From the NCBI RefSeq assembly GCF_030816235.1, contig NZ_JAUSXT010000001.1, positions 2,604,001 through 2,668,000 of the forward strand: DNA of 64,000 nucleotides. The letters are read 5' to 3'. The notes beneath the pieces were generated by a model, which was not told the DNA's origin, did not search any database, and worked only from the letters and a program-made list of their open reading frames with translations. Below, one piece after another: positions 1 through 64,000 of the stretch; the stretch's first letter is position 1; each line of letters opens with the position of its first letter. This DNA is from Microbacterium sp. W4I4 (GTDB taxonomy: Bacteria > Actinomycetota > Actinomycetes > Actinomycetales > Microbacteriaceae). Position numbers and translations under genes: made by a program.

Positions 1-1
1 C

Positions 2-538
2 TCGGCCGACGACGAGCTGGCCGACCGTGCGCGTCTCGGCTCGCGCGTCGATCAGCTCGTGGAAGCCGGTGTCATCGAGAAGGTCGACTCCTTCGAGATC
101 GTCGCCGTCGAGCGCCGGGATGGCGGCATCCGACTCCGCGGCACGCGGCGAGGCGAGCCGGCCGCCCACGACACGGATCTGGTCGTGGGGGCGACGGGCT
201 TCCGGCCGGATGTGGACATGCTCCGAGAGATCCGGGTGCAGCTGGACGACATCGTCGAGGCGCCGGTCCGGCTGGCCCCGCTGATCGATCCGAACGTGCA
301 CTCCTGCGGAACCGTCGCCCCGCACGGATTCGACGAACTGCGGCATCCCGAGTCCGGGTTCTTCCTGGTGGGGATGAAGTCCTACGGTCGTGCGCCGACG
401 TTCCTGCTCGCCACCGGATACGAGCAGGTCCGGTCGGTGGTCGCCTGGCTGGACGGCGACATGCGCGCCGCGACGGAGGTTCGGCTCACGCTCCCGGCGA
501 CCGGAGTGTGCTCCACGGACTCCGGCGGATGCTGCTGA
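2..538 (+). CDS. FAD/NAD(P)-binding oxidoreductase, 3' part only
   Basis: Only the last 178 codons are in the window; the frame is already open at base 2. The visible part belongs to flavin-containing oxidoreductases: a VVGATGFRPD segment (an ATG-type turn near the nucleotide site) is followed by a C-terminal stretch ending in a cysteine-rich tail, CSTDSGGCC. Similar Cys-tailed flavoproteins occur in actinobacterial arsenic-resistance clusters, where some are ArsO-like monooxygenases. The arsenic link is inference from memory of the family, because no other ars gene is visible in the window and the upstream neighbours lie outside it. Confidence 0.7.
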   Translation, partial: SADDELADRARLGSRVDQLVEAGVIEKVDSFEIVAVERRDGGIRLRGTRRGEPAAHDTDLVVGATGFRPDVDMLREIRVQLDDIVEAPVRLAPLIDPNVHSCGTVAPHGFDELRHPESGFFLVGMKSYGRAPTFLLATGYEQVRSVVAWLDGDMRAATEVRLTLPATGVCSTDSGGCC

Positions 539-557
539 GGATGCCTGCCCGCGCCGC

Positions 558-1433
558 TCACAGGAAGCGGGCCTCGCGGGTCGTCGTGCGGATCCGGTAG
601 AGGCTCGCCGTCGCCGCGATGAAGAGCTCGTCACCGTCGTCTCCGCCGAAGCACAGGTTGGCGACGACTTCGGGAACCGGGATGAAGAGCAGCTCTTCGC
701 CGCTGGAGGAGTAGACGTGCACGCCGTCGCCCGCGGACGACCACACGCGGCCATCGACGTCGACGGCGATGCCGTCGGAGAGGCCGACCTCGATGGAGGC
801 GAAGTGGCGTCCGCCGCTCGCGGTGGCGCCGTGCACGTCGTAGGCGCGGATCCAGTGCCCGGGTCCGTCGTCGAGAGCCGCTGCGGTGTCGGAGACGTAC
901 ACCGTCGTCCCGTCCGGGGAGAAGGCGATGCCGTTGGGGCGGACGATGTCGTCGATGACGGAGGTGAGGCCGTCTGCCTCGGACCATCGGAACACCCGGC
1001 AGTCGCCGTATTCGCGCTCGCCGGGATGGCCCTCCCGGGGCTGCCGGATGCCGTAGTCGGGGTCGGTGAACCAGAACGAGCCGTCGGGCGCGAGGGCCAC
1101 GTCGTTCGGGGAGTTGAGGCGATGCTCGCCCCAGTGCGCGACGAGCTCGGTGAGCTCGCCCTCGGCCGACTCCCGCTCGAGGCGTCGGCGGCCGTGCGAG
1201 CACTGCACGACGCTGCCGTCGCGGTCCCGCATCCGCCCGTTCGTGAACTCGACCTCGGAGCGGTGCACGGATGTCTCGCCGGTCGCCGCATCCCACCGCA
1301 TGATCCGGTTGCCGGGGATGTCGCTCCAGCGCACGACCCGTTCCTCCGGAATCCACAGCGGACCCTCGTTCCACGTGCCGCCGGTCGCCAACTGCTCCAG
1401 CGTCGACCCCTCGGCGATCAATCCGTGTTCCAT
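558..1433 (-). CDS. SMP-30/gluconolactonase/LRE family sugar lactonase
   Basis: A 291-residue beta-propeller enzyme of the SMP-30/gluconolactonase family, which hydrolyses sugar lactones with one divalent metal ion. Family signatures are visible: the early acidic ligand in NEGPLW (Glu23), the central SPNDVALAPDGSFWFTDP stretch carrying the conserved Asn, and RPNGIAFSPDGTTVYVSD before the last blades. The ATG at 1433 was preferred because the protein then begins just before the propeller; a TTG at 1469 would add 12 residues. It converges on the flavoprotein gene and lies 43 bases downstream of the DMT permease gene, so it may be co-transcribed with it. The substrate cannot be read from the sequence. 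Confidence 0.85.
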   Translation of the reverse strand: MEHGLIAEGSTLEQLATGGTWNEGPLWIPEERVVRWSDIPGNRIMRWDAATGETSVHRSEVEFTNGRMRDRDGSVVQCSHGRRRLERESAEGELTELVAHWGEHRLNSPNDVALAPDGSFWFTDPDYGIRQPREGHPGEREYGDCRVFRWSEADGLTSVIDDIVRPNGIAFSPDGTTVYVSDTAAALDDGPGHWIRAYDVHGATASGGRHFASIEVGLSDGIAVDVDGRVWSSAGDGVHVYSSSGEELLFIPVPEVVANLCFGGDDGDELFIAATASLYRIRTTTREARFL

Positions 1434-1476
1434 TCGCCCGAGCCTGGCGGCTGTCGCGGAGGGAGTCAAGCCGGGG

Positions 1477-2421
1477 TCACCCCTCGACTCGGGCCACCGG
1501 CGTGGCGCGCGGCGCGCGCAGCTCGAGACGCTGACCCCACATGGTGCCGATGAGGACGAGCACCACGCCGACGATCCCCGCCGGGCCGAGGTGATCGCCG
1601 GCGATGGTCACGCCGATCAGCGCGGCCCACACGGGCTCGGTGCCCAGCAGCAGGCTGACGCGAGTAGGAGAAGTGCGGCGCACCGCCCACATCTGGATGA
1701 AGAACGGGAACACCGTGCAGACGATCACGAGATAGGCCATCCACACCGTCAGGCCCGGACCCAGTGCCAGCGCGTAGGTCCAGCTCGGCACGCCCCACAC
1801 GCTGGACAGCGCGAGGAAGACGATCGCGCAGGTGAGCATCTGGACGAAGGTGAGCGAGAGAGAGTCGATCCCGCGCCCGCTGGACAGCCGGTGCATGGCG
1901 GTCACGTGCACGGCGCGCGCGAACGCGGCTACCAGGATGAGGAGGTCGCCCACCCCGAAGCCGGTGAAGCCACCGCCCGTCGCCAGGAAGTACACGCCGG
2001 CGACCGCGAGCAGGCCTGCGAAGTAGAAGAGCGCTCCGAGTCGCCGCCGGATCACGGCGGATTCGAGCGCTGGCGTGATGATGATCGTCAGGCTGATGAT
2101 CACGCCCGCGTTGGTGGCGCTGGTCATCGCGATGCCGAAAGTCTCGAAGATGAACACCGTCGACAGCAGGATGCCGAGGATCGCACCCACACGCAGTGCC
2201 GTGCGGCTGAGTCGGGTGCGCAGGATCAACAGCAGCGCGCCGAGCACGAGTGCGGTGGCGGACATGCGCACCGCGAGCATCGCGAGCACCGTGTCGTCGG
2301 ACACCAGCACCTTCGCGACCAGGTACGTCGAGCCCCACGCGACCGCGACGGCGAGCAGCAGGACGTCTGCGATCCACGGCCGTGCCGGCTTCGTCGGCTC
2401 AGTCAACGGGTTGATACGCAC
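1477..2421 (-). CDS. EamA/DMT-family membrane permease
   Basis: A 314-residue integral membrane protein with about ten hydrophobic helices arranged as two EamA (DUF6) repeats, as usual for drug/metabolite transporters. The first helix begins near residue 20 (VLLLAVAVAWGSTYLVAKVL) and the second repeat starts near residue 150. The GTG start at 2421 overlaps the end of the upstream gene by 23 bases, which suggests translational coupling. Family members export amino acids, nucleobases or small drugs; nothing here fixes the substrate. Confidence 0.85.
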   Translation of the reverse strand: MRINPLTEPTKPARPWIADVLLLAVAVAWGSTYLVAKVLVSDDTVLAMLAVRMSATALVLGALLLILRTRLSRTALRVGAILGILLSTVFIFETFGIAMTSATNAGVIISLTIIITPALESAVIRRRLGALFYFAGLLAVAGVYFLATGGGFTGFGVGDLLILVAAFARAVHVTAMHRLSSGRGIDSLSLTFVQMLTCAIVFLALSSVWGVPSWTYALALGPGLTVWMAYLVIVCTVFPFFIQMWAVRRTSPTRVSLLLGTEPVWAALIGVTIAGDHLGPAGIVGVVLVLIGTMWGQRLELRAPRATPVARVEG

Positions 2422-2869
2422 CCTTGATCACGAAGTAGGAACCGCGGATGGTGCCGGCGAGCTTCGACTTCTGCCGGGCGAACTTGAAGGCGCCGAGCTC
2501 CTCCGGGATCTCCATGCCGTCGGACAGCTTGAAGCCCACGGCGCGCTTGCCGCCCTCGGCCAGCTCGTAGAGCACGTTGATCGCCAGGCCGGATTCGTAG
2601 AACACGTATGCCCAGCGGATGCCGGGAACCGGCGGCTCCGCGACTTCGAGGGCGGGGGAGGAGACGACGATGCCGCGCTCGTCGGCCAGGATCTTCGTGA
2701 CCCAGGCCAGCGTGTCCGTGCCCTCGGCGGGCTCGGTCGTGAACTCGATCTCGTACTTGTTGTGGAAGTAACGCGCCTCGTTGGCGCGGAGCCCGGCGAG
2801 CGCTTCGACGACAGGTGAGGACTCGAGCCCGACGGTGGACACGTTCTTGAAATCGACGACATACGGCAT
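2399..2869 (-). CDS. Conserved hypothetical protein, 156 aa
   Basis: I do not recognise this protein. It is soluble, has no signal peptide or membrane segment, and has mixed alpha/beta character (MPYVVDFKNVSTVGLESS at the N-terminus, IRGSYFVIKGAYQPVD at the C-terminus). The coding statistics look real and the start is well placed: reading the minus strand, a TATAGC box lies 8 bases before the ATG, so the message is probably leaderless. It overlaps the DMT permease gene. Just upstream lies the left attachment site of the integrated element, so before integration its promoter was next to the tRNA-Gly gene. Confidence 0.65.
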   Translation of the reverse strand: MPYVVDFKNVSTVGLESSPVVEALAGLRANEARYFHNKYEIEFTTEPAEGTDTLAWVTKILADERGIVVSSPALEVAEPPVPGIRWAYVFYESGLAINVLYELAEGGKRAVGFKLSDGMEIPEELGAFKFARQKSKLAGTIRGSYFVIKGAYQPVD

Positions 2870-2902
2870 GAGGAAAAGCTATACCGTCGGAGGTTCTGAA
2901 TC

Positions 2903-2949
2903 GGAGGGACTGACGGGAATCGAACCCGCGCTATCTGCTTGGGAAGCAG
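2903..2949 (-). repeat. attL: orphan 3' half of tRNA-Gly
   Basis: This 47-bp copy is identical to 7635-7681. Read on the minus strand it runs from the anticodon arm through the T arm to the acceptor 3' strand of tRNA-Gly, and it is no longer joined to a 5' half. It is the original chromosomal 3' end, displaced by integration. The bases beyond the acceptor read T-CC-G here, whereas the element-supplied copy reads T-CC-A. Confidence 0.9.
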
Positions 2950-3240
2950 GTAGCGGCCGCTCTGGGGCCCGCGGAATCACGGGTCACTCCCCGGTGCCTC
3001 TACCGCGGCTTACCCCCGGTTAGTGGCACGTACCGCCCCCTAATGGCACGAATCTGGCACGACCAGAGCCCGCTGACAGGCCCCGGAGGTCCTGCCCTCG
3101 CGGGGGTGACGGGTGTGGATAGCGCGCACGCTGGAGCGTTCCGATATGGGGTTGCGCATGGTTCGCTGGCGAGCACGATGAAGGGGCGGCCCCGCCCACC
3201 GAACTGTGAACCGCGGGACCGCCCCAGTCTGTGGGGTGGA
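2950..3240. other. Non-coding left end of the element with integrase arm-type repeats
   Basis: This 291-bp stretch has no convincing gene. It holds three same-orientation copies of TGGCACG at 3024-3030, 3044-3050 and 3055-3061. Two more copies lie at the other end of the element (7542-7548 and 7553-7559). The 11-base spacing between neighbours is the same at both ends, as expected for arm-type binding sites of a tyrosine integrase. The rest (about 3065-3240) is GC-rich with no further structure that I can support. Confidence 0.6.
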
Positions 3241-3963
3241 CTACGCCTCGGAGAGCGCCAGGTCCTCCAGTAGGAGCGGGATGCCGCCCTGGGAGCCGGG
3301 CACGTCGATGTGCACCCGGTCCCCATCCATGAGAAGCCGGTAGGCGTCCGGGTCCGCACGGTGCAGGAGCGACAGTGCCTCCTGGCTGGCCTCCCCGTGC
3401 TCCGCGAGGTCCGAGAGAACCGCACGCCATGCCGCGGGCTCAGCGGCCGTGCGCTCCTCCTCAGCGATGGCGAGGGCCGCCGGGTCCACCTGGGTGAGGC
3501 GGTCCCAGATCAGGCCCTCATAGGCGGCGAGGAGCCGGTCCCGGTCATCGTGCACCAGCAGGTGCGGCATGACCTCCAGGTCGTCCAGGATCGCGGCCAG
3601 GCGGGTGCGGTCCGCGCGGGCGATCACGTCCTGAAGGCGCATGCCCGGCTCACGCTCGAAGCCCTGAGAGGGGTCCTGACCGGCGTAGACGAGTGCGCGG
3701 ACCTTCTCCCGCTCCCGGGCAAGCGTGGCGTGATCGTCCGCCGTCTTCGGGCGGAGCGTGTCCAGCACGGGCCCGCGGTCCGGCGTCGTCGGCTCCGCGG
3801 GGATCGCGGCGCGCACGGTCGCGCGGATGCGGTCAACGTCCGCGCGCTGGCGGACCCGAGTGCCCTCCGGCGTCAGGTGCGGGTCGCGGAGGGTAGCGGC
3901 CGCGGCGAGGGCGCGGCGGCCCTCGACGTACACGGTGATGCGGTCGGTGGCGGTCATGGTCAT
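3241..3963 (-). CDS. Element-encoded hypothetical protein, 240 aa
   Basis: Function unknown. The protein is soluble, rich in Arg, Asp, Glu, Ala and Leu, and appears almost entirely helical. It opens with a beta-like MTMTATDRITVYVEGRRAL and ends acidic (LLLEDLALSEA). It is the last gene of the minus-strand operon, and its ATG overlaps the stop of the preceding gene as ATGA (3960-3963). In satellites the position after the terS-like gene often holds packaging or capsid-interference genes; that role here is only a positional guess. No metal-binding or catalytic motif is visible. Confidence 0.65.
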   Translation of the reverse strand: MTMTATDRITVYVEGRRALAAAATLRDPHLTPEGTRVRQRADVDRIRATVRAAIPAEPTTPDRGPVLDTLRPKTADDHATLAREREKVRALVYAGQDPSQGFEREPGMRLQDVIARADRTRLAAILDDLEVMPHLLVHDDRDRLLAAYEGLIWDRLTQVDPAALAIAEEERTAAEPAAWRAVLSDLAEHGEASQEALSLLHRADPDAYRLLMDGDRVHIDVPGSQGGIPLLLEDLALSEA

Positions 3964-4196
3964 GCTCCGTTCTTCTGGTGGTTCCCGCGGGTGCGGGCGT
4001 TGAGTTCCGCCTGGAGGCGGACGGTTTCGGTGCGGCGGGCGGCGGCCTCCGCGTGCACCGCGGCGACGTACTCGCGCACGGCGGCCGCGTGCTGGGGCGG
4101 GATGGCGTCGAGCGCGGCGCGGAAGGCGGTCATCCCGTCGCGCTGGCGGTCCCGCGCGGTGCTCAGGGTCGTGGGGCGGGGTGCGGCGTAGACCAC
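3960..4196 (-). CDS. Small element-encoded hypothetical protein, 78 aa
   Basis: A short basic, helical protein (for example PPQHAAAVREYVAAVHAEAA) with no recognised domain. The frame is kept by its 4-base ATGA overlap with the following gene. The GTG start at 4196 has a poor ribosome binding site; the ATG 21 codons further in is an alternative. Upstream, 4197-4303 is about 107 bases without a gene; it contains a small hairpin (7-bp arms at 4224-4230 and 4237-4243) that could be a weak terminator or spacer within the operon. Confidence 0.5.
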   Translation of the reverse strand: MVYAAPRPTTLSTARDRQRDGMTAFRAALDAIPPQHAAAVREYVAAVHAEAAARRTETVRLQAELNARTRGNHQKNGA

Positions 4197-4303
4197 GGCT
4201 CAGCGCCCCTCTCCAGCCTCGGGCGTCCGGTGGTGGCCGGACGGCGTGCTGAGGCGCTGACGGGCCGCTGATGGCCGCCGAGCGGCACGTGCGCTCGCCG
4301 CGG

Positions 4304-4813
4304 TCACGGCTGGCCGTCCATCCCGAGCACCAGCCGGTCGAGGAGCGCCCCGACCTGCTCGAATCCGCCCGGCTTCGCGCCGTCCAGGCCGAGGTAGCGG
4401 GCGCGGCGTTCCATGATCTTCAGCACACGGTCCACCGCGTAGCCGTCCCCGGCGAGCGCCAGGCGCATCTGCGGCACCAGGATCGCGTCCAGGCGTGCCA
4501 GTTCGAGGGCGCGGATGGCCTCCGCCTCCTCCTCGGGGATGCGCTGGACCTCCTCCCGAATCCACCGCTGGACCGTCTTGGGGTGCACGTCCATCCGCTG
4601 GGCGATGGTGGCCATGTCCACCCCGGTGCGGTGCAGGATGAACGCCTCAGCGCGGCGGGTCAGCCGGTCCAGGCGCTTCGCACGGCGGCGCGGCCGCGGG
4701 GAGTCCCCGAGGGCGTACTCCTCCAGGTCCACGTCGGCGGGCAGGGCGGGCACCGGGGCGACGGGCAGAGCCGCGACCTCCTCGTGCGGGATGGTGCTGT
4801 AGGCGGCGCTCAT
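4304..4813 (-). CDS. Helix-turn-helix protein resembling a phage terminase small subunit
   Basis: A 169-residue protein with a helix-turn-helix near residues 60-85 (MATIAQRMDVHPKTVQRWI) followed by an alpha-helical part ending in ERRARYLGLDGAKP. That HTH plus 'RRA-LGLD' combination is familiar from actinophage proteins annotated as terminase small subunits, which recognise pac/cos DNA. The ATG at 4813 was chosen over a GTG at 4864 because it has a GAGGAGAC ribosome binding site and overlaps the stop of the upstream rep gene as ATGA (4810-4813). If the TerS call holds, the gene would redirect a helper phage's packaging machine; a plain DNA-binding regulator is the alternative. Confidence 0.6.
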   Translation of the reverse strand: MSAAYSTIPHEEVAALPVAPVPALPADVDLEEYALGDSPRPRRRAKRLDRLTRRAEAFILHRTGVDMATIAQRMDVHPKTVQRWIREEVQRIPEEEAEAIRALELARLDAILVPQMRLALAGDGYAVDRVLKIMERRARYLGLDGAKPGGFEQVGALLDRLVLGMDGQP

Positions 4814-5604
4814 GCCGTCTCCTCTCGGTAGGTGGCCCACGGGCCGGAGTGATCGCCGGTCCACACGTGGCCGTGCGCGGCGAGGAGGTTGTGCAGTCGG
4901 TCGTCTTCCACGAGGTCATCGCCGCCGGGCTGGTCGGCACGGGAGCGGAGCCCGGCCCAGGTGGTGATGCGCTTTCGGCGGGCGTCGGCGGGGAGGGTGT
5001 CCAGGTAGGCCAGTTCGGCGGGCAGGTGCGCCAGCACGTCTACGGAGTCACAGCGGCCAGCGATGACCTCCAGGGCATCCGTCACGTTCTGCCGTTGGGC
5101 ATCCGTCATGGGGGATGCGCCGCGCGCCAGCGTGGTGTTACACGTCAGTGAATTGGTAGTGGTTGGTAGTGGCACCCCGGTCAGACCGGGGTGCATTACG
5201 TCCGAAACCGGGGTGCATTCCGCCCCAGACCGGGGTGCATTCCTGACCCCATCCGCGGAGTTATCCACAGCGCCAGCGGTGAATGGACCTCGGTCAGACC
5301 GGGGTGCATTGCTCTGGAGTACGGCCAGCGCATACTCCGCGCTTCGGCCCCGATGCGGCTTCGCCACCAGGCGGATGAGCCCCCGGCGGGACAGGCCCGC
5401 GATCACCCTGTCAGTGGCGCTCTGAGCGGCCTTCGTGCCTGGGACCTTGCCAAGGGCGCGCGCAAGCCTCTCGTGCCCCCACGTGTAGACCGGCGCGTCG
5501 TCCTGGACTGCCACCGCCATGTCGAGGAGCACGATGCGTTCCAGTGGGGACACGGCCACGTCGAGGAGCACGTCCTTCATGCGATCCAAGGTCACGAATC
5601 CCAT
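4810..5604 (-). CDS. Putative replication initiator (winged-helix) containing its own iteron origin
   Basis: A 264-residue protein. Residues about 40-95 form a winged-helix-like DNA-binding domain (GHERLARALGKVPG, then VIAGLSRRGLIRLVAK), as in initiator or phage replication proteins. Residues about 98-142 are encoded by the iteron array and look like a low-complexity linker. The C-terminal part (from about 165) is helical. The start at 5604 overlaps the upstream HNH-like gene by 13 bases; an in-frame extension to 5754 would lie wholly inside that gene and was rejected. The replication role rests on the iterons and DnaA box within the gene plus the position after xis; no catalytic primase or helicase motif is visible. 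Confidence 0.6.
   Translation of the reverse strand: MGFVTLDRMKDVLLDVAVSPLERIVLLDMAVAVQDDAPVYTWGHERLARALGKVPGTKAAQSATDRVIAGLSRRGLIRLVAKPHRGRSAEYALAVLQSNAPRSDRGPFTAGAVDNSADGVRNAPRSGAECTPVSDVMHPGLTGVPLPTTTNSLTCNTTLARGASPMTDAQRQNVTDALEVIAGRCDSVDVLAHLPAELAYLDTLPADARRKRITTWAGLRSRADQPGGDDLVEDDRLHNLLAAHGHVWTGDHSGPWATYREETA
5174..5313. other. Candidate replication origin: 22-bp iterons, inverted copy and DnaA box
   Basis: The 13-mer ACCGGGGTGCATT occurs at 5185-5197, 5207-5219, 5229-5241 and 5298-5310. The first three lie exactly 22 bases apart, the helical phasing typical of plasmid iterons; the fourth shares 20 bases of unit sequence with the first. At 5174-5192 the first copy overlaps an inverted repeat (ACCCCGGT-CAG-ACCGGGGT), a natural site for initiator dimers and autorepression. 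A perfect DnaA box lies between copies 3 and 4. The flank at about 5135-5172 is relatively AT-rich and could be the unwinding region. Everything sits inside the initiator's coding sequence. Confidence 0.75.
5261..5269 (+). promoter_or_regulatory. DnaA box TTATCCACA
   Basis: An exact match to the consensus DnaA box, in a region where an AT-rich 9-mer is unlikely by chance. It lies 19 bases after the third iteron and 28 bases before the fourth, so it belongs with the candidate origin rather than with the coding role of this stretch. Confidence 0.75.
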
Positions 5605-5981
5605 CGGGTCCCTCGGCTCTGGGCGTGGTTTCGCTCGCGCACGCATCCCTTGCAGGTCCCGCGGGTATCCACGCCCCAGGCGGCCCGAGCGTGCCCTCGG
5701 GGACACCGGGTCCAGTTGCCGCCGTGGTCGTGCTGGGAGTTGTGCCGCGAGCACGTCGCGGAGTAGTCGTCCAGGTGGATGCTGAAGCGCACCTTCTTGC
5801 CGTGGGAGTTCACGCCGATGTGCGTGGGGTGGCCGATGAGGGCCCAGCCGGTGGCAGGACGGTCACACTCGGGGTGCGCGCACTTCCGGCCCCGGGCCCG
5901 GCCGCGGGCGCGGTTCAGCGCCTTGTGCACGCCGTCATACGTGCGAGCCCGTGTCGTGTGCTCGTCCCCGTGGAGCGGCAT
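5592..5981 (-). CDS. HNH-like zinc-binding protein
   Basis: A 129-residue basic protein with clustered Cys and His: C34 and C39 (KCAHPEC), C77 followed by H80 and H84 (SATCSRHNSQHD), C93 and H97 (RCPRGH), and C110/C113 (TCKGC). The pattern resembles phage HNH or endonuclease-VII-like nucleases with structural zinc, although a complete canonical HNH triad is not clear. The ATG at 5981 has a GAGG ribosome binding site and begins one base after the xis stop. It overlaps the next gene by 13 bases. Small HNH proteins are common next to phage packaging genes; here it sits in the replication operon. Confidence 0.6.
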   Translation of the reverse strand: MPLHGDEHTTRARTYDGVHKALNRARGRARGRKCAHPECDRPATGWALIGHPTHIGVNSHGKKVRFSIHLDDYSATCSRHNSQHDHGGNWTRCPRGHARAAWGVDTRGTCKGCVRERNHAQSRGTRWDS

Positions 5982-5982
5982 C

Positions 5983-6207
5983 TCAGGCCTCGCCGTCGAT
6001 GAATGCAAGGAACGCGGCCGTGCTGATGCGGATGGCCTTGCCGAACCGCTGAACGGGGAGCGCGCCGTTGGCCACCATCTTGTAGACGTTGCTGGGGTGG
6101 CACTCCAGGAGGGTCGCCACGTCCGGGACCTTCAGGAACGCGGGCGGGTTCTCGCGGATGCGTGCCAGGGTGGCGGCGCTGGCGCTCGGTGCTGTGGTGG
6201 AAGTCAT
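5983..6207 (-). CDS. xis: Excisionase-like helix-turn-helix protein
   Basis: A 74-residue protein with a MerR/AlpA-type winged HTH (VPDVATLLECHPSNVYKMVA, then LPVQRFGKAIRI), the fold of recombination directionality factors. It is the first gene of the minus-strand operon and diverges from the integrase gene across a 186-bp control region, the usual int/xis relationship. An AAAGGA sequence precedes the ATG. It probably bends attachment-site DNA for excision and may also regulate the operon. Confidence 0.8.
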   Translation of the reverse strand: MTSTTAPSASAATLARIRENPPAFLKVPDVATLLECHPSNVYKMVANGALPVQRFGKAIRISTAAFLAFIDGEA

Positions 6208-6353
6208 CAGGAGGTCCTTTCGGGTTAGCGGTGGCTAGCCCAGGTCCTTCCTGGATGGCGGTCGCGTCGTCGGTGGCGCTTCCCTGTGGGACATGACGGT
6301 AACACGGGGTATGCTGGCGTTGCAAACACAAAACCCCAGGCCAGACATCAAAT

Positions 6354-6372
6354 TGGTGACAGTGTGTCACCA
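6354..6372. promoter_or_regulatory. Palindromic operator upstream of integrase
   Basis: TGGTGACA-GTG-TGTCACCA is a perfect inverted repeat with 8-bp arms and a 3-base centre. It ends 12 bases before the integrase GGAGGA ribosome binding site and lies inside a second, wider inverted repeat (GGCCAG 6339-6344, CTGGCC 6374-6379). It occupies the control region between the divergent int and xis operons and is the best candidate for a repressor or Xis binding site. Confidence 0.55.
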
Positions 6373-6393
6373 CCTGGCCCGGACGGAGGAAAC

Positions 6394-7617
6394 ATGGCAG
6401 AGCGGCGGCAGAAGGCCAATCGACAGGCGTTCGGGAGCGTCCGGCAACTCCCCTCCGGCAGGTGGCAAGCCCGCTACCCAGACCCCGCCGGGCGGCCCAT
6501 GAACGCGCCCACCACCTTCCCCACGAAGCGCGAAGCCCAGGACCACATCGCCGGAGTCCGCGCGGACCGCATGCGCGGCACCTACCGGGACCACCGCGCC
6601 GGGCTCCAGCCCTTCGGCCCCTACGCCACGGAGTGGGCGGCCAACGGCGGCACCCGCGGGCGGCTCGCCGCGAAGACCCAGGTGCTCTACGAGGACCTGC
6701 TCGCCGGGCCCCTCGCCGGGCTCCACGACCGCGCCCTGTCCGCCATCACCCCCGCGGACGTGCGCGCCTGGTACACCCGCACCCGGAAGACGCTCCAGAA
6801 GGCCGTGAAGAACCGCCCCGGTGCCACCGGAGAGGCCCGCCTCCGCCAGGCGTACAGCCTCCTCCGCACCATCCTCAACGCCGCCGTCAAGGACCGGCTC
6901 ATCAGCGAGAATCCTTGCCAGATCGAGGGGGCCGGGCAGGTCAACGACCCCGAGCGCCCGTACCTCTCGCCGGAGCACCTGGCCACCATCGTGGAGGCCA
7001 TGCCGGAGAAGTGGCACCTGCCCATCCGGGTGGCCTACGGCGCGCATCTCCGCGTCGGGGAGTTGGAAGCGCTCCAGCGGGGCGACTACGCGAACGGGGC
7101 CCTACGGGTGGAGCGCCAGCGCATCTACGTCCGCGGGCAGGGCACCATCACGCCCACGAAGACGGGGGAGGCGCGCACCGTGGTGCTCCCGCCCAGCATC
7201 GCCGCGGAGGTTGAGGCCTACCTGGCCAGCACGACAGGATTCCCCAAGTCGCCGCTGTTCCCCCGCCGGGACGGCCAGGCCATCACCAGCAACGCCCTCG
7301 GGCACGCCTGGCGGAAAGCGGCCCGCGGCGTCGGCCTGGGACAGTTCCACGTGCACGACCTCCGGCACGCCAGCCTCACCGCGGCCGCCCAGGCCGGTGG
7401 CACCACGCGGGAACTCATGGCCCGCGCCGGGCACCGCACCGCACGCGCGGCGCTCATCTACCAGCACGCCGCGGAGGAGCGGAGCGCGGTCCTCGCGGCG
7501 GCCATGGATGCCCTGCCTGGAGGGGCGATTTCGCGCACTACTGGCACGTCTATGGCACGGCCGGGCCTGGAGGCGGTCCTCCGGCTGGAACTTACGGCCG
7601 ATGGAAACCCGCTGTGA
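6394..7617 (+). CDS. int: Tyrosine recombinase/integrase
   Basis: A 407-residue phage-type integrase. An N-terminal arm-binding region (about 1-80) and SAM-like core-binding domain (about 85-180) precede the catalytic domain, where all active-site residues are visible: R220 (GAHLRVGELEAL), K256 (TPTKTGEARTV), H321 and R324 (HDLRHAS), H347 (AGHRTA) and nucleophile Y356 (IYQHA). The ATG at 6394 follows a GGAGGAAAC ribosome binding site; an upstream in-frame start at 6286 would run through the operator region. It reads toward the intact tRNA, which it presumably uses as attB. Its 3' end contains two TGGCACG arm-type repeats. It should catalyse integration and, with Xis, excision. Confidence 0.93.
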   Translation: MAERRQKANRQAFGSVRQLPSGRWQARYPDPAGRPMNAPTTFPTKREAQDHIAGVRADRMRGTYRDHRAGLQPFGPYATEWAANGGTRGRLAAKTQVLYEDLLAGPLAGLHDRALSAITPADVRAWYTRTRKTLQKAVKNRPGATGEARLRQAYSLLRTILNAAVKDRLISENPCQIEGAGQVNDPERPYLSPEHLATIVEAMPEKWHLPIRVAYGAHLRVGELEALQRGDYANGALRVERQRIYVRGQGTITPTKTGEARTVVLPPSIAAEVEAYLASTTGFPKSPLFPRRDGQAITSNALGHAWRKAARGVGLGQFHVHDLRHASLTAAAQAGGTTRELMARAGHRTARAALIYQHAAEERSAVLAAAMDALPGGAISRTTGTSMARPGLEAVLRLELTADGNPL

Positions 7618-7633
7618 CCTGGGGATAATGCGG

Positions 7634-7707
7634 TGGAGGGACTGACGGGAATCGAACCCGCGCTATCTGCTTGGGAAGCAGAAGTTCTGCCATTGAACTA
7701 CAGTCCC
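7634..7707 (-). tRNA. tRNA-Gly (anticodon CCC)
   Basis: On the minus strand the cloverleaf folds fully: acceptor GGGACTG pairs with CAGTCCC, D stem GTTC/GAAC, anticodon stem TCTGC/GCAGA with loop TTCCCAA (anticodon CCC, glycine), and a T arm with TTCGATT. The mature body is 7637-7707 with discriminator T, and CCA is encoded at 7634-7636. The gene is a hybrid: its 5' half is chromosomal and its 3' half belongs to the integrated element. Confidence 0.95.
7635..7681 (-). repeat. attR: 3' half of tRNA-Gly supplied by the element
   Basis: Identical to 2903-2949. This copy is joined to the chromosomal 5' half and so rebuilds a functional tRNA-Gly. The crossover lies somewhere within the 47 identical bases, with the edge at the anticodon stem. 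Confidence 0.9.
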
Positions 7708-7839
7708 GCACGCCTCACGGCGCCTGGCCAGCATAACAAACCCGACACGGGGGTGTGGCACCACGGTGCCACTCCTCACGAGCACGTTCATCCTGCAGGC
7801 GGACGCGCCCCGTGCACCCGCGCCCGTAGCGTCGAAGAC

Positions 7840-8784
7840 ATGATCACAGCAGAAGGCCTCGGCAAGAGGTACGGAGACAAGCTCGCGGTGGATGACGTGT
7901 CGTTCACGGTGCGCCCGGGGAGCGTCACCGGCTTCCTCGGCCCCAACGGGGCAGGCAAGTCGACCACGATGCGCATGATCGTCGGGCTCGACCGCCCCAC
8001 GACCGGTCGCGTCACCGTGAACGGCAGCGAGTACAGCAGGCTGGGCGCGCCGCTGAACGAGGTGGGGGTGCTGCTCGACGCGAAGGCCGTGCACACCGGC
8101 CGCAGCGCGCGCAACCACCTGCGCGCGATGGCCGCGACCCACGGCATCCCGACCTCCCGCGTCGATGAGGTCATCGACATCACCGGCATCGGATCGGTCG
8201 CCCGCAAGCGCGCCGGCGGATTCTCGCTCGGCATGGGGCAGCGGCTCGGCATCGCCGCGGCCCTGCTCGGCGACCCGCACACGCTCATCCTCGACGAGCC
8301 GGTCAACGGCCTCGACCCCGAGGGCGTCCGCTGGGTGCGCCAGTTCGTGCGCCACGTGGCATCCGAGGGCCGCACGGTGCTCCTCTCCAGCCACCTGATG
8401 AGCGAGATGGCGCAGACCGCCGACCATGTCATCGTCCTCGGACGCGGCAAGGTGCTCGCCGACGCCGCGCTGCCCGACCTCGTGCGCGCGTGGACCACCG
8501 AGCGCGTGCACGTGCGCAGCCCGCGCGCCGCAGAACTGGCATCCGCCGTCGCCGGGCGCGACGTCGAGGTCGTCACCAGCAGCCCCGAGACCCTCGACAT
8601 CTCCGGCCTGCCTGCCTCCCGCATCGGCGACCTCGCCTTCGAGCGCGGCATCCCGATCCACGAGCTCACCCCCACCAGCGGGTCGCTCGAAGACGCCTAC
8701 CTCGCCCTCACCGGCGAGTCCGTCGAATACCGCACCCGCGCCGTCCCCAACGACGGCGCCCAGCTCGAAGGAGCAGTCGCATGA
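7840..8784 (+). CDS. ABC transporter ATP-binding protein (ABC-2 exporter type)
   Basis: A 314-residue nucleotide-binding subunit. Walker A is GPNGAGKST (near residue 37), the signature is the degenerate FSLGMGQR and Walker B is LILDEPVNGLD, followed by the H-loop SSHLMSE. The extended C-terminal part is typical of drug or lantibiotic exporter ATPases such as the BcrA type. A TAGCGT box at 7827-7832 lies 7 bases before the ATG, so the transcript is probably leaderless. Its stop overlaps the permease start as ATGA. The two-component system just downstream probably senses the exporter's substrate. Confidence 0.92.
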   Translation: MITAEGLGKRYGDKLAVDDVSFTVRPGSVTGFLGPNGAGKSTTMRMIVGLDRPTTGRVTVNGSEYSRLGAPLNEVGVLLDAKAVHTGRSARNHLRAMAATHGIPTSRVDEVIDITGIGSVARKRAGGFSLGMGQRLGIAAALLGDPHTLILDEPVNGLDPEGVRWVRQFVRHVASEGRTVLLSSHLMSEMAQTADHVIVLGRGKVLADAALPDLVRAWTTERVHVRSPRAAELASAVAGRDVEVVTSSPETLDISGLPASRIGDLAFERGIPIHELTPTSGSLEDAYLALTGESVEYRTRAVPNDGAQLEGAVA

Positions 8785-9590
8785 CCGCGATCCAGGCACG
8801 CGCCACCCACATCCCCGCGACGAGCTTGCGTCCGACGTTCGTCCGCCAGCTCCGCAGCGAGCTCATCAAGCTGATGACCGTCCGCGGCACATGGTGGTCG
8901 GTCGCCATCGTCGCGGCTCTGACCATCGGGATCGCGTTCATCGTGGCATCCGCGATCACCCCGCCGGTCGACAACATCGTCATGGCGGTCATCATGCCGG
9001 TGCAGTTCACGATGATGCTCGCCGGCATCCTCGGCGTGATCTCGGTCACCGGCGAATACTCCACCGGCATGATCCGTTCCACCTTCACCGCGAACCCCGT
9101 GCGCGGCCTGGTGGTCGCCGCGAAGGCGACCGTGCTGGCCGCGTTCATGTTCGTCGTCTCCCTCGTCATCTTCGTCATCGCCGCCGTGGGCATCTCGCCT
9201 CTGGCCGCGTCCAAGGACATGGCGCTGGACTGGGCCGACCCCCAGAGGGTGATCCTGCCGATCCTCGCCGCATCCGCCGCGATGGCGCTGTTCGCCCTCC
9301 TCGGCGTCGGCATCGGCTTCCTGCTGCGCTCCGGGGCAGGCGCGATCGCCGTCACCGTCGGCATCATCTTCGTTCTGCCTGTGATCGTCAGCCTGCTCGG
9401 CGCCCTCCTTCACGACGTCCAGTGGATCGCCGAGCTCGGCGACTACCTGCCCTCCGCGGCCGCGCAGTACGCGATCCTCCCGCAGGACGGTGCACCGGTC
9501 AGCACGCCGATCGCCTGGGTCACGCTCGCCGCCTGGCCCGCCGCCGCCCTGCTGGGCGCGTGGGCCGTGGTGCGCGGACGGGACGTGTGA
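8781..9590 (+). CDS. ABC-2 type membrane permease
   Basis: A 269-residue permease with about six hydrophobic segments (for example VAIVAALTIGIAFIVASAI near residues 40-60). The N-terminal FVRQLRSELIKLMTVRGTWW is the classic start of ABC-2 permeases that pair with BcrA-type ATPases. It is translationally coupled to the ATPase gene (ATGA at 8781-8784). The pair should form a homodimeric or heterodimeric exporter of a lipid, peptide or antibiotic; the substrate is unknown. Confidence 0.88.
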   Translation: MTAIQARATHIPATSLRPTFVRQLRSELIKLMTVRGTWWSVAIVAALTIGIAFIVASAITPPVDNIVMAVIMPVQFTMMLAGILGVISVTGEYSTGMIRSTFTANPVRGLVVAAKATVLAAFMFVVSLVIFVIAAVGISPLAASKDMALDWADPQRVILPILAASAAMALFALLGVGIGFLLRSGAGAIAVTVGIIFVLPVIVSLLGALLHDVQWIAELGDYLPSAAAQYAILPQDGAPVSTPIAWVTLAAWPAAALLGAWAVVRGRDV

Positions 9591-9592
9591 CC

Positions 9593-9607
9593 CTTCGACA
9601 AGCTCAG
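9593..9607. repeat. Dispersed 15-mer CTTCGACAAGCTCAG
   Basis: This word follows the permease stop codon and recurs with one change (AGG for AAG) in another intergenic gap at 60813-60827. It resembles a short intergenic repeat that I recall as widespread in Microbacteriaceae genomes. Confidence 0.45.
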
Positions 9608-9608
9608 G

Positions 9609-9650
9609 GACCCACGCCGTAGCGTCATGGACCCACGCCGTAGAGTCGTC
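9609..9650 (+). promoter_or_regulatory. Tandem duplicated promoter region of the sensor kinase
   Basis: A 21-bp unit beginning GACCCACGCCGTAG is repeated at 9609-9629 and 9630-9650. The second copy provides TAGAGT (9641-9646), which is 7 bases from the GTG start at 9654 and fits a leaderless -10 box. The first copy supplies a similar TAGCGT one unit upstream. Confidence 0.5.
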
Positions 9651-9653
9651 ACC

Positions 9654-10925
9654 GTGTCCAGATCGCACAGCCGCAGCTCCGCCGTCCTCCGGGACGACGG
9701 GCTGCGGCTGCCGCGTCCGCCGGGCATCATCCGGCAGTTCTGGGCCCGGCATCCGCGCTTCGCCGACATCCTGGTCGCGCTGATCTGCCTGGCCCTGTCG
9801 GTCGGATCCAGCGCCGCGCCCTACTCGGATGCGGCGACGATCCCGCCGGCGGGAGCGATCGTGATCGCCGTCGCTCTCATCGCCTCCGCCGTGCTGCTGG
9901 TGTGGCGTCGGCGCTGGCCGGTCGCGGTCCTGGTCGCTGCGATCGTCGCCGACGTGCTGCTGCTGGTCATCACGCGATCCTCGGGCGGCCCCGCCTTCGC
10001 CCTCGCCCTGTACACACTCGCCGTCCACCGCTCCCCGAGGTCCAGCTGGATCGGCCTCGGGGCCGGAGTGGCGATCACCGGAGGCCTCGCCCTCGCCTGG
10101 TTCGGACTCGGCGGGCTCACCCTGCAGGCGGCGCTCAACACGGTGCTCGCCGTGAGCATCCCCGGACTCATCGGTGCGCTGATCGGCATCAACATCGGCA
10201 ACCGCAAGCGCTACATCGACGCGGTCATCGCCCGCTCGCGGCAGCTGCTCGTGGAACGCGACCAGCAGGGTCAGCTCGCCGCAGCCGCCGAGCGCGACCG
10301 CATCGCACGCGAGATGCACGACATCGTCTCGCACTCGCTGACAGTGGTCGTCGCGCTTTCGGAGGGTGCCGCGGCGACGTCGGATCGGGACCGTGCGAGG
10401 GATGCATCGATGGCGGCCGCTCAGACCGCCCGCGATGCGCTCACCGAGATGCGCTCCATGCTGGGGGTGCTGCGCGACGGCGATGCGGATGCCCCGCTCG
10501 CGCCACTGGATGCGACGAACCCCGCCGACACGGTCGCGACCGCTCAGCGCGCCGGCTTCCCGGTCTCGCTCGCCACGCGTGGAGAGGTGGATGCCGCACC
10601 GGCACTGCGCTTCGCGATCGGACGCATCATTCAGGAGGGCGTCACGAACGCGATCCGGCACGCGCCGATGGCGAGCACGATCGACGTGCGGATCGATCAT
10701 GATGCGGATCCGATCGTGATCGAGATCGTCAACGACGGCGCCTCCCGCCCGGTGTCCGACGCCGGCTTCGGTCTGCGGGGCCTCGCCGAGCGCGCCGCGC
10801 TGCTCGGCGGCGTCGTCGTCTCGGCTCCGGCGGGAGAAGCGCGATGGATGCTGCGCGCCGAGCTGCCGCACCCGACCGGACTCCCCGCTGCCCCGCAACC
10901 GACCGCCAAGGAGACCGACCGATGA
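9654..10925 (+). CDS. Sensor histidine kinase, NarL/LuxR-type system
   Basis: A 423-residue membrane kinase with about four to five helices (residues about 35-180), then a HisKA_3 dimerisation box with the phosphoryl-accepting His in ERDRIAREMHDIVSHSL and a C-terminal HATPase (GLRGLAERAALLGG). The GTG start was chosen because a TAGAGT box sits 7 bases upstream; an in-frame ATG at 9627 lies upstream of that box. It is coupled to the response regulator by an ATGA overlap. Position after the ABC exporter suggests it senses the exported compound or envelope stress. Confidence 0.9.
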   Translation: MSRSHSRSSAVLRDDGLRLPRPPGIIRQFWARHPRFADILVALICLALSVGSSAAPYSDAATIPPAGAIVIAVALIASAVLLVWRRRWPVAVLVAAIVADVLLLVITRSSGGPAFALALYTLAVHRSPRSSWIGLGAGVAITGGLALAWFGLGGLTLQAALNTVLAVSIPGLIGALIGINIGNRKRYIDAVIARSRQLLVERDQQGQLAAAAERDRIAREMHDIVSHSLTVVVALSEGAAATSDRDRARDASMAAAQTARDALTEMRSMLGVLRDGDADAPLAPLDATNPADTVATAQRAGFPVSLATRGEVDAAPALRFAIGRIIQEGVTNAIRHAPMASTIDVRIDHDADPIVIEIVNDGASRPVSDAGFGLRGLAERAALLGGVVVSAPAGEARWMLRAELPHPTGLPAAPQPTAKETDR

Positions 10926-11602
10926 CCGATCCCATCCGCGTGCTGCTGGTCGATGACCAGTCGCTCATCCGCATCGGCTTCCGCCTCGTGCTCGAGGCCG
11001 AGCCCGACATCGTGATCGTCGGCGAGGCCGGCGACGGTGCCGAGGCGATCGCGCAGACCGCGACGCTGCATCCGGATGTCGTGCTGATGGACGTGCGGAT
11101 GCCGGGAATCGACGGCATCGCCGCCACCGAGCAGATCGTGCGGCAGCATCCGCAGGTTCGGGTGCTCGTGCTCACCACCTTCGACCTGGACGAGTACGCG
11201 TTCGGTGCGATCCGGGCCGGTGCGAGTGGCTTCCTGCTGAAGGATGCACAGCGGCAGGAGCTCGTCGCTGCCGTGCGCGCCGTGCATCGCGGCGACGGGG
11301 CGCTCGCCCCGCGCGCCACCCGTGCGCTGCTCGATCACCTGGCGACCCAGCCGGCCGACGCCGTGCCGGGGGCCGCCGGTGCCACGGCATCCGATCCGCT
11401 CACCGACCTCACCGACCGAGAGCGCGACGTGTTCCGCGCGATCGCACAGGGCCTGAGCAACAGCGAGATCGCGGCAGGCTTCTTCCTCAGCGAGTCGACC
11501 GTGAAGACGCATGTCGGCCGGGTGCTCGCCAAGCTCGGCGCCCGCGACCGCGTGCACATCGTGATCCTCGCCTACCAGTGGGGACTCGCGGACCCCGCCT
11601 GA
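10922..11602 (+). CDS. LuxR/NarL-family response regulator
   Basis: A 226-residue regulator: receiver domain (residues 1-120) with the phosphorylated Asp in DVVLMDVRMPG, switch Thr in VLVLTTFD and Lys in FLLKDA, then a LuxR HTH (LTDRERDVFRAIAQGLSNSE, then ESTVKTHVGRVLAKL). Translation is coupled to the kinase (ATGA at 10922-10925). The likely target is the exporter promoter upstream. Confidence 0.93.
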   Translation: MTDPIRVLLVDDQSLIRIGFRLVLEAEPDIVIVGEAGDGAEAIAQTATLHPDVVLMDVRMPGIDGIAATEQIVRQHPQVRVLVLTTFDLDEYAFGAIRAGASGFLLKDAQRQELVAAVRAVHRGDGALAPRATRALLDHLATQPADAVPGAAGATASDPLTDLTDRERDVFRAIAQGLSNSEIAAGFFLSESTVKTHVGRVLAKLGARDRVHIVILAYQWGLADPA

Positions 11603-11641
11603 GCCGGGTCCCCTCGCCCGCCGGGTCCCTCTGCCGGCCGG

Positions 11642-11791
11642 GTCCCTCCGCCCGCCGGGTCCCATCGCTCCGCGCCGTGTCCCACAAGTGGTGGGTGCAG
11701 CCGGTCCGGACCCGCCACTACTGGGACACGACTCCGACCGTGTCACAGAGGTGAAGGGTGCGGATGCCGGGGACCCGGCGGGCGGAGGGAC
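11642..11791. repeat. Nested intergenic inverted repeat
   Basis: The whole gap 11603-11827 lies between convergent genes and has no gene. It opens with several GCCGGGTCCC copies. A perfect 22-bp inverted repeat has arms at 11642-11663 and 11770-11791. Inside it sit GTGTCCCA (11677-11684) with TGGGACAC (11722-11729), and AGTGGTGGGT (11687-11696) with ACCCGCCACT (11710-11719, one mismatch). The nested hairpins could be a bidirectional terminator or a copy of a dispersed palindromic element. Confidence 0.7.
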
Positions 11792-11827
11792 ATGCCTGGG
11801 ACCATGACAGGGACCGGGCCCGGCTGA

Positions 11828-13054
11828 TCAGTCCCGTGCGGGCAGGATCAGCGAGAAGGTCGTGGTCGTGTCGCCGTCGAGCAGCAGATGTCCGCCGAGC
11901 GATTCGGCGAGCTCCGCCGCCAGTGCCAGCCCGATGCCCTCGCCGGATGTGGTGCTGCGCTGCTCGGGCCGACGCTGGAACACCGCATTGCCGCTCGGCC
12001 GCGGGCCCTCGTCGGAGACCTGCACAGTGACGTAGTCCGTGCGACGCGTCCCGGTGATGGTCACCGTGCCGCGACCGTGGGCGAGCGCGTTGTGCAGCAG
12101 CACGTCCAGGATCTGGGAGGCCGCCGTCGCCGCCGATCCGAGGCCGGCATCGACCTTCTCGACACGGATGGTTCTGCCCGCGGATGTCGCCTGCGCACTC
12201 CAGCGCTCGGCTGCGGCGCGGATCGCACCATCGAGCGGCTCGGTCGCTACGCTTCCCGGCGCCTCGCCGCGCGCCAGCTGCAGCAGCTGGCTGATGGCAT
12301 CCGCCAGACGATCGATCTCGGTCAGCGCGTGCCCGAGCTGCTCCCCGACCTTCGGCGGGGTCTCGGGCCAGAGCGAGAGGTCCTCCAGCTCGAGGCGCAA
12401 TGCAGTGATCGGGGTGCGCAGCTGGTGCGACGCGTTGGCGGCGAACTCGTGCTCACGCCGGATGCGATGCTCGAGTGTTTCCGCGCTCTCGCGCAGAGCC
12501 TCGTCGATCGCGCGAGCCTCGGGAATCGTCATCCGCTCGCGCTCAGGGTGCAGGCCGCCGCGTCCCAACTCGCGGGCGGTCTCCGCCAGACGCACGAACG
12601 GTCGGGACAGTGCGCGGGCGAGCAGGATCGCGGCGATCACCGACCCGATCAGCAGTGCGATGCCGAGCAGGACGACGGGCAGGACCGCAGTCACGATCCG
12701 CTGCGTGAGCGAGGCGCTGGAGCGGGTCAACGTGACGCTCCCACCGCCGACCAACTGCTCGGTGGCGTGCGCGTCCTCTGCCGCCGGCTCTCCGACGACC
12801 AGTTTCTCGCCGTCGGCACTGATGTAGGTGACGCTCTCACCCGGGCCGAGCAGCGGCTGCAGGAACTCCTCGGTGACCGGGACCGCCTGCCCGCGCTCGG
12901 TGACCACCGCGGCCAGCAGCCCCGCGAGCCGGCCGACCTGCTGAGTCTGGGCGGCCTGCACCATCTCGGCGACCATGAACGCGCGCGGGATGCCATACAG
13001 GGCGATGATCGTCACCGCGAGGGTGACGAAGGCGACGATCAGTCGCTTACGCAT
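11828..13054 (-). CDS. Sensor histidine kinase, OmpR-type system
   Basis: A 408-residue kinase. Two membrane helices (about 5-28 and 135-160) enclose an extracytoplasmic sensor of about 100 residues; a HAMP-like linker precedes the H-box HEFAANASHQLRTPITAL and the HATPase (SDEGPR, then GEGIGLALAAELAESLGG). The start at 13054 (ATGCGTAA) overlaps the response-regulator stop by 8 bases. It converges on the LuxR-type regulator gene. Confidence 0.9.
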   Translation of the reverse strand: MRKRLIVAFVTLAVTIIALYGIPRAFMVAEMVQAAQTQQVGRLAGLLAAVVTERGQAVPVTEEFLQPLLGPGESVTYISADGEKLVVGEPAAEDAHATEQLVGGGSVTLTRSSASLTQRIVTAVLPVVLLGIALLIGSVIAAILLARALSRPFVRLAETARELGRGGLHPERERMTIPEARAIDEALRESAETLEHRIRREHEFAANASHQLRTPITALRLELEDLSLWPETPPKVGEQLGHALTEIDRLADAISQLLQLARGEAPGSVATEPLDGAIRAAAERWSAQATSAGRTIRVEKVDAGLGSAATAASQILDVLLHNALAHGRGTVTITGTRRTDYVTVQVSDEGPRPSGNAVFQRRPEQRSTTSGEGIGLALAAELAESLGGHLLLDGDTTTTFSLILPARD

Positions 13055-13841
13055 CCGCCATGCCCTTGTCGGACGCTGCACCCTTGTCGGACGCTGAGCC
13101 CTTGTCGGAGGCCGTGCCGCTGTCAGGCGTCGAGCCCTCGTCGAGCCGGAAGCCCACTCCGCGCAGCGTGGTGATCCGCACGTCCGCCCCGGATTCCTCG
13201 AGCTTCTGCCTCAGGCGGGCCATGGTGACGTCCAGCGTCTTGGTGGATCCGAACCAGTTCTCGTCCCAGACCTCGTCCATCAGCCGCTCCCGTGTGACCA
13301 CGGAGCCGCGGCGCAGGTCGAGCTGGGCGAGCAGGTCGAACTCCTTCGTGCTCAGCGGCAGTTCGCGTCCGCCGGTGAGCGCGCGGCGCGAGTCGACATC
13401 GACGACGAGGGTGCGCTCGGCGGCCGGCGCTGCGGAATGCGCGGCGGATACCTCGGCGCGGGCCGTGGCGGCCGCACCGGCGCTGCGGCGCAGCAGTGCC
13501 CGCATCCGAGCGAGCAGCTCGGCCAGGGCGAACGGCTTGGCGATGTAGTCGTCGGCGCCGACGTCGAGTCCGACCACGCGGTCCAGCTCGCCGTCGCGGG
13601 CGGTGAGGATGATGATGCCCCCGGAGAAGTCCTGCTCGCGCAGCCTCCGGCACACGTCGAGGCCGTCCATGTCGGGCAGACCCAGATCCAGCACGACCAG
13701 ATCGACGTCGTCGCCGGCACGCTCGAGCGCCGCGGCACCTGCGGCCACCCGCTCCACATCGTACCCCTCGCGGTCGAGGGTGCGCAGCAGCGGCACCGCG
13801 ATGCCGTCGTCGTCTTCCACAACCAGGATTCGTCGCCCCAC
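13047..13841 (-). CDS. OmpR/PhoB-family response regulator with repeated C-terminal tail
   Basis: A 264-residue regulator: receiver domain with the acidic pair EDDD, phospho-acceptor in LVVLDLGLPDMDG and Lys in YIAKPFALAEL, then a winged-helix Trans_reg_C domain (LPLSTKEFDLL, then TLDVTMARLRQKLEE). The GTG at 13841 is preceded at 7 bases by TAGCCT (13849-13854 on the plus strand), so the gene is probably leaderless. An in-frame reading through the upstream secreted-protein gene was rejected. The C-terminus is unusual: a six-residue unit (SASDKG, AASDKG) is encoded by 18-bp tandem repeats at 13063-13116. Confidence 0.9.
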   Translation of the reverse strand: MGRRILVVEDDDGIAVPLLRTLDREGYDVERVAAGAAALERAGDDVDLVVLDLGLPDMDGLDVCRRLREQDFSGGIIILTARDGELDRVVGLDVGADDYIAKPFALAELLARMRALLRRSAGAAATARAEVSAAHSAAPAAERTLVVDVDSRRALTGGRELPLSTKEFDLLAQLDLRRGSVVTRERLMDEVWDENWFGSTKTLDVTMARLRQKLEESGADVRITTLRGVGFRLDEGSTPDSGTASDKGSASDKGAASDKGMADA

Positions 13842-13891
13842 GTGGTCGAGGCTATCAACGTCTTCCTCATCCGATATACCGGGTCGCGTCA

Positions 13892-15733
13892 TCAGAATTC
13901 CCTGTCCAGGGCGCCGGTCTCCGAGACGGGTGCCGTCGAGCACGCCGTGCCCGAGAGGTCGGTGGCCGATCCTGACGGGGACCAGACCATGGTGTTGGTG
14001 GTGGTCGCGGTGCGCAGCGCCCCGCCGCTGATCAGTGTTCCGACGGTGACGGTGACGACCGTGACTGGTGCGCCGTTCACGGTGGTGGTGGTCGCGACCA
14101 TCGTGGCGTTGGTGGTGGAGCTCTTGCCGGACTTCACGTAGTCGCCGCGCAGATTGACCGAGCCCAGGCGCACCGAGGTGCTCCCCGCCAGCAGGTCGAC
14201 GGTGTCGCCGGCGCTGCCGGTTCCCAGCAGGCCGCCGTCGCGCAGGCGCAGGGTCGTCGCGGTCGCGGTGCCGTTCCACCCGGCGAGGATGCTGTTGGTC
14301 GACATGGTCTTGCTGAAGGTGAAGGTGATCCGGTCGCCGGTGTCGAGGCGTCCGGCGATACCGGTGGTGTTCGCCGTCTGCACGTCCAGGCCGCGCACCG
14401 GCGTGTTGTCGATGCGGCGGCCGCTCACGACGGCCGAGACGGTCTGCTTGCCCGTGCCGTCGAGGAGCACGGCCCGGAGGTCGTACAGTCCGTCGACGAC
14501 GGTCGTGGTGTTCCAGCCGCAGGTGTAGGGGGATTGGGTCGGCGTGCAGATCGTGGCCCAGCCGCTCGTGCCGGAAGGCGCGTACTGGACGGTGACCGAG
14601 GTCACTCCGGCGGTGGAGTTCGCGACCGCCGTGATCGTCGACGTGCCGGCCAGGTAGGCGCCCGGGTCCTCGACCGAGACCGACGAGATCGTGTTGTCGA
14701 CCATCCGGTTCGCGACGATCGCCGAGGTGGTGCTGTTGCCGGCGAGGTCGGCGGCGATCGCGCGGAAGGAGTAGGCGCCGCGTGCGAGGACGGTGGTGTT
14801 GAAGCGGCACGAGAACGGCGCCTGGGTCGACGTGCAGATCGTGGTCCAGGTGGAGGTGCCGTTGGGTGCGTACTGCAGGGTGACCGTGGCGATGCCGGAG
14901 TCGGCGTCGGATGCCGTCGCACTGAGCGTCACCGTGCCGCTGAGCGGCGTGCTCGGGTCCGTCATCACGACGGTCGGTGCGACGTTGTCGATGATGACGT
15001 CGGTGAGGACCGGCGAGTAGACGACGGTCGCCGGGTTCAGCACGGGGCTGGCCACCGCCCGCAGGTCGTACCCGCCGCTGGCGACGGAGGTGGTCATCCA
15101 GGTCGAGGAGCAGGATGCCGAGCCCAGCAGGTTCAGGCAGCCGGGCAGGCTCTTCCAGCTTCCGGTGCCGGCGACCGAGTACTCGAAGCGTACGGAGTAC
15201 AACCCGAGCAGGTTCGCGTTGTGCAGGGTGGCCCCGAGCGCGACGGTGCCGCGCAGCACCTCGCCGGGATCGGTCAGCGTCACACCGAAGGCGTTGCTGA
15301 CCGTTGTGCGCACGGTCGCCGAGGTGGTGGAGTAGCCCGCGCGGTCGACGGCGACCGCGCGCAGGTCGTACGACCCGTCGGCGACGGCGGTGGTGTTCCA
15401 GGTGCAGCGGTACGGGGCGGTGGTGCTCGTGCACAGCGTGGTCCAGGTGCCGGCGCCGGTCGCCTGCATCTGCAGCATCACGCTCGCCACGCCGGTCTCG
15501 GCATCGGCGGCGTTCGCGGTGATGGTGACCGAGCCCTTGAGGGCCGTGCCGGGGTCGACGACGTCGACCGTCGGGGGCGTCCAGTCGGCGGCGGCGGATG
15601 CGGTGCTCGACACGTTCGACGACTGCGCGGTGTACATGGCGGAGGAGAACTGCGTGCCGTTGAGAGCGGAGACGGCGATGAGCAGGCAGGCCAGCGCGGC
15701 CAGTGCCGTGTTGCGCAGCGTGGTGCCGATCAT
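13892..15733 (-). CDS. Secreted Ig-repeat protein with SipW-type leader
   Basis: A 613-residue exported protein. The N-terminus has a hydrophobic leader (ALAALACLLIAVSALNGTQF) followed by a stretch resembling SipW/TasA-type signal regions. Four Ig-like repeats of about 95 residues follow (about 50-430), each with a paired-cysteine hairpin (for example LCTSTTAPYRC) and the phrase YDLRAV. The C-terminal 180 residues are a different beta-rich domain (ITFTFSKTMSTNSILAGW). There is no sortase motif or membrane anchor, so the product is probably released or assembled outside the cell. It is the last gene of a locus with a SipW peptidase and a TasA-like protein. An AAGGGGG ribosome binding site supports the ATG. 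Confidence 0.8.
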   Translation of the reverse strand: MIGTTLRNTALAALACLLIAVSALNGTQFSSAMYTAQSSNVSSTASAAADWTPPTVDVVDPGTALKGSVTITANAADAETGVASVMLQMQATGAGTWTTLCTSTTAPYRCTWNTTAVADGSYDLRAVAVDRAGYSTTSATVRTTVSNAFGVTLTDPGEVLRGTVALGATLHNANLLGLYSVRFEYSVAGTGSWKSLPGCLNLLGSASCSSTWMTTSVASGGYDLRAVASPVLNPATVVYSPVLTDVIIDNVAPTVVMTDPSTPLSGTVTLSATASDADSGIATVTLQYAPNGTSTWTTICTSTQAPFSCRFNTTVLARGAYSFRAIAADLAGNSTTSAIVANRMVDNTISSVSVEDPGAYLAGTSTITAVANSTAGVTSVTVQYAPSGTSGWATICTPTQSPYTCGWNTTTVVDGLYDLRAVLLDGTGKQTVSAVVSGRRIDNTPVRGLDVQTANTTGIAGRLDTGDRITFTFSKTMSTNSILAGWNGTATATTLRLRDGGLLGTGSAGDTVDLLAGSTSVRLGSVNLRGDYVKSGKSSTTNATMVATTTTVNGAPVTVVTVTVGTLISGGALRTATTTNTMVWSPSGSATDLSGTACSTAPVSETGALDREF

Positions 15734-15813
15734 CGCGATCCCCCTTCTTCCGGTGTCGTACTCATCACGGTATGAGGGGGCCGGTTACAGCCGTCCCACA
15801 GCCGCACATCAAT

Positions 15814-15852
15814 GGGGCCACAGTTCCTGCCCCTCGCAGGAACTGTGGCCCC
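15814..15852 (-). terminator. Perfect 17-bp hairpin between sipW and the Ig-repeat gene
   Basis: A 17-bp perfect stem (15814-15830 with 15836-15852) closes over a CCCTC loop. It lies 39 bases after the sipW stop and 81 bases before the next start on the minus strand. It has no T-run, so it may act as an attenuator, an mRNA-stabilising element or a weak terminator separating sipW from the Ig-repeat gene. Confidence 0.6.
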
Positions 15853-15890
15853 GGTCCCGGCCCCAGTCCGAGTCGGTGGTGGTCAGTCGG

Positions 15891-16484
15891 TCAGATGCTG
15901 ATCGAGGCGGTGACCACGGTCGGGGTGACGGGCGCGACGGCATCCGCTGTCCTGTCGGGACGCAGCGCCCGCACGAAGTCGCGCAGGAATAGCAGGGCGA
16001 TCACGGCGGAGGGGATGCCGATGGCCAGGATCCGCACGATCGGCATGGAGAGGCCGATGAACACCCAACCGAGGATCGGAACCCAGCCGACAGCGCGGGG
16101 CTGAGTCGCCGAGGTGAGGGTGAAGGTCCACGGGTCCGCGCTCGCGTTGGCATCGCCCTTGGTGTGGAACACCCGGGCTCCGCCGGTCGAGTCGTCTGCG
16201 GTGATCGACAGGATGCGGTGAGTCACCAGTTCGGTCACGCCCGAGTCCTGCGGGGGCAGGTAGGTGATGATGTCGCCGACCTTCAGATCGGCGACCGGCA
16301 CCTCGCGCTCGAAGACGAGGCTTCCGCGCTCGAAGGTGCCGGACATCGAACCGCCGGTGATGACGTAGCGGTCCATGCCGAGCAGGCCGGGGACGAGCAT
16401 GAGCGCCACGATCGCCGTAGCGATGACGGCCACGATCGTGACCAGGGTGCTGCCGATTCTGCGTGTCGTGCGCGTGGTGCTCAT
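15891..16484 (-). CDS. sipW: SipW-type (ER-type) signal peptidase I
   Basis: A 197-residue membrane peptidase with an N-terminal anchor (about 11-35), catalytic Ser in VITGGSMSGTF, and the second catalytic position as His in LVTHRIL instead of the Lys of ordinary bacterial signal peptidases. GDAN supplies the conserved Asp, and one or two C-terminal helices follow (about 135-170). This Ser-His pattern is that of archaeal/ER peptidases and of Bacillus SipW, which processes TasA-type fibre proteins. It lies between two probable substrates in the same direction; a GGAGAGGAG ribosome binding site precedes the ATG. Confidence 0.9.
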   Translation of the reverse strand: MSTTRTTRRIGSTLVTIVAVIATAIVALMLVPGLLGMDRYVITGGSMSGTFERGSLVFEREVPVADLKVGDIITYLPPQDSGVTELVTHRILSITADDSTGGARVFHTKGDANASADPWTFTLTSATQPRAVGWVPILGWVFIGLSMPIVRILAIGIPSAVIALLFLRDFVRALRPDRTADAVAPVTPTVVTASISI

Positions 16485-16559
16485 GCTCGTCTCCTCTCCG
16501 GTCTCGGGTGACCGGGCTCAGCGTGCCGGGGGTGCGTCAGGTCGGAATATCGCTCCGGC

Positions 16560-17120
16560 TCACTGACCGATGGTGTCCGGCGCGGTCTGCGTGGAGTTCC
16601 AGGTGTACTTCGCGGTGGCGTTCTTGCCCTGCTCGACGTTCGCCGCCGACTGGGCGAGCGTGGTGCTGAACGTGTAGACGCGGGCCTCGCCGGCGGAGAA
16701 GCTGCCGAGGCTGAGCGGGCCGGCGGCGGTCAGGTCGCCGAAGGTGCCCGACCAGACAGGGGTGGGCTGCCCGGCGCGGGTGATCACGAGCGAGAGGTTC
16801 GACTTGGTGACGAAGCCGTTCGCCGCGTCCTCGGTCAGGGCGAAGTCCGCGGGAAGGGTGCCGGAGTTCGTGATGGTCACGGTGCCGTTCAGGGTGTCGC
16901 CCGGCTTGAGGTTCGCGGCGTTGAAGATCGCGGTGCCCGACTTCGAGTTGCTCTGCGTCAGGGTGCCGGTGCTGAACGCGTTCGCCGCGTTGACCGAGTT
17001 GGCGACGAAGTCGGCGCCGGAGCCGACGGTGATGGCTGCGGCGACCAGCAGGCCCGCGAGCGGCACGATGAGACGCTTGCGCGAGCGGGTGGGGGTCTGT
17101 GCGGCGATGTTCTCGTTCAT
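16560..17120 (-). CDS. TasA/camelysin-like SipW-dependent secreted protein
   Basis: A 186-residue protein. After a basic N-terminus (RSRKR) comes a hydrophobic core ([15 protein letters not shown]) and then [17 protein letters not shown], the pattern of SipW-dependent leaders (aromatic residue, Asn-rich turn, F-x-x-GTL). The mature part is a beta-sandwich with [20 protein letters not shown], as in TasA/CalY proteins that form biofilm fibres in Bacillus. It is the first gene of the tasA-like/sipW/Ig-repeat cluster and has a GAGAAGGA ribosome binding site. The 152-bp gap to dcd holds both divergent promoters. Confidence 0.82.
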
Positions 17121-17260
17121 GGTTCCTTCTCGGGGATGAGGTCTTGTGGGGAGTGCCCCTGGAGAAGAAGCTATTCAGGCGCGGGCCACGGCCGACCCAC
17201 GGCCGGGCAACACGATGGCCATGCTTCGGCCACAGCTCCACGCGCGGGCAACAGCACCGA

Positions 17261-17266
17261 TACGCT
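17261..17266 (+). promoter_or_regulatory. -10 box TACGCT of leaderless dcd
   Basis: TACGCT lies 6 bases before the GTG at 17273. No Shine-Dalgarno sequence is present, so transcription probably starts at the start codon. Confidence 0.5.
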
Positions 17267-17272
17267 GAAGGC

Positions 17273-17878
17273 GTGCTTCTCAGCGACCGCGACATCAAGG
17301 CAGAAATCGCATCGGGCCGGATCGGGCTCAGCCCGTTCGACGGCGAGATGGTGCAGCCCTCGAGCGTCGACGTGCGGCTGGACCGGTACTTCCGACTGTT
17401 CGACAACCACAAGTACCCCTTCATCGACCCGTCCGTGGAGCAGCCCGAGCTGACCCGGCTGATCGAGGTGGACCCCGAAGAGCCGTTCATCCTGCACCCC
17501 GGGGAGTTCGCACTCGGGGCGACGTTCGAACGGGTGACGCTGCCCGATGACGTCGCCGCGCGACTGGAGGGCAAGTCCTCCTTGGGGCGCCTGGGCCTGA
17601 TCACGCACTCCACCGCAGGGTTCGTCGACCCCGGATTCAGCGGACACGTCACCCTGGAGCTCGCGAACGTCGCGACCCTGCCGATCAAGCTCTGGCCGGG
17701 CATGAAGATCGGCCAGTTCTGCTTCTTCCGTCTGACCTCGCCGACCGAGAACGCCTACGGCACCGGCCCCTATGGCAACCGCTACCAGGGGCAGCGGGGA
17801 CCCACGGCATCCCGCTCCTTCCAGAACTTCCACCGCACCGACGTGGGCACGACCGACGCAGGATCCATCGGAGGATGA
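17273..17878 (+). CDS. dcd: dCTP deaminase
   Basis: A 201-residue trimeric deaminase converting dCTP to dUTP (or dUMP in bifunctional forms) for dTTP synthesis. Family blocks are clear: [11 protein letters not shown] at the start, [12 protein letters not shown], the substrate loop [31 protein letters not shown] with the catalytic Glu, and the C-terminal [14 protein letters not shown] lid. The length matches other actinobacterial Dcd proteins. GTG start, leaderless. The next gene begins 1 base after its stop. Confidence 0.96.
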
Positions 17879-17879
17879 C

Positions 17880-18485
17880 ATGGCCGACTCCAACCCGGAT
17901 GCCGAGAACCCGGACGCGGTGACGCCCGAGGGCGTTCCGGATGCGGTTCCCGATTCGTCGAACCCGGCTGCGGTTCCCGACCTCGACATCCCGGCTGTCG
18001 ACCTACCCGAACTCGCTGAGCCGGCCTCGGCCGTTCCCGAACCGGTCATCCCAGAACCCCAGATTCCGGATGCCGCGATCCCCAGCTCGCTGCTGGCGGA
18101 GCCCGTCATCCCACCCGCCCCGGTGGACGCGCGCGTGACGCGGGCGGACGGGCGTTCGACGTGGACCTCGGAGAGCGACGCGCCCGCCGCCGTCCGCCCC
18201 CGCGCGCGTGCCCGACTGGCTGCAGCCGCCCAGGCGGCGCGTGCAGCCGAGACGCCGGTGGTCCCGGAGCCGTCGCTCGCCCCGGAGGACGTCGTTCCGC
18301 CGTCGTCGGGTGCGTCATCCGGCGGCTATCGCGGGCTGACCGTGGTGATCTTCGCGATCCTGTTCGCGCTGCTGATCGGCGCGATCGTACTGATCGTCGT
18401 GCTGCTCAGCGGCGGCATCTCGCCCTTCCCGGCAGCCCTGGCATCCGTGGTCGGGCACGCTCTGGCGGTTGCGCCGCCGGTCTGA
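17880..18485 (+). CDS. Pro/Asp-rich protein with C-terminal membrane helix
   Basis: A 201-residue protein of unknown function. Residues 1-85 are an acidic, proline-rich repeat (PDAVPDSSNPAAVPDLDIP), residues 95-125 are basic and helical, and residues about 150-175 form one membrane helix (LTVVIFAILFALLIGAIVLI). It is a tail-anchored type of architecture with a long disordered cytoplasmic part. It directly follows dcd and precedes the LCP gene, so a cell-envelope role is possible; no enzyme motif is seen. Confidence 0.65.
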   Translation: MADSNPDAENPDAVTPEGVPDAVPDSSNPAAVPDLDIPAVDLPELAEPASAVPEPVIPEPQIPDAAIPSSLLAEPVIPPAPVDARVTRADGRSTWTSESDAPAAVRPRARARLAAAAQAARAAETPVVPEPSLAPEDVVPPSSGASSGGYRGLTVVIFAILFALLIGAIVLIVVLLSGGISPFPAALASVVGHALAVAPPV

Positions 18486-18544
18486 CCGGCGGTCCCGCAG
18501 CGCGCCCCCAGGATAGGCTCAGACGCTCCAGCCAAGATCTGAGC

Positions 18545-19585
18545 ATGCACTCAGACTTCGCAGACCTCGGCTTCACCGACGAGACGCGCACTCAGGCGCT
18601 TCCCGTTCGCGGCGGGACTGCGAGGCCTCCCCGCAAGCAGCGCGACAAGGTGAAGGTCGCCTTTCTCATCATCCTCGGCATCGTCGTGGCCGCTCTGATC
18701 GCGGGCGGCATCTACGTGTGGACGCTCTTCAACTCGTTCAGTCAGGTGACGGTGATCGACGACGCCTTCCCTGACGATGCGGGTCGTCCCGTCGCGGTCG
18801 CCGAGGCGCAGACCTTCCTCCTGCTCGGATCGGATTCCCGTGCGAGCGGAGAGGCCACGATCCGAGGGCGCTCCGACACGATCATGGTCGCCCACATCCC
18901 CGCCGATCACAGCACGGTGCAGGTCATGTCGATCATGCGCGACAACTGGGTCCCGATCCCCGGCCACGGCGAGACGAAGATCAACGCGGCCACGGCCTTC
19001 GGCGGCATCCCGCTGATGGTCCAGACCGTCGAGGGCATTCTCGACACCCGCATCGACCACGTCGCCATCATCGACTTCGAGAGCTTCAAGGGTCTGACGA
19101 CGGCGGTCGGCGGCGTGACGGTCGACAACTCGACGGCGTTCAAGGCGGGGTCGGGCGAGCACTTCGCGGCGGGGGAGATCACGCTGGAGGGGGCGGATGC
19201 TCTGGCCTTCGTCCGCGAGCGCAAGGCGTTCTCGAAGGGCGACTACCAGCGCGCGGCCAACCAGCAGCTGCTGGTGAAGGGGCTCATCTCGAAGATCCTC
19301 AGCGCCGAGACGCTTGCCAACCCGGGTCGCGTGAGTGCGCTCGTCGATCAGGTCTCGCCCTTCCTGTCGACGGATGAGGGACTCGACGCCGGGTATCTCG
19401 CGGGACTGGCCGTGACGATGAGGGACATCCGCGCCGCCGACGTGCGCTTCTTCACGTCGCCGACACTCGGCACGGGAACCATCAAGGGGCAGTCGATCGT
19501 GAAGCCCGACTGGGACGGCCTCGCCACGATCAGCCAGGCCATCAAGGACGGAACCCTCGACCAGTACGAGCCGACGGGCAAGTAG
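18545..19585 (+). CDS. LytR-CpsA-Psr (LCP) family cell-wall glycopolymer ligase
   Basis: A 346-residue protein with a basic cytoplasmic tail, one membrane helix (about 37-60) and an extracellular LCP domain. LCP hallmarks are LLLGSDSRA, DTIMVAHIPA, the MSIMRDNWVPIPGHGETKIN block with the phosphate-binding Arg, and FVRERKAFSKGDYQRAANQQ. LCP proteins transfer glycopolymers from undecaprenyl carriers to peptidoglycan or other wall acceptors. TAGGCT near 18515 is a likely -10 box, giving a short leader. Confidence 0.92.
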   Translation: MHSDFADLGFTDETRTQALPVRGGTARPPRKQRDKVKVAFLIILGIVVAALIAGGIYVWTLFNSFSQVTVIDDAFPDDAGRPVAVAEAQTFLLLGSDSRASGEATIRGRSDTIMVAHIPADHSTVQVMSIMRDNWVPIPGHGETKINAATAFGGIPLMVQTVEGILDTRIDHVAIIDFESFKGLTTAVGGVTVDNSTAFKAGSGEHFAAGEITLEGADALAFVRERKAFSKGDYQRAANQQLLVKGLISKILSAETLANPGRVSALVDQVSPFLSTDEGLDAGYLAGLAVTMRDIRAADVRFFTSPTLGTGTIKGQSIVKPDWDGLATISQAIKDGTLDQYEPTGK

Positions 19586-19655
19586 CCGGACGAACGGTCG
19601 GATGCCGCGGACGCACGGTCGGGTGCGGCATCCGCTCTTCCTCGAGGCTGGAAGC

Positions 19656-20855
19656 ATGACCTCAACCGCCCCAGTGCCGACTTCGATCGCCTCTCCCCGA
19701 CGCATGCCCTACGGTGCGCTGCTGGCGATGATGGCGATGAGCTTTCTGCTCGTCAGCGCCGAGTTCCTGCCCAACGGCGTGCTCACCGAGATCTCCACGG
19801 AGCTGGGCGTCACGCCCGGTCAGGCGGGCCAGCTGGTCACCGTGACCGCGCTCGCCGGACTGCTCGTCGCGCCGACCGTCGGGCTCGCGCTTCCGCGGCT
19901 GGATCGCCGCACGCTGCTGGTGTGGATGGCGGTGCTCGCGGCCGTGTCGAACCTGGTCGTCGCGATCGCGCCCAGCCTGCCGCTGATGCTGCTGGCACGG
20001 GTGCTGCTGGGAGCGGCGCTGTCGGGCTTCTGGACCATGTCGATCACGGTGGCCGCGCGCATCGCGGGGCCGGAGCGGCTGGGGCGTGCGGTGATGTTCA
20101 CCTCTGCCGGGACGTCGCTCGCGACCGTCGCCGGAGTGCCCGTGGGCGTCATGCTCAGCCAGGTGCTCGATTGGCGGGGCGTGTTCGGCATCGCCGCGGC
20201 GGCCACCGCACTGCTCGCGATCGCGCTGCGCGCCCTGCTCCCGTCCGTGCCGGCCGAGAACGTCGCGCGCCTGTCGGTGCTGGTGGAGACGCTGCGTCGG
20301 CCGGGCATCGGCCTCGGGTTCGTCGGCCATGTGCTGGTGATCTTCGGGCACGCGCTCGCGTACACCTACATCCGTCTGGCACTGGACCGCGTGCAGGTGG
20401 GCGGCGTCGCGATCGACGAGGGCACGGTCGTGCTGCTGCTGGCCGTGTTCGGCATCGGCGGCTTCATCGGCAATCTCGTGATCGGCGCCGCCATCGACCG
20501 CACCTACCGGCTGCTCGCGGTGATCACGCCGCTGGTCATCGCCGTCGCGCTGATGGTCGTCATCCTCGGCGCGGGTTCGCTGTGGACCGTCGGCGCCGTC
20601 TCCTTCGTGTGGGGATTCTTCTTCGCCTCGTGGCTGCTCATCGTGAACACCTGGGTCGGGCACCGGATGCCGGATCGGCTGGAGGCGGGAGGCGGGCTGG
20701 TCGTGGTCGGATTCCAGGCGGCGATCATGCTGGCGGCGGGAGCCGGCGGGATGCTGGTGGACGGGATCGGCATCGAGCTCGCGTACACGACGGGTGCGGT
20801 GACTCTCGCCGTGGGCGCCGTGCTGTTCGGCCTGTCGGACCGCCGCGGCCGCTGA
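19656..20855 (+). CDS. MFS efflux permease
   Basis: A 399-residue, 12-helix transporter of the major facilitator superfamily, DHA/sugar-efflux (AraJ, SotB-like) type. It opens with ALLAMMAMSFLLVSAEFLPN and carries a motif A-like loop between helices 2 and 3 (ALPRLDRRTLLV). The ATG at 19656 was chosen so that the first helix begins about 25 residues in; an upstream start at 19602 lies close to the LCP stop. It probably exports drugs or sugars. Confidence 0.85.
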   Translation: MTSTAPVPTSIASPRRMPYGALLAMMAMSFLLVSAEFLPNGVLTEISTELGVTPGQAGQLVTVTALAGLLVAPTVGLALPRLDRRTLLVWMAVLAAVSNLVVAIAPSLPLMLLARVLLGAALSGFWTMSITVAARIAGPERLGRAVMFTSAGTSLATVAGVPVGVMLSQVLDWRGVFGIAAAATALLAIALRALLPSVPAENVARLSVLVETLRRPGIGLGFVGHVLVIFGHALAYTYIRLALDRVQVGGVAIDEGTVVLLLAVFGIGGFIGNLVIGAAIDRTYRLLAVITPLVIAVALMVVILGAGSLWTVGAVSFVWGFFFASWLLIVNTWVGHRMPDRLEAGGGLVVVGFQAAIMLAAGAGGMLVDGIGIELAYTTGAVTLAVGAVLFGLSDRRGR

Positions 20856-20895
20856 CGCGGGCCGGGCGCGGGCGCGGCGCGGGGCCACGCCCAGG

Positions 20896-21071
20896 GTGGA
20901 TCAGAAACGCTGCGGAGACAGGCCCGGGAGCAGCGTTTTCGATCCACGCCGTGGCGCGCGGATGGAAAACGTCGGTGGGAGGGGCTGGGAACCGGCGGTT
21001 TCCATCCGCATGGCTGTTGCGCGGATGGAAAACGTCGGTGGGGCGGGCCGGGAACCGGCAGTTTCCATCCG
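20896..21071. repeat. Cluster of three intergenic inverted repeats, two nearly identical
   Basis: The gap 20856-21099 holds no gene. Three hairpin elements follow one another: arms 20896-20913/20930-20947 (16 of 18 paired), 20958-20968/20999-21009 (GCGGATGGAAA with its complement) and 21022-21031/21062-21071. The second and third are near-copies of one unit of about 53 bp, repeated with a 62-bp period, and both contain GGATGGAAAACGTCGGTGG. They lie between convergent genes. Confidence 0.75.
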
Positions 21072-21099
21072 TGCGAGGCGGACGCATCCGCCGGATGAG

Positions 21100-21960
21100 T
21101 CAGACGGATGCCAGGGAGCCGCGACTGCGCCAACTGGACGGCGTCATGCCGGTGTGCCGGCGGAACGCGCGGCTGAAGCCCTCGTCCGAGCCGTAGCCCA
21201 GTTCACGAGAGACCTCGCTCACGCCGCGGCCGTCCATGAGCAGCGCACGCGCAGCGCGCATGCGCACCTCGGCTACATGCTGCGCAGGCGACCGGCCGAA
21301 TGCGATGCGGAACCGCTCGGCGAACACTGATCGTGACAGGGCGCTCAGCGCGGCCATGCTCTCGACCGTCCAGTCGCGGCCCGGGTCGCTGCGCACTGCG
21401 TCGATCACGCGCTCCAGGAAGGGATCGCCGGTGGCGGAGGGCCAGCCCTGCGGGGCGCAACCCAGTCGCGACCACGCGCGGATCACCGACTGCAGCAGTG
21501 TGGTCGCCATCATCCGGCAGATCACGAGGTCGCCGCGGCCGTGGTCGACGGCGTCGTCACTGCCCATGTGCTGGGCGAGGGCGGCGGCTGCCGGTTCGAG
21601 CTCGTCGAAGTGGTGGATCCAGGCGGAGTCGGGCAGGAGGTCGGCGAGGTGCGCGGCGCTGTCGGCCCAGTTCAGGTGCGAGATGAGCACGCCGGACCCC
21701 GCCGGCACGTGGATCGTGAGCGCGCGCTTTCCGGACACCAGCAGCGCATCGCCCGAGGCCAGATGCTCGGGTAGCGGTGTACCGGCCGGCAGGTGGATAT
21801 CCCCGTCGAGGACGTATACGAGCGAGAGTCCGGCATCGCCGACCGCGATCGCCTGATCGGTGACGGACAGGATGCGGTGCTGCGAGCGAACACTGATCGC
21901 GACGTCTCCGAGGAGGCGCTCCAGCGCGTCGTCGTGCAGGGGCGGCGCGGCGATGCTCAT
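21100..21960 (-). CDS. AraC-family transcriptional regulator
   Basis: A 286-residue regulator with an N-terminal AraC_binding_2/cupin_6-like sensor domain (about 1-170) and a C-terminal pair of HTH motifs (MAALSALSRSVFAERFRIAF, and VSRELGYGSDEGFSRAFRRH). Cupin_6 members often control oxidoreductase or efflux genes. It is convergent with the MFS gene, with the inverted-repeat cluster between them. Its target is unknown. Confidence 0.88.
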   Translation of the reverse strand: MSIAAPPLHDDALERLLGDVAISVRSQHRILSVTDQAIAVGDAGLSLVYVLDGDIHLPAGTPLPEHLASGDALLVSGKRALTIHVPAGSGVLISHLNWADSAAHLADLLPDSAWIHHFDELEPAAAALAQHMGSDDAVDHGRGDLVICRMMATTLLQSVIRAWSRLGCAPQGWPSATGDPFLERVIDAVRSDPGRDWTVESMAALSALSRSVFAERFRIAFGRSPAQHVAEVRMRAARALLMDGRGVSEVSRELGYGSDEGFSRAFRRHTGMTPSSWRSRGSLASV

Positions 21961-21994
21961 GCGTCAGGAGAACCGTCCGTCGCGTCCCCCTATT

Positions 21995-22034
21995 CCGAAA
22001 CGGCCCGGCGGCTGATGCCGTCGGGCCGTTTCGG
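21995..22034 (-). terminator. Hairpin downstream of the minus-strand marR-like gene
   Basis: CCGAAACGGCCCG (21995-22007) pairs perfectly with 22022-22034 over a 14-base loop, starting 11 bases after the stop codon at 22045. It is a GC-rich stem without a clear T-run and also lies upstream of the AraC gene. Confidence 0.55.
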
Positions 22035-22044
22035 GTGCTGAAGC

Positions 22045-22782
22045 TCAGCCGTGGTGGTGGTGGAAATGGACGTGCGCCGGGGCGCCGCGGTGAGAGAAGC
22101 GGCGACCGCCGAACCCCTCTCCGCGTCGGAAGCGGTCGCCGGGGCCGAAGCCCTCACCACGCGGGTGCTCGCCCGGTTCGGACCCTTCGCCGGGTCCGAA
22201 GCCTCTGAAGCGCCCGCCGTGCCCGGAGTCCTCGCCGCGCCCGGAGTGCTCGCCGTGGAATCCGTGACGGAAGCGCTCGCCGTGGAATCCGTGGCCGAAG
22301 CCGCGGTGTCCGCCGGGATGCCGATGGCCGAATCGACCCTCGCGTCGGGGGAGACGGCGGCCCTCGGCCCAGCCGAACTCGCGCGCGATCTTCTCGAGCG
22401 ATGCGGTCATGGTGGCGTACTCCTCAGGGGAGACGGCGCCGGCGACGCGGGCGCGGATCTCGTCCACGGCGATGCCGAGGCGCTGCTTCGCGAGGGTGCC
22501 GGCCTCGGTGAGGGTCCAGCCCTCCTTGCTGCGCTCGACCCAGCCGAGTTCCAGAAGGCGGTGCAGCTTGCGTGCGCGCAGCGGGCGGTCGGATGCCGCG
22601 GGTGCGGCGAACGTGCCGTCGATGCGGTTCAGCATCCGCCACTCGCGACGCGTGATGCCCTCGTCGTCGAAGACGGTGGCGAGCTCGGCGCGCAGCAGGC
22701 GGTCGACTGCCGTGATCCAGTAGCCGAACGGGCGGCTGTTCTCGGTGGTGTTGTCGTTGTCGTTCGTGTCAGTGGTGTTCAT
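22045..22782 (-). CDS. MarR-like regulator with long His/Gly-rich tail
   Basis: A 245-residue protein. Residues about 20-140 form a MarR-type winged helix (GITRREWRMLNRIDG, LHRLLELGWVERSKEGWTLTEAG). Residues about 150-245 are a low-complexity tail with many His, Gly, Arg and Phe (HGFHGERFRHGFHGEHSGRG) ending HVHFHHHHG. Such tails can bind nickel, zinc or copper, so metal sensing or buffering is plausible but not shown. The ATG at 22782 has an AAAGGA site; an upstream in-frame start would run into the operator array. It diverges from a second MarR gene. Confidence 0.8.
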   Translation of the reverse strand: MNTTDTNDNDNTTENSRPFGYWITAVDRLLRAELATVFDDEGITRREWRMLNRIDGTFAAPAASDRPLRARKLHRLLELGWVERSKEGWTLTEAGTLAKQRLGIAVDEIRARVAGAVSPEEYATMTASLEKIAREFGWAEGRRLPRREGRFGHRHPGGHRGFGHGFHGERFRHGFHGEHSGRGEDSGHGGRFRGFGPGEGSEPGEHPRGEGFGPGDRFRRGEGFGGRRFSHRGAPAHVHFHHHHG

Positions 22783-22793
22783 GGTGTTCCTTT

Positions 22794-22846
22794 GCATGTC
22801 ATAGTGCATATGCATGTAGTGTGACATGCGAGTGCAGTGCATGTCA
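22794..22846. promoter_or_regulatory. Operator array between divergent MarR regulators
   Basis: GCATGTCA occurs at 22794-22801 and 22839-22846, and its complement TGACATGC at 22822-22829, giving two overlapping inverted repeats. Further related words (GCATATGCATGT, CACATGTA) fill the gap. The region is AT-rich relative to its surroundings and covers both promoters, as expected for MarR autoregulation. Confidence 0.75.
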
Positions 22847-22867
22847 AATCACATGTAAAATCGCCCT

Positions 22868-23371
22868 ATGACCGCAGACCCCGTCGACCCCGCCGACATC
22901 ATCGCGGCCGCGCTGTCGCGGCTGCGCGGTCGGCGCCAGCATCCGCACGACCACGGACCCCACGAGCACGGGCCGCACGGAATGCGCCCGCGCGGCCGAC
23001 GCAGCCCGTGGGGTGCCGATGGCGGTCTGCGGCACGGTGCGCCGGCACTGATCCGCATGGTGGAGGCGCTGTCCGCGGCATCCGAACCGCTCAGCGTGAG
23101 CGGCCTGGCCGAGGCGATCGGCGTCGATCAGCCGCGCGCCTCTCGCCTGGTGCAGCAGGGGGTCGACCGCGGCTGGGTGCGCCGCGAGGCCGACCCCGAC
23201 GACGCGCGACGCACGCGGATCGCACTCACCTCCGAGGGAGTGCGTCTGTTCCGCGGCGTGCGCGGCGAGCGACGCGAGGCGCTCGGCCGGGCGCTCGCCG
23301 CCTTCACCGACGAGGAGAGCGCTGAACTCGCACGACTGCTCACCAAGCTCGCCGACAACTGGAACGTCTGA
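22868..23371 (+). CDS. MarR-family regulator with His-rich N-terminal segment
   Basis: A 167-residue MarR protein. The winged helix covers about residues 55-150 (LAEAIGVDQPRASRLVQQGV, wing VRREADPDDARRTRIALTSEG). Residues 20-45 are His/Pro/Arg-rich (RRQHPHDHGPHEHGPHG), like the tail of its divergent neighbour. It is probably autoregulated through the shared GCATGTCA sites. Confidence 0.85.
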   Translation: MTADPVDPADIIAAALSRLRGRRQHPHDHGPHEHGPHGMRPRGRRSPWGADGGLRHGAPALIRMVEALSAASEPLSVSGLAEAIGVDQPRASRLVQQGVDRGWVRREADPDDARRTRIALTSEGVRLFRGVRGERREALGRALAAFTDEESAELARLLTKLADNWNV

Positions 23372-23372
23372 G

Positions 23373-24278
23373 CTACCGCTGTTCGGCGCGCTCACGTCGG
23401 TCGTCGACGGCGGCATCCCCGACTGCGGAGAGGCCGCCCGCGGCGAAGGCGAGCACAGCATCCAGCACCGGATCGGCGGCGAGGATGCGATTGTGGCCGA
23501 AGCCGCGGGTGAGTAAGAGGTGCGAGCGTCCGCTGTGTGCGGCCGCGAGGTCGCGGGAGTTCTGCGCATCGATCCGCATGTCGTTCTCGTCGTGCGCGAC
23601 GAGCAGCTCGACGCCGGCGGGGAGCGGGTTCGCCAGAGAGTCGAAGAGCGCGTCCGACTCCGCGCGGGTCAGGCCCAGGCGGCGGTAGAAGGCCTTCTCG
23701 AAGGCCGCGCGCACCCGAGGCGTGAGCCGCAGCATCCGCTGGAACTCGTCGTGCAACGCGCTCCCTGTTCCCGCGCCTGCGATCGAGACGACGCCGCGCG
23801 TCGGTACACCGGCTCGCACGGCGGCGAGCGCGGCGAAGGCGCCGAAGGAGTGGCCCACGATGATGTCGAAGGGGCCGTCGGATGCGCTCAGCCGGCGCGC
23901 GGCGGAGATCCAGTCCCGCGCGTCGGTGCGTTTTCCGGCGGAGTCGCCGTGGGCCGGAGCATCGAATCCGACGACGCGGTAGCCCTCTCCGACGAGATCG
24001 CGCACGAGGGTCGCGAACTGCGAGGTGCGTCCATTCCAGCCGTGCATGACCAGCGCCGCGCGCGTTCCGGTTCCCCACTGGTAGGTCGTGACCGCGTTGC
24101 CCTGCACGTCGATCACCTCCCGCCGCGCCGCCCGGTGGGTGGTGAGGTCGTCCGCGCGCACTCGCATTCTCGGTGACGTCGTCAGAAACGCGGAGTGCGC
24201 CAGTCGTCCCGCGATGGCCGGAGAGACGGCGCCGGTGAGTCGGATGCTGCGCTCGACGGCGCTCATGGGCGAGGACAC
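23373..24278 (-). CDS. Alpha/beta hydrolase
   Basis: A 301-residue serine hydrolase. The oxyanion region is MHGWNGRTSQF (near 90), the nucleophile elbow is VGHSFGAFAAL (near 150), an acid candidate is in HDENDMRID and the catalytic His is in GFGHNRIL. The GTG at 24278 has a GGAG site 8 bases upstream; an ATG four codons in is an alternative. It diverges from a TetR gene across a perfect operator and is probably repressed by it. The substrate is unknown. Confidence 0.85.
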   Translation of the reverse strand: MSSPMSAVERSIRLTGAVSPAIAGRLAHSAFLTTSPRMRVRADDLTTHRAARREVIDVQGNAVTTYQWGTGTRAALVMHGWNGRTSQFATLVRDLVGEGYRVVGFDAPAHGDSAGKRTDARDWISAARRLSASDGPFDIIVGHSFGAFAALAAVRAGVPTRGVVSIAGAGTGSALHDEFQRMLRLTPRVRAAFEKAFYRRLGLTRAESDALFDSLANPLPAGVELLVAHDENDMRIDAQNSRDLAAAHSGRSHLLLTRGFGHNRILAADPVLDAVLAFAAGGLSAVGDAAVDDRRERAEQR

Positions 24279-24296
24279 GATGGATGCTCCAATCAA

Positions 24297-24337
24297 TACG
24301 AACGATCGTGCATAGACTATCGGTACGATCGTTCGTA
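24297..24337. promoter_or_regulatory. TetR operator between hydrolase and tetR
   Basis: TACGAACGATCGT (24297-24309) and its exact complement ACGATCGTTCGTA (24325-24337) form a 13-bp inverted repeat with a 15-base centre. Each arm also contains the palindrome CGATCG. The repeat covers the region just upstream of the tetR -10 box (TAGACT, 24336-24341), so binding would block both genes. Confidence 0.8.
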
Positions 24338-24347
24338 GACTAGGGGT

Positions 24348-25019
24348 GTGGCAGATTCGATGACGGAGCAGGCGGATCTCCTCCGCGACGGGAGACGCGC
24401 GCGCGGCGACGCCTCGCGTCGGGCTGTGATGTCGTACGCGACCGATCTCACCTCGATCGAGGGCCTCGACGGGTTGAGCATCGGCCGGTTGGCGGAGGTG
24501 TCCGGGCACAGCAAGAGCAGTATCGCCGGTCTGTTCCGGAACAAGGAGGGCCTGCAGCTGGCGACGGTCGCCGCCGGTCGTGCGGTGTTCACTGCGGTCG
24601 TCGTGGAGCCCGCTCGCGAGCATGCGCGCGGGCTCGCGCGGCTGGTGGCCCTCATGCACCACGTCATCGAGTACTCCCGCACGCGCGTCTTCGCCGGCGG
24701 ATGCTTCTTCGCCGCAGTCAGCGCCGACTACGACTCCAAATCAGGGCCGGTCCGTGACGCCGTGCGCGACGCGATGGAGGACTGGTACGTCTACATCGAG
24801 ATCCAGGTGCGCGCTGCCGTGGATGCCGGGCAGCTCGAGCTCGACACGGACGGCATCTCACAGCTGGCCTTCACGCTGCCCGCGTTGTACGAGCAGGCGA
24901 ACGCCCGATCACTGCTGTACAGCAGTGATCAGCCCTACCTGCTCGCCAGGCGCGGCATGCGATCCGTGCTTCAGGCAGCGGGAGCGGACCCCGGGATGCT
25001 GACGCTGCTCGAGAGTTGA
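24348..25019 (+). CDS. TetR-family repressor
   Basis: A 223-residue repressor with an N-terminal TetR HTH (LSIGRLAEVSGHSKSSIAGLF, residues about 43-65) and a helical ligand-binding domain that includes YSRTRVFAGGCFFAA, as in the TetR_C_6/QacR-like group. GTG start, leaderless: TAGACT lies 6 bases upstream. It should control itself and the divergent hydrolase. Confidence 0.9.
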   Translation: MADSMTEQADLLRDGRRARGDASRRAVMSYATDLTSIEGLDGLSIGRLAEVSGHSKSSIAGLFRNKEGLQLATVAAGRAVFTAVVVEPAREHARGLARLVALMHHVIEYSRTRVFAGGCFFAAVSADYDSKSGPVRDAVRDAMEDWYVYIEIQVRAAVDAGQLELDTDGISQLAFTLPALYEQANARSLLYSSDQPYLLARRGMRSVLQAAGADPGMLTLLES

Positions 25020-25039
25020 CGCGCGGGCGCGCGGGCGCG

Positions 25040-25903
25040 TCAGCTGTGGACGGCCTGCACCAGCAGGCGCAGGGCGCTCTCGGATGCGCTGCCGCGTTCC
25101 GTCGTGCAGATAATGACGGTGTTGCTCGTGACGCTGGGGACGGAGAGCAGCTGCTGCGTGATCTGCATCTCGCCGACCAGCGGATGCGACATCCGATACC
25201 GGGCCGTGGCGGTGGTGCGGATGCGGTTCAGCGCCCAGAGGCGAGTGAAATCCTCGCTCTGCGCGGTCAGCGAGCCGATGAGCTCCAGCAGGCGACGGTC
25301 GGTGGACTGCCCGGCGGCCAGGAGCCGCAGGTGGCCGACGCTCGCGATGGCCTTCTCCTCCCAGTCGGGATAGAGGTCCCGGGTGTGCGTGTCGAGGAAC
25401 ACCATCTCGGTCGCGTTCGGGCGGCGCAGCGGATCATCGACCGAATCGATGTCGAGGTGGCCGGCGAACAGCGCATGACCCATCCGGTTCCAGCCGAGAA
25501 TGTCGCGGCGTCGGCCGAGGACCATCGCCGGGATGTCGCCGAGGTTCAGGATGAGCTCTGCGAGCTCCGGATCGAGCCGCTCCTCCTCCACGGGTTCGCT
25601 CTGGGCGGGCCGCGAGTCCGCCCGTGCCAGCTCGTGCAGGTGCGCGGTCTCGGCGATGTCCAATCGAAGGCTGCGGGCGATGGCATCGATCACCTGCGCC
25701 GAGGCGTTCAGCGCCTGCCCCTGCTCGAGGCGCGTGTAGTAGGAGGGGCTGACGCCGGCCAGCATCGCGATCTCCTCGCGACGCAGTCCGCTCACCCTCC
25801 GCCTCTCGTGCAGCACGGACAGGCCGATGTCCTCGGGGTTCAGCCGCGCTCGCAGCGCGGTGAGGAACTCACCCAGGCTGCCGGAGCCGATCACTCTGTC
25901 CAT
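25040..25903 (-). CDS. XRE-family regulator with MmyB-like ligand-binding domain
   Basis: A 287-residue regulator: N-terminal HTH_XRE (LRREEIAMLAGVSPSYYTRLEQG, residues about 38-60) and a C-terminal MmyB/PAS-like domain (about 110-275), which in the family binds fatty-acid-like ligands and often controls a neighbouring short-chain dehydrogenase or hydrolase. It diverges from the MBL hydrolase/esterase operon; the 133-bp gap between them should hold the operator. Confidence 0.88.
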   Translation of the reverse strand: MDRVIGSGSLGEFLTALRARLNPEDIGLSVLHERRRVSGLRREEIAMLAGVSPSYYTRLEQGQALNASAQVIDAIARSLRLDIAETAHLHELARADSRPAQSEPVEEERLDPELAELILNLGDIPAMVLGRRRDILGWNRMGHALFAGHLDIDSVDDPLRRPNATEMVFLDTHTRDLYPDWEEKAIASVGHLRLLAAGQSTDRRLLELIGSLTAQSEDFTRLWALNRIRTTATARYRMSHPLVGEMQITQQLLSVPSVTSNTVIICTTERGSASESALRLLVQAVHS

Positions 25904-26036
25904 GGCTCAAGTATGGGCGCGCGGATTCGCCCGTGGGCACCGAAGACTGACCCTGATAGGGGTAGGAACGCCGCGGGGTGGTTGTCTGTGATGCGAGCGC
26001 TCAAGCTGGCGGTGAACCCGCTACGAAAGGATCGCG

Positions 26037-26933
26037 ATGAACGAGATCACCGTCGGAGACGTGACCATCACACGCGTCGAAGAGATGCACGGCCCCATCC
26101 TCCCGCCCGAACAGTTCTTCCCCAGCATCCCGGCTGCGGCCTGGCAGGAGCACCGCGCCGGTCTGAGCCCCGACCATCTCGATGACGCCGGGGAGATGGT
26201 CCAGGTGGCCATGCAGCCGTGGCTGGTGCGCAGCGGCGGCAAGACCATCCTGATCGACACCGGAGTCGGCAGTCACAAGTCCCGCCCGGCGGTGGATGCG
26301 TGGGATCACCTCGACCTGGATTTCGTCGCCGCTCTCGCTCGTGCGGGCGCCGCTCCTGAGGACATCGACATCGTCGTGAACACGCACCTGCATGTGGATC
26401 ACGTGGGCTGGAACACCACCTGGCGAGAGGGGCAGTGGGTGCCGACGTTCCCGAACGCCGTCTACCTCATGCCCGAGGAGGACTTCGTGTACTGGAACCC
26501 GGAGACCAACCCCCGGGTCGCGGGCGGAGTCAACGAGAACGTGTACGAGGACAGCGTCATGCCCGTGCACCAGGCCGGTCAGGTGCAGTTGTGGACGGGG
26601 AGCCACCGGATCGATGATGCGCTCGAGCTTCAGGCTGCTCCGGGGCACACCCCAGGATCCAGCATCGTCCGGATGGACTCCGGCGGTCGCACGGTGATCT
26701 TCGCGGGCGACCTGCTGCACAGCCCCATCCAGGTCTTCGAACCGGGCCACAACAGCTGCTTCTGCGAGGATCCTGAGCAGGCGCTTGCCACGCGTCATGC
26801 CGTCCTGACCATGGCGGCCGAGACGGGCGCGCTGGTGCTGCCGGCGCACATCAGCGGACACAGCGGCTTCGAGGTCGAGGCCGCGGGAGATGCGTTCACG
26901 ATCACCCGCTGGGCTGAATTCTCGAAGCTGTGA
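26037..26933 (+). CDS. MBL-fold metallo-hydrolase
   Basis: A 298-residue metallo-beta-lactamase-fold enzyme with the metal motif NTHLHVDHVGWN (HxHxDH), a distal His in APGHTPGSS, Asp in FAGDLLHSP and His in LPAHISGHSG. The overall form resembles lactonase/AttM-type quorum quenchers and other MBL hydrolases. Its stop overlaps the esterase start as GTGA, so the two act in one operon, probably under the divergent XRE regulator. Confidence 0.88.
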   Translation: MNEITVGDVTITRVEEMHGPILPPEQFFPSIPAAAWQEHRAGLSPDHLDDAGEMVQVAMQPWLVRSGGKTILIDTGVGSHKSRPAVDAWDHLDLDFVAALARAGAAPEDIDIVVNTHLHVDHVGWNTTWREGQWVPTFPNAVYLMPEEDFVYWNPETNPRVAGGVNENVYEDSVMPVHQAGQVQLWTGSHRIDDALELQAAPGHTPGSSIVRMDSGGRTVIFAGDLLHSPIQVFEPGHNSCFCEDPEQALATRHAVLTMAAETGALVLPAHISGHSGFEVEAAGDAFTITRWAEFSKL

Positions 26934-28468
26934 ACGGGGCGACTGCCCGAGCGTCCGCTGCCCGGGCGCCTGCTGTCGGAGCCCCCGGGGTGCCCGTGGT
27001 CGAGATCGCCCTGCCCGACGGGCGACTGCGAGGCTTGTCCCACGGAGGGGTCCGACGTTTTCTCGGCGTTCCGTACGCGGCGCCAATCGGCGGCGCGGGG
27101 CGGTTCGCTGCGCCGCATCCGGTCGTCCCGTGGCACGGCATCCGCGATGCCACGGTTGCGGGGCCGACCTCCCCGCAACCCGATCGCAGCCGCTTCGGTT
27201 CGCTGGATGTCAGCCCGTTCTTCGCGCCGGGCTGGGTGCGCGGTGACGATCACCTCACGGTGAACGTCTGGGCGCCGGAGGATACCGACGGGCGGGCGCC
27301 GGTGCTCGTGTTCGTCCACGGCGGTGGCTTCATCGCCGGCTCGGCATCCGCTCCCGCCTACGACGGCACGGGGTTCGCCCGCGACGGCGTCGTCTTCGTC
27401 GGGGTCAACTATCGGTTGGGGGCGCCCGGCTTCCTCGCCGTTCCCGATGCCCCCGACAACCGCGGCGTCCTGGACGTCATCCAGGCGCTCCGGTGGGTGC
27501 GCGAGAACATCGCGGCGTTCGGAGGCGACCCCGCGGCGGTCACCCTGGCCGGGCAGTCGGCCGGGGCAGTGATCATCGCGAGCGTGCTGTGCGAACCGGA
27601 TGCCGAAGGGCTGGCACATCGGGCGATCATGCAGAGCGGCACAGGCGTGGGTGCCTTCACCCCTGAGCAGGGCGAGATCGTGGCATCCGCGTTCGCTGAG
27701 CAACTGGGTGTCGACCTCACAGTCGACGCGCTGGGCGCCGTTCCTGACGCGGCTCTCGTCGGGGCGTCGGTGATGCTGGGTGAGGTGGACGTCGCCACCG
27801 CTTCCGCGCGGGCCCCCATCGGGGACATCGTGCGGTTCGGCCCTGTTCATCCACGCCAGCCCGCGGACAGGATCGCGGAGTCCTGGGGTGGTGGTGTTGA
27901 ACTGCTCATCGGCACGAATCTCGACGAGGCGGGACTCTACCTGGCGCCGACCGGGCAGTTGGACGGGGCCGTCGATCCTGTCGCCGCGGCCGCCCGTTTC
28001 GTGGACGAACCGGAGTCGCTGGTCGCGGCGTACCGCCGTGAGTTCCCGGATGCCGATGACGTAGAGCTCGTGCGGAGCATCACCGGGGACGGCATGTTCG
28101 GCGCCGGCACCCGCCGGTTCGCGGACCGGCATCAGTCAGCGGGAGGCACGACCCACGTCTACGAGTTCACCTGGCGCCCCGACTCGGTACGCCAGCTGCT
28201 CGGAGCGAGCCATCTCATGGAGCTGCCGTTCGTCTTCGACACGGATGCCGAGGGGCTTCGCGGCCCAGACTCCCTGCTGGGCACGACCCCGCCGCCGGCT
28301 GATCTGGCCGTCCGCATGCACGCCGCGTGGGTCGACTTCATCCAGGGCCTCGGACCCGGATGGCCGGCGTGCACCGCCGACGCGCAGCAGGTCCAGTCGA
28401 TCGGTGAGCGGTGGGAGATGCATTCCGGTCACCGGGCGCGGTTGCACGAGGCGTGGGGGAGTGCCTGA
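26930..28468 (+). CDS. Type B carboxylesterase
   Basis: A 512-residue alpha/beta hydrolase of the carboxylesterase/para-nitrobenzyl esterase family. Visible signatures are GVRRFLGVPYAAP, DDHLTVNVWAPED, the oxyanion loop VFVHGGGFIAGSASA, nucleophile Ser in LAGQSAGAVII, the acidic residue in TNLDEAGLY and the catalytic His region GASHLMELPF. GTG start at 26930, coupled to the MBL gene. It should cleave carboxylic esters; together with the MBL enzyme it may open and hydrolyse a lactone or ester compound. Confidence 0.9.
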   Translation: MNGATARASAARAPAVGAPGVPVVEIALPDGRLRGLSHGGVRRFLGVPYAAPIGGAGRFAAPHPVVPWHGIRDATVAGPTSPQPDRSRFGSLDVSPFFAPGWVRGDDHLTVNVWAPEDTDGRAPVLVFVHGGGFIAGSASAPAYDGTGFARDGVVFVGVNYRLGAPGFLAVPDAPDNRGVLDVIQALRWVRENIAAFGGDPAAVTLAGQSAGAVIIASVLCEPDAEGLAHRAIMQSGTGVGAFTPEQGEIVASAFAEQLGVDLTVDALGAVPDAALVGASVMLGEVDVATASARAPIGDIVRFGPVHPRQPADRIAESWGGGVELLIGTNLDEAGLYLAPTGQLDGAVDPVAAAARFVDEPESLVAAYRREFPDADDVELVRSITGDGMFGAGTRRFADRHQSAGGTTHVYEFTWRPDSVRQLLGASHLMELPFVFDTDAEGLRGPDSLLGTTPPPADLAVRMHAAWVDFIQGLGPGWPACTADAQQVQSIGERWEMHSGHRARLHEAWGSA

Positions 28469-28481
28469 CCTCAGATGTCGA

Positions 28482-29912
28482 TCACGCCCCGACATCCTTC
28501 GGGAACCTCACGAACAGCAGCAGCACGAGGCCGATGAGCAGGACCAGGCCGATGCCCAGCACACCGTAGACGATGCCGCCGAACCACGCGAGGAACAGCG
28601 ACCAGGCCAACGGCGAGAGGAAGGACGCGACGCGACCGGTCGTGGCGTACAGGCCGAAGATCTCGCCCTGCTGGCTCGGAGGAGTCAGGCGGGTGAGCAG
28701 GCTGCGGCTGGATGCCTGAGTCGGGCCGACGAACGCGCACAGCAGCAGGCCGCAGACCCAGAACACGATCGTGCCGAGATCCTTCAGCGCGAAGACGGCG
28801 AAAGCCATCACCACGAGCCCGCTGAGGGTGATCACGATCAGACGGCGCGGGCCGATCGCGTCATCGATCCGTCCCGCGAGCACCGTCGAGATGCCTGCGA
28901 CGAGGTTCGCGGCGAGGCCGAAGACGATCACCTCGAGGAAGGTGAAGTTGAACGCCTGCGCGGCGAGCACAGCGCCGAACGCGAACACCCCGGCCAGACC
29001 GTCGCGGTAGACCGCAGCCGAGAGCATGAACCAGAACGTGGGCCGGTTCGTGCGGAAGAGCTTGACGATGTTCTTCGCGAGCACGACGTACGCGCGGAAG
29101 AAGCCCACCTTCGCGGAGGTGTCGTACGCCGGGGACTCCGGCACGTTGCGGAACATCGGGATCGAGAACACCAGCGTCCACACCGCGCAGATGATCGCCA
29201 CGAGCTTGAATGACAACGGGTTGTCCTGCCCGACCGTGAAGAGCACCGGAATGCAGACGATCAGCGCGACCACCCCGCCGATGTACCCGAGGCCCCAGCC
29301 GAGCCCCGAGATGCGCCCCACGTTCTTCGGCGTCGAGACCTCCGACAGCATCGCGTAGTAGCTGACGTTGCCGATCTCGCTGATCACGGCGCCGATCGCG
29401 ACGGCGAAAGCGCCGTACCAGAAGTAGATCGGGTCGGCCTCGATGAAGAAGAGCGCGAACTGCAGCAGTGCGATGCCGATCGTCGCGCCGATGACCCACT
29501 TCTTCTTGTTGCCGCGGGCGTCGGCCTGCTGGCCCAGAACCGGCGCCAGCAGCAGGATCAGGATGCCGGCGGCGAAGTTCGCCCACCCCCACCACTCCGA
29601 CAGGTCGGTGAGGCCCTGGCAGTAGGCCGACCCCAGGAACTCGTCCTTGTTGCAGCTCATGTAGGAGCCGTCGGCGAGCAGACCCGAATCGCGCACCGCC
29701 GGATCGAGGAACATCCGCGAGGTCAGGTACAGCGCAATCCACACGAACGTGAGGATCACGGTGTTGAAGGGCTGCATCGCCCAGTCCCACATCGCCCACG
29801 AGACGACCTGCTTGCGCGTGGCTTCGGGAGCCACGTGGTCGCGCCCGAAGGCGGTCATCGCGGCGGTGTTGATCGGTGTCCCCGCCGCGGAGGCCGGCTG
29901 CTCTTCGCTCAT
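28482..29912 (-). CDS. UMF1/Atg22-type MFS transporter
   Basis: A 476-residue, 12-helix transporter. The N-terminal SWAMWDWAMQPFNTVILTFVW and the loop GQQADARGNKKKW fit the UMF1/Atg22 branch of the MFS. Residues about 70-110 form an extra-cytoplasmic loop with two Cys. Yeast Atg22 effluxes amino acids from the vacuole; bacterial roles are largely unknown. It converges on the esterase gene. Confidence 0.85.
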   Translation of the reverse strand: MSEEQPASAAGTPINTAAMTAFGRDHVAPEATRKQVVSWAMWDWAMQPFNTVILTFVWIALYLTSRMFLDPAVRDSGLLADGSYMSCNKDEFLGSAYCQGLTDLSEWWGWANFAAGILILLLAPVLGQQADARGNKKKWVIGATIGIALLQFALFFIEADPIYFWYGAFAVAIGAVISEIGNVSYYAMLSEVSTPKNVGRISGLGWGLGYIGGVVALIVCIPVLFTVGQDNPLSFKLVAIICAVWTLVFSIPMFRNVPESPAYDTSAKVGFFRAYVVLAKNIVKLFRTNRPTFWFMLSAAVYRDGLAGVFAFGAVLAAQAFNFTFLEVIVFGLAANLVAGISTVLAGRIDDAIGPRRLIVITLSGLVVMAFAVFALKDLGTIVFWVCGLLLCAFVGPTQASSRSLLTRLTPPSQQGEIFGLYATTGRVASFLSPLAWSLFLAWFGGIVYGVLGIGLVLLIGLVLLLFVRFPKDVGA

Positions 29913-29985
29913 GCTCGAAGTCTGGCCGGGTGCGGTGAACGACAGGTGGCGGCGCGCCGTACGGTGGGGCCGGAGGGCGCGCCCC

Positions 29986-30849
29986 TCACCCGAACGACGC
30001 CGCGAGCAGCTCGCCGAACAGCTCCTCCGGATCGCGCTCCACGCGTCGACGGGTGAACCAGTCGCAGATGTTCACGCAGTCGCGGTGCAGCAGATCGAGG
30101 CCCTGCGGGTTCGCGACCGTGTCGACGATCTGCGGCAGATCGATCACGCGCACGCGGCCCTCGTGCACGAGCAGGTTGTAGGCCGACAGGTCGCCGTGCG
30201 CGAAGCCCGCGGCGGCGAAGAGGTGCATGATCTCGACGATCTGCGCGAACAGGTCGGGGAGATCGGCATCCGCCCTCACCTGCGCGAGACGCGGCGCGGC
30301 CGTCTGCCCGTCGCCGATGAACTCCATCAGCACCTCGGTGCCGTTCACCTGCACGGGATAGGGCACCGGAGCGCCGAGCGCGTGCATCCGGCTGAGTGCC
30401 GCGAACTCGGCGAACGACCATTGCGCGGCCGCCACCTCGCGCCCGTGTGCGGAGTTCTTGGCCAAGGCCCGGGTGTCGCGGGTGTTCCGGGTGCGCCTGC
30501 CCTCGGTGTAGGTCGACGAGCGCTGGAAGCTGCGGTGATCCGAGTCGCGGTAACGCTTCGCCGCAAGCAGGGTGCGCTGGGTCGGATCGTCGGGCACGGC
30601 GCGTTCGATGAGGAAGACGTCGGCCTCCTTTCCCGTCTTGAGGATGCCGAGTTCGGTGTCGACCGCGGCGGCGCTCGTCACCACCCAGTCGGGCCACGGC
30701 AGCGGCCCGCGCTCGGTCGGCGTGATCGCCGGCCAGGTCGACCAGCGCTGATTCTCGACGAGCTCGGTGTCGGCGAAGGAGAGAGCAGCGTCGAAAGGGG
30801 ATGCGTCGAAAAACGATGCGTCGAAGGACGCGGAGTTCTGAGGATTCAC
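29986..30849 (-). CDS. RIO-type serine protein kinase
   Basis: A 287-residue atypical kinase of the RIO1 family. The ATP loop is LKTGKEADVFLIE, the VAIK-like Lys is in LLAAKRYRD, the catalytic loop is FAHGDLSAYNLLV and the metal-binding Asp is in VRVIDLPQIVD. The GTG at 30849 has GGAG 7 bases upstream. In eukaryotes and archaea RIO kinases act in ribosome maturation; bacterial homologues are less studied. The 278-bp gap to the next gene contains no gene that I can support. Confidence 0.88.
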   Translation of the reverse strand: MNPQNSASFDASFFDASPFDAALSFADTELVENQRWSTWPAITPTERGPLPWPDWVVTSAAAVDTELGILKTGKEADVFLIERAVPDDPTQRTLLAAKRYRDSDHRSFQRSSTYTEGRRTRNTRDTRALAKNSAHGREVAAAQWSFAEFAALSRMHALGAPVPYPVQVNGTEVLMEFIGDGQTAAPRLAQVRADADLPDLFAQIVEIMHLFAAAGFAHGDLSAYNLLVHEGRVRVIDLPQIVDTVANPQGLDLLHRDCVNICDWFTRRRVERDPEELFGELLAASFG

Positions 30850-31127
30850 GATGTGGCTCCGGGATACGGGCCACACGCGGATCAGGAGCGGGTGGCCTCG
30901 GCGAGGGGGAAGTCGGCGGCTGTGGACACGACGAAGACGGCATTCATCGTTCGCTCCTTCCGCTCGGGCTTCCGGGCCGATCCCGGTGCGGGTTCGAGCA
31001 TAGGCCGATCCATCGCGGAAGTGCGGTGCGCGGGCGGCGGGTGTTATGGGTTCGTGACCGTCCGGCTGTGAACGGCGGGCGAGCACGTCGCCATCTGTCA
31101 GGGGTGACAGGCCATATCGTGTGGGCC

Positions 31128-31430
31128 ATGGTGTTTGTGAATGCAGGAACTCTGGGAACAGTCGCCGGTCGACGCGACGAACTCGTTGCACATCTCACTC
31201 GGCGCAACGACGTGCTTGCCGAGCTGGGCTGTCTGGCGTATGAAGTGGGCGTCGAAGAGAGCGAGCCCGACACCGTGTTCGTCGTGGAACTGTGGACAAG
31301 CGCAGAGGCGCACCAGGCGTCGCTGGCCCGGGCCGAGGTCCAGGAATCCATTGCGGCGGCGCGACCGCTGTTGTCGGGAGAGTTCGGCGGATTCCGCTTC
31401 GAGGTGGTCGGGTCGCCGCTGCGCGACTGA
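31128..31430 (+). CDS. Antibiotic biosynthesis monooxygenase (ABM) domain protein
   Basis: A 100-residue dimeric alpha-beta barrel protein of the ABM/quinol monooxygenase (YgiN-like) family: NAGTLGTVAGRRDELVAHLT opens the fold, CLAYEVGVEESEPDTVFVVE forms the central strands and WTSAEAHQASLA the helix. Family members oxidise quinols or degrade haem; the function here is unknown. TATCGT lies 7 bases before the ATG, which suggests a leaderless gene. Confidence 0.85.
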   Translation: MVFVNAGTLGTVAGRRDELVAHLTRRNDVLAELGCLAYEVGVEESEPDTVFVVELWTSAEAHQASLARAEVQESIAAARPLLSGEFGGFRFEVVGSPLRD

Positions 31431-31561
31431 CGCCCGATCCTGGCATCCGTGACAACCGCGGGGCGCCCTGCTGCACGTTCGTTATGCGTTCGTGACCTTG
31501 GGAGGTCTGAGCACGCTCGAATCTGCGTTCGAATGTCGGTGGTCACTCGGATACTGGAATC

Positions 31562-32968
31562 ATGAACGCGATGGTGGCCGCAACGGACGAGCAGATGTCG
31601 ATGCTCGACGGTCTCGTCTCGTCGATCCAGAGTGTGGAGCAGACTCTCGCCGGTGTTCTCGCGACACGAGACGGCTTGCTGGCGCTGGCGGGGAAGCTGG
31701 CGCTGTCGATGGCCGAGGACGGCGACGGCATCGACGCGTCCGACCTGACGATCAGGACGGTCGCGGCGGAGGTCGGAGCGGTGCTGCGGGTGAGCGACCG
31801 GACGGTGCAGCGGCGGATGGCCGAGGCATCGATCACGGTCGAGCGGTTCCCACTGGTGTGGGCGGCGCAGGGCGCCGGACAGATCAGTGCAGGTCACGCC
31901 CGGGTGATCGTGGATGCCGGCGCTCACCTCGACGACGCGGAAGCGCGGGCCGCCTACTCGGCCAGAGTGCTGGAGTTCGCGGAGGACGAGTCACCGAATC
32001 GGCTGCGGCCGATCGCGGCGCGCATCGCGGAGCAGTACCAGCCGAGGTCGCTCGAGGAGCGGCATGCGGATGCTCGCAAGGCCCGCGGGGTATGGGTGAA
32101 AGATGCCCCGGACGCGATGGCCGAGCTCGGCCTCCTCGGTCCGGCCGCACTGGTCCACGCCGCGTTCGACAGGCTCACCGGCATGGCCAAGGCGGATGCC
32201 GGCGCCTCGGTGGGCACGGCAGGGGTGGCCTTCGGGCTCGCCACCGCACCGGAATCCGGGGACTCCGCTGACCTGCGCACGCTGTCTCAGAAACGTAGCG
32301 ACCTCGCCCTCGACCTGCTGCTGACCGGCGCCCCGGCAGGTCACGACACTCCAGACGGACTGCTCGCAGCGATCGTGCCGCACGTGAGCGTGACGGTGCC
32401 GGTGACCACTCTGATGGGTGCCGAGGGTGCGGAGACGCCCCCGGCGGAGCTGGACGGACGCACCCCGATCGACCTCGAGACCGCAAGGCTGCTGGCTGGC
32501 GCCGCATCCGGTTGGGACCGCATCCTCACCCACCCGATCAGCGGCGCGCTGCTGGCAGCGGACCGCTACCGGCCGAGCGCGCACCTGCGACGCCACCTGC
32601 GGGCGAGAGACCAGCGGTGCCGGTTCCCGGGCTGCGGCATGCCTCCTCGCAACAGTGACCTCGATCACACCCTGGATGCAGCCTTCGGCCGGCCCACCGA
32701 AGAGGAGAACCTCGCCGAGCTCTGTCGTCGACATCACGTTCTCAAGCACCACTCGCCGTGGCACGTCGAGCAGGTCGGGGGCGGACTCCTCGAGTGGACG
32801 AGCCCCACCGGCCGCGTCTACATCGACAAACCGCCGCCCCCGAACACCGTCACCTTCGCCGAAACGGGTCCGCCGCCTGATCCTGTCGATCTCAGTGATC
32901 CTGTCGATCTCGGTGACCCCGCCGATCCGTGGGCCTCGGTGCCGGACGAACTCCTCGCACCCTTCTGA
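31562..32968 (+). CDS. DUF222/13E12-repeat HNH endonuclease
   Basis: A 468-residue protein with an N-terminal DUF222 domain (about 25-320) and a C-terminal HNH motif (CRFPGCGMPPRNSDLDHTLDA, then LCRRHHVLKH) with zinc-type Cys pairs. The family is abundant in actinobacteria, often in several copies per genome, and is suspected to behave as a mobile or selfish nuclease; its function is not established. The tail contains a short DPVDL repeat. It is preceded by GTTATGCGTTCGTGACC, nearly identical to a sequence upstream of the ABM gene. Confidence 0.88.
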   Translation: MNAMVAATDEQMSMLDGLVSSIQSVEQTLAGVLATRDGLLALAGKLALSMAEDGDGIDASDLTIRTVAAEVGAVLRVSDRTVQRRMAEASITVERFPLVWAAQGAGQISAGHARVIVDAGAHLDDAEARAAYSARVLEFAEDESPNRLRPIAARIAEQYQPRSLEERHADARKARGVWVKDAPDAMAELGLLGPAALVHAAFDRLTGMAKADAGASVGTAGVAFGLATAPESGDSADLRTLSQKRSDLALDLLLTGAPAGHDTPDGLLAAIVPHVSVTVPVTTLMGAEGAETPPAELDGRTPIDLETARLLAGAASGWDRILTHPISGALLAADRYRPSAHLRRHLRARDQRCRFPGCGMPPRNSDLDHTLDAAFGRPTEEENLAELCRRHHVLKHHSPWHVEQVGGGLLEWTSPTGRVYIDKPPPPNTVTFAETGPPPDPVDLSDPVDLGDPADPWASVPDELLAPF

Positions 32969-33149
32969 CCGGCGCGCAGGCGCGAGCCCTGACCGCCGGC
33001 AAGGTGCAGGCCAGATTGGGCACCTGGGCTGCGCTCTCTCCACCTTTCGAATGATCTTCGGCCCTGATCGGGCGCTCTTTCGGCCGCGATCCCAGCAGAT
33101 CGAAGGAGACCTTCCCCTACCGTGGTGACAGATCCACCCGAGGAGACCC

Positions 33150-33611
33150 ATGTTCCGCAGTCCTGCCCGCCTGTTCCGTGTGCTCGCGATCGCCGAGGCG
33201 ATCACGTGGACCCTGCTGATCAGTGCGCTCATCGCGCGCGCCGTCGGCGCGGCTCCCGTGCTGGTGACCATCGCCGGTGGCATCCACGGCTTCGTGTTCC
33301 TCTCCTACGGCGCCACCGCCGTGCTTCTCGCGTTCAACCAGCGCTGGCACGTCGGCGTCGCGATCACCACCATCGCCAGCGCGATCGTCCCCTACGCCAC
33401 CATTCCGATGGAGATCTGGTTGCACCGCACCGGCCGACTCGAGGGCGACTGGCGTCTCACCGAGACCGACGACCCGCGCGACCACTCCTGGTACGACCGC
33501 ACGATGCGCTGGTTCCTACACCGCCCCTGGGTTCTCGCCGTCCTCATCCTCATCGCGATCGTCGCGATCTTCAGCATCCTGCTGATCATCGGCCCTCCCG
33601 GCGGCAAGTGA
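33150..33611 (+). CDS. DUF3817 membrane protein
   Basis: A 153-residue protein with three hydrophobic segments in the DUF3817 core (SPARLFRVLAIAEAITWTLL, then GGIHGFVFLSYGATAVLL) and a last helix near 128-148 (VLAVLILIAIVAIFSILLII). DUF3817 proteins are small actinobacterial membrane proteins of unknown function. A CGAGGAGA site precedes the ATG. The 181-bp upstream gap (32969-33149) has no gene. Confidence 0.82.
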   Translation: MFRSPARLFRVLAIAEAITWTLLISALIARAVGAAPVLVTIAGGIHGFVFLSYGATAVLLAFNQRWHVGVAITTIASAIVPYATIPMEIWLHRTGRLEGDWRLTETDDPRDHSWYDRTMRWFLHRPWVLAVLILIAIVAIFSILLIIGPPGGK

Positions 33612-33669
33612 GCCGCGCGTCCGTGCCCGCGGCTGTTCAGCACTGATCGCACCGGACTAAGGTCGTGCC

Positions 33670-34251
33670 ATGTCGGGAGCACGCACGGTCGAGCCGACCG
33701 TCGTGCTGTTCGAGGGCCGAAGTGATCGGCTCGCCTTCGAAGCCCTCGCGCAGCGGCGCGGCGCGAACCTGGCGGCCGTCGACCTCGTCGAACTGGACGG
33801 CATCACGAATCTGCGCACGCGGCTGTCGACTCTGAGCACCACGGGTGCACGGGTGTTCGTGCTGTTCGACGCCGCCGAACAGCGGTACGTGAGCGGGGTC
33901 CGGCGCGCTCTCGGGCTGACTGGTGCCGCGGACGAGCCCGACCCGCACGAACTCGACGCGATCGGCTTCTTCGGATGCGAGCGCGACCTGGAGGAGGAGG
34001 TGATCCGCGCCGCCGGGCCGGAGCTCGTGCTCGAGACGCTGGCCGTGCGCGGAGAGCTCGAACGGTTCCGGGTGTTCCAGCGCCAGCCCGCACAGCGAGT
34101 GCGGAGCGTCGAGGAACAGCTGCACCGGTTCGCCGGAACGGCCGCCGGCCGGAAGTCGCGCTTCGCCGCCGACGTCATCGAGGTCATGCCGATCGAGCGG
34201 ATGCCACGCCCGCTCATGCGCCTGCTCGACGCCACCCTGAATCAAAGTTGA
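33670..34251 (+). CDS. Stand-alone TOPRIM-domain protein (OLD-like)
   Basis: A 193-residue protein whose N-terminal half looks like a TOPRIM fold: VVLFEGRSDRLAFEALA (acidic residue of motif 1) and, about 50 residues later, RVFVLFDAAEQR (metal-binding Asp). Helices follow, including ERDLEEEVIRAAG. OLD-family nucleases and RNase M5 use the same fold, but no ATPase part is present. It is leaderless (TAAGGT at 33658-33663, 6 bases before the ATG). It ends 138 bases before dnaK; the dnaK control region begins close to its stop. Confidence 0.65.
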   Translation: MSGARTVEPTVVLFEGRSDRLAFEALAQRRGANLAAVDLVELDGITNLRTRLSTLSTTGARVFVLFDAAEQRYVSGVRRALGLTGAADEPDPHELDAIGFFGCERDLEEEVIRAAGPELVLETLAVRGELERFRVFQRQPAQRVRSVEEQLHRFAGTAAGRKSRFAADVIEVMPIERMPRPLMRLLDATLNQS

Positions 34252-34319
34252 GTCGACGTGTATCAACTTTCTTGACAGCTTCGCCGCCTGTGCATACACT
34301 TGAGTCATCGCGACTCAGG
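34244..34319 (+). promoter_or_regulatory. dnaK promoter with HspR (HAIR) site
   Basis: CTTGAGT (34299-34305), seven bases, then ACTCAGG (34313-34319) matches the HspR consensus CTTGAGT-N7-ACTCAAG with one change. It overlaps the -10 of a strong sigma-70-type promoter: TTGACA 34272-34277, 17 bases, TACACT 34295-34300. Upstream, AAAGTTGA (34244-34251) and TCAACTTT (34263-34270) form a second inverted repeat resembling a degenerate HAIR site. Heat shock should release HspR and activate the operon. Confidence 0.88.
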
Positions 34320-34337
34320 TTTCTGGGTCGCCTCTGA

Positions 34338-36245
<1,908 letters not shown>

Positions 36246-36247
36246 CC

Positions 36248-36898
36248 ATGACGGACAAGAACTTCGACGAAGTTCCCGAGAACGAGGGGTCGGATGCTGC
36301 GGCATCCGGCCCCGCGCCGGATTCCCGGAACTTCGCTGAGCAGAACATCCCCGAGCAGGACTCCACCGAGGCGACCGCCGCGGAGGGCTCCGACGACGAG
36401 CTCACGATCGACGACATCCTGAACGCCGTGCAGACCGAGGAGGCCTCCTCGGAGGACGGTTCGGATGCCGGCATCCAGGATGCCGAGCACGCCCTGCTCA
36501 ACGATCTCAAGCGACTGACCGCCGAGTACGCCAACTATCGTCGGCGCACCGAGGAGCAGCGGCACGTCGAGATCGCACGCGCCAAGGGCGAGGCGGCCAA
36601 GGGCATGCTGCCCGTGCTGGACGACCTCGACCGTGCCCAGCAGCACGGCGACCTCGCCGAAGGCTCGCCCTTCTTCGCGATCGCGGAGAAGGTGCGCGCG
36701 GTCGTGGAGCGCCTCGGCGTCACCGCCTACGGCGAGAAGGGCGACGTATTCGACCCGCAGCACCACGAGGCGATCTTCCAGCAGCCGACGCCCGGCGCCA
36801 CGGAGTCGACCATCCTCGAGGTCGTCGAGGTCGGCTACCGTCTGGGTGATGTCGAGCTGCGTCCGGCCAAGGTCGTCGTCGCCGTTCCCGCAGAGTAG
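36248..36898 (+). CDS. grpE: Nucleotide exchange factor GrpE
   Basis: A 216-residue GrpE. A long acidic, disordered N-terminus (about 1-75) is followed by the coiled-coil dimer helix (LLNDLKRLTAEYANYRRRTE) and the beta-wing domain (FDPQHHEAIFQQPT, then VGYRLGDVELRPAKVVVA). It releases ADP from DnaK. The N-terminal stretch contains several GGATGC/GCATCC words. It is in operon with dnaK and dnaJ. Confidence 0.96.
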   Translation: MTDKNFDEVPENEGSDAAASGPAPDSRNFAEQNIPEQDSTEATAAEGSDDELTIDDILNAVQTEEASSEDGSDAGIQDAEHALLNDLKRLTAEYANYRRRTEEQRHVEIARAKGEAAKGMLPVLDDLDRAQQHGDLAEGSPFFAIAEKVRAVVERLGVTAYGEKGDVFDPQHHEAIFQQPTPGATESTILEVVEVGYRLGDVELRPAKVVVAVPAE

Positions 36899-36909
36899 GC
36901 AGGTGATCG

Positions 36910-37890
36910 GTGGCTAGTCAGGACTGGTTCGACAAGGACTTCTACAAGACGCTCGGCGTCTCGAAGGACATCACCGACGCGGAGCTGAAGAAGGCGTACC
37001 GCAAGCTCGCCCGCAAGTATCACCCCGACTCCAATCAGGGCGATGCCAAGGCCGAGGCGAAGTTCAAGGAGATCAGCGAGGCGTACAGCGTGCTCAGCGA
37101 CGCCGAGCAGCGTCGCGAGTACGACGAGATCCGCGCGATGGGTTCAGGGGCGCGGTTCACCGCGCCCGGCGGCAGCGCGGGCGGCTTCGAGGACGTGTTC
37201 AACCGGTTCGGACAGGGCGGCCGGCAGGCCGACTTCGACGAAATCTTCTCGATGTTCAACCAGGGCGGAGGCGGCGGCTCGTTCGGCTCCGGCCGGTTCG
37301 GGCAGACGTCGGGTGGGTACCGCGGTTTCGGCGGCCCGCAGAAGGGCGCCGATGTCACGGCCCGCACGACGATCGACTTCATCACCGCGGCGCAGGGCGA
37401 GACCATCACCCTGCAGGCCGAGGACGGCAAGCCGTTCAAGGTCAAGCTGCCGGCCGGCGTCGCCGACGGGCAGAAGATCCGTCTGCGCGGCCGCGGCCGT
37501 CCCTCGCCGGACGGCGGGGAGTCGGGCGACATCGTCGTGCAGGTGACGGTGCGTCAGCATCCGGTGTTCAGCCGCGACGGACTGAACCTGCGCCTGACCG
37601 TGCCCGTCACCTTCACCGAGGCGACGCTCGGCGCGACGATCGAGGTGCCGACGCTCGGCGGCGACACCGTCAAGCTGCGCGTCGCGCCGGGAACGCCGTC
37701 GGGCCGCGTGCTGCGCGTGAAGGGTCGGGGGATCACCTCGTCCAAGGGCACCGGCGACCTGCTCGCCGAACTGCAGGTGGCCGTGCCGGCACACCTCGAC
37801 GACGTCGCGCGCGAGGCACTGCTCGCCTTCCAGGCGGCGGAGCCGAAGGAGAACCCGCGCGGCGAGATGATGGCGAAGGCGCGGGGATAG
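36910..37890 (+). CDS. dnaJ: DnaJ-type co-chaperone without zinc finger
   Basis: A 326-residue Hsp40. J-domain (residues about 9-72) with KYHPDSNQG (HPD loop that stimulates DnaK), a Gly/Phe-rich linker (about 80-145), then two C-terminal substrate-binding domains ([37 protein letters not shown]). There is no cysteine at all, so the CxxCxGxG zinc domain of classical DnaJ is absent and this is a type II/CbpA-like protein. GTG start, 11 bases after grpE. Confidence 0.93.
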
Positions 37891-37894
37891 TCCC

Positions 37895-38338
37895 ATGGAC
37901 GCCGATTCCCCCGTCTTCGCGATCGCCGTCGCGGCCGACCTGTCGGGCATGCACCCCCAGACGCTGCGGCAGTACGACCGCATCGGATTGGTCGTGCCCG
38001 GCCGCACCCGCGGCGGCTCGCGGCGCTACTCGATGCGCGACATCGAGCAGCTCCGCGAGGTCGCCCAGCTCTCCAGCGAAGGCGTGAGCCTTCCGGCCAT
38101 CGCGCGGCTGCTGGACATGGAGGACGAGGTGCGGATGCTGCGCCGCCGCGTCTCCGAGCTCGAGGGCGCCCTGCGCGCCGAGCGCGAGAACCGCCCGGGC
38201 GCTCGCGTGTTCGCCGCTGGGGTCTCCGGCCAGGCGTTCTCGGTCGGCTCCGGCCGCCGCATCCGCCGTTCCACGGAAGTGGTGCTCTGGCACCCGCGTG
38301 CGGCGGCCGCGCCCGAGGCTGAGAACGACGAGAACTGA
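37895..38338 (+). CDS. hspR: Heat-shock repressor HspR (MerR family)
   Basis: A 147-residue MerR-type repressor with the winged helix AADLSGMHPQTLRQYDRIGL and GSRRYSMRDIEQLREV, then a coiled-coil (DEVRMLRRRVSELEGALRAE). In actinobacteria HspR with DnaK as co-repressor represses dnaK and clpB through HAIR sites, and such sites are present upstream of both genes in this window. Last gene of the operon, 4 bases after dnaJ; it faces mgtE with only 6 bases between the stops. Confidence 0.95.
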   Translation: MDADSPVFAIAVAADLSGMHPQTLRQYDRIGLVVPGRTRGGSRRYSMRDIEQLREVAQLSSEGVSLPAIARLLDMEDEVRMLRRRVSELEGALRAERENRPGARVFAAGVSGQAFSVGSGRRIRRSTEVVLWHPRAAAAPEAENDEN

Positions 38339-38344
38339 CTCGGG

Positions 38345-39703
38345 TCAGATCCCGAGCACGGCCTTGGCGATCAGGAAGTAGATGATCAGTCCGGTCGCGT
38401 CGACGAACGTCGTGATGAACGGGTTCGAGAACACCGCGGGGTCGACGCGGATGGCGCGCGCGGCCAGCGGCATGATGCCGCCGATCGACGCCGCCACCGT
38501 GCATACGGCGACGAGCGTGAGCCCGATCACCAGACCGATGTGCCACTCGTAGATCAGCCCCGCCAGTGTGAATCCCAGCGTGCCCAGCAGCAGGCCGAGG
38601 AAGAACCCGACCCGCACCTCGCGCGACAGCACCCGGAACAGATCGCGCGGCGTCACCTCGCCGAGAGCCAGCGAGCGGGTCACCGTGGTCGCGGCCTGAT
38701 TCCCGGTGTTGCCGCCGGTGCCGATCAGCAGCGGCACGAACAGCGCGAGCACCGTCAGGTGTGCGAGCGTCGTCTCGAACGCGTCGAGCACCTGCACGGT
38801 CAGCGTCGCGCCGACTGCCAGCACCAGCAGCCACACCACCCGTGAGCGAACCAGGCGCCGGATCGGGGTGGACAGGTACGAGCGGCGCAGCGGCTCCACA
38901 CCGCCCTGCCTCGCGGCATCCTCGCTCTCCTCCTGCTTGAGGATGCGGGCCGCATCGTCGATGGTCAGGATGCCGACCAGCCGGTGCTCGCTGTCCACGA
39001 TCGGCAGGGCGAGCAGCGCGAGGTCCGTGGCGCGACGGGCCGCGGTCTCGGCGTCCTCCGTGACCTCGGCGACGTGCGCGTCGCTCATCAGATCGTTGAT
39101 CAGGTCATCCGGGTCGCCACCCATCAGGTCGCGCAGGCTCACGACGCCGACGACGCTGCGCCCGCCGTCGGTCACGGGCAGTGTGTAGATCGTCTCGGCG
39201 CTGTCGAGCGACGCACGGATGCGGTCGAGTGTCTGCCCGACGGTGAGATGCGGGTGCGTGGTGACGAACTCGGGGCTCATCCGGCGCCCGATCGAATCCT
39301 GCGGGTATCCGAGCATGCCCGAGGTGAGGTCGCGCTCCTGCCTGGTCAGCCCTCGCAGCAGCTGCGGGGCGACGGATGCCGGCAGCTCGTCGAGCAGCCA
39401 GACGCGGTCGTCCGGATCCATCTCGGCGAACAGCATCGTGACCTCGGCGTTGCGCAGCGCCTGCACCAGGTCGCCGCGAGCGCCGGGGGAGAGCGCCTCG
39501 AACACCTCGAGGGCGCGCGGTTTGGCGAGCAGGCGGTAGACGATCGCGGCATCCTCGATGCCGAGCCGGTCGACGAGCTCGACGACCTCGGGGACGGACA
39601 GCGGAGTCAGGACGGCGGATGCCGCGGCCAGATCACCGGATGAGATCAGCTGGTCGATCGCATCAGCGGCCTCGGAGACGGTCTGAAGCTGGGAGGGAGT
39701 CAT
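38345..39703 (-). CDS. mgtE: Magnesium transporter MgtE
   Basis: A 452-residue magnesium channel: N-terminal superhelical MgtE_N domain (about 20-120), two CBS domains (about 140-260; SVVGVVSLRDLMGGDPDD, HRLVGILTIDDAARI) and five membrane helices with the conserved GTGGNTGNQAATTVTRSLALGE pore segment. The cytosolic domains close the channel when Mg2+ is high. The 5' side shows no convincing M-box riboswitch. Confidence 0.93.
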   Translation of the reverse strand: MTPSQLQTVSEAADAIDQLISSGDLAAASAVLTPLSVPEVVELVDRLGIEDAAIVYRLLAKPRALEVFEALSPGARGDLVQALRNAEVTMLFAEMDPDDRVWLLDELPASVAPQLLRGLTRQERDLTSGMLGYPQDSIGRRMSPEFVTTHPHLTVGQTLDRIRASLDSAETIYTLPVTDGGRSVVGVVSLRDLMGGDPDDLINDLMSDAHVAEVTEDAETAARRATDLALLALPIVDSEHRLVGILTIDDAARILKQEESEDAARQGGVEPLRRSYLSTPIRRLVRSRVVWLLVLAVGATLTVQVLDAFETTLAHLTVLALFVPLLIGTGGNTGNQAATTVTRSLALGEVTPRDLFRVLSREVRVGFFLGLLLGTLGFTLAGLIYEWHIGLVIGLTLVAVCTVAASIGGIMPLAARAIRVDPAVFSNPFITTFVDATGLIIYFLIAKAVLGI

Positions 39704-39921
39704 GGGCGTGCCTTCAGAAGGGCACCGCGCGGGGCGGGAACGCCGGAGCGTCGAGGCGCGTGCGTCGCAGCAGGCGCCGCCTCGGGCTCAGTCGAGCGGT
39801 GCGGAAGCGGGGAGGAGAACGTGTCTGCGACTATGACTGTCACTTGACATGATGAACCACCTCACTTCCCGGATGCTCGAGGGACTTTCCTCGACGAGTC
39901 TAGTCGAGGGCGACTGGGATG

Positions 39922-39942
39922 TAGCCTGTCAACAGTCAACAA
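39922..39942 (+). promoter_or_regulatory. gntR promoter with regulator half-sites
   Basis: TAGCCT (39922-39927) is a likely -10 box. It is followed at once by TGTCAACAGTCAACA, which shares the GTCAACAGTC-type core with the palindrome upstream of tctC and suggests autoregulation. Confidence 0.5.
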
Positions 39943-39983
39943 GAGCCAGGGTCAACGACGGCCAGGGTCGACGGGGGAGTCAC

Positions 39984-40649
39984 GTGGCCGACACAGTCAG
40001 ACGAGGCGATTCGCTGGGCGCGCAGATCGCGAACGTCCTGCGCCACCGGATCGTTCGGGGGGAGATCGCACCGGGCGAGCGCATCACCGAAGAGGCGCTC
40101 GCCGAGGAGTTCGCCGTCAGTCGTGGGCCCGTGCGTGACGCGCTCACCCAGCTCAGCTTCGAGAAGCTCGTGCGCATCCAGCGCCCCCGAGGAGTGTTCG
40201 TCGTCGGACTCACCGGCGACGACGTCGACCAGCTGTACAGTCTGCGCGGGGCCCTCGAGCAGCTCGCGCTGTCTCGAGCGATCCGGGTCGAGGACGACGC
40301 CCGCTGGCGCACGATGGCAGACGCGGTGCGGCGTATGGCGGAGGCTGCGGACGCCGGAGACCATGCGACCTTCGTGGAGGCCGACCTCGACTTCCACTCC
40401 CAGATCTACGCGCTCGCCGATCACCCCCGCCTGGAGGGTGCGTGGCGGCAGTACCTGCCGACCTTCACCGCCCTTCTGGAGGTGACCATCAACCACGACG
40501 AGGATCTGCACGATTCCGCCGCCGACCATGTCGAACTGATGGGTGTCATGCGCAGCGGCCCTGCGGAGAAGGCGGCGGATGTGCTCACCGCTCATCTGGA
40601 CGGCGCGCGGAACCGCATGCTCAGCGAGCTCGCTCAGCAGGAGCGCTGA
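39984..40649 (+). CDS. GntR-family regulator, FadR/FCD type
   Basis: A 221-residue regulator: N-terminal winged helix (ITEEALAEEFAVSRGPVRDALTQL, residues about 35-60) and a helical FCD domain (about 85-215) with metal-ligand-like positions ADLDFHSQIY and HDSAADHVELM. FCD regulators commonly control sugar-acid or organic-acid catabolism. The GTG at 39984 was preferred over an ATG at 39849 because GGGGGAG lies just upstream and the longer form would cover its promoter. It sits next to the tct operon, whose promoter carries a matching palindrome. Confidence 0.9.
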   Translation: MADTVRRGDSLGAQIANVLRHRIVRGEIAPGERITEEALAEEFAVSRGPVRDALTQLSFEKLVRIQRPRGVFVVGLTGDDVDQLYSLRGALEQLALSRAIRVEDDARWRTMADAVRRMAEAADAGDHATFVEADLDFHSQIYALADHPRLEGAWRQYLPTFTALLEVTINHDEDLHDSAADHVELMGVMRSGPAEKAADVLTAHLDGARNRMLSELAQQER

Positions 40650-40677
40650 GGCGTCGACGGACGGGTGCCGCGTATCA

Positions 40678-40710
40678 GTGTTGACTGTTAACAGTCGACA
40701 CTGGTACGCT
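40678..40710 (+). promoter_or_regulatory. tctC promoter overlapped by GntR-type palindrome
   Basis: A 24-bp near-perfect palindrome centred on GACTGTTAACAGTC (40678-40701) covers the -35 (TTGACT, 40681-40686) and spacer of a promoter whose -10 is TACGCT (40705-40710). A bound GntR dimer would block polymerase, and its release by an inducer would turn on the transporter operon. Confidence 0.8.
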
Positions 40711-40753
40711 CGCCAGCATCGACAACACGGTCGATCAGCACCGAGGAGCAAAG

Positions 40754-41719
40754 ATGCCCCGCATCCGCATGTCCCGAGCGGCCGCAGCCATCGCCGCCGT
40801 CGCCGCAACCGCGCTCGTCCTGGCCGGTTGCACCAAGGTCGATGAAGGAGGTGCCGAGTCGGCCTTCCCCGAGAAGGACATCCGCCTGATCATCCAGGCG
40901 AACCCCGGCGGCGGCTCAGACCTGTCATCGCGCGCTCTCGCCAGTGAGCTCGAGAAGATCCTCGACGTGAGCGTCATCCCCGAGAACATGCCCGGCGCCG
41001 CCGGTGCTCTCGCAATGGAGTACGTCGGCAGCCAGAAGGCCGACGGCTACGTCATCGGCTTCGCGCCCGTCGAGATCGCGATGCTCAACACCACGCAGGG
41101 TGCCAAGGTCCTGCCGGAGAACTACGACCTGCTCGGCCAGATCATGCTCGCCCCGGGCGTGATCACGGTCGGCGCGAACAGCGGCATCGACTCGCTCGAG
41201 GCGCTCGTCGAGAAGGCGAAGGCCGGTGCGGTCACCGTCGCCAACTCCGGTGCGGGCTCCATCTGGGAGGCGGCGACCGTCGGTCTCGCCGACGCCAGCG
41301 GCGCGCAGTTCACGCCCGTGCCGTACGACGGCGGTGCGACCGCGGTCGGCGCGGCAGCATCCGGCGAGACGGTCGCCGCAGTCTCCGGACTCGGCGAGGC
41401 GCTCGCGCAGGGAGCCGCGGTGAAGATCCTCGCCGTCATGCACGACGAGCGTCACCCCGATGCGGCCGACGTTCCGACGGTCGAGGAGGCCATCGGCGAG
41501 AAGGTCGAGTTCGGCGGCTGGGGCGGCATCTACGCCGCGAAGGGCCTTCCCGACGACGTGCACAAGACGCTCGAGGATGCGGTCAAGAAGGCCGTCGACT
41601 CCGACGGGTACCAGAAGTTCCAGAAGGACGCCGGCAACCTGGTCGTCTACCGCGACGCATCCGACTGGACGTCGTTCGTGGGAGAGCAGTTCACGCTCTT
41701 CAAGGACCTGCTGGGCTGA
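40754..41719 (+). CDS. tctC: Tripartite tricarboxylate transporter substrate-binding lipoprotein
   Basis: A 321-residue solute-binding protein of the TctC/Bug family. A lipoprotein signal (AAVAATALVLAGC, lipidated Cys near residue 27) is followed by the Bug fold: IRLIIQANPGGGSDLSSRAL, IPENMPGAAGALAMEYV and VPYDGGATAVGAA. It captures a carboxylate outside the membrane for the TctAB permease. First gene of the operon; a hairpin follows it. Confidence 0.93.
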   Translation: MPRIRMSRAAAAIAAVAATALVLAGCTKVDEGGAESAFPEKDIRLIIQANPGGGSDLSSRALASELEKILDVSVIPENMPGAAGALAMEYVGSQKADGYVIGFAPVEIAMLNTTQGAKVLPENYDLLGQIMLAPGVITVGANSGIDSLEALVEKAKAGAVTVANSGAGSIWEAATVGLADASGAQFTPVPYDGGATAVGAAASGETVAAVSGLGEALAQGAAVKILAVMHDERHPDAADVPTVEEAIGEKVEFGGWGGIYAAKGLPDDVHKTLEDAVKKAVDSDGYQKFQKDAGNLVVYRDASDWTSFVGEQFTLFKDLLG

Positions 41720-41728
41720 GAGCATTCC

Positions 41729-41754
41729 GGGGCCGGATCGAGTGATCCGGCCCC
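41729..41754 (+). terminator. Intercistronic hairpin after tctC
   Basis: GGGGCCGGATC (41729-41739), GAGT loop and GATCCGGCCCC (41744-41754) make a perfect 11-bp stem between tctC and tctB. With no T-run it is likely an attenuator or 3'-end stabiliser that keeps the binding protein in excess over the membrane subunits. Confidence 0.6.
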
Positions 41755-41772
41755 ACCTCTTGAGAGGAAACC

Positions 41773-42315
41773 ATGTCGAGCATCGACACCCCCGCCGAGG
41801 ACGCCCATGTCGACGATCAGTACGAGGGCGCGACGCCATCGCGTCGGCTCGAGATCGTCTTCGCGTTCGTCGCGATCGCCTTCACCGCCTGCTTCCTCGT
41901 GCTCGCCACGCAGATCCCGTTGCGTCGCGAGGCGGCTCCCGGACAGATGGATGCCAGGTTTTGGCCCACCATGCTCGGGGTCGCGGCGGTCACGCTGTCG
42001 ATCCTGCTGCTCGTCATCGCGATCACACGCCCGGCGCCGACCCGCGAGGACGTCGAGCGCATCCAGCACCGCGGCGTGACGCGCATGGTCGTCACCCTCG
42101 CCATCACCTGCACGTTCATCGCGCTGTGGTCGCTCGGCGCCGTGGTGCTGTTCGGCTACCGCGTCGAAGTCTTCCCGATCGCGGCGGGCCTGCTGATGGC
42201 CTCGCTGATGCTCGTCTACGGGCACCGGCGCTGGCTCAGTCTGATCATCTACTCCGTCACGGTCACGGCGTTCGTCTACGTCGTGTTCGGCATGCTGCTG
42301 AGGATTCCGCTGTGA
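41773..42315 (+). CDS. tctB: Tripartite tricarboxylate transporter small membrane subunit
   Basis: A 180-residue protein with four hydrophobic helices (first at about 29-48, LEIVFAFVAIAFTACFLVLA) and the TctB fold, with the loop GQMDARFWPTMLGV. It partners with TctA. A TTGAGAGGAAACC ribosome binding site precedes the ATG, and the stop overlaps the tctA start as GTGA. Confidence 0.9.
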   Translation: MSSIDTPAEDAHVDDQYEGATPSRRLEIVFAFVAIAFTACFLVLATQIPLRREAAPGQMDARFWPTMLGVAAVTLSILLLVIAITRPAPTREDVERIQHRGVTRMVVTLAITCTFIALWSLGAVVLFGYRVEVFPIAAGLLMASLMLVYGHRRWLSLIIYSVTVTAFVYVVFGMLLRIPL

Positions 42316-43964
42316 ACGCATTCACCGAGGGCCTGAACGCCCTGCTCGACGTCTCCATCCTCCTCAACATGGGAGTCGGCCTCGTGCTCGGCTTCATGGT
42401 CGGCGCCTTCCCGGGCATCACCGCCACCATGGCCGTCGCGCTCGCCGCCGGCTTCACGATGACCCTGGAGCCCGTGCAGGGCCTCGCCGTCATGCTCACG
42501 ATCTACGTCGCCGCCAACTTCGGCGACCGGGTCCCCTCCATCCTCATCAACACCCCGGGCACCCCGGCATCCATCGCCACCACCCTCGACGGCTACCCGA
42601 TGGCCAAGCAGGGCAGGGCGGGCCTCGCGCTCACCGTCTCCGCGATCGTCTCGGCCGTCGGAATCCTCGCCTCGCTCGTGCTGTTCTCTGTCGCAGCCGT
42701 GCCGATCGCCAGCTTCGCCCGCGACTACTTCCGCTCTCCCGAGCTGTTCGCCCTGGTGATCTTCGGCATCGCGATCATGATCGGCATCTCGTCGAAGTCG
42801 ATGATCAAGGGCATCCTCGCCGGCCTGTTCGGCCTCATGCTCGGCACGGTCGGCACCTACGCCGCGACCGCCGATCAGCGTTTCACGTTCGGCGCGCTGG
42901 AGCTCGTCGAGGGCGTCAACTTCATCGCCGTGATCATCGGACTCTTCGGCATCGCCGAGCTCTTCGACCAGCTGCTCACGCATCGCAGGAACAAGGTGCG
43001 TCCCATCTCGAGCCTCGGCCGCTGGTGGCCGACCTGGGGAGAGATGAAGCAGACCGGTCGAGCCACGGCGATCTCCGGATCGGTCGGGCTGGGAGTCGGT
43101 CTGATCCCCGCGGCCGGCGGCGACATCGCCGGCCTCATCGGCTGGGAGCAGGCGCGGCGCGCATCCAAGCACCCGGAGAAGTTCGGCAAGGGCGCGATCG
43201 AGGGTGTCGCAGCAGCCGACACCGCATCCAGCGCGACGCTCGGCGGATCGCTCACCACCACCATGGCGCTGGGCATCCCCGGCGATTCGGTGATGGCGGT
43301 CATGATCGGCTCGATGATCATCTGGGGCATCACGCCCGGGCCCACGCTGTTCACCAGCCGCCCCGACCTGGTCGTCTCGATCGTCGGCATCATGCTGATC
43401 GCCACGCTGCTGTCGCTGGCGCTGAGCCTGGTGCGCATGAAGGGCATGGTCAAGCTGCTCGACGTGCCGCAGCAGTACCTGTGGAGCGGCATCCTGATCT
43501 TCTGCATCATCGGCACGTACGCGACGTCGAACAGCCTGTCCACCGTCATCACCATGCTGATCTTCGGCGTGGTGGGCGTGCTGCTCAAGCGGATGCAGGT
43601 GCCGGCGGGACCCGTCGTGCTCGGGCTCCTGCTCGGCCCGCTCGCCGAGGAGAATCTCGCCCGTACGATGGCGATCCTGCCGACCAAGCCGTTCTTCGAG
43701 GTCGTCAGCCCCATCGCGATCGCCCTGCTCGTTCTCGCGGTGCTCTCCATCGCCCTGCCCGCCATCCGCGCTGCGCGCAAGCCGCGCGAGAAGCGCGCAT
43801 CGCTGGAGGAGTCGGTGCTGCCGACCGCCAGCATCCGGCAGATCGAGGATGCGCGCGAAGAGCTTGCCCAGGACCCCGAACTGCTCACGTCGACCGTGCG
43901 CAATGTTGAGAAGAAGAAGGGCACGCGCCGTGCGCGCCGTGGCCAGAAGGAGAACGAGAAGTGA
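42312..43964 (+). CDS. tctA: Tripartite tricarboxylate transporter large permease
   Basis: A 550-residue, about 12-helix permease. The TctA signature is clear: GFMVGAFPGITATMAVALAA, NFGDRVPSILINTPGTPAS, and in the second half GLGVGLIPAAGGDIAGLI and GIPGDSVMAVMIG. It is about 50 residues longer than common TctA proteins because of a charged C-terminal tail rich in Lys and Arg (NVEKKKGTRRARRGQKENEK). GTG start coupled to tctB; its stop overlaps the DapA-family start. Confidence 0.95.
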   Translation: MNAFTEGLNALLDVSILLNMGVGLVLGFMVGAFPGITATMAVALAAGFTMTLEPVQGLAVMLTIYVAANFGDRVPSILINTPGTPASIATTLDGYPMAKQGRAGLALTVSAIVSAVGILASLVLFSVAAVPIASFARDYFRSPELFALVIFGIAIMIGISSKSMIKGILAGLFGLMLGTVGTYAATADQRFTFGALELVEGVNFIAVIIGLFGIAELFDQLLTHRRNKVRPISSLGRWWPTWGEMKQTGRATAISGSVGLGVGLIPAAGGDIAGLIGWEQARRASKHPEKFGKGAIEGVAAADTASSATLGGSLTTTMALGIPGDSVMAVMIGSMIIWGITPGPTLFTSRPDLVVSIVGIMLIATLLSLALSLVRMKGMVKLLDVPQQYLWSGILIFCIIGTYATSNSLSTVITMLIFGVVGVLLKRMQVPAGPVVLGLLLGPLAEENLARTMAILPTKPFFEVVSPIAIALLVLAVLSIALPAIRAARKPREKRASLEESVLPTASIRQIEDAREELAQDPELLTSTVRNVEKKKGTRRARRGQKENEK

Positions 43965-44830
43965 CCCGTTACGACATCCTCACCGCGATTCCCACCGCCT
44001 TCGGGCGCGACGGATCGCTCGATCTGGAGGGGTCGCGCGCGATCTTCCGCTACGTCGGGAAGTCCGGCAACGAGGGCGCCTTCGTGCTCGGCACGACGGG
44101 TGAGTTCCCCGCCGTCGACGTCGAGGAGTTCACTGCTCTCGTCTCTGCCGCTCTCGAAGAGTTGAAGGACCGGATGCGCGTTGTCGTGCACGTCGGGCAG
44201 CCGAGCACGTTCCAGGCTGTGCGCCTGGTGGGCATCGCCCGCGGACTGGGAGCGCGCGAGTTCGCCGCTCTGACGCCGTACTACCTGCGCTCGTCGGACG
44301 ACGCGATCTTCGAGTACTTCCGTCAGGTGTCGGATGCCGTCGGCGACGGCCGCCTGTACGTGTACATCTACCCGGCGCGCAGCGGCAACCCGGTCTCGTC
44401 TGAACTGCTGGTGCGGCTGGCTCAGCTGCCCAACGTCGTCGGTGCCAAGGTCAGCGAGCTGTCCCTGGATGAGATCGCCGCGTACCGGGCGGCTGTGCCC
44501 GCCGACTTCGAGCTGTACACCGGCGCGGACCGCGACCTCATCGCGGCGGGCGCCGCCGGCGCCCAGGGCGTCGTCTCCGGCGTCTCGTCCGTGACGCCCA
44601 AGCCGTTCCGCGCACTCGCGGATGCCGGGCGGTCGGGGGACGCGGATGCCATTGCGGTGGCCCAGGCCTCCGTCGACGAGGTCGTCTCGCTCATCGGCGG
44701 CGACATGGCTCGCATGAAGGAGGGGTACCGCGTGCTCGGAGTCGCGGACTCGTACTGCCGGATGGCGCTGGACGAGCCGACGGATGCCGAGCGCGAGGCG
44801 GTCGCGCGGGTGGTGGGGCAGTACGCCTGA
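43961..44830 (+). CDS. DapA/dihydrodipicolinate synthase-family aldolase
   Basis: A 289-residue TIM-barrel class I aldolase or dehydratase. LGTTGEFPAVDVEEF corresponds to the GTTGE motif, YVYIYPARSGNPVS carries the active-site Tyr and GAKVSELS contains the Schiff-base Lys. Such enzymes act on pyruvate-derived substrates (2-keto-3-deoxy sugar acids, 5-dehydro-4-deoxyglucarate, N-acetylneuraminate). Its fusion into the tct operon (GTGA overlap) indicates degradation of the imported carboxylate rather than lysine synthesis. Confidence 0.9.
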   Translation: MTRYDILTAIPTAFGRDGSLDLEGSRAIFRYVGKSGNEGAFVLGTTGEFPAVDVEEFTALVSAALEELKDRMRVVVHVGQPSTFQAVRLVGIARGLGAREFAALTPYYLRSSDDAIFEYFRQVSDAVGDGRLYVYIYPARSGNPVSSELLVRLAQLPNVVGAKVSELSLDEIAAYRAAVPADFELYTGADRDLIAAGAAGAQGVVSGVSSVTPKPFRALADAGRSGDADAIAVAQASVDEVVSLIGGDMARMKEGYRVLGVADSYCRMALDEPTDAEREAVARVVGQYA

Positions 44831-44851
44831 CGCGGAGTGTGCCCCGACGTT

Positions 44852-44863
44852 GCAATCGATTTC
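44852..44863. promoter_or_regulatory. LacI-type operator copy upstream of lacI
   Basis: GCAATCGATTTC differs by one base from the perfect palindrome GAAATCGATTTC in front of the fucose-isomerase-like gene, so the LacI regulator probably controls itself as well. Confidence 0.6.
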
Positions 44864-44907
44864 TCGAGGGGTAGTGTGAGCGTGTCCGCACAGGCGCAGG
44901 GGGAGAA

Positions 44908-45885
44908 TTGGCAACGATCTACGACGTCGCGAAACTCGCAGGAGTATCGCCGGCGACGGTATCGCGCGTGTTCAACGGCACGAGCGTCTCGACCGCGAAG
45001 GTCACGGCGGTGCGTCATGCCGCCGAGCAGTTGAATTTCACGCCCAACCGCGCCGCCCGATCACTGCGCAGGCAGAGCTCGGAGGTGATCGCCCTGATCA
45101 TCCCCGACATCGAGAATCCGTACTTCACCGAGATGGCCCGCGGGGTCGAGGACGTCGCCAGCGAGGCGGGGTACTCGGTGGTGCTGTGCAATTCCGACTC
45201 CCAGCTCGAGAAGGAGTCGACCTACCTGCGCATCGCGATCGCGGAGAACATGTCGGGGGTGATTCTGGCCGCGGCGTCCGATCGCACGAATCTCGACGAG
45301 ATCCTCGCGACCGGACGCCCGGTCGTCGCAGTCGACCGCAGCACAGAACAGGAGATCGACGGCGTCGTGATGGCCAACAGGGATGCCGGGCGCATGGCCA
45401 CGGAGCACCTGCTGGCCTCGCACCGGCGCATCGCCTACATCGGCGGGCCCGAGCACATCGAGACCTCTTCCGATCGCGCCGACGGCTGGCGGCTCGCCCA
45501 CCGCAGCGCGGGAATCGAGGCGCCGCTGGACCTGCTGCGCTTCTCGTCGTTCCGCGTCGACGGCGGCCGGGATGCCATGGAGCAGCTGCTCGCCCTGCCC
45601 GAGCCGCCGGATGCCGTCGTGGCGGGCAACAACCTCATCGGCGTGGGAGCGATCCAGGTGCTCACGGAGCGTGGTCTGACCCCGCCGAAGGTCGGTGTCG
45701 CGGTGATCGGATCACTGCCGTTCACCACGCTGTCGCCGAGCGCGGTCACCGTGGTGCGTCTTCCCGCCCGGCACATGGGAGTCACGGCCGCGCAGATGCT
45801 GCTGGAGCGCATCCGCGGCGATCAGCAGCCCGCGCGCACCGTCGTGCTGCGCAACGAGGTGCAGGCAGCGTCGGCACCTGCCTGA
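44908..45885 (+). CDS. LacI-family regulator
   Basis: A 325-residue regulator: LacI HTH at the very N-terminus (TIYDVAKLAGVSPATVSRVF) with hinge region NRAARSLRRQ, then a periplasmic-binding-protein-like sensor domain (VIALIIPDIENPYFTEMARG). The start is TTG at 44908, supported by GGGGGAG upstream and by the fixed HTH position. It lies between the tct/aldolase operon and the isomerase-like gene and probably senses a sugar or sugar acid. Confidence 0.93.
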   Translation: MATIYDVAKLAGVSPATVSRVFNGTSVSTAKVTAVRHAAEQLNFTPNRAARSLRRQSSEVIALIIPDIENPYFTEMARGVEDVASEAGYSVVLCNSDSQLEKESTYLRIAIAENMSGVILAAASDRTNLDEILATGRPVVAVDRSTEQEIDGVVMANRDAGRMATEHLLASHRRIAYIGGPEHIETSSDRADGWRLAHRSAGIEAPLDLLRFSSFRVDGGRDAMEQLLALPEPPDAVVAGNNLIGVGAIQVLTERGLTPPKVGVAVIGSLPFTTLSPSAVTVVRLPARHMGVTAAQMLLERIRGDQQPARTVVLRNEVQAASAPA

Positions 45886-45927
45886 CGGCCGGTGCGGGGT
45901 GCAGGAAGTCTATGCACGGTGGTGTAT

Positions 45928-45948
45928 GAAATCGATTTCGCGTACGCT
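45928..45948 (+). promoter_or_regulatory. LacI operator and -10 box of the isomerase-like gene
   Basis: GAAATCGATTTC (45928-45939) is a perfect 12-bp palindrome immediately upstream of TACGCT (45943-45948), a likely -10 box. Its centre CGAT fits the LacI-family operator style. Confidence 0.75.
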
Positions 45949-45977
45949 GGACTGACCCACACCCAACGGAGAACACC

Positions 45978-47609
45978 ATGAGCTACACCCTTCCCGCACC
46001 GGTCTCCCGGCCGCAGGCCGCCTCGAAGGCCGTCTACCTGATCACTTCGGGTGACCTGCGCGAGTCGGCGAACATCGCCGGCTGGCCAACTCAGGTCGCC
46101 CTCGAGGCCGGCGTCACCGGCGTGCTCGAGGGCCTCGGCTGGAGCCTCATCCGGCCCTTCGGCGTCGACCCCGCCACGGGGCACGGCTTCATCTCCAGCC
46201 AGCGCATGGGCATGGAGATCTTCAAGAGCATCCCCGTCGACGCTCCGCTGGTCGTCGCCATCGCCAACTGGCAGTACTCCCACCACGTGCTCGCGGGCCT
46301 GCGCACCCACCAGGGCCCCATCCTCACGGTCGCGAACTTCGCCGGAGACTGGCCCGGCCTTGTCGGCCTGCTGGGTCTGAACGCGGGCCTCACCAAGATG
46401 GGCAAGCCCTACGCCACCACCTGGTCGGTCGACTTCACCGACGAGTGGTTCACCGACGGCATCCGCGAATGGACCGAGACCGGCGCCATCGTGCACGACG
46501 CCTCGCACGTGCGCGACCTGCCCGAGCTGCCCGAGAGCGCCGAGAAGCAGCTGGGTCAGGCGCTCGCCGCCGAACTGCTCGCCGACAAGGCCATCATCGG
46601 CGTGTTCGACGAGGGCTGCATGGGCATGTACAACGCCATCTTCGACGACGAGCTGCTCAACACCATCGGCGTTTACAAGGAGCGCCTCTCGCAGTCGGCC
46701 CTGTACGCCGAGATGCTCGAGGTCGGCGAGGCCGAGGCCGACGCCGCCTACGACTGGCTGATCGAGCACGGCATGACCTTCGTCTACGGCGAGGATGCCG
46801 CCACCGAACTCACCCGCGAGCAGGTGCAGTGGCAGATGAAGATGTACATCGCCGCGATGCGCATCGCCGACGACTTCGGACTGGATGCCGTCGGCATCCA
46901 GTACCAGCAGGGTCTGAAGGATCTCGTGCCGGCATCCGACCTCGCCGAGGGCATCCTGAACTCCACCGAGCGCCCGCCGGTGACCAGCCGCGACGGCTCG
47001 CGCGTGCTGCACGAGGGACGCGCCTTCCCGCACTTCAACGAAGCCGACGAGGGCGTCGCGGTCGACGCGCTGATCACCGACCGCGTCTGGCGCGCGATGG
47101 GCCTCGTGCCCGACAACACCCTGCACGACGTGCGCTGGGGCGAGGAGTATGACGGCGACTTCGTCTGGGCGTACGAGATCTCCGGCTCCGTCCCCGCCTC
47201 GCACCTCGGCGGCTGGGACAAGGCCGAGGGCTGGCGTCAGGGTCACGTGTTCTTCCCGGCCGGAGGGGCGACGCTCAACGGCGTCTCCAAGCCCGGCGAG
47301 GTCGTGCTCTCGCGCGTCTTCATCGCCGACGGCATCCTGCAGGCGGACATCTTCCGGGCATCCGTCGTCGAACTCCCCGAAGAGGAGACGCAGCGCCGCA
47401 AGGCCGCCACGAACGAGGAGTGGCCGATCGCGCACGTCGTGCTGCACGGCCAGAGCCGCGACCAGTTCATGGCCCGGCACAAGGCAAACCACGCCCAGCT
47501 GGTCTACGCGCCCGACGCCGAGACCGCAGACAAGGCGCTGATCGCGAAGGCCGCCATGTTCGACGCCCTCGGCATCAAGGTCAATCTGGTGGGCGACGTC
47601 ACGATCTGA
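45978..47609 (+). CDS. L-fucose/L-arabinose isomerase-like protein
   Basis: A 543-residue protein of the fucose isomerase-like group. Segments such as TSGDLRESANIAGW, VVAIANWQYSHHVLAGL, FDEGCMGMYNAIFDDEL (metal-type Glu/Asp) and GIQYQQGLKDL fit the alpha/beta domains of bacterial ketol isomerases, which interconvert aldoses and ketoses with Mn2+. The assignment is by fold-level recognition; it is shorter than the roughly 590 residues of classical FucI. Its context (LacI operator, DapA-like aldolase, TTT transporter) argues for a sugar or sugar-acid pathway. Confidence 0.7.
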   Translation: MSYTLPAPVSRPQAASKAVYLITSGDLRESANIAGWPTQVALEAGVTGVLEGLGWSLIRPFGVDPATGHGFISSQRMGMEIFKSIPVDAPLVVAIANWQYSHHVLAGLRTHQGPILTVANFAGDWPGLVGLLGLNAGLTKMGKPYATTWSVDFTDEWFTDGIREWTETGAIVHDASHVRDLPELPESAEKQLGQALAAELLADKAIIGVFDEGCMGMYNAIFDDELLNTIGVYKERLSQSALYAEMLEVGEAEADAAYDWLIEHGMTFVYGEDAATELTREQVQWQMKMYIAAMRIADDFGLDAVGIQYQQGLKDLVPASDLAEGILNSTERPPVTSRDGSRVLHEGRAFPHFNEADEGVAVDALITDRVWRAMGLVPDNTLHDVRWGEEYDGDFVWAYEISGSVPASHLGGWDKAEGWRQGHVFFPAGGATLNGVSKPGEVVLSRVFIADGILQADIFRASVVELPEEETQRRKAATNEEWPIAHVVLHGQSRDQFMARHKANHAQLVYAPDAETADKALIAKAAMFDALGIKVNLVGDVTI

Positions 47610-47620
47610 CGCGGTGAGGC

Positions 47621-48193
47621 TCAGGCCGGCGGCAGCTGCAGCACGTTCGACTCGCCGCCGGTCAGCTCAGGCGCGATGCGGATGCTGCGCGCCAGCGCGT
47701 CCAGTGCCGACTCGAGCGTGCCGAAGCGCTCCCGGTCGCTGCAGACCGCGGTCAGCGTGATGAGGTGCGAGCCCGTGTCCCAGGTGTAGGTCGCCGTCGC
47801 CGGGGACTCCGGGCGGGGCGGCATCGGCATGAGCAGCTTCTCGCCCACGCCGAGCGGCGTCGGGAAGTTCACGGTGTCGTCGTACTCGATCGGCATCATG
47901 GCGCGCGCCGTGCGCAGCTGCGAGGTCAGCTCCTGTGTGGTGGCCATCGCGACGACGAGCTCGGGCTCGGCCTTCCACGTCCACGCCAGTACCCGGCCGT
48001 CGGCTCTGCGCATCGCCAGCGGGATGGCCTGGCTCGCCAGCCAGCTGCCGAAGCGCGCACCGGGCAGAGATCCGGCGCCGGCGCCGGCCATCAGCATCCG
48101 GATCGCAGCCTTGCGATGGCGGCGACCCCGCAGGCCGAGCGAACCGGTGACGGGGATCCACAGGGCGGGATCGGCGGAGGAGACCAGGCGCAT
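47621..48193 (-). CDS. Hypothetical protein, 190 aa
   Basis: No family recognised. The N-terminal 60 residues are basic with a small hydrophobic patch (MLMAGAGAGSLPGARFGSWL) and the remainder is beta-rich (TATYTWDTGSHLITLTAVCS), ending SNVLQLPPA. It may be a membrane-peripheral actinobacterial protein. It converges on the isomerase-like gene with an 11-base gap. Confidence 0.55.
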   Translation of the reverse strand: MRLVSSADPALWIPVTGSLGLRGRRHRKAAIRMLMAGAGAGSLPGARFGSWLASQAIPLAMRRADGRVLAWTWKAEPELVVAMATTQELTSQLRTARAMMPIEYDDTVNFPTPLGVGEKLLMPMPPRPESPATATYTWDTGSHLITLTAVCSDRERFGTLESALDALARSIRIAPELTGGESNVLQLPPA

Positions 48194-48342
48194 GACACCA
48201 CGCTACGGGAGGTGGCGTGGGATGCGCTGAGAGCGGTCGGCCTCCGGGGCGAGTCCAGCCCGCTCGGGTAGAGTTGCCAGCGCCCAGCAGGGCCGGCGCA
48301 CGATGCCGCGACCTCAGAGCTACAGATAGGCAGCATCCTTCC

Positions 48343-49521
48343 GTGACCTCCGGACGTCCCCTGAAGATCCTCATCGGCTGCGACACCTTCGCGCCGGACA
48401 TCAACGGCGCAGCACGTTTCGCCGAGCGCCTGGCCGCCGGCCTCGTGCAGCGCGGTCATGAGGTGCACATCATCGCGCCGAACTCGGCCTACCGACGTTC
48501 CGCGACCCACACCGAGATCATCGAAGGCGAACCGCTGATCATGCACCGCCTGCCCGCGGTGCGCTGGCTGCCGCACGACTGGCTGCGTTTCGTCTGGCCC
48601 TGGCGCTCCAAGCACTACGCCCGCAAGGTTCTCGACGAGGTGCAGCCGGATGTCGTGCACATCCAGTCACACATCATCATCGGCCGTGGCCTCACCCGCA
48701 TCGCACACGAGCGCGGCATCCCGATCATCGCGACCAACCACGTGATGCCGGAGAACATCCTCGACCACACCTCGATGCCGGACTTCATCAACCTCCCCGT
48801 GCTGAAGTGGGCCTGGGCCGACGCCAAGCGCACCTTCGACATGACCCGTGCGGTCACGACCCCCACGCGCAATGCCGCCGACTTCCTCGAGCACACGATC
48901 GACATCACGGGTGTCATCCCGGTGTCCTGCGGCATCGACCGCAGCCACTACACCCCGGTCATCGCACCCCGCGAGCAGAACCGCATCCTCTTCGTCGGAC
49001 GCCTCACCGGAGAGAAGCAGGTCGACGTCGTGCTGCAGGCCATGGCCGAGCTCGATCCGGCGCTGGACGTGCACTTCGACATCGCGGGCGGCGGCGACCA
49101 GCGCAAGGCCCTCGAGGCGCTCAGCACGCAGCTCGGGATCGAGGATCGGGTGACCTTCCACGGCCGTGTGACCGACGAGGAGCTGCGCGAACTCTACTCG
49201 CGGGCATCCCTCTTCGCGATCGCGTCGATCGCCGAGCTCCAGTCGATCGTGACGATGGAGGCCATGGCATCCGCCCTGCCCGTCGTCGGAGCGAATGCCG
49301 TCGCCCTGCCGCACCTCGTGCACGACGGCGAGAACGGCTACCTGTTCGAGCCGGGTAACGTCTCCGACCTCGCTGACAAGCTGACGCGGGTGCTGACCGC
49401 GTCTCCGGCCGAGTACGCGCGGATGCAGCGCGCCTCGCTCGACGGGGTGGCCGTGCACGACATCAACCGCACCCTCGACACGTTCGAGGCGCTGTACCGG
49501 GACGAGCCGCTGCCGGAGTAG
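48343..49521 (+). CDS. GT4-family glycosyltransferase
   Basis: A 392-residue GT-B glycosyltransferase. N-terminal acceptor domain begins LKILIGCDTFAPDINGAARF; the C-terminal donor domain has ILFVGRLTGEKQVDVVLQAM and the E-x7-E block ASIAELQSIVTMEAMASALP, typical of GT4 retaining enzymes such as phosphatidylinositol or diacylglycerol mannosyltransferases. The GTG at 48343 precedes the first beta-strand. It may glycosylate membrane lipids or wall polymers; the donor is not readable. Confidence 0.88.
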   Translation: MTSGRPLKILIGCDTFAPDINGAARFAERLAAGLVQRGHEVHIIAPNSAYRRSATHTEIIEGEPLIMHRLPAVRWLPHDWLRFVWPWRSKHYARKVLDEVQPDVVHIQSHIIIGRGLTRIAHERGIPIIATNHVMPENILDHTSMPDFINLPVLKWAWADAKRTFDMTRAVTTPTRNAADFLEHTIDITGVIPVSCGIDRSHYTPVIAPREQNRILFVGRLTGEKQVDVVLQAMAELDPALDVHFDIAGGGDQRKALEALSTQLGIEDRVTFHGRVTDEELRELYSRASLFAIASIAELQSIVTMEAMASALPVVGANAVALPHLVHDGENGYLFEPGNVSDLADKLTRVLTASPAEYARMQRASLDGVAVHDINRTLDTFEALYRDEPLPE

Positions 49522-49537
49522 CGGCCCGCCTGGTCGC

Positions 49538-50632
49538 TCAGGCCGCGCGGCGCGGGTAGTCGGTGTAGCCCTCGCTGGTGCCGCCGTACGCCTTCGACAG
49601 GTCGGGCGCAGCCAGCTCTGCCCCCTCGGCCAGACGCTCGACGAGGTCGGGGTTGGCGATGAACAGCCGTGCGAACGAGACCAGGTCCGCTGAGCGGTCG
49701 TCGACCAGGCGGAGGCGGTCAGCGTGCGTGCTGATGTCGGGCGCCGAGGCGTTGAGGATCAGCACGCCGCTCCAGGCCTCGCGGATGCGCGGGGTCAGGT
49801 CGGGCGCGCCGGCGTCGACCAGGTGCAGGTAGGCCAGCCCGAGCTCGTCGAGCTCGTCCACCAGCAGCGGGTAGAGCGTGGCGTAGTCGTCTTCCGCGGT
49901 GTCGCCGAGCTTGTTGTTCGGGGAGATCCGGATGCCGGTGCGGCCGGCGCCGATGGCATCCGCAACCGCGCGGGTGACCTCGAGGGCGAAGCGGATGCGG
50001 TTCTGCGCGCTGCCTCCCCACTCATCGGTGCGCACATTGGCGTTGGTCGTGAAGAACTGGTGGAGCAGGTAGCCGTTGGCCGCGTGCACCTCGACCCCGT
50101 CGAAGCCCGCCGAGATCGCGTTCTTCGCCGCCGAGACGAAGTCGGCGATCGTGTCGCGGATGCCGTCCTCGGTCAAGGCGATCGGCGCGGCGTGCTCCTG
50201 CCTGCCGCTCGGCGTGAAGATCTCGCCCGCCGCCTGAACCGCCGACGGCGCGACCGGGGTCAGCTGCCCGTTGCCGGCGGCCTCGGCGTTGCTCGGGTGC
50301 GAGATGCGCCCGGTGTGCATGAGCTGCGCGACGATGGTGCCGCCGTTCGCATGCACGGCATCGGTCACCCTGCGCCACGACTCCACCTGCTCGGGGGAGT
50401 GCAGTCCGGGGGTGGCGGGATACCCCTGACCGACCGCGCTGGGCTGCGTGCCCTCGGTGATGATCAGGCCCGCGCCGGCGCGCTGGGCGTAATAGGTCGC
50501 CATATCGCCGGTCGCCTGAGTGGTGGATGCCCGGCTGCGGGTCATCGGCGCCATCACGATGCGGTTGCGCAGTCGCAGGCTGCCCGCGGTGATGGGCTCG
50601 AACGCCACGGAGGTGGCGGTGTCATGGGTCAT
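49538..50632 (-). CDS. Old Yellow Enzyme-family alkene reductase
   Basis: A 364-residue FMN oxidoreductase (NemA/OYE family): RNRIVMAPMTRSRA binds FMN, GGTIVAQLMHTGRISHPSN carries the active-site region, and VEVHAANGYLLHQFFTTNAN is the family signature; a conserved Arg lies in SFARLFIANPDLVERL. It reduces activated C=C bonds or nitro-esters with NADPH. It follows a MarR gene, with MarR-type palindromes between them, so it is probably induced by electrophiles or quinones. Confidence 0.93.
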   Translation of the reverse strand: MTHDTATSVAFEPITAGSLRLRNRIVMAPMTRSRASTTQATGDMATYYAQRAGAGLIITEGTQPSAVGQGYPATPGLHSPEQVESWRRVTDAVHANGGTIVAQLMHTGRISHPSNAEAAGNGQLTPVAPSAVQAAGEIFTPSGRQEHAAPIALTEDGIRDTIADFVSAAKNAISAGFDGVEVHAANGYLLHQFFTTNANVRTDEWGGSAQNRIRFALEVTRAVADAIGAGRTGIRISPNNKLGDTAEDDYATLYPLLVDELDELGLAYLHLVDAGAPDLTPRIREAWSGVLILNASAPDISTHADRLRLVDDRSADLVSFARLFIANPDLVERLAEGAELAAPDLSKAYGGTSEGYTDYPRRAA

Positions 50633-50668
50633 GAGGAATCTCCTGTTCGGGCGGGCACCTCCCGTCCT

Positions 50669-50715
50669 GCTTGCTCGAACAAGCGTTTCCTCGTCGCTAT
50701 TCCTTGTCTGAACAA
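50669..50715 (-). promoter_or_regulatory. MarR operators upstream of the OYE gene
   Basis: Two related inverted repeats, GCTTGCTCGAACAAGC (50669-50684) and TTGTCTGAACAA (50704-50715), lie in the gap before the OYE start. Both resemble TTGTTCGAACAA and suit repression by the MarR protein encoded just upstream. Confidence 0.65.
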
Positions 50716-51180
50716 CTAAAGATCATCGGCCGACCCGAGGTGCGATTCCAGCTCGCTCAGGGCGTGCAGCAGCTCGGTCTGGCGCTGCGGCGAAGCCGCG
50801 CCGACGGTGAGCCGTTCCAGGGCCGCCCAGGCGGCGGCCACCCCGGGTCGCAGCGACAGGCTCGCCTCGGTGGCCTGCACGATCACGACCCTGCCGTCCA
50901 GAGGAGACGCGCTGCGCGTGACGAGTCCGGCCTTCTCCAGGCGCGCGATGCTGCGCGTCATGGTCGGGGCATCCGAGTCGAGCGTCTGCACCAGGTCCAC
51001 CAGGCGCTGCGGGCCCGCGGCCCAGAGCGTCATCAGGACCAGCTCCTGCCCGGGGCGCAGACCCGTGTCACGCAGCAGCTGCGCGGCGACGCTCTTGTGC
51101 AGGCGGGCCAGCCGGAACACCGCCTGACTCAGAGGCGTGTCGGCGAATGGATCCTGCCCGCTCCGCAGCCGGTCCGCCAT
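50716..51180 (-). CDS. MarR-family repressor
   Basis: A 154-residue winged-helix regulator: LVDLVQTLDSDAPTMTRSIA is the recognition helix region and VTRSASPLDGRVVIVQATEA the wing. MarR proteins next to OYE genes usually sense electrophiles or phenolics. Its start lies 2 bases from the stop of the upstream DUF4190-like gene, so both may be read from one transcript. Confidence 0.9.
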   Translation of the reverse strand: MADRLRSGQDPFADTPLSQAVFRLARLHKSVAAQLLRDTGLRPGQELVLMTLWAAGPQRLVDLVQTLDSDAPTMTRSIARLEKAGLVTRSASPLDGRVVIVQATEASLSLRPGVAAAWAALERLTVGAASPQRQTELLHALSELESHLGSADDL

Positions 51181-51181
51181 G

Positions 51182-51643
51182 TCAGATCACGGTGTAGATG
51201 AGGGTGACCAAGAAGGATGTCACCACGCCCAGAACCTCGACGCCGCCCACGCCGATGGCGATGCCGGCCAGCACCGGCTGTGCGCCGCGGCGGGCCGCGA
51301 TGATGCCGAGGATCAGTGCGAGCGCGCCGAGTGCCAGTCCCAGGATGGATCGTCCGAACGAGACGATCTGATAGATGGCGTAGCCATCGCGCATGCTCGG
51401 GATCAGGAACGGATTCGCGAGCACGAAGAGCAGGCCGATGGCGGCGGCGATGACCGCGATGATGAACGCCGTCCGGCCGAGCGTGCTCGTCTCGGCCGGC
51501 GCTGAGCCGTACCCCGGGGTCGAGAATCCGGTTCCGAGAGGGTAGCCGGAAGGCTGCGCGGGTTGTCCGTATGCCGTCTGCCCGTAGGGGGTCGACGGCT
51601 GGTCGGGCTGCGGCGCGTACGGCGGCTGCTGAGGATCGCTCAT
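51182..51643 (-). CDS. Proline/tyrosine-rich DUF4190-like membrane protein
   Basis: A 153-residue protein. Residues 1-50 are a Pro/Gln/Tyr/Gly-rich cytoplasmic tail (PPYAPQPDQPSTPYGQTAYG), followed by three to four hydrophobic helices (about 58-78, 95-118, 122-150) with ALGALALILGIIAARRG, as in DUF4190 proteins. Function unknown; such proteins are common in actinobacterial membranes. Confidence 0.75.
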   Translation of the reverse strand: MSDPQQPPYAPQPDQPSTPYGQTAYGQPAQPSGYPLGTGFSTPGYGSAPAETSTLGRTAFIIAVIAAAIGLLFVLANPFLIPSMRDGYAIYQIVSFGRSILGLALGALALILGIIAARRGAQPVLAGIAIGVGGVEVLGVVTSFLVTLIYTVI

Positions 51644-51685
51644 GCGGATGAGCCTAGCGGCGCACCCGCCGTCGGTCCGGGACGG

Positions 51686-52378
51686 TCAGCCCCAGTGGCC
51701 CGGGCGGTCCAGCACGTGCGAGCGAGCCTCGACGGTGTCTGCCGAGACCTCGGCGGTGCAGAACAGCAGCGACATGGTCGGGTACCCGTGCGGGTTGTTG
51801 TCGCGGATGATTGCGCGGTCGTCGTCGGGGGAGAGTGTCGCACTCTCTGCGAGCAGGCCGATCCACCGCTCCGCCCAGCCCTCGTCATCCGGGCGGCTGC
51901 CGGCGAACAGCGGAAGCCAGGCGTCGATGCGGGCCGTGCTCGGATCGTCGAGGTCGGCGTGCGCGATCATGTGCACGCCGTCGGGCACGGGCGTCTCCCG
52001 CAGCGAGACGCCATCCCAGGACAGCACACGAGAGCCCTCCGGCGTCGCCTCGAGCAGGTTGAAGCCGTGCATGGGAAGGGTGGCTGCGGCGGGTGAGCGT
52101 CCGGATACGGACTCCAATGCCAGCGAGCCCCGTGAGAGCACTTCCGACTCGGGCAGGTCGAGCACGTCGGCGCGGTTCAGCAGCACTGCCAGGCGCCGGG
52201 CCTTCGGGTCGATCGCCAGCCAGGCGCCGCCCGCACGACGGTCGTGGATGCCGATCACGCCCGGATACTCCTCCGGCCACCACTCGCCCAGATCATCCCA
52301 GGGCCGCTGCGGGTCCTCGTCGCGCACGGCCAGCATCCGCGCCCCGGCATTCGTCACGTCGATCACCACGGTGCACAT
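51686..52378 (-). CDS. NRDE (TANGO2-like) family protein
   Basis: A 230-residue protein of the NRDE/TANGO2 family, with the N-terminal Cys nucleophile-like start MCTVV, the motif AVRDEDPQRPW (NRDE-type: here RDE), and GGAWLAIDPKARRLAVLLNR. The invariant MCT start fixes the start codon at 52378; a longer in-frame extension is not coding. Members are suggested N-terminal-nucleophile hydrolases, and human TANGO2 affects lipid and haem metabolism; the bacterial role is unknown. Confidence 0.85.
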   Translation of the reverse strand: MCTVVIDVTNAGARMLAVRDEDPQRPWDDLGEWWPEEYPGVIGIHDRRAGGAWLAIDPKARRLAVLLNRADVLDLPESEVLSRGSLALESVSGRSPAAATLPMHGFNLLEATPEGSRVLSWDGVSLRETPVPDGVHMIAHADLDDPSTARIDAWLPLFAGSRPDDEGWAERWIGLLAESATLSPDDDRAIIRDNNPHGYPTMSLLFCTAEVSADTVEARSHVLDRPGHWG

Positions 52379-52441
52379 GATGCCGAGTCTATGGTCGGGC
52401 CGCGACGTCGGTCGCGCGGCTGGGTACAGATGCACGAGGCG

Positions 52442-52507
52442 GGAACGCCTGCACGACCGAGCGTGCGATTGGATCGCCCATCCGTTCCCGGATCGTGCAG
52501 GTGTTCC
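52442..52507. repeat. Intergenic inverted repeat upstream of coaBC
   Basis: The 17-base arm at 52442-52458 pairs with 52491-52507 at 15 positions around GGAACGCCTGCACGA. The 184-bp gap 52379-52562 has no gene. Confidence 0.6.
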
Positions 52508-52562
52508 GGGGCGGATGCCGCAGAGGGCCCGCCGCCGCATCACCCTGGGGCACAATCGAGGT

Positions 52563-53789
52563 GTGAACATCGTCGTGGGAGTCACAGGCGGCATCGCCGC
52601 GTACAAGGCAGTGCACCTGGTGCGCCTGCTCATCAAGGCCGGGCACGAGGTCACGGTGATCCCCACCGAGGATGCCCTGCGCTTCGTCGGCCTGCCCACC
52701 TGGGAGGCGATCAGCCGCAAGCCGGTCACCACGAGCGTGCACGAGGATGTCGCGCAGGTACGCCACGTGGCCCTCGGCCAGGCTGCCGACCTCGTCATCA
52801 TCGCGCCGGCCACCGCGAACACCATCGCGAAGATGACAGCCGGTCTCGCGGACGACCTGCTCGGCACGACGCTGCTCGCCACCACGGCACCGGTCGTGAT
52901 CGCCCCCGCGATGCACACCGAGATGTGGCGGCATCCGGCCACCCGGGCGAACATCGCCACCCTCCGCGAGCGCGGTGTCACGATCCTCGGACCCGCGGAG
53001 GGCGAGCTGACCGGCGGCGACTCCGGACCGGGACGGATGCTGGAGCCCGAGGAGATCGTCGATGCGGCGCTCGCGCTGGTAGGCCGCGTTGAGGACGACG
53101 GCGACGACCGCGACCTCGACGGCCTTCAGGTCGCCGTCTCGGCCGGCGGCACCCGCGAACCGCTCGACCCGGTGCGCTTCCTCGGCAACCGCTCCAGCGG
53201 TCGGCAGGGCGTCGCACTCGCGCTCGCCGCGGCCGATCGCGGTGCGCAGGTCGTGCTGGTCGCGGCGAACATCGACGCCGGAGTGCTGGCGGATGCCGAG
53301 CAGCATCCGCTCATCCGCATCGAGCACGCCGGAACGGCAGCCGAACTCGGCGACGCGATGCGCGCGGCGGCAGAGGACGCCGCGGTGATCGTGATGGCCG
53401 CGGCCGTCGCAGACTACCGCCCGGCGGAGGTCGCCGACGGCAAGCTCACCAAGGAGTCCGGCGTGCTGGAGAGCATCGACCTGGTGCAGAACGAGGACAT
53501 CGTGGCGTCGCTGGCCGCCCGGCGACATCCTGGTCAGGTCGTCGTGGCCTTCGCGGCCGAGACGCCGCAGGATGCCGAGGAGATGCTCGCCCGCGCGCGA
53601 CGCAAGCGCGAGCGCAAGGGCGTCGACCTGCTCGTGGTCAACGAGGTCGGCTGGGATCGCGGCTTCGAGACCGCCGACAACACCGTGCAGGTCATCGGCG
53701 ACGGCGGCGCGGTGCTGGCCCGGTCATCCGGGACGAAGCGCGCCGTCGCCGACGACATCTGGGACGTGATCGCCGCGAACCTCGGGTGA
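52563..53789 (+). CDS. coaBC: Bifunctional phosphopantothenoylcysteine decarboxylase / phosphopantothenate-cysteine ligase
   Basis: A 408-residue coenzyme A synthesis enzyme. CoaC (about 1-180): MNIVVGVTGGIAAYKAVHLV flavin site, ADLVIIAPATANTIAKMTAG, and the catalytic PAMHTEMW motif. CoaB (about 190-408): VSAGGTREPLDPVRFLGNRS, MAAAVADYRPAEVADGKLTK and the loop KRERKGVDLLVVNEVG. CoaB joins cysteine to 4'-phosphopantothenate with CTP; CoaC decarboxylates the product. GTG start with CACAAT 6 bases upstream, a possible leaderless promoter. Confidence 0.97.
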   Translation: MNIVVGVTGGIAAYKAVHLVRLLIKAGHEVTVIPTEDALRFVGLPTWEAISRKPVTTSVHEDVAQVRHVALGQAADLVIIAPATANTIAKMTAGLADDLLGTTLLATTAPVVIAPAMHTEMWRHPATRANIATLRERGVTILGPAEGELTGGDSGPGRMLEPEEIVDAALALVGRVEDDGDDRDLDGLQVAVSAGGTREPLDPVRFLGNRSSGRQGVALALAAADRGAQVVLVAANIDAGVLADAEQHPLIRIEHAGTAAELGDAMRAAAEDAAVIVMAAAVADYRPAEVADGKLTKESGVLESIDLVQNEDIVASLAARRHPGQVVVAFAAETPQDAEEMLARARRKRERKGVDLLVVNEVGWDRGFETADNTVQVIGDGGAVLARSSGTKRAVADDIWDVIAANLG

Positions 53790-53810
53790 CGCCCTCAGCG
53801 CCATTCTGAT

Positions 53811-53837
53811 AAAGTTGAGTCAATACAACTCAACTTT
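53811..53837 (+). promoter_or_regulatory. HspR (HAIR) operator upstream of clpB
   Basis: AAAGTTGAGT (53811-53820), seven bases, ACTCAACTTT (53828-53837) is a perfect inverted repeat that contains the HAIR half-sites TTGAGT and ACTCAA. It lies 27 bases before the clpB start, as expected for HspR repression. Confidence 0.92.
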
Positions 53838-53863
53838 GAAGGAGTCTCCTCAGGAGGGAACAG

Positions 53864-56011
<2,148 letters not shown>

Positions 56012-56030
56012 CCCGAGTCCGCCGATCACG

Positions 56031-56104
56031 AATGTCGGCGCAGACGACGGATGTCGGCACGAAATGCGCTTTCTGAGCTGACATCTGGATTGTGCGCCGA
56101 CATG
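56031..56104. repeat. Nested intergenic inverted repeat after clpB
   Basis: ATGTCGGCGCA (56032-56042) pairs exactly with 56093-56103; inside, GATGTCGGC (56050-56058) pairs with GCTGACATC (56078-56086) at 8 of 9 bases. The rest of the 193-bp gap has no gene until the vapB promoter. Confidence 0.6.
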
Positions 56105-56204
56105 TGTCGGGGAGTGGCTCGGCCAGGGGTGTTGCGGCCGATGACCTGACCCGTCTTCCCGCATTGACCTATACGGGAATACGGGTCGCGGGTAGAGTGA
56201 TTGC

Positions 56205-56441
56205 ATGAAGACCACGATCGACCTGCCGGACGACCTCGCGGCCGAGGCCAAAGCCGCTGCCGCCGAGAGGCGCACGACCCTGCGCGAGATGATGATCACG
56301 GGGCTGCGGGCTGAGCTCGACCGCCGCGAGAGCCTCGGACCAGTGGACTTCTGCTTCCCGACCGTGAACGGCAACGGGCTGGCCGTCGAGCTCGATCCTG
56401 CTCAGGTGATCACCCGGTCCTACGGTCTGCCCGACGCATGA
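56205..56441 (+). CDS. vapB: VapB-type antitoxin
   Basis: A 78-residue antitoxin. The N-terminal ribbon-helix-helix-like part (MKTTIDLPDDLAAEAKAAAA) binds DNA, and the C-terminal part (VDFCFPTVNGNGLAVELD) would wrap the toxin. TAGAGT (56193-56198) lies 6 bases before the ATG, so it is leaderless; repeats of ATACGGG at about 56171-56185 are possible operator half-sites for VapBC autoregulation. It is coupled to vapC by ATGA. Confidence 0.88.
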   Translation: MKTTIDLPDDLAAEAKAAAAERRTTLREMMITGLRAELDRRESLGPVDFCFPTVNGNGLAVELDPAQVITRSYGLPDA

Positions 56442-56872
56442 TCGCCGTCGACACGAACATCCTCGTCTACGCGCATCGAGAGGACAGCCCGCACCACGCT
56501 GTCGCGGCGCGCGCACTGCGAGGATTGGCGGAGGGCTCGGCGTCGTGGGCCATCCCCTGGCCGTGCGTGCACGAGTTCCTGGCTGTCGTGACGCATCCGC
56601 GGATCTATCTGCCGCCGACGCCGATGGACGTCGCCCTGGCTGCGGTGCGCACGCTTGCCGAGCTGCCCGGCCTGCGACTGCTGCACGAGTCCGCCGGACA
56701 CGCTGAGGAACTGCGGCGGCTGCTGGAACGCGGTGACGTCGTCGGCCCGCGCGTACACGATGCGCGTATCGCGGCGATCTGCCTGTCTCACGGTGTCACG
56801 GAGCTGTGGTCGGCGGACCGCGACTTCTCGTGGTTCCCGCAGCTGCGCACGGTCAATCCGCTGGTGCGCTGA
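56438..56872 (+). CDS. vapC: VapC-type PIN-domain toxin
   Basis: A 144-residue PIN ribonuclease. Acidic metal ligands are visible in AVDTNILVYAHRED, HEFLAVVTHPRI, VHDARIAAICLSHG and WSADRDFSWFP. VapC toxins cleave tRNA or rRNA when freed from VapB. The 4-base overlap with vapB and complete length suggest a functional pair. Confidence 0.9.
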   Translation: MIAVDTNILVYAHREDSPHHAVAARALRGLAEGSASWAIPWPCVHEFLAVVTHPRIYLPPTPMDVALAAVRTLAELPGLRLLHESAGHAEELRRLLERGDVVGPRVHDARIAAICLSHGVTELWSADRDFSWFPQLRTVNPLVR

Positions 56873-56887
56873 GGATGGCGAGCGGCC

Positions 56888-58255
56888 TCAGGAGTGCGAG
56901 GTCGCCCAGTCCGCCGGCCCGGTGGATCCGGCGACGTACTCGTCCATCGGCACGTCGCCGCGCGCCCACGCGTCGCGGACCGGCTGGATGATGCGCCAGC
57001 ACTGCTCGGCCTCGTCTGCGCGCACCGACAGGGCGACATCGCCGTCGAGCAGCTCGTCCAGGACCTCCTCGTAGGAGCGCTGCTGGCCTTCGCCGAGATC
57101 GGCCATCAGGTCCTCGTGGCGCAGGGCGAAGGGATCATCGCCGCCGGTGACGTGCAGACGCAGGTGCATCTCGTCGGGACCGAGCGAGAACGTGAGCCTG
57201 CCGCCGTCGGCGGGCACGCCGTCCAGTCCCGGCGGCACGTGCCGCACCGGCTTGAACGTCACCACGATCTCCGAGTGCTTGCGGTCGAGGGCCTTGCCCG
57301 AGCGCAGCACGAAGGGCACCCCCGCCCAGCGATCGCTCGCGACCTCGAAGGTCACCTGCGCGAGCGTCTCGGTGGCGCGCTCATCATCCACGCCCTCCTC
57401 ATCTCGGTAAGACGGCAGATCGCGGTCGCCGATCCGGCCAGCGGTGTACTGCGCACGGCGGGAGGCAGTCGCCGGGTCGTCGCCCATCACGTGGGTCGCC
57501 CGCAGCACCGCCGCCTTCGCATCGCGCAGGTCGCGCTCGCCGAGAGTCGTCGGCGGATCCATCGCGACAAGGGCGAGCACCTGCAGCAGGTGGCTCTGGA
57601 TCATGTCGATCATCGCGCCGGCCTTGTCGTAGTACCGGGCGCGTCCCTCGAGCGCGACGCTCTCGTCGAACCGGATCAGCACCTGCTGGATGTGCTCGGC
57701 CGACCACACCGGCTCCCAGATGCGGTTCGCCAGGCGCACGCCCAGCAGGTTCAGCAGTGTCGAACGACCCAGGAAGTGATCCACGCGGAAGATCTGCTCC
57801 TCGGGCACCAGCGCCAGCAGCTTGCCGTTCAGCTCGCGGGCGCTTGCTTCGTCCTCCCCGAACGGCTTCTCCATCGCCAGCACGGTGCCCTCGGGCAGCT
57901 TCAGGCCCTCCATCGCGTCGATGGCCGCGGCGGTCACGGCGGGGGGCAGTGCGAAGTACAGCACCGTCGACGGGGCGAGCCCCTCGACGAGGGATGCCAC
58001 AGCGGCGGCATCGGTCACATCCGCCCGGAGGTAGTCGGTGACGTTCACATGCGCGAGCGCATCGGGATAGTCCGCGAAGGCCTTCTCGACCGCGGATCGC
58101 CAGGTATCGGCATCCCAGTCCTCGGTGCCGGAGCCGCGCAGCGCGACCCGCCGTCTCGGCTCCTTGCCGAGCAGCGCGGCCAGCGAGGGCAGCAGCAGCC
58201 GTGAGGTCAGATCGCCAGAGGCGCCGAGAATGAGAAGCGTTGTCTCCTGAGCCAT
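56888..58255 (-). CDS. zwf: Divergent glucose-6-phosphate dehydrogenase
   Basis: A 455-residue protein of the G6PDH family: NAD(P) loop LILGASGDLTSRLLLPSL, MEKPFGEDEASARELN, and C-terminal domain with VPFVLRSGKALDRKHSEIVV. The active-site motif, RIDHYLGKE in standard enzymes, reads RVDHFLGRS here, so the His is kept while the Lys is replaced. It is probably an alternative NADP+-linked sugar-phosphate dehydrogenase rather than the pentose-phosphate cluster copy (no opcA, tal or tkt nearby). It diverges from the GH15 gene. Confidence 0.85.
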   Translation of the reverse strand: MAQETTLLILGASGDLTSRLLLPSLAALLGKEPRRRVALRGSGTEDWDADTWRSAVEKAFADYPDALAHVNVTDYLRADVTDAAAVASLVEGLAPSTVLYFALPPAVTAAAIDAMEGLKLPEGTVLAMEKPFGEDEASARELNGKLLALVPEEQIFRVDHFLGRSTLLNLLGVRLANRIWEPVWSAEHIQQVLIRFDESVALEGRARYYDKAGAMIDMIQSHLLQVLALVAMDPPTTLGERDLRDAKAAVLRATHVMGDDPATASRRAQYTAGRIGDRDLPSYRDEEGVDDERATETLAQVTFEVASDRWAGVPFVLRSGKALDRKHSEIVVTFKPVRHVPPGLDGVPADGGRLTFSLGPDEMHLRLHVTGGDDPFALRHEDLMADLGEGQQRSYEEVLDELLDGDVALSVRADEAEQCWRIIQPVRDAWARGDVPMDEYVAGSTGPADWATSHS

Positions 58256-58333
58256 GCCTTCACGATATGCCCTCGTCGTGCGGAAGCGGAGGGTCGCTCG
58301 ACGGCCGGCCGCACCGGTGGAAGACTGCGGACT

Positions 58334-60124
58334 GTGGCTATGCGGATCGAGGACTACGCGCTGTTGAGCAACTGCCGGACGGCGGCGCTCGTGTCACGTG
58401 AAGGCAGCATCGACTGGCTCTGCCTGCCGCGGCTCGACTCCGCGAGCACGTTCGGCGCACTGCTGGGCGACGAATCGCACGGGAGGTGGGCGCTGCGCCC
58501 TGCGGATGCCACGGTCACCCGCAGCTACGACCGCGACACGTTCGTGCTGATCACCCGCTGGCAGAGCGCGGATGCCGTGGCCGAGGTGCACGATCTCATG
58601 CCGATCGACCCGGACCCGAGTGTCGACATCCGCCGTACCGACCTCATCCGGCGGATCATCGGCGTCGAAGGCACCATGCGGTTCGAGCAGCGACTCAGCA
58701 TCCGCTTCGATTACGCGCGGGCGATGCCGTGGGTGCGCCAGACCGGCACCGCCCACCATCCGCGACTGGTGGCCATGGCAGGACCGGATGCCGTCGCGCT
58801 GCGCGGTGCCGCGCTGAAGCCGGTCGACCACGAGCACCACGGCGATCTCACCGTCGCCGCCGGCGAGGTGCGCGACCTGCAGCTGACCTGGTTCCCCTCC
58901 CACGTGGACGTGCCCGAGCCTCTCGACGTCGATCACGAGATCGACCGCACGAAGAACTGGTGGCAGGGCTGGGCCGACCGAATCGAGCATCACGGCAGGC
59001 ATCACGGCGACGTCGTCCGGTCGCTGCTGATCCTGCGCGCCCTCACCAACCACGAGACCGGCGGCATCGCGGCGGCGGCGACCATGTCGCTGCCCGAGGA
59101 CTTCGGCGGTGAGCGCAACTGGGACTATCGCTACGTCTGGCTGCGGGATGCCGCGCTCACCCTGGAGGCGCTGCTCGACCACGGCTTCCTCGCCCTCGCC
59201 GACCGCTGGCGGGAATGGCTGCTGCGCGCGGTCGCCGGAGACCCGGCCGACCTGCAGATCATGTACGGCCTGGCAGGGGAGCGCGACCTCGTGGAGCGCG
59301 AGATGCACTCGCTGCCCGGCTTCGCGGCATCCGCTCCCGTGCGCATCGGCAACGGCGCCGCGTCGCAGTATCAGGCCGACGTCGTCGGCGAGGTGCTGGT
59401 GACGCTGTCGGCCGCGCGCTCCGCGGGCCTCGAGGAATCGAAGTTCTCCTGGCCGCTGGAGCGTCAGCTGCTGAAGTTCACCGCCGAGCAGATCGATCGG
59501 CCCGACCAGGGCCTGTGGGAGATCCGCGGCGACCCGCACCAGTTCACGCATTCTCGGGTGATGATGTGGGCGGCGTTCGATCGCGGCGTGCGGGCGGTGG
59601 AGGACTTCGGCCTGGACGGGCCGGCGCAGAAGTGGCGTCAGCTGCGGGACCGGATGTGCGAGGAGATCGATCAGCACGGTGTGACCGACGGGTATTTCAC
59701 GCAGTACTACGGCACGACCGAGGTGGACGCGTCATTGCTGCTGCTGCCGCAGGTGGGCTACTGCACGCCGGATGACCCGCGGATGCTGGCGACGGTCGAG
59801 CGCATCGAGCAGACGCTCATGCGTGACGGCCTGCTGCACCGGTATCGCACCGGCACGGGGGTCGACGGGCTGGCGGGCGACGAGAGCCCGTTCCTGGCGT
59901 GCTCGTTCTGGCTCGTCGAGCAGTACGCGGCCACCGGCCGCGAGGACGAGGCGGGTGAGCTCATGCACCGCCTGTGCGCGCTGACGAACGATGTCGGGAT
60001 GCTGTCGGAGGAGTACGATCCGGTGAACGAGCGCCAGGTCGGCAACACCCCGCAGGCGTTCTCGCACCTCGCGCTCGTCAGAGCGGCCGATGCCCTGTCG
60101 AGGACAGGCCACCGGCCGCGGTAG
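58334..60124 (+). CDS. Glycoside hydrolase family 15 protein (trehalase/glucoamylase-like)
   Basis: A 596-residue cytosolic enzyme: an N-terminal beta-sandwich (about 1-220, LLSNCRTAALVSREGSIDWL) and an (alpha/alpha)6 barrel with ERNWDYRYVWLRDAALTLEA, a catalytic-acid region near DLQIMYGLAG and the base in GDESPFLACSFWLVEQ, ending in LSEEYDPVNERQVGNTPQAF. Actinobacterial members include intracellular trehalases and glucoamylases. GTG at 58334 or ATG at 58340. No signal peptide. Confidence 0.9.
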   Translation: MAMRIEDYALLSNCRTAALVSREGSIDWLCLPRLDSASTFGALLGDESHGRWALRPADATVTRSYDRDTFVLITRWQSADAVAEVHDLMPIDPDPSVDIRRTDLIRRIIGVEGTMRFEQRLSIRFDYARAMPWVRQTGTAHHPRLVAMAGPDAVALRGAALKPVDHEHHGDLTVAAGEVRDLQLTWFPSHVDVPEPLDVDHEIDRTKNWWQGWADRIEHHGRHHGDVVRSLLILRALTNHETGGIAAAATMSLPEDFGGERNWDYRYVWLRDAALTLEALLDHGFLALADRWREWLLRAVAGDPADLQIMYGLAGERDLVEREMHSLPGFAASAPVRIGNGAASQYQADVVGEVLVTLSAARSAGLEESKFSWPLERQLLKFTAEQIDRPDQGLWEIRGDPHQFTHSRVMMWAAFDRGVRAVEDFGLDGPAQKWRQLRDRMCEEIDQHGVTDGYFTQYYGTTEVDASLLLLPQVGYCTPDDPRMLATVERIEQTLMRDGLLHRYRTGTGVDGLAGDESPFLACSFWLVEQYAATGREDEAGELMHRLCALTNDVGMLSEEYDPVNERQVGNTPQAFSHLALVRAADALSRTGHRPR

Positions 60125-60137
60125 GCGATCTCGCCGA

Positions 60138-60725
60138 TCAGGCGCTCAGCACCACGGTCTCGTGGATCGGGCGGCGCACGCGCGGGGCGACCTCACGCTG
60201 CTTCAGCGCCTCGGGCAGTTCCGAGGCATCGCCCAGGTCGCCGAGCGCGATCACGGTCATCGGCAGGAAGCGCTCGTCCAGTCCGGCGATCGCGCGGATC
60301 TTCTCGGGCTCGAATCCGCTCATCTGGTGCACGACCAGGCCATCGTGGTGCGCCTGCACGGACAGGTGGGCGACGGCCTGACCGAGATCGTAGACGGCGT
60401 GCGAGATCGGGGTTCCGTCCGCGGTCGCGGTCTCGGCGACCGCGACGATGAGCACGGCGGCGTTGCCCGCCCAGGCCTGGTTGAAGCCCATCAGCGCCGC
60501 ATGGATGCCCTCGTGCAGCTCAGTGCCGCGGCGAGCCACGATGAATCGCCAGGGCTGCGAGTTGTTGGCGCTCGGCGACCAGCGTGCGGCCTCGAGAGCC
60601 GAGGCCAGCTTGGACTCGTCGACCGCGTTCTCGGCATCGAACGCCCGCGGGCTCCAGCGATCGGCGAGCACGTCCAGGACGGGATGCTCGGTCTGGGCGG
60701 TGCGGTCGAGGACGGGCGTGCTCAT
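60138..60725 (-). CDS. Nitroreductase-family oxidoreductase
   Basis: A 195-residue FMN enzyme: LADRWSPRAFDAENAVDESK, RWSPSANNSQPWRFIVARRG and YDLGQAVAHLSVQAHHDGLV are typical of the nitroreductase fold, in which a dimer binds FMN. Substrates could be nitro compounds, quinones or enals. It is convergent with the GH15 gene, 13 bases apart. The 111-bp upstream gap holds a copy of the CTTCGACARGCTCAG repeat. Confidence 0.88.
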   Translation of the reverse strand: MSTPVLDRTAQTEHPVLDVLADRWSPRAFDAENAVDESKLASALEAARWSPSANNSQPWRFIVARRGTELHEGIHAALMGFNQAWAGNAAVLIVAVAETATADGTPISHAVYDLGQAVAHLSVQAHHDGLVVHQMSGFEPEKIRAIAGLDERFLPMTVIALGDLGDASELPEALKQREVAPRVRRPIHETVVLSA

Positions 60726-60812
60726 AGGGTGCCTTTCGGACGATCATGGGTTCCTGCCAGACCCCATCGTCCAGATGCTCGAACTATCCTATGCGTCCGA
60801 ATATTCCTGCCG

Positions 60813-60827
60813 CTTCGACAGGCTCAG
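60813..60827. repeat. Second copy of the dispersed 15-mer CTTCGACAGGCTCAG
   Basis: Differs by one base from 9593-9607. It lies between the nitroreductase promoter region and the end of the ABC permease gene. Confidence 0.45.
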
Positions 60828-60836
60828 CCCGACAGC

Positions 60837-61922
60837 TCAGCCGCGCAGAGCCTCGACGAGCTTCACCCGTGCGCCCATGCGCAGCAGCGAGTTCTCGTAG
60901 ATCTTCGCCCCGATCAGGATCGCCCCGACGCAGCTCGCGAGCAGGATGACCAGCGACACGAGCGGCTCCCACCACTGCGCCTCGCCGACGAACAGCCGCA
61001 CCGGCATCCCCACCGGCGCCGAGAACGGCACGTATGACAGAACCGTCATCACCACGGGGTTGTCGTTGAAGAAGATCACCAGGAAGTACGGCGCCATCAC
61101 CAGCATCATCAGGGGCATCGTCGTCGAGCCGATGTCCTCCTGACGCGACACCATCGCCGCCGCGGCCGAGTACAGCGAGGCCAGCAGGATGAACCCGAAC
61201 AGGAAGAACACGGCGAACCACAGCACCGGGGCGCCCAGGCCCGCGAGCACCTCGTTCTGGCCGGTGACGATCAGCCCGACCACGGCTATCGCCGCGAGCA
61301 GCAGGATCTGCGCCATCGCGAGGACGGTGTTGCCGAGCACCTTGCCGGCCAGCAGCACCCGGGTGGGGATCGCCGAGATGAGCAGCTCGACCACGCGGGT
61401 CTGCTTCTCCTCCACCACGCTCTGCGCGATCGTGGCGCCGAAGGTGGACGCGGCCATCAGGAACACGACCCCGAAGCCGATCGCGACCAGGTAGCGCAGC
61501 AGCGAGTTGGTCGTCGCCGGCTGCAGGATCTCGACCTGCGGCGATTGGGACAGACCCATCACCAGGCTGCTCGGTGCGTCCTTCTTGGCGAGGATCACGA
61601 CGCCCGTCGGATCGTCGTCGGCGGGCAGCACGGCGGCCGTGACCTTCTCGTCGAGCACGAGCTTCTCGGCTTCGGCGCGATCGCCGACCTCGGTGACGGT
61701 CACGTTCGGCAGCGCCCTCACGACGGATGCCGTCTGCGAGGTCGCCGCGACCGCATCGGGGGTGGAGGTCTTGCTGGCGAAGCCGCCGATCAGCACCCCG
61801 GCGAGAGCCACCAGCAGCAGGATGCCGGTGGAGATCATGAACGCCTTGCTGCGCAGCTTGGAGCCGATCTCTCGCTCGGCGACGAGCCAGACGGCGGATG
61901 CGGTGCTCTGTGTGGGGATCAC
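60837..61922 (-). CDS. ABC-2 permease, NatB-like
   Basis: A 361-residue permease: one N-terminal helix (about 22-45), a large extracytoplasmic domain (about 50-155) and five to six C-terminal helices with SVVEEKQTRVVELLISAIPT, the hallmark of NatB/ABC-2 exporters. GTG start overlapping the ATPase stop (GTGA). In Bacillus NatAB exports Na+; many homologues export other compounds. Confidence 0.9.
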   Translation of the reverse strand: MIPTQSTASAVWLVAEREIGSKLRSKAFMISTGILLLVALAGVLIGGFASKTSTPDAVAATSQTASVVRALPNVTVTEVGDRAEAEKLVLDEKVTAAVLPADDDPTGVVILAKKDAPSSLVMGLSQSPQVEILQPATTNSLLRYLVAIGFGVVFLMAASTFGATIAQSVVEEKQTRVVELLISAIPTRVLLAGKVLGNTVLAMAQILLLAAIAVVGLIVTGQNEVLAGLGAPVLWFAVFFLFGFILLASLYSAAAAMVSRQEDIGSTTMPLMMLVMAPYFLVIFFNDNPVVMTVLSYVPFSAPVGMPVRLFVGEAQWWEPLVSLVILLASCVGAILIGAKIYENSLLRMGARVKLVEALRG

Positions 61923-62812
61923 GCGATGACCTCCTTGAAGATCTGGGCGAGGGACGGATGCTGAGGGGCGAAGGATGTCACGGCTCCGCGCTGGAGCGCC
62001 TCGCGCAGCACACGCTGCGCGTTCGAGGGCTCATCGACGTCGAAGAGGGCCGAGCCGCCCTCGAAGTCGATCACGGTGATGCCGGGCTCATCGCGCAGCC
62101 AGCCGGTGTCGCCGGACGAGTCGAGTTGGTAGCGCAGCGTGGAGTGCTGGGCGCGCAGATCATCGCGGGAGCCGGATGCGCGGATCGTGCCACCGGCGAT
62201 GATGATCAGGTCGTCGCAGAGCCGCTCGACGACGTCGAGCTGGTGGGAGGAGAACAGGATCGAAGCGCCCTGAGCGGCGCGTCGCTGCAGCACGTCGGCG
62301 ACGACGTCGACGGCGAGCGGGTCCAGGCCCGAGAACGGCTCGTCGAGGATCAGCACCTCGGGATCGTGCACGAGGGCGGCGGCGATCTGCGCGCGCTGCT
62401 GGTTGCCGAGCGAGAGCGATTCGATGGTGTCGTGCAGGCGCTCGCCGAGTCCCAGCTCTTCGAGCAGCGCGGTGGCGCGCACTGTGGCGTCCGCCTTGCC
62501 GAACCCGTGCAGCCGCGCGAGGTACACGACCTGCTCCATTACCTTCATCTTCGGGTACAGGCCGCGCTCCTCAGGCATGTACCCGAAGCGCCGGCGGTCG
62601 GCCGAGGTGACGGCCGCATCGTCGAGGGTGACCGTGCCGGCATCGGCGGCGAGCACGCCGAGGATGATGCGCATGGTGGTGGTCTTGCCCGCGCCGTTGC
62701 CGCCGACGAAGCCCGTGAGACGTCCGGGGACGACCTCGAAGCGGATGTCGTCGAGCACCGTGCGCGCACCGTAGCTCTTGGTGATGCCGTCGAGATGCAG
62801 TCTGCCTGTCAT
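61919..62812 (-). CDS. ABC transporter ATP-binding protein, NatA-like
   Basis: A 297-residue ATPase: Walker A GGNGAGKTTT, signature LSLGNQQRAQI and Walker B LILDEPFSGLDPLAVD, plus a C-terminal extension typical of NatA-type subunits. The ATG at 62812 has TAGCGT 7 bases upstream (62820-62825 on the plus strand) and GGGAGG in between, so it can start leaderless or with a ribosome binding site. Forms an exporter with the downstream permease. Confidence 0.92.
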   Translation of the reverse strand: MTGRLHLDGITKSYGARTVLDDIRFEVVPGRLTGFVGGNGAGKTTTMRIILGVLAADAGTVTLDDAAVTSADRRRFGYMPEERGLYPKMKVMEQVVYLARLHGFGKADATVRATALLEELGLGERLHDTIESLSLGNQQRAQIAAALVHDPEVLILDEPFSGLDPLAVDVVADVLQRRAAQGASILFSSHQLDVVERLCDDLIIIAGGTIRASGSRDDLRAQHSTLRYQLDSSGDTGWLRDEPGITVIDFEGGSALFDVDEPSNAQRVLREALQRGAVTSFAPQHPSLAQIFKEVIA

Positions 62813-62907
62813 GCCTCCCACGCTACGGAGACCGGGGGTGCACCGGCATCCCCCCTGCGGCGGACTGTGCCGTCTCCGCCGGGTGGCGGACGCGGGCCCC
62901 CCAGGCT

Positions 62908-64000
62908 TCAGCGCCGACCGAGGTGCGTGACGCCCCGGGCGATGAGCCCGGCGGCCAGCGCCCAGAAGGCCGCGCTGATCCCCAGGAGTGCGACGCCGGA
63001 TGCCGCGACCAGGAAGGTGATCACCGCGGGCATCCGCTCGCCCGGATCATCGATGGCCTGCTGCACGGCCGAACCGAACGCGGCGAACAGCGCGAGCCCG
63101 GCGACAGCGGGGATGACCGCGGCCGGGGCGAGCAGCACGAGAGCCGCGAACACTGCCGACAGGCCGCCGAGGATGACATACGAGACGCCGGTCGAGACCC
63201 CCGCGATCCAGCGGCGTCGTGCGTCGGGCTCGGCATCCGGTGCGGCAGCGAGCGCGGCGCTGATGGCGGCGAGATTGATCGCGTGCCCACCGAACGGGGC
63301 CCCGAGAGCCGAGCCGACACCGGTGACGAGCATCGCCGGGCGCCAGGGCACCTCGTAGCCGAAACTGCGCATGACGGCGACGCCCGGCACGTTCTGCGAG
63401 GCCATCGTGACGATGAACAGCGGCAACGCGATGCCCACGGCTGATCCCAGCGTGAATGCGGGGGCGGTGAACTCGAGAGCGGGCACCAGCAGCGTCGGGT
63501 CGATGGCGGTGCCGGTGAGGGCGATCCCGACGATGACGACGACGCTCGCCGCGGCGAAGGCCGCCGGCACCGCCCACCGTGGCGCGAGACGCACGAACAG
63601 CAGCCAGATGGCCACGACGGGAACCACGCCCCACGGATTCTCGACCATGCCGGTGACCGGCGCCAGGCAGAGCGGGAGCAGCACTCCGGCGAGCATGGCC
63701 TGCGCGATCGAGGGCGGGATCGCGGATATCAACGTGCCCAGGGCGGGGATGAGCGCGGTGAGCAGGATCAGCACCGCGACGATGAGGAACGCGCCCACCG
63801 CGGCGGGCCAGCCGCCGTCGACCGTGCTCATCGCGGCGAGGAGCGCGGCGCCCGGGGTGGACCAGGCCGCGGTGATCGGCATCCGGTACCGCCAGGCGAG
63901 GATGACGCATGCCGCGCCCATCGTCAGGCTCAGCACGAGCAGGCCGCTCGCCGCCTGCGCCGGGCTCGCGCCGACCGCGTCCAGTCCCGTGAGCACCACG
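62908..64000 (-). CDS. benE: BenE-family benzoate/H+ symporter, 5' truncated by the window
   Basis: The visible 363 residues are almost pure membrane protein of about 11-12 helices. The motif-rich part SIAQAMLAGVLLPLCLAPVT and MASQNVPGVAVMRSFGYEVP, followed by GAPFGGHAINLAAISAALAA, is characteristic of BenE transporters, which resemble the UraA/SLC26 fold. The start codon lies beyond base 64000. The 95-bp gap to the ABC ATPase gene carries that gene's promoter. Confidence 0.9.
   Translation of the reverse strand, partial: VVLTGLDAVGASPAQAASGLLVLSLTMGAACVILAWRYRMPITAAWSTPGAALLAAMSTVDGGWPAAVGAFLIVAVLILLTALIPALGTLISAIPPSIAQAMLAGVLLPLCLAPVTGMVENPWGVVPVVAIWLLFVRLAPRWAVPAAFAAASVVVIVGIALTGTAIDPTLLVPALEFTAPAFTLGSAVGIALPLFIVTMASQNVPGVAVMRSFGYEVPWRPAMLVTGVGSALGAPFGGHAINLAAISAALAAAPDAEPDARRRWIAGVSTGVSYVILGGLSAVFAALVLLAPAAVIPAVAGLALFAAFGSAVQQAIDDPGERMPAVITFLVAASGVALLGISAAFWALAAGLIARGVTHLGRR

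Follow-up and report, generated by a model that had tools for sequence, protein, structure and literature searches.

A 4.7-kb element in a tRNA-Gly gene of Microbacterium sp. W4I4 as a probable minimal headful-packaged phage satellite of a TerS-bearing family in Actinobacteria

The 64,000-nucleotide stretch of Microbacterium sp. W4I4 DNA analysed here (the window) contains an element that is probably a minimal headful-packaged phage satellite, belonging to a TerS-bearing family in Actinobacteria (Table 1). Its seven genes, among which no structural family was found, show the reduced gene content of PICMIs, and we propose that it works like a phage-inducible chromosomal island (PICI) or a PICMI, yet it should be classed as neither. 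Comparison gives good support to the original prediction of a minimal parasite of actinophage packaging, as the element has a family of sisters, the homologues of its TerS lie beside terL in phages, and some sisters carry homologues of the tape measure and initiator of that same group of phages.

Table 1. Coordinates of the element and its features in the window
Feature	Position	Strand	Basis and distribution
Whole element, att to att	2903..7681	.	perfect 47-bp repeats spaced 4,732 bp
Distal att repeat	2903..2949	.	
Three TGGCACG repeats, putative integrase arm sites	3024..3061	+	stretch conserved near distal att in several relatives
orf240, 240 aa, probable packaging-module protein	3241..3963	-	18/20 elements; relatives adjoin TerS-like genes of phage-type loci
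orf78, 78 aa, conserved in family	3960..4196	-	16/20 elements
Predicted small terminase subunit (TerS), 169 aa	4304..4813	-	HTH_23, phage synteny, model
rep, predicted replication initiator	4810..5604	-	relatives match phage replication-initiation families
Four iterons in rep, probable origin	5182..5310	+	
Zinc-finger-like protein (by eye)	5592..5981	-	phrog_4160; 13/20 elements
xis, excisionase / AlpA-like HTH protein	5983..6207	-	HTH_17, TIGR01764; 16/20 elements
int, tyrosine integrase, 407 aa	6394..7617	+	PF00589; dN/dS
Two TGGCACG repeats, putative integrase arm sites, other side	7542..7559	+	
att repeat within tRNA-Gly	7635..7681	.	
tRNA-Gly(CCC), integration target, left intact	7634..7707	-	ARAGORN; Rfam RF00005

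The limits of the element agree with the earlier description of an insertion of about 4.7 kb in tRNA-Gly: the att repeats occurred in none of 100 shuffles, and the excised circle is predicted to measure 4,732 bp. The integrase gene is complete, as had been stated, and its product matches PF00589 at E 5e-16; together with the att in tRNA-Gly it gives the element the integration specificity of PICIs. The xis gene, also correctly described as divergent from int, matches HTH_17 and TIGR01764, both above the cut-off, and this HTH_17 excisionase could take the part of an AlpA-type regulator. The layout of PICIs, like that of the element, is int / xis-rep-ori, and their regulators include a master repressor of the Stl type. 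In contrast to PICIs, neither a known interference gene nor, in agreement with the original prediction, a repressor family was found in the window element. A non-coding block at about 3019-3071, near the distal att and common to several relatives, was considered as a pac site and rejected, since its TGGCACG repeats recur near the int end and are likely to be integrase arm sites; no candidate for the presumed pac site was found. The gene neighbouring the element, which we take to be of the YajQ type, was found in no other member of the genus among 38 relatives searched. A search with the tRNA and ABC gene in 198 genomes of the genus revealed an element-free site, rather than an exact pre-insertion site, in G310 (L218): there tRNA-Gly, a presumably LysE-type gene and the YajQ-type gene follow one another in this order, and no satellite is present.

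Judged by its sequence, the element possesses its own replication module with an origin, as PICIs do. The iteron CAGACCGGGGTGCATT occurs exactly at 5182, 5226 and 5295 and with two mismatches at 5204, the mean in the shuffle control being 0.05, and clustered repeats are present in 14 of the 20 elements described below. The iterons of the predicted initiator-origin module are thus real, but they lie not beside the initiator gene but within its reading frame, where they probably constitute the origin. This frame is best read from 5604 as a protein of 264 aa, because the aligned relatives begin there. The Rep encoded in the window has no match among the named families of Pfam, PHROG or NCBIfam, nor to any PDB sequence at E<=1; eight of the ten relatives scanned match phage replication-initiation families, and the initiators of four of the 20 elements resemble gp45 of phage DelaGarza. 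The neighbouring gene at 5592-5981 had been called HNH-like, a label that has to be dropped, as no HNH family was found in Pfam or NCBIfam and the best match (E 2e-7) is phrog_4160, a family of unknown function; matches occur in six Microbacterium phage records.

The assignment of the small terminase subunit, anticipated as a TerS-like HTH gene, rests mainly on synteny with terL. The protein matches Pfam HTH_23 and, weakly and under its cut-off, Terminase_5. In 69 of 80 viral loci, taken from 134 in IMG/VR, terL lies close downstream of the homologue on the same strand (some loci are near-copies, and they also served to iterate the terL profile); this is the position next to terL by which phage TerS is recognized, and it gives the element one of the two packaging strategies of PICIs, a TerS homologue, the other being a pac or cos site of the helper. 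The best PHROG family, phrog_645, bears the label 'Rnase E', which we reject because its members precede terL. Among named phages, the nearest homologues are found in the Microbacterium phages Gingerbug, DelaGarza and Lesiram, in each case as gene 1. The structure model consists of an HTH and long helices, and the proposed comparison with terminase small subunits gave mixed results: the best 50 Foldseek matches include no terminase, whereas three TerS rows are among the best 50 of the VIA second look. Among PDB sequences the TerS profile finds mainly HTH regulators (best E 2e-6, covering the HTH only). In the TerS tree the clade of the window is sister to L049, a phage contig (96/92). Sequences of satellites and of phages are intermingled in this tree, with at least three changes forced by the starred branches.

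The search for the same gene block in related genomes, suggested with the original prediction, yielded 19 tRNA-bounded elements of 4.8-12.4 kb in other Microbacteriaceae, which share the layout of the window element; the 20 elements occupy seven tRNA types. The 19 were drawn from 32 non-host TerS places; the other 13 (L132, L138, L142, L145, L149, L151, L153-L155 and L157-L160) were left out because no att-type repeat at a tRNA was found, although int, terS and further core genes are present in L158 and in L132, which a contig end truncates; L138 and L157 carry terL and are prophages. L161, which matches L137 at 100% identity from end to end, was not counted a second time. Outside the set stand the orf240-only elements L193, L198 and L208, the remnants or partial elements L196, L207, L209 and L210, and two loci of unclear type, L211 and L212. 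Profiles of TerL, portal, major capsid, scaffold and minor capsid proteins matched nothing in the 20 elements, and no Pfam family of these kinds was found in 75 further ORFs of the relatives, in accord with the predicted lack of a capsid gene. These ORFs are 75 of the 76 non-core ones, scanned with Pfam and PHROG (a 110-aa ORF of L140 was omitted; 25 of 60 PHROG families are listed). A tape-measure gene is present in three of the 20 elements (L131, L137 and L141) and in L198; Pfam revealed no other tail gene in the former three. The dN/dS ratio is below 1 in all five genes tested, e.g. 0.10 and 0.13 for int against two relatives and 0.28 for terS against L129, so that the tested genes are under purifying selection.

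These data bear on two alternatives to a satellite. The element could be a decayed and now immobile prophage, which lost its structural genes and kept early genes and terS; its genes are indeed phage-type, and none of the four markers tried revealed a resident helper in the host. However, we regard this as quite unlikely, given a single compact layout in 20 elements at seven tRNA types, the constraint on the tested genes and the interleaving of satellite and phage TerS, as if they had been exchanged. AICEs combine an FtsK/TraB-type conjugation gene with int, xis and rep. The integrase, excisionase and initiator would therefore also suit a small integrative plasmid-like element, either an AICE remnant or mobilisable, with an ordinary regulator as the HTH protein, whose HTH part also resembles those of transposases and regulators; this explanation is very improbable, since no conjugation or relaxase Pfam family, FtsK/TraB-type genes included, was found in the element or the 75 ORFs of its relatives, as had been predicted for conjugation genes, and since the HTH protein family precedes terL in most of the viral loci (69 of 80). 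Together with the purifying selection, this also speaks against the other option originally offered, the remains of an actinomycete integrative element.

A satellite that uses its TerS for packaging is preferred, and orf240 is probably a second gene of its packaging module. Among the genes not used to pick the family, it is the most widespread after the integrase; of 366 Microbacterium species genomes searched with it, 36 gave a match, a count that includes phage-type loci. As had been noted, orf240 and orf78 belong to no recognisable family (Pfam, PHROG and NCBIfam matches only at E 0.1 or worse). Their suggested role as a helper-interference module is disfavoured because relatives of orf240 directly precede a TerS-like gene in nine of 11 loci of a different, phage-like type, which makes packaging likelier. 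The structure prediction proposed for the 240-aa protein gave an all-helical model (pLDDT 88.5). Neither PDB nor BFVD contains a fold that it matches at E<=0.001 (best E 0.15 and 0.17), and no PDB sequence matches the protein at E<=1. Three att-bounded relatives have orf240 with no recognisable TerS, and headful phages readily transduce small concatemers, so that TerS might instead interfere with the helper by titrating its TerL while the satellite moves by generalized transduction; this is highly improbable. The arguments against it are weak: the constraint on terS would suit either role, and TerS lineages track those of phages, which fits packaging better. It is conceivable, if rather doubtful, that TerS and orf240 form a two-protein packaging-redirection cassette with orf240 as a new class of terminase partner, that members with no recognisable TerS re-aim the helper TerS via orf240, and that tape-measure members build chimeric tails, converging in Actinobacteria on the trick of Vibrio PLEs. 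Such re-aiming would follow a logic like that which PMC10690885 describes for Rpp in proteobacterial PICIs.

The helper is presumably related to Gingerbug and DelaGarza or to the viral contig L049. Among 44 DelaGarza proteins tested (of 70 annotated genes), only TerS, the tape measure and the replication initiator match the elements. Beyond terS and the tape-measure gene, the elements and the candidate phages have only short, dispersed stretches of similar DNA in common. A resident helper was considered and rejected: the host genome contains no match to the Gingerbug TerL (a query with no positive control) and no PF04860 or PF05133 portal or PhageMin_Tail (controls rang for these), which favours an incoming lytic helper. 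We infer that Int and Xis would excise the element from tRNA-Gly as a 4.7-kb circle, and that Rep would bind the iterons in its own gene and start replication into concatemers with host or phage replication proteins. The satellite TerS, probably with orf240, would then direct an infecting siphovirus's TerL to this DNA, and that TerL would fill a head of full size with tandem copies, about eight in number (39.7 kb, the size of the nearest named phage genomes, / 4.73 kb = 8.4); the particle would inject the DNA, and Int would reinsert one copy. Concatemer packaging is expected from the size of the element and the circular permutation of Gingerbug, which is thought to be lytic (PMC9670888).

In being very small and having an integrase, an AlpA-like regulator and a replication gene but no capsid-remodelling gene, the element resembles PICMI115 of Vibrio chagasii as described in PMC10803314. 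The latter, of 6.1 kb, uses a lytic helper and a headful-like route that places concatemers of about eight copies in full heads. PICMI115 lies beside fis in Vibrionaceae and, by the same account, carries a putative primase and no terS (PMC10803314), while the element and its sisters occupy tRNA sites in Actinobacteria and have TerS, orf240 and an initiator with relatives matching phage O-like families; no primase family was found in Pfam, PHROG or NCBIfam. The TerS-bearing PICIs of the SaPI type, as outlined in PMC6092414, likewise have their own TerS redirecting a headful helper, a replication module, no full virion set and defence-type cargo, seen here in sister elements as restriction and methylase genes. 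However, PICIs are given there as about one third of the helper genome, and the element would be about one eighth (4.73 vs 39.7 kb, with the nearest named phages as a stand-in). Of the capsid, portal and both terminase subunits that define cf-PICIs, only TerS was found. The Streptomyces satellites MulchRoom (14.8 kb) and MiniFlayer share actinobacterial hosts and siphovirus helpers presumed virulent but, unlike the element, carry terminase, portal and capsid genes (PMC10690885). The V. cholerae PLE with its own tape measure (PMC12987554) is paralleled by L131, L137, L141 and L198 with their helper-like tape-measure gene, but not by the window element, which has none; PLEs reside in Vibrio and are larger, at 18-19 kb (PMC6092414). 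The candidate mycobacterial PICIs are also actinobacterial, and three are shown with tyrosine integrases in tRNA genes, but they are defined by an integrase and a major capsid protein (PMC10654092), and no capsid gene was found in the element. A search for that pair would miss its family for this reason. The element points to a family of TerS-bearing satellites in Actinobacteria that is out of reach of capsid-keyed screens.

The window member, at 4.7 kb, is shorter than PICMI115, for which its authors claimed in 2024 the smallest size of any satellite whose activity had been characterised (PMC10803314). Through orf240 it gives access to a family of helical proteins located beside phage packaging genes and with no known fold match. 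M. foliorum NRRL B-24224 is the recorded host strain of Gingerbug, DelaGarza and Lesiram alike, so that packaging, host protection and tail exchange are directly testable.

The original prediction of an att-bounded element is borne out by perfect 47-bp repeats at 2903-2949 and 7635-7681 of the window, for which 100 shuffles gave no match. The right copy lies within tRNA-Gly(CCC), and another genome (G310) possesses the same tRNA and neighbour gene without the element. The motif TGGCACG has three copies at 3024-3061 and two more at 7542-7559, which are likely integrase arm sites. The gene for the 240-aa protein (orf240) and that for the 78-aa protein (orf78) overlap by four bases, as do terS and the initiator gene rep, as in operons, and four iterons are located within rep (5182-5310). 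In comparison with the related locus L129, dN/dS is 0.10 for int, 0.28 for xis and terS, 0.29 for orf240 and 0.67 for rep, the fastest-evolving of the five; since these values are below 1, the element looks maintained. The corresponding site in another species, with tRNA-Gly and the ABC gene (L221/L136, genome G587), holds a different sister satellite.

The names of close protein relatives place the host in Microbacterium, and similar blocks recur in related genomes. The TerS search was positive in 26 of 366 genus genomes and 7 of 299 family genomes (the host counted in both), and about 20 kb around each of the 32 non-host places (two pieces much shorter) were screened for repeats at tRNA genes. 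This yielded 20 delimited elements, including that of the window, whose repeats are spaced 4,732 to 12,387 bp apart, located at tRNA-Gly (8), Ala (5), Val (3), Thr, Pro, Tyr and Arg (1 each); L161 duplicates L137. As terS was the selection criterion, its presence in all 20 is a given; int, also in 20, was not a criterion, although the tRNA-repeat filter favours integrase carriers. Genes not used for selection recur as well: orf240 in 18, xis and orf78 in 16 each, the zinc-finger-like gene in 13 and, by profile search, rep in 13. Fourteen of the 20 contain clustered repeats (11-19 bases, at least three copies in a 200-bp stretch); when the region of each element was shuffled 40 times, its own value was never attained.

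Features of the window's element and of sister elements
Feature	Sequence	Coordinates	Strand	Remark
orf240	window	3241-3963	minus	leftmost gene
orf78	window	3960-4196	minus	second from left
terS	window	4304-4813	minus	third from left
rep	window	4810-5604	minus	fourth from left
zinc-finger-like gene	window	5592-5981	minus	fifth from left
xis	window	5983-6207	minus	sixth from left
int	window	6394-7617	plus	rightmost, sole plus-strand gene
full tape-measure gene within att sites	L131	5606-8053		helper-like
full tape-measure gene within att sites	L137	5993-8146		helper-like
full tape-measure gene within att sites	L141	12481-14742		helper-like
tape-measure gene within att sites	L198	11508-13532		helper-like
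restriction/methylase cargo	L143	7038-8848		distal end
restriction/methylase cargo	L137	3874-5292		distal end
restriction/methylase cargo	L144	12237-13508		distal end
restriction/methylase cargo	L152	12287-13264		within block

Profiles of TerL, portal, major capsid, scaffold and minor capsid (the last four each built from a single Gingerbug sequence) gave no hits in the 20 elements, and a Pfam scan of 75 out of the 76 other ORFs with at least 100 aa detected none of those virion and terminase families. In the TerS tree (47 rows), the window's clade, with L129 and L130, is sister to the phage contig L049 (support 96/92), whose TerL, portal and major-capsid homologues are 71-78% identical to those of Gingerbug. 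Satellites and phages are interleaved in this tree, whose bootstrap had not settled and which contains some long branches: the label switches 5 times, against a shuffled mean of 16, and starred branches force 3 or more of these switches. When 44 proteins of the Microbacterium phage DelaGarza were queried against the 20 elements and L161 (E<=1e-3), only three matched: gp1 (TerS) in 17 of 20, gp20 (tape measure) in L131, L137 and L141, and gp45 in L131, L133, L135 and L137. Four helper markers (Gingerbug TerL, PF04860 and PF05133 portals, PhageMin_Tail) had no match in the host genome. In L130 (9832-10322), terS seems split across two frames close to the N-terminus. The PHROGs label "Rnase E" of phrog_645 is probably wrong, masking small terminases, because matching proteins directly precede terL (e.g. 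in L138).

A circularly permuted genome implies headful packaging. That of Gingerbug is circularly permuted, with a head of 52-54 nm and a tail of 123-128 nm, and neither integrase nor repressor was found, according to its description (PMC9670888). By headful packaging, a 39.7-kb head would thus be filled by about 8.4 copies of the 4.73-kb circle; PICMI115 is reported to show the same concatemer packaging, with 8 copies (PMC10803314). The candidate element would work like a TerS-bearing PICI or a PICMI, but it differs from the former in size relative to the nearest known phages and from the latter in site and gene content, and is therefore filed under neither; we regard it as a separate variant, predicted from sequence to be helper-dependent. 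Beyond the Streptomyces satellite paper, our search, which covered few subscription journals or preprints, found no literature on Microbacterium phage satellites or PICIs, and among the papers listed by a broader search that paper alone mentions a Microbacterium phage; a review of actinobacterial prophages states that small elements may be satellites and that experimental validation lags (PMC10023795).

The orf240 profile was positive in 36 of 366 genus genomes and had no match in 50,697 phage records; in IMG/VR its single match was a 9.5-kb contig with the same sequence as L137. Twenty further loci were fetched, 11 of another type (L194, L195, L197, L199-L206), in which int and xis were not found. 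In 9 of these 11 (including L199, the query source) a TerS-like gene follows the orf240 relative on the same strand, so that orf240 is probably a packaging-module gene. TerL follows in L199 and L206 and was not found in the other nine with two TerL queries; L201, L203 and L205 have tape-measure matches at a distance of 8-9 kb downstream. L202, a 4,990-bp contig of this type, carries orf240, TerS-like and tape-measure genes within about 4 kb, TerL not being found on it; it may be a compact satellite or have arisen by deletion. L193, L198 and L208 contain orf240, int (a partial match in L198) and xis between tRNA repeats, with TerS not found by profile. The orf240 structure model is confident (pLDDT 88.5, pTM 0.76) and all-helical, and matched no known fold at E<=0.001.

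DelaGarza gp45 matches phage replication-initiation families and immediately precedes a gene annotated as a helicase loader. The same families were matched by 8 of 10 rep relatives scanned (exceptions L143 and L141); the window's own rep matched neither these families nor any phage record. In an alignment of the window's initiator with those of L129, L141, L136, L137 and L134, the proteins appear modular, with N-terminal winged-helix-like and C-terminal parts recombined between elements, and most contain repeats within the linker coding region.

The L131 tape measure is 73.6% identical to that of DelaGarza in aligned pieces covering 83% of the L131 copy, and that of L137 66% over 745 columns; Pfam detected no further tail genes in L131, L137 or L141. 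Vibrio PLEs, to which these three and L198 are similar in carrying such a gene, use a tape measure of their own to build chimeric tails, and tmp genes were noted in other satellites (PMC12987554, 2026). The idea is therefore not new, and the Microbacteriaceae sisters would add a further lineage.

ORF listings show no cargo ORF of 100 aa in the window's element or in L135 (4,837 bp). Cargo of other elements, mostly outside the core block at either end, comprises Eco29kI and NgoMIV restriction genes, C5 and N6/N4 methylases, and MrcB/NOV_C, PIN and HIRAN proteins; given the restriction and methylase genes, these elements may form a hotspot of defence functions. A WhiB-like ORF was recognised by eye in the orf240-bearing element L198 (8967-9350).
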